A stretch of 40,392 bases of DNA from an uncultured Pseudomonadota bacterium (GTDB lineage Bacteria; Myxococcota_A; UBA796; SXON01), in NCBI GenBank assembly GCA_903959175.1, contig CAJBVW010000116.1, positions 1-40,392 of the forward strand. The letters run 5' to 3'. Below are positions 1-40,392 of this stretch, piece by piece; within the stretch, counting starts at the first letter, position 1, and each line of letters begins with the position of its first letter. The notes under the pieces are model-generated. The model was not told the DNA's origin, ran no database searches, and was given only the letters and a program-made list of their open reading frames with translations. The translations under genes were made by a program, and so were the position numbers.

Positions 1-178
1 AGCCCCGCACCTCCAGGTGCGCCGGGTCCCATCCGAGCCCGTAGGCGTCCCACACGGAGGGGTGGCCGCGCCAGTCGCCGCCCCAGCGGAGCCCCTCGGT
101 GCGGGCGAGGACACCCAGGGCCCGCAGGAAGGGCGCCTCGGCCTCGAGCCGCGCGGCGGTGCCCGGTCGCCCGACGGC
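1..178 (-). pseudogene. M15-like peptidase C-terminal fragment (partial)
   Basis: Read on the minus strand from 178 towards the left edge, the frame directly after the stop codon of the glycosyltransferase gene encodes a peptide containing GLRWGGDWRG and then GWDPAHLEV. This resembles the C-terminal zinc-site region of M15 family peptidases (WGGDW followed by D-x-x-H-x-E), which cleave peptidoglycan stem peptides. The upstream SxHxxGxAxD part of the family is absent. No ATG, GTG or TTG lies between the upstream stop and the WGGDW motif in this frame. The piece is therefore probably a gene remnant, or a gene broken by a frameshift. It continues off the window. The family call rests on one motif only. 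Confidence 0.33.
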
Positions 179-1324
179 CTACCTCCCCGCGATCACGCTC
201 CGGTACACGGCCTCGACATCGCCCACGACGTGCTCCCACGCGTAGGTCTGGGCCTTCGCGCGGGCGGCGGCGCTCACCTCGGCGCGGCGGGGCCCGAGGT
301 CGCGCGCCTTCAGGATCGCGGCGGCGGCGGCCTCCGGCTTCGAGTAGTCGGCGATGAAGCCGTTCTTCCCCTCGTCGATGAAGTACTTGAACGCCCGGAT
401 GTCGTTGAGCACCGGCACGAGGCCCGCGCCCATGGCCTCCACCACGGAGATGCCGAAGGACTCGTACTCCGAGGGGAACAGCCCGAGGTCGGCGCGGTCG
501 ACCGCCGCGACGAGCTCCTCCTGCGTGACCTTACCGCGGAAGACGAGGCGATCATGGAGCTTCAACGCGTCCCGTTCGCGCTCCAGCCCCGCGACGAGGC
601 CCGGCACCACCTCGGGCCCGAGCACCTCGACGCGGAAAGGGCGAGGGTCCCGGTCCCGCACGACGGCGAGCGTCTTCACGAGGTTGGACAGGCCCTTGTG
701 CGTGTCGACGCGGCCGATGGTCACCGCGGTGCCCTCGACGGGGTGGCCGAGGGGCTCCCACGGCGCGAGATCGACCGCGTTCCGGAGGATCATGCCCTTG
801 TCGGTGATCGCCCGGAACAATTCCTCGTCCTGGTCGGACGTGTACAGGAGGCGGTCCACCCGCGAGACCATGGCGCGCGTGGCCGTCTGGAACCAGAGCT
901 TCTTCAGGCGCGGGGCGAAGGCGGTGTGGAAGAAGCCGCCGTGCGTCGAGAGCACGACGGGGCGGCCGTGCCAGGGCTTCGTCGCGACCATCCAGTCGGC
1001 GAGAAAGTCGATCGCGTGCACATGGACGACGTCGTAGCGGGAGGCGAAGCGCGCGACGCGCGGCGCGATCGGGTAGCGCGTGCTGCCCGCGAACGGGACG
1101 CGCCAGATGTTCACGCCGTTGAGGCGGTCGTAGGGCGGGTAGCGGGTGCCGTCCTCGAACGAGCGGTCGAGGGTCACGACGTCGCAGACGTGGCCGCGGC
1201 GGACGAGCTGCTCGGAGAGCCACTGCACATGCCGCTCGATCCCGCCGATGTTCGGCCAGAACACGCGGGCGATCTGGAGGACGCGGAGCGGCGGGGCGCC
1301 CGAGAGTGGCACGGGAGTCGGCAT
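179..1324 (-). CDS. Glycosyltransferase family 4, GT-B fold
   Basis: This 381-residue cytoplasmic or membrane-associated enzyme probably adds a sugar from a nucleotide donor to a growing lipid-linked exopolysaccharide. The N-terminal acceptor domain begins with GGIERHVQWLSEQL, the usual GT4 glycine loop, and has STHGGFFHT near residue 125. The C-terminal donor domain has GRVDTHKGLSNLV and the E-x7-E-type signature ESFGISVVEAMGAG near residue 290. Length is normal for the family. The ATG at 1324 gives a standard N-terminus, and no strong Shine-Dalgarno is seen. It diverges from the polymerase gene at 1455 across a 130 bp gap. Sugar and linkage cannot be told from sequence. The family call is firm. 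Confidence 0.9.
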   Translation of the reverse strand: MPTPVPLSGAPPLRVLQIARVFWPNIGGIERHVQWLSEQLVRRGHVCDVVTLDRSFEDGTRYPPYDRLNGVNIWRVPFAGSTRYPIAPRVARFASRYDVVHVHAIDFLADWMVATKPWHGRPVVLSTHGGFFHTAFAPRLKKLWFQTATRAMVSRVDRLLYTSDQDEELFRAITDKGMILRNAVDLAPWEPLGHPVEGTAVTIGRVDTHKGLSNLVKTLAVVRDRDPRPFRVEVLGPEVVPGLVAGLERERDALKLHDRLVFRGKVTQEELVAAVDRADLGLFPSEYESFGISVVEAMGAGLVPVLNDIRAFKYFIDEGKNGFIADYSKPEAAAAAILKARDLGPRRAEVSAAARAKAQTYAWEHVVGDVEAVYRSVIAGR

Positions 1325-1338
1325 GGGAGGCGTTCGTG

Positions 1339-1347
1339 ACTAACCGT
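1339..1347 (-). promoter_or_regulatory. Variant of the CGGTTAG promoter-like motif
   Basis: On the minus strand this reads ACGGTTAGT, 14 nt before the ATG of the GT4 gene. It matches the core of the CCGGTTAGA motif found before four other genes in this window, but it is closer to the start codon, so it is a weaker case. Confidence 0.25.
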
Positions 1348-1454
1348 ACGGAGCGCGCCCGGGTAAGCTGACTCGTGCGCGCGCCCGTCGAGAAGAGCCC
1401 CGTGACGAAGCCCCCAGCGCCCGCCCCCGGTGACCGGCCCGCGCGGCCCCCGGC

Positions 1455-2930
1455 GTGAAGGCCAACTCGCCCTTCGCGGACCTCGGCTCCGACCCCCTCC
1501 GCCAGCTCCTGCTCCCCGCGGCGGTCGCCCTCCCGCTCGCCGCCGCCCTCGCCTTCGGCGGCGTCAACTACATGGCGGCGCTCGCGATCGTCGGCGTCGG
1601 CGGCGGCTTGTTCCTCGCCAACCCGAGGGCGTTCATCCTCGGCTTCCTCATGCTCATCTCGCTCCGCAACTTCGTGGCGGGCGGCGAGCGCATGGGCACC
1701 GAGGGCCTCAACTTCGACCTCGGCGGCCTCGCCAACGTGCTCGCGACGGGCATCGGCGTCGTCTACTTCCTCGTCCTCTGGAAGAACCCCTTCAAGGGCC
1801 GCTCGCTCACGGTCCCGTACGGCGTATTCCTCGCTTTGTTCGCCGCGTCTATGTGGTGGGCGCCCGACTTCCGCTGGGCCCTCCGCTTCGTCACCCGGCT
1901 CGCAGCGCCCTTCTTCACCTACCTCATCATCAGCGACATGATCGACCGCCGCATGGTCCGGCAGGTCATCTCGGCGATGTACGCGTCCAGCGTCATCCCC
2001 ATCGTCTACGGCTTCTACCAGTGGATCACCGGCACGGGCAACGACGTGACCGAGGGGTACAACCGGGTCAACTCGAGCTTCTTCCACCCCGCCCACTTCA
2101 GCATGTACCTGACGTTCCTGTTCTGCCTCGCGTACGCGGAGTTCCTCGACCCGCGCGCGAAGAACCGGGCCAGCCGCCTCATCTACATCGTGCTGCTCGT
2201 GGCCCTGGAGATCTCGACCTACACGCGCATCTCGTGGCTCGCGATGGGCATCTGCTTCCTCTACCTGTCGTGGGTGTACGGAAAGCGCAGCTACATCCTC
2301 GCGGCCGCGGCCGGCGGAGCGGTCGTGCTCCTCGCGGCGGGCGGCGGCATCATCGAGCGCTTCACGAGCGTCAGCGACGTGCTCGGCGGCGACAACGTCT
2401 ACGACCTGAACTCCTCCGTCGGCTGGCGCCTCTACTTCTGGGACGAGATCCTCCGCCGCTTCTGGGACCGGCCCTGGTTCGGCTTCGGAGCGGGCTCGTC
2501 CGTCATGCTCGGCGTCGAGATCTTCGGCGTCGAGGCGGCACCCCACAACGGCTACCTGCGCGTGCTGTACGAGACCGGCGTCGCCGGCGCAGCCGCGTTC
2601 CTCTGGGTGCTCGGGGTGATGTTGTGGCAGGGCTTCCGCATGATCCGGCAGAAGCTGGACAACCGGCTCACCTTCATCTCGCACGTCTACGTCACGATGA
2701 CCATGACGTACATCCTGCTGAACCTCACGGACAACATCCTCGAGTACTACGAGGTCGCCATCTACCAGTGGGCGATCCTCTCGCTCGTCGAGTTCAACAA
2801 CCTCCACGCCGCGCGCGCCGGCATCATCGAGCAGGCCAGCTTCGAGGAGCCCCTCGAGGCCGAGCCCGAGGCCATCGCGGACATCGCCGCCGTCCTCAGC
2901 GAGACCGAAGCTCCACCCACGGTGAGCTGA
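1455..2930 (+). CDS. O-antigen ligase/polymerase-like membrane protein (Wzy type)
   Basis: This 491-residue polytopic inner-membrane protein has about ten to twelve hydrophobic segments spread from residue 15 to residue 440. It carries hallmarks of the O-antigen ligase/Wzy_C superfamily: a TRISWLAMG segment near residue 257, a W-rich loop with FWDRPWFGFGAGSS near residue 337, and the conserved PHNGYLRVLYETGVAG near residue 363. Such proteins polymerise undecaprenyl-linked repeat units in the periplasm. With the flippase at 5654-7147 this points to a Wzx/Wzy-dependent exopolysaccharide pathway. The start is GTG at 1455. The C-terminal 35 residues are acidic and soluble. Its 3' end overlaps the convergent hydrolase gene by 35 bp. 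Polymerase versus ligase cannot be decided from sequence. Confidence 0.85.
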   Translation: MKANSPFADLGSDPLRQLLLPAAVALPLAAALAFGGVNYMAALAIVGVGGGLFLANPRAFILGFLMLISLRNFVAGGERMGTEGLNFDLGGLANVLATGIGVVYFLVLWKNPFKGRSLTVPYGVFLALFAASMWWAPDFRWALRFVTRLAAPFFTYLIISDMIDRRMVRQVISAMYASSVIPIVYGFYQWITGTGNDVTEGYNRVNSSFFHPAHFSMYLTFLFCLAYAEFLDPRAKNRASRLIYIVLLVALEISTYTRISWLAMGICFLYLSWVYGKRSYILAAAAGGAVVLLAAGGGIIERFTSVSDVLGGDNVYDLNSSVGWRLYFWDEILRRFWDRPWFGFGAGSSVMLGVEIFGVEAAPHNGYLRVLYETGVAGAAAFLWVLGVMLWQGFRMIRQKLDNRLTFISHVYVTMTMTYILLNLTDNILEYYEVAIYQWAILSLVEFNNLHAARAGIIEQASFEEPLEAEPEAIADIAAVLSETEAPPTVS

Positions 2931-5643
2931 GCCCCGCCGTCGCGAGGCGCCACCACCCGCCGCCGAGCCGCCGCAGCGCCACCCGCTCCACGGGCTGCCC
3001 CGTTGGGTCGAGGATCCAGGCCTCGGGCCGGCCGCCCCAGCGCACGTCCACGAAGCCGGCGAGCCGCTCCAGCCGCGCGGGGCCCTGGCCGTAGACGAGC
3101 GTGCCGGGGCCGCCCGTGCTCCGGAGCGTGCCGTCGCGCTCGGTGCGCCCGGCGAGGGTGAGGAGGGCGCGGCGCGTAGGGGCCGATCCCGCTACGAGCG
3201 AGGCGCCGTCGAGGTCGTGGCCGTCCAGCGACGCGAGGGAGACCGCCGCGAACGCGCCCAGCACGACACGCAGCGCGGTGGGATCGGGCCCCTCCCCCGC
3301 TGCGAACGGCGGCAGGATGGGGGTCGTCGTTCGCCCGACGATCGCCTGGTAGCGCGGCGTGTCGACCACCCACCGGCCGGCGTCCGGCCACCAGCGTACC
3401 GGGCTCACCGCGGGTGCCGGGGCGGCGGTCAACGCGGGCGGGACGGCGGCGAAGGAGGTGCGGAGCACGTTGTCGAGGGCGGAGCGCCAGGAGACCTGGG
3501 GGTCGAGCCACAGGCTGGACGGCTCCGAGAGATCGCGGAGGAGGCCGTCGGGGCTCCACCAGCGGACGTGGCGACGGGCGGGGGGCGCGACGGCGCCGCT
3601 GCGGAAGAGCGCCGAGGCCGTCGGCATCTGCACCCACGAGGAGAAGCGCCCGGCGAGATCGAGCGCGCCGCCGGGGCCGTCCGGCGCGGGCAGGAAGGGG
3701 CCGTGCGCGTAGGCGAACCAGACCACCGCGTCGAGGTCCTGCCGGGCGGCGAGCGCGCTCCACACCAACGGCGCCTCCTGGCCGTAGCGGTTCGGCCAGG
3801 TGTGGTTCAGTTCGCTTAGGGTGCAGGGCTTCCCTTCCTGACACCACGACAATTTCTCCAGGACGCGCCCGTGTAGCGGCCGCTCCACGATCGACTGGTC
3901 GAAGTAGACGTTCTGCTCGGCGATGGGGTCCCAGTAGACGTGCAGATCCACCACGTCGCACGCGGCCAACTGCGCGTCCGCGAGGGGCACGCCGAACGAG
4001 GTGTTGCACACGACGGGCGCGGTGAAGCCGAGGCCCTTGACGAAGCGCGCCATGTCGGCGTGGTGGGCGGCCTCGAGCTCGCCGTAGAAGCGCACGAGGT
4101 CCGCGGCGCGCGCCGCCGGGTAGAGCTCCGTGCGGCCGCGCGCGGAGGGTTCGCGCGCCACGGAGTCGAGCGAGAGCGTCTCGCCGAGCTGGAGCCCCGC
4201 GCGCACGGGGCCCTTCCACGCGGCAGTGAGGGCGGCGTCGGTGTGGTAGCGCGTTCGAAGCCACACGTTCCACAGCTCGTCGAGGCGGCGCCGGTGCTCG
4301 CCGGGCAGCTTCTCCAGCGCACCGCCGCTCCACGCGACGAGGAGGCTGTCCTCGTTCGCGATCTCGAAGAGCGCCACGGCGGGGTCGTCCGCGTAGCGCA
4401 GGCCCGTGTAGGGGTTCACGCGGTCGTAGAGCGCGCGCACCCACGCCTTCTTGGCGTCGGCGTACTCCTTCCAGAAGAACGGCGCGTACTTGTTGCCCAC
4501 CGCGAGCCCGCGCGGGGCAGGCACGCCCTCTTCCGGGCGGAAGCTCCGGAGGGTCCACGTCTCGAGATAGACGTACACGCCGGCCGCCTTGAGCGCGGCG
4601 TGGAACCGGTCCATCCGGTCGAGGGCCTCGGGCAGCGCGAGGGGCTCCCCGGGCTCGCCGCGGCGCGGGTTGACGAGCGAGCCCGCGGCGTCGGCGTCCA
4701 TGTGGTGCGGGCGGACGAGGTTGAAGCCAGCGTTCGCGAGGCTCTTCGCGTAGACGTCCGCGATCTCCTTGTCCGGGAGCGCCCCCTCGCGGACGAGGTT
4801 GATCCCCCAGAAGCGGGCCCGCTCCCCGTCGGGGAAGGCGAGGTGACCGTCCTTCACGCCGACGGCGCGGTCGGCGGGGCCGGTGACGGCGAGCGCGGGA
4901 TCGATGGGGAGCGGCGCGTCGAGCACGCCCGGCACGCGGAAGTCGTAGCTGTCGAACGGCGTACGGTTCACGACGGGCACGACGGTCACCGGCGCGAGGT
5001 CCGAGGTGGTGACCGCGAGCACCGCGAAGGCGAGCGGGCCGCCGCGCGAACGGATGGAGATGGCGTCGATCGGGGCGTCCGGCCAGGACACGTCCACGGT
5101 GAGGAGCGAGGCGGTGAGCACGTCCCCACCCATGTTCCAGCCGATCGGCACCACGTCCGCGTTACGACCTGTCGCGCCCGCCCACGCCGGCCAGATCTGC
5201 TCGCCCACCATCCACTTGAGCGGCTGCTTGCGCCCGTCCGCGAAGCGCACCTCGCCGTCCGCCGCGATGTCGCGCACCGCGAGCGTCCCCTGCCCCGCCG
5301 CCAGCACGTAGATCGTGCGCGCCGTCCGCCCCACGGGGACCACGACCTCGCCTGGCATCTCCGGGGTGTCCGTTCCCTTCAGCAACACGACGTCCGGCGC
5401 CGCGGCGGGGTCGAACACCAGCGGCACAGGGGGCGCCCACGGGAACGTCTCCTTCAGCCGGAACACGGGCGCGGCAGCGCCGTCGAAGAGGTCGTGGTTG
5501 CGCAGGGCCGTCAGATCGACGGGGTGGTAGGCGTCGTCCCCGCCGGCCCACGCCAGGCCCACCCCGAGCGCCAGCGTCCCCACGAGAGCGCGGGCCCCGA
5601 CGCCGCGAACGCCCCTGCCCCTCACCGCCCCTCGCCGTACCAT
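2896..5643 (-). CDS. Secreted glycoside hydrolase, clan GH-A-like
   Basis: The product is about 915 residues with a signal peptide (Arg-rich start, then ALVGTLALGVGLAWAGG), so it should be exported. A beta-rich N-terminal region of about 260 residues precedes a TIM-barrel region with features of cellulase-like clan GH-A enzymes. These are FWGINLVREG, then GFNLVRPHHMD, NPYTGLRYADDPAVALFEI, the presumed acid/base Glu in EIANEDS (about residue 431), and the presumed nucleophile in LSELNHTWPN (about residue 611). C-terminal beta domains follow. I prefer ATG 5643; a GTG at 5664 would overlap the flippase gene by 11 bp. Sitting inside the exopolysaccharide locus, it may trim or degrade the polymer made there. 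Family number and substrate are not assignable. Confidence 0.78.
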   Translation of the reverse strand: MVRRGAVRGRGVRGVGARALVGTLALGVGLAWAGGDDAYHPVDLTALRNHDLFDGAAAPVFRLKETFPWAPPVPLVFDPAAAPDVVLLKGTDTPEMPGEVVVPVGRTARTIYVLAAGQGTLAVRDIAADGEVRFADGRKQPLKWMVGEQIWPAWAGATGRNADVVPIGWNMGGDVLTASLLTVDVSWPDAPIDAISIRSRGGPLAFAVLAVTTSDLAPVTVVPVVNRTPFDSYDFRVPGVLDAPLPIDPALAVTGPADRAVGVKDGHLAFPDGERARFWGINLVREGALPDKEIADVYAKSLANAGFNLVRPHHMDADAAGSLVNPRRGEPGEPLALPEALDRMDRFHAALKAAGVYVYLETWTLRSFRPEEGVPAPRGLAVGNKYAPFFWKEYADAKKAWVRALYDRVNPYTGLRYADDPAVALFEIANEDSLLVAWSGGALEKLPGEHRRRLDELWNVWLRTRYHTDAALTAAWKGPVRAGLQLGETLSLDSVAREPSARGRTELYPAARAADLVRFYGELEAAHHADMARFVKGLGFTAPVVCNTSFGVPLADAQLAACDVVDLHVYWDPIAEQNVYFDQSIVERPLHGRVLEKLSWCQEGKPCTLSELNHTWPNRYGQEAPLVWSALAARQDLDAVVWFAYAHGPFLPAPDGPGGALDLAGRFSSWVQMPTASALFRSGAVAPPARRHVRWWSPDGLLRDLSEPSSLWLDPQVSWRSALDNVLRTSFAAVPPALTAAPAPAVSPVRWWPDAGRWVVDTPRYQAIVGRTTTPILPPFAAGEGPDPTALRVVLGAFAAVSLASLDGHDLDGASLVAGSAPTRRALLTLAGRTERDGTLRSTGGPGTLVYGQGPARLERLAGFVDVRWGGRPEAWILDPTGQPVERVALRRLGGGWWRLATAGLSSPWVELRSR

Positions 5644-5653
5644 CCGCGGGCCC

Positions 5654-7147
5654 CTACGCCGCACGGCGCCGCACCTTCGCGACGAGGGTGTCGACCACCA
5701 GCCGATCGTCCGCGTCCAGCCCGAGGGCGCGCAGGGCGACGAGGAAGACGAGGCCGCCGCCGATCCCGGACACCGCGACGAGCGGCACCGGCGCGCTCAT
5801 CCCCTGCCCCACGAGCGCCACGAACGCCGCGCACGGGAGCGCCGCGAGCAGCGGACGGACGAAGGCTCGGTCGAAGGGGTGGATCCCGAGCGCGGCATGC
5901 ACTTGCCAGAGCCCGATGCCGTTGGCCGCGACCGTGGCCACCCCGTTCGCGATGGCCGCGCCGGTCACCCCGAGGGCGGGGATGAGGGCGACGGAGAGGC
6001 CGAGGTTGATCAGCACGGCGGGGACGCCGTTGTAGAGCGTGGCGCGCTGGTGGCCCGCCATGATCAACAGGTAGTTGACGCTGCCGACGGCGGTGCAGAG
6101 GAGCTGCGCGGCGCAGGTGATGCGGAGGGCGGCGATGGCGTCCGGCGAACCGTGCGGCCAGAGGCCGATGACCGCACCCGGGACGACGGCGCACACGACG
6201 AGCGGCGGAACGGCGAGCGCGACCGCCCAGCGGGTGACGGTGCGGTAGAGCGCCTGGAGGCCCGCCATGTCGCCCGCGGCGTGGCGCTCCGCGATGATCG
6301 GCGCGAACATGCCGTTGAGAGAGCCGAGGCCGACGCCGAAGAGCGGCGCGAGGGTGGCGACGGGGCCGTAGATGCCGGCCGCGGTCGTGCTGTCCAGGCT
6401 CGCGAGCAGCACCTGGTCGAGCCAGGTGTAGAGCCCCATCACGATGCCCTGGAGCCACATCGGCCACGCGAACAGCAGCAGCGCGCCGAAGCCCACCCCC
6501 GCCGCGGAGGCGCCGGGCCGGAGCAGGTCGCCGCGGAGACGATGGAGGAAGCCGAGCGCGAGCGCCGCGCCGAGGGCCATCGCGCCGACGTAGGCGATCA
6601 TCACGCCGCGGATGCCGAGACCGAGGGCGTGGGCGAGGGTGGCCACCCCCACGATCTGCACGAGCGGCCACGCGAGGAACATCACGAACGCGCGATGGGT
6701 CACGACCTTCCAGCCCTGGCTCGCGCTCACCGCGACCATGCGGACGGCCATGAACGGGAGCGAGAGCGCGCCGATGCGGAGGGCCTCGGCGGTGGCGGGG
6801 GCAGGGTCGACCCAGAGGGCGAAGGGGCCCGCGAGCGCGACGAGGACGCCGGCGGCGAGCACGGAGGCGCCGATCGTGCCGACGAAGGCCTGCCGGACGG
6901 CCCCGCGGGCGGCCTCGGGCGTGGCGGCGGTCGCGACGAAGCGGATGACCGCGTTCTCCATGCCGAGCAACACCACGAACCCGACGAGCTGGAGCACGCG
7001 CTTGATGGCGCCGAAGAGCCCGTAGTCGGCGGTGCCGAGCACGCCGTTGACGTACTGGTCGAGCAGGAGGAGGAGGAGGTTTCCCGCCAGCGTCGCCGGC
7101 AGGAGCAGGCCTGTTCCGCGGGCGATGGCTTTGACGTCCTGGCTCAC
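5654..7147 (-). CDS. Polysaccharide flippase, MOP superfamily (Wzx type)
   Basis: This 497-residue membrane protein has about fourteen hydrophobic segments in the regular spacing of MATE/Wzx-like flippases. It begins with KAIARGTGLLLPATLAGNLL and then has YGLFGAIKRVLQLVGFV, which resembles the polysaccharide_synt domain N-terminus. A second half starts near residue 235 at FAWPMWLQGIVMGLY. The expected role is to flip undecaprenyl-diphosphate-linked repeat units to the periplasm for the Wzy-like protein at 1455-2930. The start is GTG at 7147. The next gene on this strand, the glycoside hydrolase, starts 10 bp after its stop, so the two are probably co-transcribed. It is divergent from the PssD-like gene across 74 bp. 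Confidence 0.9.
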   Translation of the reverse strand: MSQDVKAIARGTGLLLPATLAGNLLLLLLDQYVNGVLGTADYGLFGAIKRVLQLVGFVVLLGMENAVIRFVATAATPEAARGAVRQAFVGTIGASVLAAGVLVALAGPFALWVDPAPATAEALRIGALSLPFMAVRMVAVSASQGWKVVTHRAFVMFLAWPLVQIVGVATLAHALGLGIRGVMIAYVGAMALGAALALGFLHRLRGDLLRPGASAAGVGFGALLLFAWPMWLQGIVMGLYTWLDQVLLASLDSTTAAGIYGPVATLAPLFGVGLGSLNGMFAPIIAERHAAGDMAGLQALYRTVTRWAVALAVPPLVVCAVVPGAVIGLWPHGSPDAIAALRITCAAQLLCTAVGSVNYLLIMAGHQRATLYNGVPAVLINLGLSVALIPALGVTGAAIANGVATVAANGIGLWQVHAALGIHPFDRAFVRPLLAALPCAAFVALVGQGMSAPVPLVAVSGIGGGLVFLVALRALGLDADDRLVVDTLVAKVRRRAA

Positions 7148-7221
7148 GGCGGCAGCGTAGCCCGGTGGAAGGCGGCGGCGCGCTGGCCAAACCCGCGCGC
7201 GCGAGTGAAGAAGGAAGCAGA

Positions 7222-7686
7222 ATGTCGGGCCCCCACCGCGTCTGCATCGTGTGCTCCTCCGGGGGGCACCTCGCGCAATTGCACTGCCTCGACGCGTGGT
7301 GGTCCCGCCACGAGCGCTTCTGGGTCACGTTCGACAAGCCCGACGCCACCTCGCTCCTCGAGGGCGAGCGCGTCTACTTCGGCCACCACCCGACGAACCG
7401 CAACGTGCGCAACACCCTGCGGAACAGCCTGCTCGCGCTGCGCATCCTCGCCAAGGAGCGCCCCGAGATCATCGTGTCCAACGGGGCCGGGCTCGCGGTG
7501 CCCTTCTTCTGGATCGGCAAGGTCGTGTTCGGCTGCAAGACCGTCTACATCGAGGTCTACGACCGGGTGGACTCCCCCACCCTCACCGCGCGCCTCGTCG
7601 CGCCGGTGCTCGACAAGATGGTCATCCAGTGGGAGGACCAGCGCGCCTTCTACCCCGACGCCGAGAACCTCGGCGCCGTGCTGTAG
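7222..7686 (+). CDS. Alg14/PssD/CpsF-like glycosyltransferase subunit
   Basis: This 154-residue protein matches the membrane-anchoring, acceptor-binding half of a bipartite GT-B enzyme (eukaryotic Alg14, bacterial PssD/CpsF). It opens with VCIVCSSGGHLAQL, the glycine-rich loop of the family, and has RPEIIVSNGAGLAVPFFWIGK near residue 90 and YIEVYDRVDSPT near residue 115. The start is ATG 7222, chosen because the sequence gaaggaagcag just upstream is a good ribosome binding site; an upstream start at 7165 would overlap the divergent promoter region. The catalytic partner starts at the base after the stop codon. Together the two should transfer one sugar to a lipid-linked exopolysaccharide precursor. 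Confidence 0.88.
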   Translation: MSGPHRVCIVCSSGGHLAQLHCLDAWWSRHERFWVTFDKPDATSLLEGERVYFGHHPTNRNVRNTLRNSLLALRILAKERPEIIVSNGAGLAVPFFWIGKVVFGCKTVYIEVYDRVDSPTLTARLVAPVLDKMVIQWEDQRAFYPDAENLGAVL

Positions 7687-8175
7687 ATGATCTTCTGCAC
7701 CGTCGGCACGCACGAAGACCCCTTCGACCGCCTCCTCCGCGCGCTCGACACGGTCCCCGGCGACGAGCCGATCCGCATCCAGAGCGGCTACTCGACCTAC
7801 GCGCCCACGCGCTGCACGGCCGAGGCGATGATCCCCTTCCAGGCAGTGCAGCAGGCCATGCGCGACGCGCGCATCGTCGTCACGCACGGCGGGCCCGCCT
7901 CGATCATGCAGGCGCTGTCGCATGGGAAGGTGCCCATCGTCGTGCCGCGTCAGTCCGCCTTCGGCGAGCATGTGGACGATCACCAGGTGCGCTTCAGCGC
8001 CAAGATCGCCGACCGCGTGCTCGTCGTGCTCGACATCGCGGAGCTTCTCCCGACCATCGCGCAGTACGACCAACGCGTCGCACGCCTCGGCCAGACCACC
8101 CTCGGCCCCGAACGCGCGCGCCAATTCGCGGAGAAGCTCGACGCGCTGACGGAGCGCCTGCTCAGTCGATCCTGA
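7687..8175 (+). CDS. Alg13/PssE/CpsG-like glycosyltransferase catalytic subunit
   Basis: This 162-residue protein corresponds to the nucleotide-sugar-binding C-terminal domain of GT28 enzymes (Alg13, PssE, CpsG). Visible hallmarks are the start MIFCTVGTHEDPFDRLLRAL, the donor-binding loop VTHGGPASIMQALSHGKVPI near residues 60-80, and VPRQSAFGEHVDDHQ after it. It needs the Alg14-like protein encoded immediately upstream, whose stop codon abuts this ATG (TAGATG), implying translational coupling. The pair acts at the cytoplasmic face of the membrane in exopolysaccharide assembly. The donor sugar is unknown. Length is typical for the split subunit. Confidence 0.88.
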   Translation: MIFCTVGTHEDPFDRLLRALDTVPGDEPIRIQSGYSTYAPTRCTAEAMIPFQAVQQAMRDARIVVTHGGPASIMQALSHGKVPIVVPRQSAFGEHVDDHQVRFSAKIADRVLVVLDIAELLPTIAQYDQRVARLGQTTLGPERARQFAEKLDALTERLLSRS

Positions 8176-8196
8176 GATGTGGTAGGAAGCGCCCCC

Positions 8197-9963
8197 ATGT
8201 CCACCCCTCTCCCGAGCGGCCCCGACACCCTCGCCGAAGGGCGCTTCCGCCTGCTCGAGGTGATCGGCGAAGGGGGCATGGCGACCGTCTACCGCGCGCT
8301 CGACCTGCGCCTCCAGCGGCCGCGCGCGATCAAGATCCTCTCCCCCGAGCTCTCGACCCGCCCGTCCCTCCGCCGCCGCTTCCTCGCCGAAGCGCAGACG
8401 ATGGCGACGCTCGAGGAGAGCCGCGTCGTCCGCGTGTTCGACACCGGCGAAGAGGGCGACCGCGTCTACATCGTCATGGAGCTGGTCGAGGGTGGCTCGC
8501 TGCTCGACCGCGTGCGGGACTTCGGGCCCCTGCCCCCGCGCATGGCGGCCGAGGCGACCATCCAGATCTGCGAGAGCCTCCAGGTCGCGCACGACGCGGG
8601 GATCATCCACCGCGACATCAAGCCCCACAACATCCTCCTCACGCGCACCGGCGAGATCCGGGTGACCGACTTCGGCATCGCGCAGGTCCAGACGGAGGAC
8701 GGCGACGGCATGACCCGCACGGGCGCCGTCATGGGCACCTGGGGCTTCATGGCCCCCGAGCAGAAGACGAACGCCAAGCAGGTGGACGTGCGGGCGGACG
8801 TGTACTCGATCGGCGCCACGTTGTGGTCGCTCCTGCGCGCGGAGACGCCGCCCGAGCTGTTCATGGCGGACGCCGAGGCCGGCATGCTCGACGAGATCCC
8901 CGAGGCCCTCGGCGAGGTCATCCGGCGCGCCACGCGCTACCGGCGCGACGAGCGCTACCTCTCCGCGCGCGACATGGCCGCGTCGATCCGCGCGCTCCTG
9001 CCGATGCTGCCAGAGGATCCCGAGCTCACCGTCCCGCTCGTCGGGCACACGCTCGACCGCCCCGGCAAGCCGCTCGACACGATGCACCAGTTCACCGCGG
9101 ACAGCGGCACCACGGGCGTAAAGGAAGCCCCGCCCGCGCGCACGATGGTGCCCGACGCGGAGGAGCCCGCCGGCCCCACGCATCCGCCCGAGGCTCCCGA
9201 GGCCCCCGCGCCTTCGCCGGCATCCCTCGCCCCGGCATCCCTCGCCCCGGCCCCGCGGCCCCGCCCGCCCGCGCCCGCGCCCCGTCGCGCCGGCGCGTTC
9301 GTCCTCGTCGGAGGTGGCGCCGCCGCCCTCGGGACCGTCGCGACGCTCGGTGTCCTCGCCGTCGTGTTCTTCCTCCGGATCGACGCGCCGGTCGCGCCAC
9401 CGAACACAGTGCCCCCCGCCGTCGTCGCGCCCACTGCCCCGGTCGTCGCGCCCGTCGCCGCCGTGCCCCCGGAGGCCGTCCTCCCTGCGGCGGCGCCCCC
9501 CACGCCCACGCCCACCACGCCGGCGGCCACTGCCACGATGAAGCCCGTCGCTAGCGCCCCGGTCGGCGCCACCGCGCCCGTCGGCGCCACCGCGCCCGTC
9601 GGCGCTTCCGTGGCGGTCGTCGACGCCGTCGTCGTCGCGCCGGTCGCAGCGCCCGCCGAGGCCCCCGCCAAGGCCGCCCTCCGGGTGCAGGCCCCCTCCT
9701 CCGGGCGCGTCGGCGAGTCCCTCGCGTTCACGGCCACCCTCCCCGACCCGGGGTGGACGGTCAAGGTCTACTACCGTCCCGCGTCGGGCGGGGCCTTCGA
9801 TAACAAGGCGATGAACGCCGTGAATGGCACCTACACCGCCTCGGTCAAGGTCACCGACGCGATGGTGGGCGGCGTCTCCTGGTTCGTCTCGGCGACCAAG
9901 GGCGCGACCACGTTGAAGGAGGGCTCCCAGACCTCCGCCCGGTCCATCACGATCGCGCCGTAG
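8197..9963 (+). CDS. Transmembrane Hanks-type Ser/Thr protein kinase
   Basis: The product is 588 residues. The kinase domain covers about residues 17-270 and keeps all key elements: glycine loop GEGGMATVY, ATP-binding Lys46 in RAIKIL, the catalytic loop HRDIKPHN around residue 140, DFG at about 157 and a MAPEQ segment. It should be active. A Pro/Ala-rich linker follows, then one transmembrane helix at about residues 364-393, a second Ala/Pro/Val-rich linker with 18 bp repeats, and a C-terminal beta-rich domain of about 100 residues outside the cytoplasm. The start is ATG 8197, with aggaag placed 7 nt before it; GTG 8179 lacks such a site. It lies 21 bp after the PssE-like gene, so it may be co-transcribed and could sense or regulate exopolysaccharide production. 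Its substrate is unknown. Confidence 0.94.
   Translation: MSTPLPSGPDTLAEGRFRLLEVIGEGGMATVYRALDLRLQRPRAIKILSPELSTRPSLRRRFLAEAQTMATLEESRVVRVFDTGEEGDRVYIVMELVEGGSLLDRVRDFGPLPPRMAAEATIQICESLQVAHDAGIIHRDIKPHNILLTRTGEIRVTDFGIAQVQTEDGDGMTRTGAVMGTWGFMAPEQKTNAKQVDVRADVYSIGATLWSLLRAETPPELFMADAEAGMLDEIPEALGEVIRRATRYRRDERYLSARDMAASIRALLPMLPEDPELTVPLVGHTLDRPGKPLDTMHQFTADSGTTGVKEAPPARTMVPDAEEPAGPTHPPEAPEAPAPSPASLAPASLAPAPRPRPPAPAPRRAGAFVLVGGGAAALGTVATLGVLAVVFFLRIDAPVAPPNTVPPAVVAPTAPVVAPVAAVPPEAVLPAAAPPTPTPTTPAATATMKPVASAPVGATAPVGATAPVGASVAVVDAVVVAPVAAPAEAPAKAALRVQAPSSGRVGESLAFTATLPDPGWTVKVYYRPASGGAFDNKAMNAVNGTYTASVKVTDAMVGGVSWFVSATKGATTLKEGSQTSARSITIAP
9556..9609 (+). repeat. Three 18 bp tandem repeats in the kinase linker
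   Basis: Three consecutive 18 bp units, near-identical to gcgcccgtcggcgccacc, encode A-P-V-G-A-T/S three times in the second linker of the Ser/Thr kinase. A shorter duplicated unit (encoding SLAPA) lies at about 9219-9250 in the first linker. Such repeats can change copy number by slippage and so alter linker length. Confidence 0.8.
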
Positions 9964-10029
9964 GGCTCGCCCCTCCTCGGTCCGGCCCCCCGCGAGCGTC
10001 GCCACCTCGGCCGCGTACGCCCTCCGGCA

Positions 10030-11277
10030 TCACGGCCGGACTTGGGCCCAGAGACGGACGGTGTCGTTCGGGATGGTGCGATCCGCGTCTTCGAGGCGCA
10101 GCTCGTAGCCCGCGCCGACGCGCAGGCGGTCGCGCCCGCGGTCGTCCACGAGGCCGTGCCACACGACGCCCGCGAGGAGGTTCGTGTAGCCGCCGACCGA
10201 GGAGTCGTCGTAGAGGCTCACCTTGACGGCGGGCTCGAAGGCGCCGAGGCCGTAGCCGATCTGCCCGGTGAGGCCGCGGCGCGTCGTCTTCGCCCACACG
10301 CCCGGCACGCCGACGTCGGAGTTGGTGGGCGTCACGTCCGCGAGGGCGGCGTCCACGAGGAGGGTGAGCCCGGCGACGCGCACGATCGCGTCGGCGCCGA
10401 GGGCCTGGGTGGCGGTCGACACGTCGTCCGTCATGAAGGCGCCCGCGCCCACACCGAACGCGAACTTCCGGGAGCCGCCCCAGGTCTGGTAGACGTTGGC
10501 GTCGCCGAAGGCGTATTCGAGGCGGCCGAGGAGGGTCTTCCCGAGGTTGTCGTCCCCGTAGAGGCCGCCGCCGCTGTTGTACACGCCGAGGGAGAGCTTC
10601 GCGCCCCACCGCTCCGCCGAGAGCGTGGCGCCGAGCTCGCGCCCGGGGCTGATGTGCTCGGCGAGCATGCCGCGCTCGGTGAAGGTCTGCTCGCCGGACG
10701 CGATCATGCGGTCGCGCGAGAAAGGCAGCTCGTCCTTCCCGACCTGGACCCCGAGGCCCTTCCAGCGATAGCCGAGGTGCGCGTCGACGATCTCGATCGA
10801 CCCGTCCTGCTCGTCGAACCCGTCGTACGGGGCGGTCAACCCGACCACGAACCCCCAGTCGAGCCCCTTCTCCTCGCCCTCGAGGCCGAGGCGGAAGCGC
10901 TTGACCTTGAAGCCGACGTCGTCCTCGGGATCGCCGTAGCCGGTGGCGTCGGCGACGTCGTCCTGGTCCATGTCGTAGGCGGTGCCCCAGAGCTGGAGCA
11001 TGCCGACGGGGCGGATGTGCGCCCAGATGCCGCGCGGCCCGTCGCCGTGGCCGCCCTCGCCGCCGTCCCCGTGGGGGCCGTCCCCGTGGGGGCCCGGAGG
11101 CCCGCGCCGCCCTTCCCCGCCACCGCCGCCGCGCCCCTTGCCGCCCTTCTTGCGGCCGAAGTCGGCCGGGGGCGGCTCCTCAGCCACCGCGGGGCCCTCG
11201 GAGGCGTCGGCCCCAGTGCCCGCGAGGGCGACGGAAGGAGCGAGCGTCAGGGCAGCGAGGGCGAGCAGCATGGACAT
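10030..11277 (-). CDS. OprP/OprO-like outer-membrane porin
   Basis: This is a 415-residue predicted outer-membrane beta-barrel. A signal peptide (MSMLLALAALTLAPSVALAG) is followed by an unusual basic glycine-rich stretch and a His/Asp/Gly repeat region (about residues 45-85). The barrel then begins at about residue 90 with GIWAHIRPVGMLQLWGTAYD. Segments such as VKRFRLGLEGEEKGLDWGF, LGYRWKGLGVQVGKDELPFSR and SAERWGAKLSLGVYNSGGG resemble the phosphate-selective porin O/P family. The chain ends with the alternating pattern DTVRLWAQVRP, though not the classic terminal aromatic residue. The start is ATG 11277 (a second ATG lies two codons on). A longer open frame to 13917 is antisense to the PHP gene and is not used. 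Anion selectivity is inferred from the family only. Confidence 0.78.
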   Translation of the reverse strand: MSMLLALAALTLAPSVALAGTGADASEGPAVAEEPPPADFGRKKGGKGRGGGGGEGRRGPPGPHGDGPHGDGGEGGHGDGPRGIWAHIRPVGMLQLWGTAYDMDQDDVADATGYGDPEDDVGFKVKRFRLGLEGEEKGLDWGFVVGLTAPYDGFDEQDGSIEIVDAHLGYRWKGLGVQVGKDELPFSRDRMIASGEQTFTERGMLAEHISPGRELGATLSAERWGAKLSLGVYNSGGGLYGDDNLGKTLLGRLEYAFGDANVYQTWGGSRKFAFGVGAGAFMTDDVSTATQALGADAIVRVAGLTLLVDAALADVTPTNSDVGVPGVWAKTTRRGLTGQIGYGLGAFEPAVKVSLYDDSSVGGYTNLLAGVVWHGLVDDRGRDRLRVGAGYELRLEDADRTIPNDTVRLWAQVRP

Positions 11278-11307
11278 CCCGGTGGAGACCGGTATCCTAC
11301 ACCGGCC
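11278..11307. promoter_or_regulatory. 30 bp divergent intergenic region with inverted repeat
   Basis: The porin and PHP-lipoprotein genes start 30 bp apart on opposite strands. The gap contains CCGGTG at 11279-11284 and its inverted copy CACCGG at 11300-11305, with an ACCGGT palindrome near the centre. A TATCCT hexamer lies on the plus strand and, on the minus strand, GTGTAGGATA. There is no room for two separate sigma-70 promoters, so the promoters must overlap or extend into the genes, and the repeat could be an operator. This is inference from layout alone. Confidence 0.35.
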
Positions 11308-14277
11308 ATGCACCTCCTTCTCCTCCTGGCCTGCTCCGAACCCGGCCCCTGGACCCGCGCGACGCAGATCGCCTCGCTGGAAGACGGCATCGGAGGCCCG
11401 AAGGCGATGGCGCGCCCGGGAGACTTCCTCCTGGAGAACGACCGCGTGCGCTTCACCGTGCTGGGCGCGCGCAACTCGCTCGGCCCGAGCCCGTACGGGG
11501 GCACGATCGCCGACGCCGATCTTCAGCGGCGCGACCCCCGCTACGCCGCGGGCCACGGCAACGACCGGCTCGCGGAGACCTTCCCGACGGTCAACATGAA
11601 CCTCGCCGCCGTGAAGGCCGGCGAGCAGGTGGAGATCATCGCGGACGGGAGCGACGGCACCGCCGCCATCATCCGCACCAGCGCCGCGGCCGAGCCGTTC
11701 CTCACGATGCTCGACCCGCTCTGGGCCGTCGTCGGGCAGCCCGACTTCCGCATCACCACCGACTACGTGCTCGAGCCGGGCGCGGGCGCCCTCAAGATCC
11801 GCACCACGGCGGTGTTCGGCACCTCCGAGGCGACCGAGGGCACGGTGCTCCCCGGCAGCACCGCGGGCCTGGACGTGCTCGATCTCGCCATCAGCACCGG
11901 CGTGGCCTTCGGCGACTTCTACCTCCAGGGTGGCTCGGTCGACGTGTTCGCGCCCGGTATGGGCTTCGACGAGGACCGCGCGGTGGACACCGTGCGCAGC
12001 GCCGGCGTCAACACCTTCCAGGAGCCGTTCCAGTTCGCCTTCGTGGCGGGCGTGGCGGACGGCGTCTCCTACGGGATCGCCGCGGCGGACGGGGATCTCT
12101 ACGTCCCCCTGTTCACCTCCTCGCAGACGGCGGCCTTCGGCGCCGGCATCCGCGGGGACGGCACCGGCGGCCGCTTCCCCGACGGCACCGCGTACACCTA
12201 CGAGCGCTACCTCGCGATCGGCAACGGAGACGTGGGGAGCGTGCTCGACGCGCTGATCGAGGCCAAGGGCGTCCCCTACGGCGAGGTGCGCGGCTACGTC
12301 CTCGAGGAGGGCACCGGCATGGCGCTCTCCGGCGTGTCCGTGTTCGCCTACGAGGCCGGCGCGGAACAGCCGTACAACCAGTGGGAGACCGACGTCGGAG
12401 ACGACGAGCAGCACGACGGCTCCTTCGGCGGGCGCCTCCCCCCGGGCGACTGGGAGCTCGTGGTGCACGGGCGCGGCCGCCCGGACGGCGGGTGCGACGG
12501 CGACGAGGTCGCGGGCCGCTGCGCCGGCATCCCCGTCACCGTGACCGAGGGCGGCACCGTGAACCTGACGCTCGGCTCGCCGCGCGCGGGCCAGGTCAGC
12601 GTGACCGTCGTGGACGAGCTCGGGCGCTCCGCCCCCGCAAAGATCAGCTTCTTCGGAGAGAAGGGCCTCGATGCCGACCTTGGGGACGACTACATCGGCG
12701 GCGCCCCCTCCGAGGTCGTCTTCACCCGGGACGGCAAGGCGGACGTGATCCTCCCGCCCGGCACCTACACCGCGGTCGCCTCGCGCGGCCTCGAGTACGA
12801 GCTCGCGACCTCCGCCCCCTTCACCGTGACGGACACCGGCGTCTCCCGCCTCGATCTCCAGATCGTACACTCGGTGGACACAACGGGCTGGGTGAGCGCC
12901 GACTTCCACGTCCACGCCATCAACAGCTTCGACTCCGGCACGAGCCTCACCGACCGCGTCATCACCATGGCGGCGGAGGGCGTCGAGTTCTTCGCCTCCA
13001 CCGACCACGATGCGCTCACCGACTACGCGCCCACCGTCGAGGATCTCGGCCTCGAACCCTGGGTCAAGACCGCCGTGGGCCTGGAGACGACCACCCTCGA
13101 GGTCGGCCACTTCCTCGGCTTCCCCTTCGTCGCGGACACCCTCGCCGAGCAGGGCGGCGCCTTCGACTGGACGGGCATGTCCGCCGGGGAGATCCTCGAC
13201 ACCCTGGACGAGCTCGGCACCCGCTCCGGCTACGAGCCCATCCGCTTCGTCGCCCACCCGCGCGACGGCATCCTCGGCTACTTCGACCAGTTCGGCTACG
13301 ACCCGTACACCGGCACGATCGCGACGCCCGTGCTCTCCGTCGTCAACCCGCTGCTCCGCGCGGACGAGTACGACGCCGACTTCGAGGCCCTCGAGCTCCT
13401 CAACGGCAAGCGCTTCGAGATCGTACGCACGCCCACGCAGGACGAGCTCGACCGCTACGCTGCCGGCGGGGCCCTCTCCTCCTACGACATGGTGGCCCGC
13501 AGCGGCCAGGAGCAGGAGGACCTCCAGGCGGGCGTCTACCGCCTCGGCTACGGCCACGAGGGGCAGGTGGACGACTGGTTCTCCCTGCTGAACACCGGCA
13601 AGCGCTACACGGCGCTCGGCAACAGCGACACCCACGGCAAGTTCTCGGTCGAGGCCGGCTGCCCCCGGAACTACGTCGTCACCGACACGGACGACCCCTC
13701 CCAGATCGACGAGCAGGCCATCGCGGACGCCGTGCGCGCCGGCCACGTCGTCGCGAGCTACGGCCCGTTCGTACGCTTCTCCGCGAACGACACCGCCATC
13801 GTCGGCGACGAGCTGGTGGACACCGACGGCACGGTGGACCTCCACGTCGAGGTCCAGGCGCCCACCTGGATCCCCGTCGACCGCGTGGAGCTCTACCAGA
13901 ACGGCACGCTCATCCACGAGTGGGAGGGCCTCGACCCCGACATCGTGAAGCTCGTGCAGGACATCTCCGTGCCCGTCACGAAGGACTCCTGGTTCGTCAT
14001 CGTGGCCGTGGGCGACGGGGACCTCTCCCCCGTCTTCACGCCCGTCGAGATGGCGCCCGTGCAGCTCCAGGACGTCGTCACGGAGGCCCTCTCCGATGTG
14101 CCGGCGGTCGGCTCGCTCCTGTCGCCCGCCATCCCCATCCCGCGCTCGGGCGCCGTGATCCCCTACGCGATCACGAACCCCATCTACGTCGACGTCGACG
14201 GCGCCGGGTGGACCGCCCCCGGCCTGCCCACCTGGCTCCTGCCCCCCGAGGAACCGGAAGAGGAGCCCGGCCGGTGA
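11308..14277 (+). CDS. PHP-domain (CehA/McbA-like) lipoprotein
   Basis: The product is 989 residues. It begins MHLLLLLACSEPG, a very short signal peptide with Cys9 as the likely lipidation site. An N-terminal region of about 330 residues rich in beta structure is followed by one or two carboxypeptidase-regulatory-like beta-sandwich segments (about 330-510). A PHP metal-dependent phosphoesterase-like domain starts near residue 530. Metal ligands are visible in DFHVHAINSFDSG, then in STDHDALTDY near 564, and later in GNSDTHGKFS. PHP domains of the CehA/McbA type hydrolyse esters or phosphoesters with a trinuclear metal centre. The longer open frame to 10042 overlaps the porin gene and has no plausible start. 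Divergent pairing with a phosphate-type porin suggests scavenging of organic phosphate at the envelope; the real substrate is unknown. Confidence 0.85.
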   Translation: MHLLLLLACSEPGPWTRATQIASLEDGIGGPKAMARPGDFLLENDRVRFTVLGARNSLGPSPYGGTIADADLQRRDPRYAAGHGNDRLAETFPTVNMNLAAVKAGEQVEIIADGSDGTAAIIRTSAAAEPFLTMLDPLWAVVGQPDFRITTDYVLEPGAGALKIRTTAVFGTSEATEGTVLPGSTAGLDVLDLAISTGVAFGDFYLQGGSVDVFAPGMGFDEDRAVDTVRSAGVNTFQEPFQFAFVAGVADGVSYGIAAADGDLYVPLFTSSQTAAFGAGIRGDGTGGRFPDGTAYTYERYLAIGNGDVGSVLDALIEAKGVPYGEVRGYVLEEGTGMALSGVSVFAYEAGAEQPYNQWETDVGDDEQHDGSFGGRLPPGDWELVVHGRGRPDGGCDGDEVAGRCAGIPVTVTEGGTVNLTLGSPRAGQVSVTVVDELGRSAPAKISFFGEKGLDADLGDDYIGGAPSEVVFTRDGKADVILPPGTYTAVASRGLEYELATSAPFTVTDTGVSRLDLQIVHSVDTTGWVSADFHVHAINSFDSGTSLTDRVITMAAEGVEFFASTDHDALTDYAPTVEDLGLEPWVKTAVGLETTTLEVGHFLGFPFVADTLAEQGGAFDWTGMSAGEILDTLDELGTRSGYEPIRFVAHPRDGILGYFDQFGYDPYTGTIATPVLSVVNPLLRADEYDADFEALELLNGKRFEIVRTPTQDELDRYAAGGALSSYDMVARSGQEQEDLQAGVYRLGYGHEGQVDDWFSLLNTGKRYTALGNSDTHGKFSVEAGCPRNYVVTDTDDPSQIDEQAIADAVRAGHVVASYGPFVRFSANDTAIVGDELVDTDGTVDLHVEVQAPTWIPVDRVELYQNGTLIHEWEGLDPDIVKLVQDISVPVTKDSWFVIVAVGDGDLSPVFTPVEMAPVQLQDVVTEALSDVPAVGSLLSPAIPIPRSGAVIPYAITNPIYVDVDGAGWTAPGLPTWLLPPEEPEEEPGR

Positions 14278-15050
14278 GCCTCCTGTTCGAACAAGAGCTC
14301 GCCGCCATCGACTTTGAGACGACCGGCCTGTTCCCCGAGAAGGGGGACCGCGCCATCGAGGTCGCCGTCGTGCGCGGCCGCTACGGCGAGACGCCGACGA
14401 CCTGGTCGACCCTCCTCGACCCCGGCCGCCCCGTGGACGCGAGCGAGATCCACGGCATCACCGACGAGATGTTGCGTGGCCAGCCACGCTTCATCGAGCG
14501 CGCTCCCGCGCTGTCCCGCATGCTCTCCGGCTCCGTGCCCGTCGCGCATAACGCCAGGTTCGACGAGTCCTTCCTTCTTCTCGAGTACGAGCTCGCCGGG
14601 CTATGGGCGCCCGAGGCCCCGATCCTCGACACCCTCGGGCTCTCCCGCCGGGTGCTCGCGCTCTCCAGCCACCGCCTCGCCTCGATCTGCGAGCACTTCG
14701 ACATCGCGCGCGGCGTCTCGCACCGCGCGCTCGACGACGCGCACGCCACCTGGCAGATGGCGTGGCGGCTCCTCGATCTGGCCGATCCGACGCACCAGCT
14801 CACCGTGGAGGACGCTCACCGCATGTGCCGGCGCCCCAACACCGAGGAGATCCGCGTGCTGACGCTGGCGCTCCAGGAGTCCGCGCGACAGGCTGTCCCG
14901 GTCTTGATCGACTACCGCCGCTCCGACGCCCAGCCCTCCCGCCGCTCGATCACCGTCCAGCGCATCCTCGGCTCCCGCGTGGAGGCCTTCTGCCACCTCC
15001 GCGGCGAGGACCGCGTGTTCCGGATCGATCGGATCAGCTTGGTCGGATAG
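14274..15050 (+). CDS. DEDDh 3'-5' exonuclease fused to a WYL-like domain
   Basis: This is a 258-residue cytoplasmic protein. Residues 5-165 form a DnaQ-like exonuclease with all motifs: ExoI IDFETTG (Asp12, Glu14), ExoII AHNARFDESF near 91-100, and ExoIII HRALDDAHAT near 149-158, which classes it as DEDDh. The C-terminal part (about 200-258, VPVLIDYRR to VFRIDRISLVG) resembles a WYL domain, a ligand- or nucleic-acid-binding module known from regulators and defence systems. The start is GTG 14274, overlapping the stop of the PHP gene as GTGA. This is odd, because the upstream product is exported and this one is not. A general repair role or a role in nucleic-acid surveillance are both possible. 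Confidence 0.85.
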   Translation: MSLLFEQELAAIDFETTGLFPEKGDRAIEVAVVRGRYGETPTTWSTLLDPGRPVDASEIHGITDEMLRGQPRFIERAPALSRMLSGSVPVAHNARFDESFLLLEYELAGLWAPEAPILDTLGLSRRVLALSSHRLASICEHFDIARGVSHRALDDAHATWQMAWRLLDLADPTHQLTVEDAHRMCRRPNTEEIRVLTLALQESARQAVPVLIDYRRSDAQPSRRSITVQRILGSRVEAFCHLRGEDRVFRIDRISLVG

Positions 15051-15059
15051 CCCCCGCGG

Positions 15060-15557
15060 ATGCGACTCGCTCCCCTCCTCCTGCTCCTCGCCTGCGCCCC
15101 CAAGACCGTCGGCGGCCCCGGCGCGCGCCCCGCTGGGACCTCCGCTGCCTACGGCCCCGCGCCGATGGCGATCCAACACACCGACGCGCAGACCCCGATC
15201 GACGGCATCACGCCGGTCACGACGCCGAGCGGCCTGAAGTACTGGGTGCTCCGGCCCGGAGACGGCGCGATCCCGACGCGGGGCCAGACCGTTGCCGTGC
15301 ACTACACCGGCTGGCTGGCCGACGGGAAGAAGTTCGACTCGAGTCTCGACCGCGGGCAGCCGCTCCAGTTCACCGTCGGCGCCGGGCAGGTCATCAAGGG
15401 CTGGGACGAGGGCGTGTCCACGATGCAGGTCGGCGAGAAGCGGCGCCTGCAGATCCCGTCGAGCCTCGGCTACGGGCCGGCGGGCGCGGGCGGGATGATC
15501 CCCGGCGGCGCCACGCTCGTGTTCGAGGTCGAGCTGCTGCGGATCGTTGACGGCTGA
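15060..15557 (+). CDS. FKBP-type peptidyl-prolyl isomerase lipoprotein
   Basis: The product is 165 residues. A short signal peptide ends in the lipobox LLAC (Cys12). An in-frame stop lies nine bases upstream of the ATG, so the short signal is forced. After a 45-residue linker comes a complete FKBP domain (about 60-165) with [18 protein letters not shown], the active-site run [25 protein letters not shown] and a C-terminal VFEVELLRI. It should catalyse cis-trans isomerisation of prolyl bonds in periplasmic or outer-membrane proteins. It lies 9 bp after the exonuclease gene and is probably co-transcribed with it. Confidence 0.93.
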
Positions 15558-15623
15558 GGGAGCGCCAGCGCTGCGACGACGCGCTCGACGAGTGGTCCCT
15601 CCTCGCCGGTCCCGAGGGTGCCC

Positions 15624-16244
15624 CTACTCCTCGCCGGAGTCCTCGCCGGAGTCCTCGCCGTAGTCCTCTTCGTCGTCGTCCTCGGGCTCCGGCACGATCG
15701 CCGCCGCCGCGCGGAGCTGCTGGAGGAGCCGCGTCTGGGCGCGGGCCGCCGCCGGGCCCGTCCCCCGCGCTTCACGCGCGCTCGATCGGATCCCCTGGCG
15801 ATCGGCCCCCGGATACGCTTCGATGAACGCCTGGAGGACCGTGTCGTCCCCCGCGACGATGCGCGTGCGCCAATGCGCGGTCTCGCGGTCGCGCGCGGCG
15901 GCGGGGGTGTTCCCTTCGAGCGCGGCCTGGACCTTCACGAGGTCGCAGCCGCTGAGGAAGAGCTTGGCCCGCATGAGCAACCGCCGCCGGTGCGGCATGC
16001 GCGCCGCCGCCGCGAGCATGTCCATCTGCTCGTGCGTGTCCTCGTCGAGCGGGAGCATGCGGCGCTGGTGCTGGGTCATGCGTGCGATCCGGTTCGCGAG
16101 CGCCTTCAGATCGACCATCGCGGCGCGGTGCTCGTTCCGATCGAAGGGCTTGACGGCCTCCTCGGAGGGCTCGTCGACGCCGGGGAGCACCGAGGGATCG
16201 TCCGGGAGGGTAGGTTCCGCCTGGATGTTTTTGAGGGTCGACAC
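15624..16244 (-). CDS. DarP/YjgA-like (DUF615) ribosome biogenesis factor with acidic tail
   Basis: The product is 206 residues. The central region (about 30-180) matches the DUF615 family. It has FDRNEHRAAMVDLKALANRI, then RMLPLDEDTHEQMDML, the basic helix HRRRLLMRAKLFL, the RETAHWRTRIVAGDD segment and AFIEAYPGADRQGIR. The family protein binds pre-50S ribosomal particles and helps assembly. The last 25 residues are almost all Asp/Glu/Gly/Ser, an extension encoded partly by tandem 12 bp repeats and not usual for the family. The start is ATG 16244. It is convergent with the FKBP gene. Assignment is by pattern only, so it is likely but not certain. Confidence 0.78.
   Translation of the reverse strand: MSTLKNIQAEPTLPDDPSVLPGVDEPSEEAVKPFDRNEHRAAMVDLKALANRIARMTQHQRRMLPLDEDTHEQMDMLAAAARMPHRRRLLMRAKLFLSGCDLVKVQAALEGNTPAAARDRETAHWRTRIVAGDDTVLQAFIEAYPGADRQGIRSSAREARGTGPAAARAQTRLLQQLRAAAAIVPEPEDDDEEDYGEDSGEDSGEE
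15628..15663 (-). repeat. 12 bp tandem repeats at the 3' end of the DarP-like gene
   Basis: Three consecutive 12 bp units (plus strand tcctcgccggag twice, then tcctcgccgtag) encode a repeated Gly-Glu-Asp-Ser/Tyr pattern in the acidic tail. The repeat keeps the reading frame. Confidence 0.8.
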
Positions 16245-16305
16245 GCGCGCACGTCCGATCCGCGGGGTGGGAGGCCCGATGGCTTCCCCCGCGGCGCGGC
16301 GACGA

Positions 16306-16314
16306 CTAACCCGG
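16306..16314 (-). promoter_or_regulatory. Variant of the CCGGTTAGA promoter-like motif
   Basis: On the minus strand this reads CCGGGTTAG followed by TCG. It lies 61 nt before the ATG of the DarP-like gene, further than the exact copies elsewhere. The 149 bp gap 16245-16393 holds nothing else that I recognise. Confidence 0.25.
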
Positions 16315-16393
16315 CGGGACCCCCACCCGCGCGCTCAGCCGCCCACAGCGCATCCCTCCCGTCGCCCGCCGGTCCACGTTGCGCTGCGGGCTC

Positions 16394-17068
16394 TCAGCCG
16401 CCGAGGCGGGCCAGCGCGGCGACCGCGGCAGCCTTCACCTCGGCGTCGGGGTCGTTCACGAGGGGGCGCACGGTGGCGGCCATGGACGGGCCGGCGAGCG
16501 CGCCGATCGCCTCGGCCGCGTCGCGACGCACGCACGGGTGCTCGTGGCGGAGGAGCGGGCGGAGGTTCACGACGATGGACCTCCATTGGGTGAGGCGCGA
16601 GATGCGGCAGCCGAGCGCGACCTCCTCGGGGTCACCGCTGGTGAGGAGCCGACGCGTGCGCTCGCGGCCGGCCGGGTCGAGGCCGTTCCCGCCGCCGAAC
16701 ACGCGCTCTGCCTGGGCATGCTTGCCGGCGTCCACCAGCTTCCAGGGATCGGCCTCGGTGATGACCTCCTCCGCGGGCGCGGCCACCGCGGCGGGGGCGG
16801 CGGGATTCGTCGTGACCTCTACGGCGCTCGGCGTGCCCGGCGGCGGCGCGCCCGTGGACACCGCCGGCACCTCCTGCACACCGAAGAACGCGTCGGGCAC
16901 CGCGCGCCCCATGGCGACCGCGTAGCCGAGGAGCCCGGCGAGCGGGAGGTCGACCTCGGCGCGCGCGACGACGCCCCCGCCGCCGTCCGTCGCGGTGCAG
17001 CCCTTGGGGAGGAGGCGCGTCTCGGCGGCGGTGAGCGGACGGGGCCGCGAGAGGAGGAGGATCGGCAT
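16394..17068 (-). CDS. HEAT-repeat protein of unknown role
   Basis: The product is 224 residues. The N-terminal half (1-105) is low-complexity, rich in Ala, Pro and Val, with no recognised domain. The C-terminal half (about 110-224) forms helical repeats: TRRLLTSGDPEEVALGCRIS, then NLRPLLRHEHPCVRRDAAEAIG, then TVRPLVNDPDAEVKAAAVAAL. This is the spacing and D-P/H-P turn pattern of HEAT or PBS-lyase-type repeats, which usually mediate protein binding. No signal peptide or catalytic motif is seen. The start is ATG 17068, with a copy of the CCGGTTAGA motif 24 nt upstream. It is divergent from the GT-C-like gene across 137 bp. Confidence 0.6.
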   Translation of the reverse strand: MPILLLSRPRPLTAAETRLLPKGCTATDGGGGVVARAEVDLPLAGLLGYAVAMGRAVPDAFFGVQEVPAVSTGAPPPGTPSAVEVTTNPAAPAAVAAPAEEVITEADPWKLVDAGKHAQAERVFGGGNGLDPAGRERTRRLLTSGDPEEVALGCRISRLTQWRSIVVNLRPLLRHEHPCVRRDAAEAIGALAGPSMAATVRPLVNDPDAEVKAAAVAALARLGG

Positions 17069-17092
17069 GGGAGCTCCGGAGTCTCCCTCGAC

Positions 17093-17101
17093 TCTAACCG
17101 G
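17093..17101 (-). promoter_or_regulatory. CCGGTTAGA promoter-like motif before the HEAT-repeat gene
   Basis: This is an exact minus-strand copy of CCGGTTAGA with 24 nt between it and the ATG at 17068. The position fits a -10 region giving a short leader. Three other exact copies in the window have the same orientation and spacing. Confidence 0.42.
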
Positions 17102-17205
17102 GCGGAGGAAGCGCCGGCCGGGGCGTGCGCCCCCGGAGTGGTGGAGCGTTGGGGAGGCCGTTACGGGCGCCCCGTGCGCCCTCCTCCCCGCCGTACGCCC
17201 GTCCG

Positions 17206-19161
17206 ATGAGCCGCTGGGCGCTCGTCGTCGCGGCGGCCGTGGCCGCGCTCGTGTGGCTGGGGGCGCCTGCGTGGCCGCAGCAGGTGGACGATCAGTTCAT
17301 CACCCTCGCCTTCGCGCACGAGTGGGCGGACGCGGGCGTGCTGCGGTGGAGCAGCGGGGCGGTCGTGGAGGCCTGCTCCAGCTTCCTCCAGCTCAGCCTC
17401 GCGGCCGGCTGGCTCGCGCTCGGCGGCGGCGACGCGAACCTGTTCGTGAAGGGGCTGGCCGCCCTCTGCGGCGCCGGCCTGGTCGTGTTCACCGGCGCGC
17501 GCGTCCCGCGGAGCCTCGGCGGCACGTTGCTCCTCGCGGCCCTCGTGCTCTGGGAGCCGCTCGCGTGGTGGAGCTTCGCCGGCATGGAGACCACGCTCTA
17601 CGCGCTCCTGCTCACCGTGGGCTGGGTGGGCGTGATCGCTCCTCCAGCGCACGCGGGCGCGCGACGTCGCCTCGCCGCCGGCGTCGGCCCCGCCGCGGGC
17701 ATCGGCGCCCTCTGGCTCGCCGCGACCGCGCACCCCGAGGGGAACCTGCACTTCGCGCTCGGCGCGGCCGTCGTGCTCCTGCGGTGGCGGTCGCCGACCG
17801 CGCGCCGCGACCGTGCCGCCGCGCTCCTCGGCGGGCTCGCGCTCCTCGCGTGGCACGGCCTGCGCGTCGCCTACTTCGGCGCGCTGCTCCCCACGCCGTA
17901 CCTCGTGAAGATGGCGGGCAACGACGCCTTCGGCGACCAGTGGGGCCAGTGGGCCTGGGAGCTCGTCACCCTCGTCGGCATCGGCGGTGTGCTCGCCCTC
18001 GCCTTCCCCGCGCGCCCCCTCGCGCTCCTCCCGCTGCTCGTCCAGTGCGCCTTCACCCTCCGCGCCGAGCCCGACTGGATGGGCCACGCCCGCCACCTCG
18101 TCCCCGGCGTGTGCGCCACCGCCGCCGCGTGGGCCGCCGGCGCCCGCCCCCGCACGCTCGGCGCGGGATCCTGCCTCGCGCTCCTCGCCGCCATCGGCCT
18201 CGGCAGCCTCTTCGAGCCACCCGGCGCGACCCACACCGGCCTGCAGCGTCGGGAGCTCGCGGCGCTCGGCTCGCCGCTGCGCGGGTTCGGCGCCGCCCTC
18301 GACACCCCCCAACTCGAGGACGTCCAGTGGATCGTGGAGAGCGCCCCGTGGGGCGGCGCGGTGCTCCTCGAGGACGTGGGGATGCCCGGGAACATCGAGG
18401 GCGTCGCGATCGTAGACCTCGTGGGCCTCACCGACCGCGACATCGCCCTCGCCTGGCTCGGCGACGACGACGTGGACGCCCGGGTGCGCGCGCGCTTCGC
18501 CGCCACGCCACCCGCGCTGGTGCGCCGCATGAACTACGCCGCGGACGCCGCCGCCCGCCCCGTCCCATGGCTCCGCCTGCCCAGCCCGTCCCGCGTGTCC
18601 TACCCCCAGGGCACCGCGCTCCGCTACCGCCTCGATCCCGCGCGCCCGACGCCCGAGCAGGTCGTCGCCCGATGGTCGGCGCTCTACGCCCGCTACCCCT
18701 CCCAGGGCCCCCTCGTGTGGTCGCTCGCGCTCGCCGAGTCCCGCCGCGGCCAGCTCCTCGCCGCCGTGCGCGTCGCCGCCGCCGCCGGCCGCCGCTACCC
18801 GACGGACCCCGTGCTCCAGGCCCTCCCCCGCGCGCTCTTCGCCCCGGTCACCCTCGCCTCCTTCGACGCCGCCCCGGCCTCCACCGCGCGCACCAGCCGC
18901 GAGATCCCCCGCGCCGCCGCGGCCGACCTCGCCGTCCTCCTCGCCGTCGATCCCCCAGCGGACGACGGCCAGCTCGTGACGCTGCGCTGGGGCTGCGACG
19001 GCCCCGTCCAGACCGTGATCGTCCGCGACCCGACGCGCGTGCCGCTGCCGGCCTGGGCCTGCCCGGGCGACACCGCGCGCCTCCGGGTCGAGGTGCTGGA
19101 TCGCCGCCCCAACCGGCCCCTCGCGCGCGTGCTGGACGCGGGGCTCACCACGCGGAACTGA
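17206..19161 (+). CDS. GT-C-type membrane glycosyltransferase-like protein
   Basis: The product is 651 residues: one N-terminal helix, about eight further membrane segments up to about residue 360, then a soluble C-terminal region of about 290 residues. Just after the first helix is DDQFITLAFAHEWADAGVL followed by SSGAVVEACSSFLQ. This resembles the D-D...A...G.G...E...T.f motif of GT-C enzymes that use polyprenyl-phosphate sugars, such as the arabinofuranosyltransferase-like families. The soluble part contains helical repeats (about 485-545) and a beta-rich end. The start is ATG 17206; the upstream extension to 17125 has no ribosome binding site. It may glycosylate envelope glycans or proteins. 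The donor and product are unknown, and the GT-C call is moderate. Confidence 0.62.
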   Translation: MSRWALVVAAAVAALVWLGAPAWPQQVDDQFITLAFAHEWADAGVLRWSSGAVVEACSSFLQLSLAAGWLALGGGDANLFVKGLAALCGAGLVVFTGARVPRSLGGTLLLAALVLWEPLAWWSFAGMETTLYALLLTVGWVGVIAPPAHAGARRRLAAGVGPAAGIGALWLAATAHPEGNLHFALGAAVVLLRWRSPTARRDRAAALLGGLALLAWHGLRVAYFGALLPTPYLVKMAGNDAFGDQWGQWAWELVTLVGIGGVLALAFPARPLALLPLLVQCAFTLRAEPDWMGHARHLVPGVCATAAAWAAGARPRTLGAGSCLALLAAIGLGSLFEPPGATHTGLQRRELAALGSPLRGFGAALDTPQLEDVQWIVESAPWGGAVLLEDVGMPGNIEGVAIVDLVGLTDRDIALAWLGDDDVDARVRARFAATPPALVRRMNYAADAAARPVPWLRLPSPSRVSYPQGTALRYRLDPARPTPEQVVARWSALYARYPSQGPLVWSLALAESRRGQLLAAVRVAAAAGRRYPTDPVLQALPRALFAPVTLASFDAAPASTARTSREIPRAAAADLAVLLAVDPPADDGQLVTLRWGCDGPVQTVIVRDPTRVPLPAWACPGDTARLRVEVLDRRPNRPLARVLDAGLTTRN

Positions 19162-19234
19162 CGGCCGTGGCGCCCAAAGGGGTCGCGGCTGCGCCGGAGA
19201 TCGGGTAGGGCGTCGGCTCTTCCCGAGCGCCCCG

Positions 19235-19537
19235 ATGACCGACACCCAGCCGACCCAGACCAACGTCCTCGCCATCCTCTCCGTCGTCTCGGGCGGCGTG
19301 TCCCTGCTGACCGTGTGCTTCTGCTACGGCGCTCCGTTCAACATCCTCGCCATCGTGCTCGGGGCCGTCGCCCTCTCCCAGATCGGCTCCGACCCGACGC
19401 AGGGCGGCGGCGGCCTCGCCAAGGCCGGCATCGGCCTCGGCCTCTTGAGCTTCCTGTTCGTGGCGCTGGTCGTCGTGGCGAGCGTCGTGTTCGGCGTGGG
19501 CTTCAGCATCCTGGGCGCGATGGCCGACCAGATGTGA
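19235..19537 (+). CDS. Small DUF4190-like membrane protein
   Basis: This 100-residue protein has a short polar start (MTDTQPTQTN), a first hydrophobic segment (LAILSVVSGGVSLL to AIVLGAVALSQI) and a second one (AGIGLGLLSFLFVALVVVASVVF), separated by a Gly-rich loop. The pattern LAI-x-S-x(n)-A-x-V-L-G-x-x-A-L-x-Q-I is typical of DUF4190 proteins, whose function is unknown. The next recognisable sequence downstream is the decayed transporter fragment. Confidence 0.65.
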   Translation: MTDTQPTQTNVLAILSVVSGGVSLLTVCFCYGAPFNILAIVLGAVALSQIGSDPTQGGGGLAKAGIGLGLLSFLFVALVVVASVVFGVGFSILGAMADQM

Positions 19538-19546
19538 GGGTCCGGG

Positions 19547-19712
19547 TTCCTCCTGGTACGGCCCTACCTGCTGACGCTGCTCCTGGCGGCGATCCTCGCC
19601 GTCCTGACGGACCCGCTCTACCGCCGCCTGCGGCGCCGCGCAGACCACCGTGACACTCGTGAGCGTCCTCGCCCTCGGCGTGCCCTCCCCCACCCGCGCC
19701 GTCGTAGGCCGA
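19547..19712 (+). pseudogene. Remnant of an AI-2E family transporter
   Basis: The frame at 19547 encodes a hydrophobic stretch ending LAAILAVLTDPLYRRLRRR. This closely resembles the first helices of AI-2E family (PF01594) permeases, where a P-hydrophobic-LLLA-x-I-L-A-V-L-x-x-P-L-x-R-x-L-R-R pattern is usual. A one-base change of frame then gives TTVTLVSVLALGVP, which fits the next helix of the family. There is no start codon, and the remaining 250 or so residues are missing: the lipoprotein gene on the other strand ends at 19713. It is best read as a frameshifted, truncated remnant. Nothing else is seen in this gap. Confidence 0.42.
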
Positions 19713-20234
19713 TCAGTCGGCGGGGAGGAGCGCGGGATCGAAGTGGTAGGCGCCCGCCTCTACCGCGACGAGCGCGTCCCGGACGCGCAGGTCGAAGGTG
19801 CGCGCCTCGGTGCCGTCGCGCTCGACCTCCATCGCGACCTCCCACTCCACGACGTCCGGCGCCGTCACCGGATGGACGATGCCGTCCACCGTCTGGAGCG
19901 TGATGGGCTCGCCGTCGGTGAGCACGAGGCGCAGCGCCGTGAGGGCGCCGACCGGGATCTCGTCGTGCACGACGCGCAGCGGGGCCTCGCGCAGGGAGAG
20001 GAGGTCGACGAGGATGGGCTTGCCCGAGAAGTCGAGCGGGTTGTAGGGGTCCGGCCCGCGCGCGAGGGGCTCCCACTCGCCGTCGCGTCGCGCCTCGACG
20101 TGGTCGAAGGGCAGCTGGAACACCAACAGATCGAGCTCACCGCCCGGCGCTGCGGGCGACGTGTCCACGAGGTGCACGTCCACCTCCCCGGTGCAGCCGC
20201 ACAGCGCGGCCCACCACAACCAGATCCGCACCAT
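19713..20234 (-). CDS. DUF4382-like lipoprotein
   Basis: The product is 173 residues with a Trp-rich signal peptide and a likely lipidated Cys14 (ALCGC). The mature part is beta-rich: VDVHLVDTSPA, then LPFDHVEARRDGEWEPL, PILVDLLSLREAPLRVVHDE and IPVGALTALRLVLTDGEPIT. This order (short strand with Asp, a V-x-A-x-x-x-G-x-W segment, a D-L-L-x-L segment, then P-x-G-x-x-x-x-x-R-L) resembles DUF4382, a domain of unknown function common in secreted proteins. The start is ATG 20234, after a G-rich run. No enzyme motif is visible. Confidence 0.6.
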   Translation of the reverse strand: MVRIWLWWAALCGCTGEVDVHLVDTSPAAPGGELDLLVFQLPFDHVEARRDGEWEPLARGPDPYNPLDFSGKPILVDLLSLREAPLRVVHDEIPVGALTALRLVLTDGEPITLQTVDGIVHPVTAPDVVEWEVAMEVERDGTEARTFDLRVRDALVAVEAGAYHFDPALLPAD

Positions 20235-20319
20235 CGATCCCCCGTTTCCCTACGGAGGAGCTAGTGCCGGGCCCCTGGGGGTCAAGCGAGGGGCGATCCG
20301 CCCCCACGCCGTGCGGTAG

Positions 20320-22125
20320 CTACTCGTCGAGCCGCAGCACGGCGAGGAAGGCCTCCTGCGGCACCTCGACGCTGCCGACGGACTTCATGCGCTTCTTCCC
20401 CTCTTTCTGCTTGTCGAGGAGCTTACGCTTGCGCGAGATGTCGCCGCCGTAACACTTGGCGGTCACGTCCTTGCGCATCGCCTTGACCGTCGTGCGCGCC
20501 ACGATCTTCGAGCCGATGGCGGCCTGGATCGCGACGTCGAACATCTGGCGGGGGATGAAGTCCTTGAGCTTCGTCGCGAGCGCGAGGCCCTTGTGGTGGC
20601 TCACCGAGCGGTGGCACATGTTCGACAACGCGTCGACCGGCTCGCCGTTGAGGAGGATGTCGAGCTTGACGAGATCACCCTCTTCCCACCGGATGATCTC
20701 GTAGTCCATCGACGCGTAGCCGCGCGTGATCGACTTGAGACGATCGAAGAAGTCGTAGACGACCTCGGCGTAGGGGATCTGGTAGGTGAGGATGACCCGG
20801 CCGGGGCCGGCGTACTCGAACTTCTCTTGGTTGCCACGGCGATCTTCGCAGAGCTTGAGCACGTTGCCGACGTAGGCCTCGGGCACGTGCACGGTCAGAC
20901 GCGCGATGGGCTCCTCGATGGCCTCGACCTGGCCGAGCGGCGGCAGCTTGGACGGGCTGTGGATGAGCATCCGACCGCCGTCGCGCAAACGCACCTCGTA
21001 CACGACGGACGGGGCCGTGGTGATGAGGTCAAGGTTGTACTCGCGCTCGAGGCGGTCGTGGATGACCTCCATGTGGAGGAGGCCGAGGAAGCCGCAGCGG
21101 AAGCCGAAGCCGAGGGCGTCCGAGGTCTCCGGCTCGTAGCTGAACGACACATCGTTCAGGCGGAGCTTCTCGAGGGAGAGGCGCAGATCGTCGTAGTCGG
21201 CGGAGTCGGTCGGGAAGATGCCCGAGAACACCATCGGCTTCACGTCCTTGAAGCCGTGGAGCGCGGAGGACGCCGGCCGAAGGAAGTGGGTCACGGTGTC
21301 GCCGACCTTGGCGTCGGAGAGCGTCTTGACGTTGGCGATGATGTAGCCCACCTCTCCCGCGGAGAGCTCGGGGCGCTCGACGGCCTCGGGAGAGAACACG
21401 CCGACCTTCAGCACCTCGTAGGCGGAGAGGGTCGCCATGAACTTGATCTTCTCGCCCTTGCGAAGCGTGCCCTGCTTCACCCGTACGAGGATGATGACGC
21501 CCACGTAGGGGTCGAACCAGGAGTCGAAGATGAGGGCCTGGAGCGGCGCCTCGCGGTCGCCCTTGGGCGCCGGGATCGCCTTGCAGATAGCCTCGAGGAG
21601 GTCGGGGATGCCCTCCCCCGTCTTGGCGGAGACGAACTGGGCGTTCGTGATGTCGACGCCCACGTTCTCCTCGAGCTGCGCGAGCACGCGCTCGGGATCG
21701 GCGCCGGGGAGGTCGATCTTGTTGACGACGGGGATGATCTCGAGGTCGTTCTCGATCGCGAGGTAGACGTTCGCGAGCGTCTGGGCCTCGATGCCCTGCA
21801 CCGCGTCGATCACGAGGAGCACGCCCTCGCACGCGGCGAGCGCGCGGCTGACCTCGTACCCGAAGTCGACGTGGCCGGGCGTGTCGATGAGGTCGAGCAC
21901 GTAGACCTCGCCGTCCTTCGCGGTCCACTTCATCGCGGCGGTCTGGGCCTTGATGGTGATACCTCGCTCGCGCTCGATCTCCATCTTGTCCATGTACTGG
22001 GCGCGCATCTCGCGCGCCTGCACCGTGCCCGTGGTCTGGAGCAGGCGGTCGGCCAGCGTGCTCTTGCCGTGGTCGATGTGGGCGATGATGGCGAAATTGC
22101 GGATACGTTCGAGCGGGTGTGACAT
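20320..22125 (-). CDS. lepA: Elongation factor 4 (LepA), ribosome-associated GTPase
   Basis: The product is 601 residues, the normal length for LepA. It has the P-loop AHIDHGKST at about 15-23, a switch region with [26 protein letters not shown] near 80, the G4 motif NKIDLP near 130, domain II, and the LepA-specific C-terminal domain ending with [19 protein letters not shown]. It is a cytoplasmic or membrane-associated GTPase that acts on translating ribosomes under stress. The start is ATG 22125 ([11 protein letters not shown]); the upstream extension is non-homologous. A CCGGTTAGA motif lies 22 nt upstream, and no Shine-Dalgarno is obvious. In many bacteria lepB is next to lepA, but not here. 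Confidence 0.97.
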
Positions 22126-22147
22126 GGGGGTCCGGTACGGAGCGCTC

Positions 22148-22156
22148 TCTAACCGG
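22148..22156 (-). promoter_or_regulatory. CCGGTTAGA promoter-like motif before lepA
   Basis: This is an exact minus-strand copy of CCGGTTAGA with 22 nt between it and the lepA ATG. It has the same orientation and spacing as the copies before the HEAT-repeat, C39-like and rlmN genes. Confidence 0.42.
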
Positions 22157-22250
22157 CTGGGGCGGATCGAAGGCGCCGCCCCTCGGCGCGCGCGCCCCCG
22201 ACCGCAGAAAAGACGCGCGACCGCTACGCGAACGGGACTATGGAGTCCGC

Positions 22251-22799
22251 ATGGGACTGCCACTTCTGCTCCTCCTCGGCTGCCGGCTCGCCACCGAGTG
22301 CCAGACGGTCGCCACCGAGGTCGACGACGACGAGGCGGACCTCGGAGACCTCGCCTTCACCCCCGCCGAGGTGCTCGCCGCGATCGAGGGGCTTCGCCGC
22401 TTCCCCGCGTCAACCGCGGACGGCGCCGTCCTCGCCACGACGCTCGACCTCGTCCGCGGCGAGGGCCCGGCGGTGTTCCAGGACGCCGAATTCGTCGAGA
22501 CGGGCCGCTGGGAGTCGTCGCTCTCCGCCGACTACATGCTCATCATCTGCCTCGACTCCCTTGAGATCCCGGTGCTCGCGGCGCTCGCGACGGAAGACGA
22601 CACCTTCGCCATCGAGGGGGACACGCTCGCGGTCAGCCAGGTGTGGGGGGACGTGACCGAGGGCGTCGGCGGCATCTCTGTAGACCTCGGGGACGGCGCG
22701 GCGCTGCTGAGCGTGTCCTTCGCCGACGACGCGCTGCTGCGGGTGTTCGCCACGGATCGGGCGGACGACACGCTCAGCTACCCGCCGGAGGCGCGGTGA
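22251..22799 (+). CDS. Lipoprotein of unknown function, VDDDE family (copy 1)
   Basis: The product is 182 residues starting [11 protein letters not shown], a short lipoprotein signal with Cys11. The mature protein begins [20 protein letters not shown], then has alternating strand and turn segments and ends in [18 protein letters not shown] do not recognise a family. The neighbour at 22796 has the same plan: short signal, a second Cys about six residues before an EVDDDE motif, a [12 protein letters not shown] segment (RGEGAALFEDAD in the neighbour) and a beta-rich remainder. The two are therefore paralogues. ATG 22251 is chosen because upstream codons overlap the lepA start. The genes overlap by GTGA. 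Confidence 0.66.
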
Positions 22800-23401
22800 T
22801 CCTCCTCTTCCTCCTCGGCTGCCCCACCCTCGTGGAGAGCCACTGCGAGCTGAACCCCCACGAGGTCGACGACGACGAGCGCCTCGCCGTGGGCTTCACC
22901 GTGGCGGGCGCGCTCTCGGACATCGCGCCGCAGACGGTGGAGGGCATCGATCTGTTCGGGGAGCCCGTGTCCGTCGATGTGATGCTCACCCGCGGCGAAG
23001 GCGCCGCCCTCTTCGAGGACGCCGACGCCGTCGACGTGGTGACCCGCCCGGGCACGAACGACGTGACGCAGACGACGTGGCTCGGCCCGGACCCCTGCCA
23101 GGACGCGGTCGAGGTGCCCGTCGTGCTCACGCTCGTCGGCGAGGGCGTGTCCGCGGGCGGTCCGGCGACGCTCCGCGCCGTCCTGGGGCTCGGCGACGCG
23201 GCGGGCGAGGCGGAGGGCGTCCGCTCGGTGGAGTACGCGCTCGATCCGGCCGCGGACACGCTCCCCGCGGGGCTCGGCGGCGCGCCGGTGAGCGGCACCG
23301 TGTGGGTGGACTACCGCGACGGCGCGGTCACCCGGCTCGAGGCCTTCGCGGTGACGGCGGACGGCGCGCGGGAGACGGTCATCTGGTACAACGCCGAATG
23401 A
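22796..23401 (+). CDS. Lipoprotein of unknown function, VDDDE family (copy 2)
   Basis: The product is 201 residues. The GTG at 22796 overlaps the previous stop (GTGA) and gives MILLFLLGC, with only eight residues before the likely lipidated Cys9. The mature chain has SHCELNPHEVDDDERLAVGF, MLTRGEGAALFEDAD and a C-terminal VWVDYRDGAVTRLEAFAVT strand pair. An extra pair of segments makes it about 20 residues longer than its neighbour. No known domain was recognised. It is convergent with the UDP-glucose dehydrogenase gene, with a GC-rich hairpin in the 46 bp gap. It is probably translated together with copy 1 and anchored in the same membrane. Confidence 0.68.
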   Translation: MILLFLLGCPTLVESHCELNPHEVDDDERLAVGFTVAGALSDIAPQTVEGIDLFGEPVSVDVMLTRGEGAALFEDADAVDVVTRPGTNDVTQTTWLGPDPCQDAVEVPVVLTLVGEGVSAGGPATLRAVLGLGDAAGEAEGVRSVEYALDPAADTLPAGLGGAPVSGTVWVDYRDGAVTRLEAFAVTADGARETVIWYNAE

Positions 23402-23421
23402 TCGCGTGGCTCCGGGGCGTT

Positions 23422-23439
23422 GCGGGGGCGGGCCCCCGC
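23422..23439. terminator. GC-rich hairpin between convergent genes
   Basis: GCGGGG at 23422-23427 pairs with CCCCGC at 23434-23439 across a 6-base loop; other registers with 7 bp stems are also possible. It lies between the convergent lipoprotein and dehydrogenase genes, where a bidirectional terminator is expected. There is no T-tract. Confidence 0.4.
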
Positions 23440-23447
23440 CCCAGGAC

Positions 23448-24749
23448 CTAAGGCCGACCGATCGAGCGGTACTCGAACCCGAGGCGACGGGCCTCGGCCG
23501 GGTTGAGCACGTTGCGGCCGTCGAACACGACGGGGCGCTTGAGCAGGCCCTTGAGTTGTTCGAGGTTGGGGCTACGGAACTCGTTCCACTCGGTGACGAT
23601 GATCACGGCGTCCGCGCCCTTGGCGGCGTCCATCGCGCGATCAGCGTAGGTGATGGGCGCCTTGATGACGCGCTTCGCCTCGGCCATGGCCTCGGGGTCG
23701 TACGCGACGACCTCGCCGCCGGCGGCGAGGATGCGGTCGATGATGGTGAGGGCGGGGGCCTCGCGCATGTCGTCGGTCTCGGGCTTGAAGGCCAGGCCCC
23801 AGATGCAGAAGCGCAAGCCCGAGAGATCCTTGCCGAAACGCTCGATCACCATGTCCGCGAGGAGGTGCTTCTGGCGCTCGTTCACGTTCTCGACGGCGGT
23901 GACGACCTTCATCTCGAGGCCGCTGTCCTTGGCGGTCTCGACGAGGGCGCGCACGTCCTTCGGGAAGCAGGAGCCGCCGTAGCCGGCGCCGGGGAAGAAG
24001 AAGCGACCACCGATGCGGGAGTCGCTGCCCGCGCCGAGGCGCACCATGTCGACGTCGGCGCCGACCTTGCTGCACAACGCCGCGATCTCGTTGATGAAGC
24101 TGATGCGGGTCGCGAGGAAGGCGTTCGCCGTGTACTTGCACAGCTCGGCCGAGCGGTTGTCCATGAACAGGATGGGCTTGCCGGTGCGGACGAGCGGCGC
24201 GTAGAGGTCCTCCATGACCTTGCGGGCCTCGGGCGACGCCACGCCGACCACGATCCGGTCGGGGCGGAGGAAGTCGTCGATCGCGGCGCCCTCCTTGAGG
24301 AACTCGGGGTTGGACACCACGTCGTAGCGGTGGTTCATCACCGTGGAGAGCACCTCGCGGACCTTGTCGGCGGTGCCGACGGGCACGGTGCTCTTGAGGA
24401 TGAGGATCACGTCCCCTTCGGCGTTCTTCGCCACCTCGCGGGCGACGGCGAAGATGCCGGAGAGGTCGGCGCTGCCGTCCGCCGCGGAGGGCGTGCCGAC
24501 GGCGACGAACACGACGCGGCTGTGCGTGAGCGCGGCGGCGAGGTCCGTCGTGAAGGTGAGGCGGCCCTCGCGCGTGTTGCGCTCGAGGATCTGCTCGAGG
24601 CCGGGCTCGTAGATGGGCACACGGCCGGCCTGCAAGGCGGCGACCTTGCCCGCGTCCGTGTCGACACAGGTGACGTTGTGGCCGAGATCGGCCATGCAGA
24701 CACCCACAACCAGACCGACGTAACCGGTGCCGACGACACTGATGTTCAT
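23448..24749 (-). CDS. UDP-glucose 6-dehydrogenase family protein
   Basis: The product is 433 residues, normal for the UDP-glucose/GDP-mannose dehydrogenase family. The N-terminal NAD-binding domain starts MNISVVGTGYVGLVVGVCMAD. FLKEGAAIDDF near residue 155 is in the substrate-binding region. The catalytic Cys is in GYGGSCFPKDVRAL at about residue 261. The C-terminal domain has FCIWGLAFKPETDDMREAPA. It oxidises a nucleotide sugar, most likely UDP-glucose to UDP-glucuronate, supplying acidic sugar for the surface polysaccharides encoded elsewhere in the window. ATG 24749 follows the ribosome binding site gggagagag. The 5' region holds the most AT-rich spot nearby (aaatatgaa), a possible promoter element. 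GDP-mannose as substrate is not excluded. Confidence 0.94.
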   Translation of the reverse strand: MNISVVGTGYVGLVVGVCMADLGHNVTCVDTDAGKVAALQAGRVPIYEPGLEQILERNTREGRLTFTTDLAAALTHSRVVFVAVGTPSAADGSADLSGIFAVAREVAKNAEGDVILILKSTVPVGTADKVREVLSTVMNHRYDVVSNPEFLKEGAAIDDFLRPDRIVVGVASPEARKVMEDLYAPLVRTGKPILFMDNRSAELCKYTANAFLATRISFINEIAALCSKVGADVDMVRLGAGSDSRIGGRFFFPGAGYGGSCFPKDVRALVETAKDSGLEMKVVTAVENVNERQKHLLADMVIERFGKDLSGLRFCIWGLAFKPETDDMREAPALTIIDRILAAGGEVVAYDPEAMAEAKRVIKAPITYADRAMDAAKGADAVIIVTEWNEFRSPNLEQLKGLLKRPVVFDGRNVLNPAEARRLGFEYRSIGRP

Positions 24750-24858
24750 CTCTCTCCCAAGGGCGCCGCCTTCATATTTCGATGCCGTTTGCCTGTCGCG
24801 CGTCTGCATGCGCGGGCCGCTGCTTCGCCGGGGAGCGCGCGGTGTCTACCCTCGGAGC

Positions 24859-25581
24859 ATGACACCCTTCCTTTCCAGCCGTTGGTCCGACATCTTCATT
24901 CAGACGTGGGCCGTTCCCGAGGCTCAGCTCCGGCCGTTCCTGCTGCCCGAGATGGTGCCGGATCGGTGGGACGGAGACGCGCTCGTGAGCCTCATGGCCC
25001 TGGACATGATCGACAACCGGCTCTTCGGGATGCGGCTCCCGGGGCGCCGGCGGATCCCCGAGGTGTCGCTGAAGATCCACGTCCGGGACGGGCGCCGTCG
25101 CGGGGTCACCACCGTCCGGACGTTCGTGCCGCGCCCGATGATGGCCGGGATGAGCCGGCTCACGGTCAACGAGCCGGTGCTGGCCGTGCCGTACCACCGC
25201 GGCGGGGAGGAGCACGAGCTGCGCTTCGGCGGGCGCACCCACCGCATCGCCTGGACCGCCGTGGGAGACCCCGCCATGCCACCCGAAGGTGGCTTCGAGG
25301 ACTTCCTCATCAATGCCCCGTGGTTGTTTGGGAAACACTGGTCCGGCATCCCGCTCTCCCAGCGGCTGGAGCACCCCCGGTGGCCGGTGTGGACCGACGT
25401 GCGCGCGCGCCTCGACGTCGACCCGGTGGCCCTCTTCGGGGAGCACTGGCAGATCCTCGCGGCCACCGCCCCGCGGCGGACGTTCGTGGCCCAGGGCTCC
25501 GAGGTGGAGGTCCACGCGTTCGCGGGCTTCATCGAGGGGCAACGGGCCGCGCGCCCCGGCACCACCCCCGCGCCTGCGTAG
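24859..25581 (+). CDS. DUF2071 (YqjF-like) protein
   Basis: The product is 240 residues, cytoplasmic, with no signal peptide. It follows the DUF2071 plan: RWSDIFIQTWAVPEAQLRPFLLPE at the start, then DRWDGDALVSLMALDM, PEVSLKIHVRDG near residue 70, TFVPRPMMAG and an AVPYHRGG segment. The domain folds like acetoacetate decarboxylase, but its function is unknown. The start is ATG 24859 (MTPFLSSRWSD); the longer frame to 24727 overlaps the divergent gene. Its stop codon abuts the stop of the convergent glycosyltransferase gene with no gap. Confidence 0.75.
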   Translation: MTPFLSSRWSDIFIQTWAVPEAQLRPFLLPEMVPDRWDGDALVSLMALDMIDNRLFGMRLPGRRRIPEVSLKIHVRDGRRRGVTTVRTFVPRPMMAGMSRLTVNEPVLAVPYHRGGEEHELRFGGRTHRIAWTAVGDPAMPPEGGFEDFLINAPWLFGKHWSGIPLSQRLEHPRWPVWTDVRARLDVDPVALFGEHWQILAATAPRRTFVAQGSEVEVHAFAGFIEGQRAARPGTTPAPA

Positions 25582-26580
25582 TCAGCCGTCGAGGATCCGC
25601 GCGGCGACGGCCTCCGCGGCGGCGCTCTCCTCGGGCACCGGCCGCCCGTCCCGCGCGACCGTGGCCCACCGCGCGGCGAGCGCCTCCGCGACGGCCTCGG
25701 CCCCCCTCCCCACCACCTTCACGTCGCCGCGCGCGCGGAGCGCGGCCTCGAGGGACGGCGCCTCGGGGAACACGCCGCGATCTACCCACACGATCGGCGT
25801 GCCGGCGCGCGCGGCCTCCGCGTAGATGCCGTAGCCGGGCTTGGTGAGGAGCGCGTCCGCCCCGGCGACGAGCGCGGGGAACGGCACGTCGTCCACCCAG
25901 CGCACGTCCAGGCGCGGCGAGGGCGCCATCGGCGGCGCGAGGAGCCAGGTCACCCCGTCGACCCTCGGTAACCAGCCGTCCACCCCGTCGAGCCCGAAGC
26001 CGCCGAAGCACACGAGCACCGTCCGCGCCGCGACGCGCGCCGGCGCCGCCCGCCGCCCCACCACCCCGAAGGCCGCGATCGACGCGAAGCCGGTCAGGCC
26101 CGGCCCCGGCGCGAGGTAGAGGCCCGGGTGGGGTGCCTGCCACGCGGCGAAGCGCTCGGACCAGCCGGAGAGCGGCGGGTAGTGCCCGTAGGTCCATGCC
26201 CAATCGAAGTTGCCCACGGCGAGGGCGGGCACACCGGCGCGGCGGGCGGCTTCGAGCGCGGGCGGCGCGATGTCGACGACCACGCGGTCGTACCCGGCGA
26301 GCTCCCGCGCCAACGCGTCGATCCGTGCCTCGGACGCCACTTGTTCGAGCCGCGCGAGCGTCTCCGGCACGTCCTCCGTGAGGCTGTCGCGCTGGACAAT
26401 GCCGACGTCCGCGACCCAGGGCACGACTCGGTGCGCGCCCTCCCCCGCGGCCGGCACGAGCGCAGGCGCCGCCGTGTAGATCGTGACCTCGGCGCCGCGC
26501 GCCACGAGCGCGTCGGCGATCACGAGCTGCCGCGTGAGGTGGCCGAAGCCGTGGGCGGAACACACGGTGGCGATGCGCAT
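25582..26580 (-). CDS. GT-B glycosyltransferase-like protein (MurG/GT1-like)
   Basis: The product is 332 residues. The start MRIATVCSAHGFGHLTRQLV is the glycine-rich loop typical of GT-B enzymes such as MurG and of the glycosyltransferase-like N-terminal domain of plant L-arabinokinases. The C-terminal half has VLVCFGGFGLDG, then VDDVPFPALVAGADALLTKP and the donor-site-like KPGYGIYAEAARAGTPIVWV near residue 245. It probably transfers a sugar from a nucleotide donor, or binds one, but the acceptor is unknown. The start is ATG 26580. It diverges from a lipoprotein gene across only 38 bp, and no gene is linked downstream. Confidence 0.74.
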   Translation of the reverse strand: MRIATVCSAHGFGHLTRQLVIADALVARGAEVTIYTAAPALVPAAGEGAHRVVPWVADVGIVQRDSLTEDVPETLARLEQVASEARIDALARELAGYDRVVVDIAPPALEAARRAGVPALAVGNFDWAWTYGHYPPLSGWSERFAAWQAPHPGLYLAPGPGLTGFASIAAFGVVGRRAAPARVAARTVLVCFGGFGLDGVDGWLPRVDGVTWLLAPPMAPSPRLDVRWVDDVPFPALVAGADALLTKPGYGIYAEAARAGTPIVWVDRGVFPEAPSLEAALRARGDVKVVGRGAEAVAEALAARWATVARDGRPVPEESAAAEAVAARILDG

Positions 26581-26618
26581 GAGGACGACCCCTATCCGTG
26601 TGCTACGATCGGCGCGCC

Positions 26619-27155
26619 ATGACGCTCCGTGCCCACGCGCTCGCCGCCCTCGCCCTCCTCCCCGCGCTCCTCGGCGGCTGTATCCCGCCGACCTTCCCGG
26701 AGGACACCCTCCCCATCTACGAGGAACGCCCGGTCGAAGCCACGTTCGACGCCACGAAGAGCGCCGTATGGGAGGCGACGCTCGAGGTGTTCTCCGACCT
26801 CTACCCGCTCGACACGATCGACAAGGAGCGCGGCTTCCTCTCGACCGAGTGGGTCGTCGGCGCGTCCGACTACATCTTCAACGTCTACTCCGGCACCCGC
26901 ATCCCCGAGAAGGTGCGCTTCCGGATGACGATCGACGTGGGCGACAAGTCCGGCCGCCCGCTGGTGCGCGTGCGCAACCACGAGCAGGTCGAGAAGGACA
27001 TCATCTCGGCGAACCTCGAGTTCACGGGGTCCATCTACGAGTGGATCGACGTACCGACGAGCAGCCGCAAGGAGCGGGAAGCGCTCGAGCGTATCGCGAC
27101 GAGGCTCGAGCGGGGCCGCGGGCGCTCGAAGGCCGACGTCGACCTCCGCGAGTAA
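26619..27155 (+). CDS. BamC-like envelope lipoprotein
   Basis: The product is 178 residues with a lipoprotein signal peptide ending in LLGGC (Cys21). The mature part contains VEATFDATKSAVWEATLEVF, then DTIDKERGFLSTEWVVGAS and a long beta region VRFRMTIDVGDKSGRPLVRV, ending in a charged helix. This resembles lipoproteins with a helix-grip fold such as BamC, where a D-x-x-x-G-x-x-x-T-x-W segment recurs. A role in outer-membrane assembly is possible but not shown. The start is ATG 26619; the extension to 26598 adds residues with no signal character. A TACGAT hexamer about 15 nt upstream could be a -10 box. Confidence 0.68.
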   Translation: MTLRAHALAALALLPALLGGCIPPTFPEDTLPIYEERPVEATFDATKSAVWEATLEVFSDLYPLDTIDKERGFLSTEWVVGASDYIFNVYSGTRIPEKVRFRMTIDVGDKSGRPLVRVRNHEQVEKDIISANLEFTGSIYEWIDVPTSSRKEREALERIATRLERGRGRSKADVDLRE

Positions 27156-27177
27156 CGGGCGGTCGAAGGGGGCGACC

Positions 27178-27200
27178 CCGGCGCTCACGAGGAGCGCCGG
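27178..27200. terminator. 9 bp stem hairpin between convergent genes
   Basis: CCGGCGCTC at 27178-27186 is perfectly complementary to GAGCGCCGG at 27192-27200, with loop ACGAG. It lies between the lipoprotein and leucine dehydrogenase genes, which converge. It probably acts as a bidirectional terminator, although there is no T-tract. Confidence 0.5.
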
Positions 27201-27214
27201 AGCCCCGCCGCCGA

Positions 27215-28270
27215 TCAGACGTACAGACGCTTGAGCCGGCCCACCGCCTCGATCCGCTCCTCGGCAACCTTGTTGGCGGCGCGGATGGTCGTGGTGGACT
27301 CGGACTTGGCCTTGTTGATGATGCGCTTGACCGTGTTGAAGATCGCGGCGGCGTCGCCCATGGCCTTCTCGCGGCTCTGCTGCTTGAGCTCGGCGCACAC
27401 GTTGATGAGGCCGCCCGCGTTGATGACGTAGTCTGGCGCGTAGGTGATGCCGCGCTCGGAGAGGGCCTCGCCGTCGCGGGTCTCGTCGTCGAGCACGTTG
27501 TTGGCGCCGCCGGCGATGATCGGGGCCTTGATCATCGGGATGGTGCGGGTGTTGATGATGCCGCCGATCGCGCACGGGGCGATGACGTCGCAGTTGGCGC
27601 GGTAGAACTCGTCGCCCTCGAGGACGCTGCCGCCGAACTCCTCCACGACGCGCGCGAGGCGCTTCTGGCTGATGTCCGCGTAGAGGAGCGAGGCGCCGCC
27701 CTCGTGCAGGAACTTCGCGAGGTAGTAGCCCACGTTCCCGACGCCCTGGATGGCGATGGTGCGGCCGGCGACGTCGGGCGATCCGTAGATGACCTCGAGG
27801 CAGGCGCGGATGCCGTGGTAGCAGCCCCAGGCGGTGACGGGCGAGGGATCGCCGGAGCCGCCGCCGGAGCCGGTGACCCACTTGGTCTCGCGGCGGATGT
27901 TGTCCATGTCCTCGACGGAGGTGTTCATGTCCTCCGCCGTGATGTAGCGGCCGCCGAGCGACTGCACGTGGCGACCGAAGGCGCGCATCATGGGCTCGGA
28001 CTTCATCGCCGGGTCGCCGATGATGACGGCCTTGCCGCCGCCGAGATCGAGGCCGGCAACCGCCGCCTTGTAGGTCATGCCGCGGGAGAGGCGGAGCACG
28101 TCGCGCACCGCGTCGGCCTCGGACGCGTAGTCGTAGAGGCGGGTGCCGCCGAGCGCGGGGCCGAGCGTCGTGTTGTGGACGGCGATGATGGCGCGCAGGC
28201 CCACGTCGTCGTTCCGGCAGAAGAGGATCTGCTCGTGATCGTAGGAAGAGAGCTGCTCGAAGATCGACAT
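27215..28270 (-). CDS. Leucine dehydrogenase (Glu/Leu/Phe/Val dehydrogenase family)
   Basis: The product is 351 residues, close to characterised leucine dehydrogenases. The substrate-binding Lys68 (GMTYKAAVAG) and catalytic Lys80 (LDLGGGKAVI) fall at the positions known for Bacillus enzymes. The NAD domain has IQGVGNVGYYLAKFL near residue 180 and CAIGGIINTRTIP near 230. It catalyses NAD-dependent reversible oxidative deamination of leucine and other branched-chain amino acids, yielding keto acids. These feed branched-chain fatty acid primers and acyl-CoA breakdown, which fits the acyl-CoA genes at 33925-37936. The start is ATG 28270 with ggag upstream; the longer frame to 28681 overlaps the GT9 gene and is rejected. 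Valine or phenylalanine preference is not excluded. Confidence 0.95.
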   Translation of the reverse strand: MSIFEQLSSYDHEQILFCRNDDVGLRAIIAVHNTTLGPALGGTRLYDYASEADAVRDVLRLSRGMTYKAAVAGLDLGGGKAVIIGDPAMKSEPMMRAFGRHVQSLGGRYITAEDMNTSVEDMDNIRRETKWVTGSGGGSGDPSPVTAWGCYHGIRACLEVIYGSPDVAGRTIAIQGVGNVGYYLAKFLHEGGASLLYADISQKRLARVVEEFGGSVLEGDEFYRANCDVIAPCAIGGIINTRTIPMIKAPIIAGGANNVLDDETRDGEALSERGITYAPDYVINAGGLINVCAELKQQSREKAMGDAAAIFNTVKRIINKAKSESTTTIRAANKVAEERIEAVGRLKRLYV

Positions 28271-28344
28271 GGCCGGCTCCAGAGGGGGCGACGACGTATC
28301 GCGTCCCCCGGGGCGGGTCAGGCCACGGCGGCGTCCGCGTTTCG

Positions 28345-29118
28345 TCAAGTCCGGTGCGTAAAACCTGACGCACTCGAGGATGCGACGGCCCACGCCGCGA
28401 GCGCGTCGGGGGCGGTGTCCCAGGGCCACACCACCGATCCGACCGGCGCCCAACACGCCGGATCCGTCACGCCGAAGACGACGCCCACGCGCGCGCCCGC
28501 CGCCGCGGCGAGGTGGGAGGGGCCGGAGTCGGGGCCGAGCCAGGCGGCGCACCCGGCGGCGAGCGCGACGAGCCCGGGGAGGTCGGGGCACACCGCGTCG
28601 ACCGGCCAGTCCTCCTCGGCCTCGACCGGACCGCGCACCCAGACCACCGGTGCGACGAGCGACTCTGCTACACGACGCCATCGGTCCAGGGGCCAGCGCT
28701 TCTCTTGGCCCCCCGAGCCAGGGGCCAGCACGATCGGCGGCGCGACGAGCGGGGGCGCGAAGACGACGGGGACGCGCGGGCGGCGGTCGAAGGGCAAGCC
28801 GTCGAGGACGCCCGCGTAGTGGTCGACGGCGTGCACGCCGGGGGGCGGGCGCGGGGCGACGGCGCGCACGGGGAGACCGACGGCGCGGAGGGCCTCGGCC
28901 GTGGTGGGGGAGAAGGCGACGGCGACGGTGTAGGCGTGGGGCGGCGCGGCGCCGCGCCAGATCCAGTCGCCCGGGACGAGGGTGGCGCCCGGCGGGAGCA
29001 GCGGCGCGTAGCGCGGGTCGGTCACGACGTGGACCGGGCCCAACGTCGTGAGGGCGCGAAGCACGGGGAGCGAGAGGACGAAGTCGCCGAGGGCGCCCGC
29101 GCGAGCGAAGAGGATCAC
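28345..29118 (-). CDS. GT9 heptosyltransferase-like protein (short form)
   Basis: The product is 257 residues. The GT9 (ADP-heptose:LPS heptosyltransferase) signatures are clear: ILFARAGALGDFVLSLPVLRAL at the N-terminus, PIVLAPGSGGQEKRWPLDRW near residue 130, LGPDSGPSHLAAAAGARVGV near 195 and a final VTDPACWAPVG. At 257 residues it is shorter than typical family members of about 320-350. It would add a heptose or related sugar to LPS core or to another surface glycan. GTG 29118 overlaps the stop of the upstream radical-SAM-like gene (GTGA), so the two are probably translated together. Confidence 0.84.
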   Translation of the reverse strand: MILFARAGALGDFVLSLPVLRALTTLGPVHVVTDPRYAPLLPPGATLVPGDWIWRGAAPPHAYTVAVAFSPTTAEALRAVGLPVRAVAPRPPPGVHAVDHYAGVLDGLPFDRRPRVPVVFAPPLVAPPIVLAPGSGGQEKRWPLDRWRRVAESLVAPVVWVRGPVEAEEDWPVDAVCPDLPGLVALAAGCAAWLGPDSGPSHLAAAAGARVGVVFGVTDPACWAPVGSVVWPWDTAPDALAAWAVASSSASGFTHRT

Positions 29119-30002
29119 GGCTCGAAGGGCCGGAGCGGCGGGTTGCCGGGGCGGCCGCCCCACGCGGGGAAGAAGCCGTCGCAGGCGCCGTCCGCCGCGC
29201 AGAAGCGGCAGGCGTCCGCCTTGGCGAAGGAGACGACGCTGGGAAAGAAGAGGAGCGCGGCGTCCTTCTGGTGGTCGGCGTCGACGTACCAGCGGTTCTG
29301 GCTCTTGCGGACGAGGCGCGCGTGGGCCGGGATCCAGCAGGCCGGCAGGCCCTTCACGGAGACGGCGGGGCCGCGGCCCTCCACCTCGGGGAGCGCGGCG
29401 ACGAGCGCGGCGACGGCGGCCGGAACGGGAGGAGGCCCCTGCCCTTCCGGCGGGAGGTCCCCGGGCGGGAACGGGTAGGTGAAGGTGACGGACGCGGCGC
29501 CGCCGTCCCGCGCGAGGGCCGCCGCGGTGGCGGCGAACGGGAGTGCCGTCGTGACCAGCGGGATGTTCGCGTCGATGGGGACGCCCGCGCGGCGCGCGCC
29601 ATCCAGGGCCGCGGCGAGGGCGACGGGTTCGGCGCCGCCGGGGCCGAGGCGCACGGGGAGGACGTAGCGGTCCACCCCCGCGATCGGCGCGAGCCCGGCG
29701 AGGTCCTCGAGGCCGACGTGCAGGATTACCCTCCCGACGCCTAGGCCGCGCGCGAGCGCGAGCAGCTCGACGAGATCGGGGCGCGCGGGCACGCCGTGGC
29801 CGGAGAGGACGAGGGCGTCCACCGGGAGGCCGCGCGTGCTGGCCGCGGTGAACCAGCGCAGGTTGGCAGCCACCTCTTCCGTGGAGAGGCTCCGCGACGG
29901 CGGCGGGGCCCCCGCGGGTACCCGATCCGGGTACCCGCGGTGGAGCCGGATCTGCAAGGTGCGCGGCCGCGGGACCGCGCCGGCGGGCGTCCAGGCGAGC
30001 AT
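29115..30002 (-). CDS. Radical-SAM-like protein lacking the CxxxCxxC motif
   Basis: The product is 295 residues. The body follows a radical SAM barrel: LSTEEVAANLRWF, then VDALVLSGHGVPARPDLVEL (matching the usual SGGEP-x-x-x-P-x-L-x-E-L strand-helix), VGRVILHVG, and a later SVTFTYPFPPGD. The C-terminus has GLPACW and CRFCAADGACDGFFPAW, a SPASM-like or auxiliary-cluster cysteine set. At the N-terminus, where CxxxCxxC should bind the catalytic iron-sulphur cluster, the sequence LQIRLHRGYPDRVPAG has no cysteine. It is therefore either an inactive homologue or a new use of the fold. It overlaps the GT9 gene by GTGA, hinting at a role in glycan or envelope modification. The assignment is by pattern. 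Confidence 0.6.
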   Translation of the reverse strand: MLAWTPAGAVPRPRTLQIRLHRGYPDRVPAGAPPPSRSLSTEEVAANLRWFTAASTRGLPVDALVLSGHGVPARPDLVELLALARGLGVGRVILHVGLEDLAGLAPIAGVDRYVLPVRLGPGGAEPVALAAALDGARRAGVPIDANIPLVTTALPFAATAAALARDGGAASVTFTYPFPPGDLPPEGQGPPPVPAAVAALVAALPEVEGRGPAVSVKGLPACWIPAHARLVRKSQNRWYVDADHQKDAALLFFPSVVSFAKADACRFCAADGACDGFFPAWGGRPGNPPLRPFEP

Positions 30003-30044
30003 GCCGACCGCTTAGCCCGGCGCCGACGCGACCGGAGCGGCGGT

Positions 30045-30566
30045 TCAGGCCACGCGCACCGAGGCGCAGCCGGCGAGCTCCCACTGGACCATGAAGTCGC
30101 CGAGGTCGATCGTTCGGTTCTCGTCCTTGTCGTCCCAGGGGTTGGGGTCCATCACGCGGGCGGCCTCGTCGAAGGACTCGACGAGCACCCAGTGGCGGGC
30201 GACCTCGCCGTCGGGCTGGCGATCGATGATGACGGCCAGCCAGGGCACGTGGTTGCCGAAGTGGGCGCGCCGGATGGCGGTGGCGCGCGCGGCGCGGTCG
30301 GCGCCCGCGCCGAGGTCGGTGTGGACGTGGTCGTCCCCGAGGAGGGCGCGCAGGGCGGCGACGACGTCCTCCACGCGGGCGCCGGAGAGGCGGGCCTGCA
30401 CGGCGGTGACGAGGGCGTTGCCGAGGGTCTCGACGGGGGCGCCGCCGGCGTCGAACGCGGCGCACGCGGACTCGACCGCGGGGTCGGCCAGGGTGAGGCC
30501 CGCCCGACGCACGAGGAAGAGGAAGGTGGCGAGGGTCACGGCGAGGGACGCGTCGGGCGTGTGCAC
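30045..30566 (-). CDS. C39-like (papain-fold) protein of unknown function
   Basis: The product is 173 residues, mainly soluble. The C-terminal half contains HFGNHVPWLAVIIDRQPDG, then VARHWVLVESFDEAARVMDP and IDLGDFMVQWELAG. This is the order seen in peptidase C39-like proteins: a catalytic-type His before W-x-x-V, an Asp-Pro after the next strand, then a D-x-F/x-x-x-W helix. The upstream half is helical, and its only cysteine is in ESACAAFDAG near residue 36, so the nucleophile is uncertain. No signal peptide is obvious. The start is GTG 30566, with a CCGGTTAGA motif 24 nt upstream. It diverges from the phosphatase-fold lipoprotein gene across 115 bp. Confidence 0.52.
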   Translation of the reverse strand: MHTPDASLAVTLATFLFLVRRAGLTLADPAVESACAAFDAGGAPVETLGNALVTAVQARLSGARVEDVVAALRALLGDDHVHTDLGAGADRAARATAIRRAHFGNHVPWLAVIIDRQPDGEVARHWVLVESFDEAARVMDPNPWDDKDENRTIDLGDFMVQWELAGCASVRVA

Positions 30567-30590
30567 GGGGGCTCCGGATGGAAGGGACGG

Positions 30591-30599
30591 TCTAACCGG
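30591..30599 (-). promoter_or_regulatory. CCGGTTAGA promoter-like motif before the C39-like gene
   Basis: This is an exact minus-strand copy of CCGGTTAGA with 24 nt between it and the GTG at 30566. The opposite gene has a near-copy at 30648, so both divergent promoters may use the same element. Confidence 0.42.
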
Positions 30600-30647
30600 G
30601 AAGAGCGCCCGGCGTCCGCCTCTCGGAGCACGGCGGAGGGGGACGGC

Positions 30648-30656
30648 GGGTTAGGA
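30648..30656 (+). promoter_or_regulatory. Variant promoter-like motif before the sulfatase-fold gene
   Basis: The plus strand reads GGGTTAGGA, 25 nt before the GTG at 30682. It differs from CCGGTTAGA at a few positions but has the same spacing and core GTTAG. Confidence 0.32.
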
Positions 30657-30681
30657 GAGGGACTGCTCGAGCGGAGGCGCG

Positions 30682-33237
30682 GTGGGAAGTCGGGACTGGC
30701 GGTGTGGACGGCCCTTCGCCGCGCGGATCCTCGTCGGCGCGCTGACGGTGCTCGCGGCCTGCGGAGGCGAGCCCGCGGCGACCGTGCTGCCGCCGCCCCC
30801 GAAGGACCTCCCCGCCCTCGGCCTCACCGAGCCCGCGCACACCCTCGCGTGGCGCGGCCTCGACGTGCTCGACGCCGCCACCATCACCCTCCCCGCCCCC
30901 GACGCCGCCGCGCCCGTCCAGAACGGCATCTTTCGCCTCACCGGCATCTGGACGGACACCGGCCACTCCGTCGGCCGCCTCCACGTCTTCGCGCACCCCC
31001 TCCCCTTCGTCACCGACATGCCGCGCCCGAACTACGCCCCGATGGGCGCGCGGCTGTTCCGCGGCGACACCGAGCTCCCCTTCGTCAACGATCCCGAAGA
31101 CCTGCGCGGTGGCGGCTGGCGCATCGAGGACGGCAAGGTCCAGGTGCTCACGCTGGAGCACCCCGAGCGCTGGTCGACGCCCCCGCGCCTCGAGGTGAAG
31201 GAGCTCGCGGCGGAGTCCGCTCGGCGGCGCTGGTCTGGTGTCGGGAGCGCAGTCGCGTTCGTGCGCACGGGGGTGACGGTGGGCGGCATCTCCCGGCCGG
31301 GCTTCCAGCTCCCGCCCGGGGGCGAGGTCCGCTTCGCGGTCGACATCCCGGCGGACGCCACGCTCGATTTCGGCCTCGCGGAGCTTCCCGCGCTCCTCCC
31401 CGGCGACTCCCTGGGGAGCACCACCGTCGGATGGTCGATCGACGGCGCCCCCGTCGGGAGCGAGGCCGTGGCCGGCGGCGCCGCGCCGAGCGACCACCGC
31501 GCCGACCTCGCGAAGTGGGCGGGCAAGAAGGTCGACCTCAGCTTCCGCGCCGAGCCTGGGGGCGCCACGAACGCCGTCGTCACCGCGCCCGTGCTCACCG
31601 TGCGCACCGGCCGCGCGCCCCGCCACGTCGTGGTCGTCGGCATCGACACCCTGCGCCAGGACGCCCTCGGCCTCTACGGCTACGGCCGCGACACCTCCCC
31701 CGAGCTCGACGCGTGGGCCGCGCAGTCCGTCGTGTTCGACGCCGCGTGGGCGCCCGCCCCGCGCACCCGCCCGTCGTTCCGCACCGCGCTCACCGGGCGC
31801 TACCCCCTCGCCGCGGCGGACGCGCCCACCGTCGCGGAGGCCTTCGCCGCCAACGGCTTCCGCACCGCGGGCGTCGTGGCGAACGTGCACCTCGTGCCTC
31901 GCTTCGGCTTCAACGACGGCTTCGACCACTGGCAGTACGAGAACGGCGCGAAGGCGGACGTGCAGATCGAGCGCGCCCTCGCCTGGCAGGAGGCCCACGC
32001 GGACGAGGACACCTTCCTGTTCCTCCACCTGATGGACCCCCACACCTTCTACGACGCGCCCGAGCCCTACAACAGCCGCTTCCACGCGGGGAAGACGGCG
32101 CCGGATCGCCTGCCCGTGGACTACGAGCGGTGGCAGATCTACCGCGTGATGGACGAGGCCTGGTTCGGCGACGCCCACCGCTCGTGGATCCGCGAGGCCT
32201 ACGACGGCGAGGTCGCCTACACGAGCGCCGCCCTCGCGCGCTTCCTCGGCCGCGTCGAGGCCCTCCCTGGGCGCACGCTCACCGCCGTACACTCCGACCA
32301 CGGCGAGGAGTTCTGGGATCACGGCGCCTTCGAGCACAACCACACGCTCTACGAGGAGCTCGTGCGCGCGGTGCTGTGGATCCACGCGCCGGGCGGCCAG
32401 TCGGGCGGCACGCGCGTCGCCGCGCCGGTCGGCCTCATCGACCTCGTCCCCACCCTCCTCGACCTCGTCGGGCTCCCGCCGGTCGAGACGGACGGCCGCT
32501 CCCTCGCCGCCTTCGTCGACCCCACCCGCGCCGCCGAGCGCGCCGACCTCACGACGGCGCTCAGCGCCCGGCCCCTCATGATCGGGCACCTGATGTTCGG
32601 CCGCGAGCGCTGGGCCGTCGTCTCCGAGGGGTGGAAGTACATCCTCCACACGGGCTCGGGGCAGGAGGAGGCCTACGACCTCACGGCCGACCGCAAGGAG
32701 GCCCACGACCGCGTCGCCGACGCCCCCGCGGGCCGGATCGACGCCCTCCGCGCGGCCATGGCGACCGCGTCCGGCTGGCCCGTGCGCCCCGGCTGGCGCC
32801 TGAAGATGGACGGGCCCCGCCGCCCCGTCCTCCTCACGTTCGACGGCCCGATCGCCACCGCCGGCATCATCGATCCGGAGGCCGAGCGCCCCGCGCGCGC
32901 CAACCTCGAGTGGGGCGAGCTCCCCGCCGTGACCGTCGCCGAGGTCGGCGCCGTCGAGCTCAGCGCGGATCGGCGCAGCGTCCGCTTCCTCGCCGGGCCC
33001 CGCGCCTCCGGCCACCGCATCTACGTGAGCTGCGACGGCGCCTGCCCCCTCGGCACCGTCACCGTCGGCAACCTGAGCGCCGCGCTCACGCCCGGCATGC
33101 TCGCGCTCGGCGAGCTCCGGATGGAGGCGCAGCCGGGGACGCTCCTCCAGGTGCCGACGACGGACGAGGACCTCGCCGCGCCAGAGAGCGGCCAGATGCA
33201 GGCGCTCCAGGCGCTCGGCTACGTCGACTCGGACTGA
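30682..33237 (+). CDS. Alkaline-phosphatase/sulfatase-fold lipoprotein
   Basis: The product is 851 residues with a lipoprotein signal ending in VLAAC (Cys27). After a beta-rich N-terminal region of about 285 residues comes a sulfatase-superfamily domain: VVVVGIDTLRQDALGLYGYG (metal-binding Asp near residue 321), then the nucleophile region RTRPSFRTALTG near 362, and SDHGEEFWDHG near 539. The expected nucleophile position is Thr, not the Cys or Ser of formylglycine sulfatases, so a phosphatase or phosphoethanolamine-transferase-like activity is more likely than sulfate release. About 240 residues of further domains follow. The start is GTG 30682, with ggagg 4 nt upstream. It should face the periplasm or cell surface; the substrate is unknown. 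Confidence 0.87.
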   Translation: MGSRDWRCGRPFAARILVGALTVLAACGGEPAATVLPPPPKDLPALGLTEPAHTLAWRGLDVLDAATITLPAPDAAAPVQNGIFRLTGIWTDTGHSVGRLHVFAHPLPFVTDMPRPNYAPMGARLFRGDTELPFVNDPEDLRGGGWRIEDGKVQVLTLEHPERWSTPPRLEVKELAAESARRRWSGVGSAVAFVRTGVTVGGISRPGFQLPPGGEVRFAVDIPADATLDFGLAELPALLPGDSLGSTTVGWSIDGAPVGSEAVAGGAAPSDHRADLAKWAGKKVDLSFRAEPGGATNAVVTAPVLTVRTGRAPRHVVVVGIDTLRQDALGLYGYGRDTSPELDAWAAQSVVFDAAWAPAPRTRPSFRTALTGRYPLAAADAPTVAEAFAANGFRTAGVVANVHLVPRFGFNDGFDHWQYENGAKADVQIERALAWQEAHADEDTFLFLHLMDPHTFYDAPEPYNSRFHAGKTAPDRLPVDYERWQIYRVMDEAWFGDAHRSWIREAYDGEVAYTSAALARFLGRVEALPGRTLTAVHSDHGEEFWDHGAFEHNHTLYEELVRAVLWIHAPGGQSGGTRVAAPVGLIDLVPTLLDLVGLPPVETDGRSLAAFVDPTRAAERADLTTALSARPLMIGHLMFGRERWAVVSEGWKYILHTGSGQEEAYDLTADRKEAHDRVADAPAGRIDALRAAMATASGWPVRPGWRLKMDGPRRPVLLTFDGPIATAGIIDPEAERPARANLEWGELPAVTVAEVGAVELSADRRSVRFLAGPRASGHRIYVSCDGACPLGTVTVGNLSAALTPGMLALGELRMEAQPGTLLQVPTTDEDLAAPESGQMQALQALGYVDSD

Positions 33238-33252
33238 CGCCGGGCGCGCGGC

Positions 33253-33864
33253 CTACGGCGCCGGGGCCCCGGCGACGGAGTCGAGGTGGGCCTCGACGAG
33301 GGAGTAGTTCCACGGCTCCATCACGACGGCGCCGCGCGCGAGCGGGTACGGCAGCTCGCGGGCGATGCAGCGGTTCTGGACGTGCTGGCGGCGACCGCGC
33401 CCGACGGGGAAGCGCAGCAGGACCGTGGCGCGCAACGCGTGCGGGACGCGCGGGTAGAGCAGGGTGACGGAGGTGTCGGTCTCTCCGCCCTGGCAGAGCA
33501 CGGTGCGGAGGCCCTTCCCGGCGCGCTCGCGGAGGAGCAGGCCGAGGAGCTCGTGGACGCCGTCGCGGTCGTGGAGGCAGTCCACGTCGTCGAAGAGGAG
33601 CGAGCGGGCGTCCCGCAGCTCCCGCGACCAGTTGCGGTTGCGTGCGGCCGCGACGACCGCGGAGCGGAACGACGACTCGACGAGGCCCGGCGTGTCTCCG
33701 AGGAGGCGCCGCGCGACGGTGGACTTGCCCACGCCACGCGGCCCGAGCACGAACAGGATGGGGCGCTCGCGCAGGACGTGCGGCAGCGGACGCCGCCCGA
33801 GCAGTTCGGAGGACGTGCGCGTGAACAGCGCGGGCAGCAGGATCTCCCCGCTGGTGTCAAGCAT
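33253..33864 (-). CDS. Small P-loop ATPase of unknown role
   Basis: The product is 203 residues. It has a Walker A motif in FVLGPRGVGKSTVARRLLGD near residues 38-57 and a Walker B-like LLFDDVDCLHDRDG near 90, followed by a helix and a strand ending in LLRFPVGRGRRQH. This is an AAA+/STAND-like core in a compact form without recognisable partner domains. ATG 33864 is preferred because gggaggac lies just before it; a GTG at 33921 is possible. It is not a MeaB-type GTPase despite sitting 60 bp downstream of a B12-binding gene: it lacks an NKxD motif. The function is not recognised. Confidence 0.6.
   Translation of the reverse strand: MLDTSGEILLPALFTRTSSELLGRRPLPHVLRERPILFVLGPRGVGKSTVARRLLGDTPGLVESSFRSAVVAAARNRNWSRELRDARSLLFDDVDCLHDRDGVHELLGLLLRERAGKGLRTVLCQGGETDTSVTLLYPRVPHALRATVLLRFPVGRGRRQHVQNRCIARELPYPLARGAVVMEPWNYSLVEAHLDSVAGAPAP
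33259..33274. terminator. Perfect 16 bp palindrome at convergent gene ends
   Basis: This palindrome (CGCCGG, GGCC, CCGGCG) lies 21 bp after the sulfatase-fold gene stop and inside the last codons of the convergent ATPase gene. It can fold as a 6 bp stem with a 4-base loop and may help terminate the plus-strand transcript. There is no T-tract. Confidence 0.3.
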
Positions 33865-33924
33865 CACGTCCTCCCGGCGGCCACCATACGAGATCACCCG
33901 ACCTGGATCAACGTCGGGCACGGC

Positions 33925-34355
33925 TCACCAACGGGGCTTCACGTTCGCGCGCACGAAGCCGACGATGCTGTCGATCGGGGTGCCAGGGGGGAACACGGCA
34001 GAAACACCCTGTCCCTTCAGCCGCGCGGCGTCGGCAGCGGGGATGATTCCGCCGGCGATCACGAGCACGTCCTCACGGCCAGAGGCGCGCAGGCCCTCGA
34101 CCACGGCGGGGAGCAGGGCGTCGTGCGCGCCCGAGAGCACGGAGAGGCCAACGACGTGGACGTCCTCGTCGACCGCTGCACGGACGATCTGGGCGGGGGT
34201 GCGGTGGAGGCCGGTGTAGATGACCTCGAAGCCCGCGTCCCGCAGGCCACGGGCCACGACCTTGGCGCCACGGTCGTGACCATCCAGGCCCGGCTTGGCG
34301 ACGAGGACGCGGATGCGCTCCGAGGACGGAGCATCGACGGCAGGTTCAGACACGC

Positions 34356-34359
<4 letters not shown>
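33925..34359 (-). CDS. B12-binding subunit of an acyl-CoA mutase (McmA2-like)
   Basis: The product is 144 residues and matches the free-standing C-terminal cobalamin-binding domain of methylmalonyl-CoA or related mutases. It has [20 protein letters not shown] with the axial His28 in [25 protein letters not shown] and [19 protein letters not shown]. It carries adenosylcobalamin for a radical carbon-skeleton rearrangement. The catalytic large subunit is not in this window. GTG 34359 overlaps the acyl-CoA dehydrogenase stop as GTGA, so the two are probably co-translated. This suggests a pathway through branched or C3-C4 acyl-CoA. The exact mutase (methylmalonyl, isobutyryl, ethylmalonyl) cannot be told. 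Confidence 0.9.
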
Positions 34360-35516
<1,157 letters not shown>

Positions 35517-35562
35517 GGCGCTCCCTCCGGTTTGGCCGCCCCGGTGCGGGCGGGGCCGCCCT

Positions 35563-36276
35563 CTATTCCGTCTGGTCGGCTAGTTCAATGTCCCCGCAGC
35601 GGGTACCGGCCAGGCAGCAGCGCGCCTGCCAGGCCTCGGCCGACCACCCCGCCACGCGCTCGCCCGCGCCCGGGAAGACCGGCGGGGCGGTGCCGCAGCC
35701 GTCCCGCCACACGCGGTCCTCCACGTCCTTGCGCACCTGGAGGAGCGCGGCCGTGCGGCACTTCTTCACGGTGCACGCCTCGACGTCGAGCGGGAGGCTC
35801 GCCTGCGCGCGGACCCGGTGCCACGAGCGCCAGAAGTCGAGCTCGCTGTTTTTCCCCTTGACGCTGCCCTTCAACGCGACGAACGCGGCGGCGACCTCGG
35901 TCGAAGCGGCGCCGCGGAGCTGCATCGCGAGGCTGTCGAGGACGTGCTGCTCGCAGTTCACGGAGTAGCGGGAGGTGTGGCACGCGCCGAGCGCGCCGGC
36001 GCGGTCGCCCTGCCGCGCGAGGTGTTCGGCCTCCGAGAACCGGCACTCGTCCTGCCACACGCCGGGCTCGATCTGCGCGCAGGCGTCGAACTGGGCGAAG
36101 CGCTTCGCCGAGGCCTGCTCGCAGTCCGCGCGGTTGGCCCCCGCGCTCGCGCAGAGGGCCCAGGCGGTGTCGAAGTCGGGGGCGGCGAGGGCGCGCCCGT
36201 AGGCGCCTCCCGAGGGCGCCGGCGCGCACGCGGAGAGCCCGACGAGGAGCAGCGCCCTTCCGACCCCGCTCCACAT
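35563..36276 (-). CDS. Cysteine-rich lipoprotein with repeated Cys-pair helices
   Basis: The product is 237 residues with a lipoprotein signal ending in GLSAC (Cys17). The mature part has twelve further cysteines. Three successive units follow a C-x(8-11)-C-(E/R) pattern: LCASAGANRADCEQ, DACAQIEPGVWQDECRF and GACHTSRYSVNCEQ, each followed by a helix. This suggests disulphide-stapled helical repeats in an oxidising compartment. Later cysteines (ACTVKKC, DGCG, ARCC, TRCG) may form more pairs. No known domain is recognised. ATG 36276 follows a strong ggggagggtgc ribosome binding site. It interrupts the acyl-CoA operon on the same strand, so it may be co-transcribed without a shared function. Confidence 0.62.
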   Translation of the reverse strand: MWSGVGRALLLVGLSACAPAPSGGAYGRALAAPDFDTAWALCASAGANRADCEQASAKRFAQFDACAQIEPGVWQDECRFSEAEHLARQGDRAGALGACHTSRYSVNCEQHVLDSLAMQLRGAASTEVAAAFVALKGSVKGKNSELDFWRSWHRVRAQASLPLDVEACTVKKCRTAALLQVRKDVEDRVWRDGCGTAPPVFPGAGERVAGWSAEAWQARCCLAGTRCGDIELADQTE

Positions 36277-36296
36277 GCACCCTCCCCCGCGCCCTC

Positions 36297-37073
36297 CTAG
36301 CTCCCCGTGAAGGCCGGCGCCCGCTTGCCGAGGAAGGCGGACATGCCCTCCTTCTGGTCGGCGGTCGCGAAGCAGAGGGCGAACAGCGTGCGCTCCCCCG
36401 CGAGACCGACGCGGAGATCGGCACCGTCACCGTCGAGGATCGCGCGCTTGGCGAGACGCACCGCGACCGGGCCCTGCGCGGCGATCTGGTGTGCCATCGC
36501 GACGGCAGCGTCCTTCACGGAGCCCTCCGTCACGACGCGGAGCGCGAGGCCGATGGCGACGGCCTCCTCCGCCTTCACGTTGCGGCCGGTGAAGCAGAGC
36601 TCCCGCGCGCGCATCGAGCCGACGCGGCGGACGAGGCGCTGGGTGCCGCCGAAGCCCGGGATGACGCCGAGCTTGACCTCAGGCTGGCCGAACACGGCGT
36701 TCGGGGCCGCGAGCACCAGGTCGCACGCGAGGGCGAGCTCGCAGCCGCCGCCGAGCGCGAAGCCGTTGACCGCCGCGATGACGGGCATCGGGAGGGCCTC
36801 GAGCTTGTCGAACACGCGCTGGCCGAGGGTGGCGAAGGCGGCGGCCTCGACGGGCGTGAGCGTGGACATCGCGGCGATGTCGGCCCCGGCGACGAAGGCC
36901 TTCTCCCCTCCCCCGGTGACGACGACTGCGCGGGCGTCCCCGACCTGGTCCAGCGCGGCGTCCAGCGCGCGGAGCGTGGCGACGTCGAGCGCGTTGAGCG
37001 CCTTCGGCCGGTCGAGCGTGAGGACGACGACGTGCTCGAGGCGCTCGAGGCGGACGGGCGAGGCGGCGTCCAT
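36297..37073 (-). CDS. Enoyl-CoA hydratase (crotonase family)
   Basis: The product is 258 residues, standard for crotonases. It has LTLDRPKALNALDVATLRAL, the oxyanion-hole region KAFVAGADIAAMSTL near residue 60, the first catalytic Glu in NGFALGGGCELALACDL and the second in FGQPEVKLGVIPGFGGTQRL. Both acid-base residues are present, so hydration of 2-enoyl-CoA to 3-hydroxyacyl-CoA is expected. ATG 37073 shares one base with the stop codon of the HBD gene (TGATG); a longer frame to 37163 lies inside HBD and is rejected. It works directly upstream of the HBD step in beta-oxidation. Confidence 0.92.
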   Translation of the reverse strand: MDAASPVRLERLEHVVVLTLDRPKALNALDVATLRALDAALDQVGDARAVVVTGGGEKAFVAGADIAAMSTLTPVEAAAFATLGQRVFDKLEALPMPVIAAVNGFALGGGCELALACDLVLAAPNAVFGQPEVKLGVIPGFGGTQRLVRRVGSMRARELCFTGRNVKAEEAVAIGLALRVVTEGSVKDAAVAMAHQIAAQGPVAVRLAKRAILDGDGADLRVGLAGERTLFALCFATADQKEGMSAFLGKRAPAFTGS

Positions 37074-37936
37074 CACTTGGCCTGCTGGGCGTAGGTGTAG
37101 AAGCCACGGCCGGACTTGCGGCCGAGCCAGCCGGCCTCGACGTACTTGCGAAGCAGCGGGCACGGGCGGTACTTGCTGTCGCCCATGCCGTCCTGGAGGA
37201 CCTCGAGGATGGCGAGGCAGGTGTCGAGCCCGATGAAGTCGGCCAGGGTGAGCGGGCCCATCGGCACGTTGGTGCCGAGCTTCATGGCGGTGTCGATGTC
37301 CTCGACGCTGCCGATGCCCTCGTAGAGGGCGTAGACGGCCTCGTTGATGTAGGGCATGAGCACGCGGTTGACGATGAAGCCGGGCATGTCGCGCCCGAGC
37401 ACCGTCGTCTTGCCCATCTTCTCGGCGGCCTCCTTGACCTCGGCGTAGACCTCGTCCGTCGTGGCGAGGCCGCGGATGAGCTCCACCAGCGCCATGAGCG
37501 GCACGGGGTTCATGAAGTGCATGCCGATGACGCGGTCGGGGCGGTCGGTGTGCGCCGCGATCGCGGTGATGCTGATGGAGGACGTGTTGCTGGCGAGGAT
37601 CGCGCCGGGCTTGGCGACCTTCGTGAGGTCCTCGAAGATGCGGAACTTGAGCTGCACGTTCTCGGTGGCGGCCTCGACGATGAGGTCGGCCTCGGCGTGG
37701 GCGGCGAGGTCGGTGCTCCAGGTGATGCGGGCCTGGATGGCCTCGGCGGCCTCCGGCGTGAGCTTCTCCTTCTTGACGAGGCGGCCGAGGGAGTCGGCGA
37801 TCGTCTTCCTGCCGCGGGCGACCGAGGCCTCGGAGATGTCGGTGCAGGTGACGGAATAGCCGGCGGCGGCGGCGACCTGTGCGATGCCGTTGCCCATCTG
37901 GCCGGCGCCCACGACGCCGATGCGGGAGATGCTCAT
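37073..37936 (-). CDS. hbd: 3-hydroxybutyryl-CoA dehydrogenase
   Basis: The product is 287 residues, standard length. The NAD fold begins RIGVVGAGQMGNGIAQVAAA (GxGxxG at 10-15). Substrate and catalytic residues are visible in LASNTSSISI (about 114-123) and MHFMNPVPLM (His140). The C-terminal domain has GFIVNRVLMPYINEAV and GPLTLADFIGLDTCLAIL. It oxidises (S)-3-hydroxyacyl-CoA to the 3-keto form, or the reverse in butyrate synthesis. ATG 37936 has caggag upstream, and CCGGGATAAG, a variant of the recurring promoter-like motif, lies 23 nt before it. It is the first gene of the minus-strand acyl-CoA module and is divergent from rlmN across 101 bp. Confidence 0.95.
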   Translation of the reverse strand: MSISRIGVVGAGQMGNGIAQVAAAAGYSVTCTDISEASVARGRKTIADSLGRLVKKEKLTPEAAEAIQARITWSTDLAAHAEADLIVEAATENVQLKFRIFEDLTKVAKPGAILASNTSSISITAIAAHTDRPDRVIGMHFMNPVPLMALVELIRGLATTDEVYAEVKEAAEKMGKTTVLGRDMPGFIVNRVLMPYINEAVYALYEGIGSVEDIDTAMKLGTNVPMGPLTLADFIGLDTCLAILEVLQDGMGDSKYRPCPLLRKYVEAGWLGRKSGRGFYTYAQQAK

Positions 37937-37959
37937 GGTGTGCTCCTGAAGGGGCGCCG

Positions 37960-37969
37960 CTTATCCCGG
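37960..37969 (-). promoter_or_regulatory. Variant promoter-like motif before hbd
   Basis: The minus strand reads CCGGGATAAG with 23 nt to the hbd ATG. It shares CCGG and a TA core with the CCGGTTAGA motif before rlmN, 38 bp away on the other strand, and has the same spacing. Confidence 0.3.
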
Positions 37970-38007
37970 CCGGGCCCCCGCCACGAGGCCGCCAGCGCGG
38001 GTCGGCA

Positions 38008-38016
38008 CCGGTTAGA
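38008..38016 (+). promoter_or_regulatory. CCGGTTAGA promoter-like motif before rlmN
   Basis: This is an exact plus-strand copy of CCGGTTAGA with 21 nt to the rlmN ATG. It is the only exact copy on the plus strand that I found, and it too is oriented towards its gene. Confidence 0.42.
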
Positions 38017-38037
38017 AGCCCCCACCGAGGAGGGACG

Positions 38038-39099
38038 ATGGAGGATCTCTACGCGCTCTCTGAGCCCGAGCTCGCGGCGCGCCTGAAGGCCCTGGGGCAA
38101 CCCGGCTACCGCGCCAAACAGATCCGCGGCTGGTTGTACGAGAAGGGCGCCGCCTCCTTCCAGGAGATGACCGACCTGCCGAAGCCCCTGCGCGACACGC
38201 TGGAGGCCTCGTTCTGCCTCGGGGCGCTCGCGATCGAGACCGAGCAGAACAGCAAGGACGGCACGATCAAGCGGCTCTACAAGCTGCACGACGGCCAGCT
38301 CGTCGAGGCCGTGCTCATGGCCTACGAGGACGGCCGGCGCACCGCCTGCATCTCCTCGCAAGCCGGCTGTGCGATGGGCTGCGTGTTCTGCGCGACGGGC
38401 CAGATGGGCTTCGCGCGGCAGCTCACCTCCACCGAGATCTTCGAGCAGGCGGCGCTCTACGCGCGCGAGCTCACCCAGCGCGGCGAGCGCCTCTCCAACG
38501 TCGTGCTCATGGGCATGGGCGAGCCCTTCCACAACTACGACGCGGTGCTCGAGGCCATCCGCCGCCTCCAGCGCGAGCTCGGCATCGGCGCTCGCCACAT
38601 CACCGTGAGCACCGTCGGGCTCGCCCCGAAGATCCGGCAGTTCGCGGAGGAGGGCCTCCAGGTGACCCTCGCCATCAGCCTCCACGCCGCGACCGACGCC
38701 GAGCGCAGCGCGCTCCTCCCGATCAACGACCGCTGGCCCCTCGCCGAGCTCCTCGACGCCTGCCGCTACTACGTCGAGAAGTCGGGGCGGCGCATCAGCT
38801 TCGAGTGGGCGCTCATCGCCGGGAAGAACGACCAGCCGCAGGAGGCCGAGCGCCTCGGGCGCCTGCTCTCGGGCCTGCCCTGCCACGTGAACCTCATCCC
38901 GCTGAACCCCACCACTCGCTACGAGGGCGCCCCCACCGCGCTCTCCGACGCCGCCCGCTTCGTGGAGGTGCTGGAGCGCTACGGCGTGCCCGCCACCGTG
39001 CGCGTGCGCCGCGGCATCGACATCGACGCCGGCTGCGGCCAGCTCAAGTCGACCGTGCTCAAGCGCCGCGTCGAGCCCCCCGCCCCGCCCGCGCGGTGA
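38038..39099 (+). CDS. rlmN: Dual-specificity RNA methyltransferase RlmN
   Basis: The product is 353 residues, normal for RlmN. It has an N-terminal accessory domain with GYRAKQIRGWLYEKGAASF, the radical SAM motif GCAMGCVFCATG (Cys111, Cys115, Cys118), LSNVVLMGMGEPFHNYDAV, LAISLHAATDAERSALLPIN and the conserved C-terminal cysteine in GIDIDAGCGQL (about 333). It methylates C2 of A2503 in 23S rRNA and of A37 in some tRNAs, using a methylated-cysteine intermediate. ATG 38038 follows gaggaggga, a strong ribosome binding site. It is divergent from hbd, and the ATPase gene begins 4 bp after its stop. Confidence 0.97.
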   Translation: MEDLYALSEPELAARLKALGQPGYRAKQIRGWLYEKGAASFQEMTDLPKPLRDTLEASFCLGALAIETEQNSKDGTIKRLYKLHDGQLVEAVLMAYEDGRRTACISSQAGCAMGCVFCATGQMGFARQLTSTEIFEQAALYARELTQRGERLSNVVLMGMGEPFHNYDAVLEAIRRLQRELGIGARHITVSTVGLAPKIRQFAEEGLQVTLAISLHAATDAERSALLPINDRWPLAELLDACRYYVEKSGRRISFEWALIAGKNDQPQEAERLGRLLSGLPCHVNLIPLNPTTRYEGAPTALSDAARFVEVLERYGVPATVRVRRGIDIDAGCGQLKSTVLKRRVEPPAPPAR

Positions 39100-39103
39100 T
39101 CGG

Positions 39104-40392
39104 ATGATCCCCGCCTGGCTGCCGCTGCGCCCCGACCTGCCCGGCCGCGCCGACGTCATCGCGGAGGGGCGAGAGCGCCTCGCGCGGGAGGGCACCCTCG
39201 CCCTCGCCGGGCCGCCGGGCATCGGCAAGACGGCCGTCGCCGGCGCCGTCCTCGCCGGTTCGGGCCGCGCCATCCTCGCCGTCTCGCTCCTCGGCTGCGA
39301 GGACCCCGCCGACGTCGTGCGCGCCCTCGGCGAGGCCGTCGGCATCCGCCCCGTGGGCGACGAGGGCGCCCTCCTCGATGCGCTGCGCGCCCACGGCCCG
39401 GTGGATCTGGTCGCCGACGACATCGGCAGCGACCAGATCCTGGAGCCCATCCACCGCGCAGTGGCCGCCGCGAGCGACGCGCGGCTCGTCCTCGTCGCCG
39501 AGGCCCCCCTCCCCGGCGCCCTCGTGCTCGATGGCCTCGCGGACGCCCTCCTCGCGCCCCTCGCCCCCGACTTCGACCCCGCCTCCTTCGACGGCAACCC
39601 GCTCCTCGCGCGGCTCGTCGGCGCCCTCTCGCTCCCCGTCGCCGAGGCCCTCGCCCGCCTCGGCGCGCCCGCGGCCCTCCTCGCCGCGCTCCCCGTCGGC
39701 CTCGCCACCGCCGCCGGGCTCTCGCTCCCCGCCGTCGCGACCGTCCCCGACCCCGACCGCGTCGTGCTCCGCCGCGGCATCGCCGCCCGGGTCACGCCGC
39801 TCTCGGACGCCGAGGCCGCCACCCGCGCCCTCCCCCTGCTCGAGGGGCTGCTCGCCCTCGCGCGCGGCGCCCACCCACCCGGCCTCCCCGACCCGCGGGA
39901 CCTCCTCCTCCTGCGCCGCCTCGGCCGCATGGCGCCCACCGTGGCGGACGCGAACCGCTGCCTCGCCGCCGCCGCACGCCTCGCCGCCGGGGCCGGCCAG
40001 GTGCAGGTCGCCCGCGCGCTCCTGGTCGACCGGCTGCGCGCCGGCGGCGCCCCCGTCGATGTCGCCACCCTCGTGTGGGCCGACGGGGACGCCCTCCTCG
40101 CCGCCGGAGAAGTGGAGGACGCCCTCGGGCGCTACGCCGGCGCGAGCGCGCTCTTCCGCCGCGCTCACGACACCCGGCGCGCCGCCACGCTCCACCGCCG
40201 CGTCGGCGATCGCCTCGCTGCGCGCGACCAGCAGACGCAGGCGGAGAACCACTACCGGCAGGCGCGGCAGCTCTACCGCACCGACGACGACGCGCTCGGC
40301 GTCGCCGCCACCCTCCGCGGCGCGGCCGAGCTCGCCGTCGGCGCGGGCGAGTGGGTCAGCGCCGGGACCCTCCACGAGCAGGTCGCCGCCAC
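39104..40392 (+). CDS. P-loop (STAND-like) ATPase with helical repeats, 3' end outside window
   Basis: An open frame of 429 codons from ATG 39104 runs off the right edge. An N-terminal NTPase domain has Walker A GPPGIGKT at residues 36-43 and a Walker B-like VDLVADD at about 100-106, in the order seen in NB-ARC/STAND and AAA-like regulators. After about residue 290 the sequence turns into Ala-rich helices of TPR-like length: ALGRYAGASALFRRAHDTRR, QTQAENHYRQARQLYR and GVAATLRGAAELAVGAGEW. Such proteins often act as signalling switches or transcription activators. No effector domain is visible within the window. It is probably co-transcribed with rlmN. Confidence 0.66.
   Translation, partial: MIPAWLPLRPDLPGRADVIAEGRERLAREGTLALAGPPGIGKTAVAGAVLAGSGRAILAVSLLGCEDPADVVRALGEAVGIRPVGDEGALLDALRAHGPVDLVADDIGSDQILEPIHRAVAAASDARLVLVAEAPLPGALVLDGLADALLAPLAPDFDPASFDGNPLLARLVGALSLPVAEALARLGAPAALLAALPVGLATAAGLSLPAVATVPDPDRVVLRRGIAARVTPLSDAEAATRALPLLEGLLALARGAHPPGLPDPRDLLLLRRLGRMAPTVADANRCLAAAARLAAGAGQVQVARALLVDRLRAGGAPVDVATLVWADGDALLAAGEVEDALGRYAGASALFRRAHDTRRAATLHRRVGDRLAARDQQTQAENHYRQARQLYRTDDDALGVAATLRGAAELAVGAGEWVSAGTLHEQVAA

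Follow-up and report, generated by a model that had tools for sequence, protein, structure and literature searches.

A conserved fusion of a DEDDh exonuclease with a WYL domain that is probably of the ssDNA-binding type

WYL domains have been studied almost solely in transcription factors. PafBC, DriD, CapW and BrxR are transcription regulators in which the WYL fold is accompanied by an HTH domain (and in many cases by a WCX domain), and they have no nuclease part. In PafBC, mutation of an RxxR arginine pair in both WYL domains abolishes ssDNA binding, the pair in PafB being the essential one (PMC11804915). In the Pif1 helicases TePif1 and DdPif1, a C-terminal WYL domain without WCX is attached to a DNA-processing enzyme, in this case an SF1 helicase, and residues R464, R491, R495, R498 and R501 of DdPif1 have been modelled as ssDNA contacts (PMC9964779). 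Pol III epsilon, the PolC exonuclease and other DEDDh enzymes (2p1j, 2ido) have no WYL domain, and exonuclease I (SbcB; PDB 1fxx, 4rg8) has a DEDDh exonuclease followed by an SH3-like barrel. A fusion of WYL with a 3'-5' exoRNase, which going by its description has the same architecture as the protein reported here, was listed by Makarova et al. in 2014 (PMC4012209), where it forms one item of a list and the accompanying text gives no distribution, residues or function for it. In a 2019 survey of WYL architectures (PMC6789036), which excluded classes of fewer than 100 sequences, the section on architectures does not include this fusion. We found no paper devoted to a fusion of DnaQ or RNase T with WYL in the open-licence literature. 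The exonuclease-WYL combination has been listed in passing before, and the family is uncharacterised.

The protein studied here is encoded in a 40,392-nucleotide stretch of DNA (referred to below as the window), in which the following features are relevant:

10030 to 11277, minus strand: Porin O/P-like protein, divergent from the PHP gene (PF07396, 1.9e-13)
11308 to 14277, plus strand: CehA/McbA-family PHP metallohydrolase, predicted lipoprotein (MHLLLLLACS...), 989 aa (NF038032, 125.5 bits, cut-off 80)
14274 to 15050, plus strand: DEDDh exonuclease-WYL fusion gene, open reading frame of 258 aa with a GTG start
14298 to 14768, plus strand: DEDDh (DnaQ-type) exonuclease domain, residues 9-165 (Pfam RNase_T, Foldseek, invariant catalytic residues)
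14841 to 15047, plus strand: WYL domain, residues 190-258 (helix 190-206, then five strands; R224, C240, R243, R247, R250, R253)

The two domains lie in one polypeptide of 258 aa. The last 4 bases of the PHP gene are also the first 4 of the fusion gene, and the GTG start is supported by the homologous loci, most of which preserve a stop/start overlap of the nTGA type (ATGA, GTGA or TTGA) with the gene upstream.

The N-terminal part of the protein matches Pfam RNase_T over residues 11-160 (3.6e-26), as do all 32 family members that were compared. Consistent with the first-pass annotation, which had reported all three DnaQ-type exonuclease motifs, the protein has the four acidic residues and the motif-III histidine of a DEDDh enzyme on an RNase_T fold. 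These five catalytic residues (D13, E15, D97, H150 and D155) are unchanged across 56 of 56 fused proteins, which argues that selection keeps the family active. Structural matches of the exonuclease found with Foldseek include the PolC exonuclease, Pol III epsilon, exonuclease I and RNase T, and the closest exonucleases by sequence are the DNA enzymes PolC, DinG and epsilon; epsilon and PolC have both the domain and its catalytic residues in common with the fusion protein. Going by these residues, the protein is probably a 3'-5' exonuclease that nibbles DNA (or RNA) from the 3' end. Note that because the window's genome contains separate, plain DnaQ paralogues, the fusion protein is not obviously the replicative proofreader.

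Several comparisons indicate that the C-terminus has a WYL fold. WYL (PF13280; Pfam cut-off 21.8 bits) matches residues 199-255 of the whole protein with 22.4 bits and the C-terminal 66 aa searched alone with 26.8 bits (5.2e-6), and it was matched in 31 of the 32 family members at E <= 0.01 (best 4.5e-16). When a C-terminal family profile built from 31 homologues was searched against the PDB, it found PafBC (4e-19), PafC (2e-12) and a thermophile Pif1 (2e-12), together with BrxR, DriD and CapW; the single unrelated entry below E = 1 was at chance level (0.56). AlphaFold2 predicted the full protein with a pLDDT of 93.9 and a pTM of 0.81, placing five strands after the helix at residues 190-206, and predicted the WYL domain alone (pLDDT 93.3) as a helix with a five-stranded, Sm-like SH3 barrel. 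With this isolated domain as query, Foldseek placed CapW, PafBC and BrxR on top, with TM scores to the query of 0.71-0.82 (0.78-0.82 for the first five). A WYL-like C-terminus had been proposed from a first reading of the sequence, with a profile or structure comparison against WYL suggested as the way to check it, and both kinds of comparison agree with that proposal.

The tail could have been the normal C-terminal extension of a DnaQ subfamily, and this possibility was ruled out. PF21762 (DEDDh_C, a Pol III epsilon-like C-terminal model) is unmatched in the window protein, and in its relatives this model aligns over the exonuclease (about residues 82-170), outside the tail. In an exonuclease tree of 112 rows, none of the 55 unfused rows has a WYL match; many of the unfused exonucleases stop 20-40 residues past the exonuclease, and the fused ones have tails of about 85-125 residues. 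Thus, with tails of WYL fold confined to fused proteins and PF21762 lying off the tail, the lack of WYL likeness that would have spoken against the original proposal is not what was found. Membership of the WYL transcription factor class (PafBC, BrxR, CapW) was also rejected, since that class has an N-terminal HTH domain; there is no Pfam HTH match in the window protein, whose N-terminus is the exonuclease. (In the window's genome WYL was found only once more, at G000:C376:1327-1524 (L186), in an open frame of 333 aa that is probably a transcription factor.)

The family shares the four basic residues that WYL domains conserve and the cysteine that many of them have. In an alignment of 32 members (A1), R224 is conserved in 31, R or K occupies position 247 in 32, position 250 in 29 and position 253 in 32, and the cysteine C240 is present in all 32. 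(The conservation of R224 depends on the alignment in a larger protein set.) R243, R247, R250 and R253 align without gaps to R491, R495, R498 and R501 of DdPif1, and R224 aligns through the profile to R464, such that all five of the modelled ssDNA contacts of the helicase have counterparts in the fusion protein. Moreover, R250 and R253 align to R201 and R204 of PafC, so that the RxxR arginines that PafBC requires for binding ssDNA are present here too, and both are retained in 11 of 11 proteins whose WYL domains are degenerate. These conserved arginines suggest that the WYL domain is probably of the ssDNA-binding type, although binding of this sort could equally serve to hold a substrate or to work a switch.

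We favour the reading, to which we assign a probability of about one half, that the protein is a stand-alone, cytosolic 3'-5' DEDDh exonuclease with its own single-strand-binding WYL domain, which would hold the strand being cut. The basic groove of the WYL barrel (R247, R250, R253 and their neighbours) would grip the phosphate backbone of a single strand some nucleotides 5' of its end, while the DEDDh site, using two metal ions, would take nucleotides off the 3' end. The barrel would thereby confer strand selectivity and processivity, much as may be expected from the SH3-like domain of exonuclease I and from the use of WYL for ssDNA in Pif1, and the likely role of the enzyme would lie in repair or recombination, through the trimming of DNA ends or the removal of ssDNA. 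We infer the activity, ssDNA (rather than RNA) as the ligand and the holding role of the WYL domain from residues and folds, namely the arginine alignments and the likeness to exonuclease I among the Foldseek matches of the whole model. Two considerations count against this reading: neither Sm-like barrels nor DEDDh enzymes are confined to DNA, both being active on RNA as well, and the gene neighbourhoods outside the window's order are mixed, with no repair context seen in them.

The likeness to exonuclease I has limits. The alignments of exonuclease I to the whole model have an rmsd of 8-9 over 300 columns, such that any likeness in the arrangement of the two domains is tentative. Moreover, the barrel domain of exonuclease I is larger (about 155 residues), WYL was not found in it, and the enzyme has a third, helical domain. 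The C-terminal region of exonuclease I (PF08411) has no match in the whole of the window's genome, and the fusion protein is thus not a member of that family. We also rejected the idea that the fusion replaces exonuclease I; PF08411 occurs in 1 of 38 genomes, but no more than 1 of 14 control genomes has it either, and little can be read into its absence. A complementary loss of ExoVII was likewise ruled out, as 55 of 58 genomes have this enzyme.

The same conserved residues might serve other ends. The first-pass annotation had proposed an exonuclease gated by a bound nucleotide or DNA end. In such a ligand-gated enzyme the WYL domain would detect a molecule separate from the substrate, either a nucleotide or a piece of ssDNA that reports damage, and would thereby turn the exonuclease on or off. 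The WYL domains of DriD and PafBC do act as ssDNA-controlled switches of transcription factors, and Makarova et al. 2014 (PMC4012209) predicted WYL to be a ligand sensor, enzyme fusions included. However, no gene for a signalling partner and no defence or cyclic-nucleotide synthase context was seen nearby, and a substrate-binding role accounts for the same residues in fewer steps; we therefore regard gating as rather unlikely. A fully allosteric sensor, in which the WYL domain binds ssDNA or a nucleotide other than the substrate and thereby permits degradation from the 3' end, seems more doubtful still; if true, it would make the protein a WYL-gated nuclease, and hence a direct effector of the response to DNA damage instead of a transcriptional one. 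It is also conceivable, though rather unlikely, that the substrate is RNA, with the Sm-like barrel binding it and the DEDDh site trimming its 3' ends in the manner of RNase T or oligoribonuclease. The WYL barrel model resembles Hfq (Foldseek TM 0.67), RNase T is among the structural matches, the Pfam Rv2179c-like exoRNase model is over its cut-off in several family members, and the fused enzyme listed in PMC4012209 was termed an exoRNase. Set against these points are the DNA enzymes that are the nearest relatives in sequence and the finding that PafBC is activated by ssDNA but not by ssRNA (PMC11804915).

An anti-phage effector, that is, a nuclease released by its WYL sensor during infection, would be consistent with the PADLOC models that match the protein (the candidate system PDC-S48, and Cas-associated DEDDh and WYL proteins). 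These matches are generic, however; plain DnaQ proteins align to the same stretch of the PDC-S48 model, and against the PDC-S48 and DEDDh models they score about as well (125-167 versus 132-176 bits). As the gene is moreover a conserved chromosomal one, which two thirds of the order carry among housekeeping genes and outside defence islands, we rejected PDC-S48 as non-specific and consider a defence role very improbable. The translational coupling to an exported PHP lipoprotein, which the first-pass annotation had singled out, raises the further idea that the two proteins form a functional unit that, for example, handles nucleic acids taken up from outside. The coupling itself stood up: the PHP gene adjoins the fusion gene in 25 of 39 fusion-bearing genomes (by family, 13 of 16, 9 of 9, 3 of 3 and 0 of 11), mostly with an nTGA overlap and across PHP identities down to 47%. 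The functional link did not fare as well. Both genes are present but apart in all 11 genomes of the fourth family, 55 of 58 genomes of the order have PHP, at identities down to 49%, and 16 of these have no fusion, the fusion occurs in other phyla without PHP alongside, and PHP is predicted to be exported whereas the fusion protein is predicted to be cytosolic. An obligate partnership was thus ruled out, and a functional unit of any kind appears most unlikely. Since each gene occurs without the other beside it, the pairing is probably inherited operon structure, with the PHP lipoprotein apparently a core gene of the lineage.

The Porin O/P-like gene also belongs to the conserved neighbourhood of the fusion gene. 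Beyond the PHP-linked families, unrelated genes flank the fusion: HrpB at one locus, a presumably MurB-like protein at another, TPR proteins and other housekeeping genes. In three unrelated lineages (L173, L180, L058 and similar) a TPR protein is encoded next to the fusion gene, downstream in two and upstream in one; this could be chance, TPR being common. Elsewhere in the window, two adjacent short genes at 7222-8175 (plus strand), which we take to be a look-alike of a split ALG14/ALG13-type glycosyltransferase, lie beside a Ser/Thr protein kinase (8197-9960), a pairing retained in many relatives, and a DarP-like ribosomal maturation protein is encoded at 15624-16244 on the minus strand (PF04751, 6e-15).

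The fusion protein has full-length matches in 39 of 58 relatives, and within the window's order 43 of 63 genomes carry one. Distant full-length relatives occur within the window's phylum and, by contig label, in Melainabacteria/Obscuribacterales, Actinomycetota, Armatimonadota, Zixibacteria, Spirochaetes, Planctomycetota, Desulfofervidaceae and Bacteriovoracales, and in most of these distant relatives WYL is over the Pfam cut-off. The expectation that the fusion would be conserved across genera is thus borne out. In one branch of the window's phylum (L164-L175) the WYL domain is degenerate; the otherwise invariant cysteine is mostly lost and the RxxR arginines are retained. In the exonuclease tree, the window's order and this branch form one clade of 36 rows (SH-aLRT 93) that spans most of the phylum, apart from the other fusions, and at least 8 changes between the fused and unfused states are required. 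Forcing all fusions into a single clade, a group defined by the fusion trait itself, was rejected (p-AU 0.02), on a tree that was built quickly and whose inner branches are weak. Together, these two results argue against a single origin and favour more than one joining; it is likely, judging from this tree, that the domains were joined more than once or that the fusion was lost repeatedly. Similarity in phage records lies mainly in the exonuclease part; in one of them, a faecal phage record (MT835764.1, 14741-15448), an unannotated protein matches residues 4-239 with 91% query cover and 33% identity.

The fusion is a conserved, unstudied enzyme that would process DNA (or RNA) ends in a lineage mostly without exonuclease I. 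As a widespread exonuclease with the same arginines that bind ssDNA in other WYL proteins, it offers a simple in vitro system in which a WYL domain acting as a substrate clamp might be told from one acting as a switch. If the two domains were indeed joined more than once, this would indicate that their combination carries a real functional advantage.
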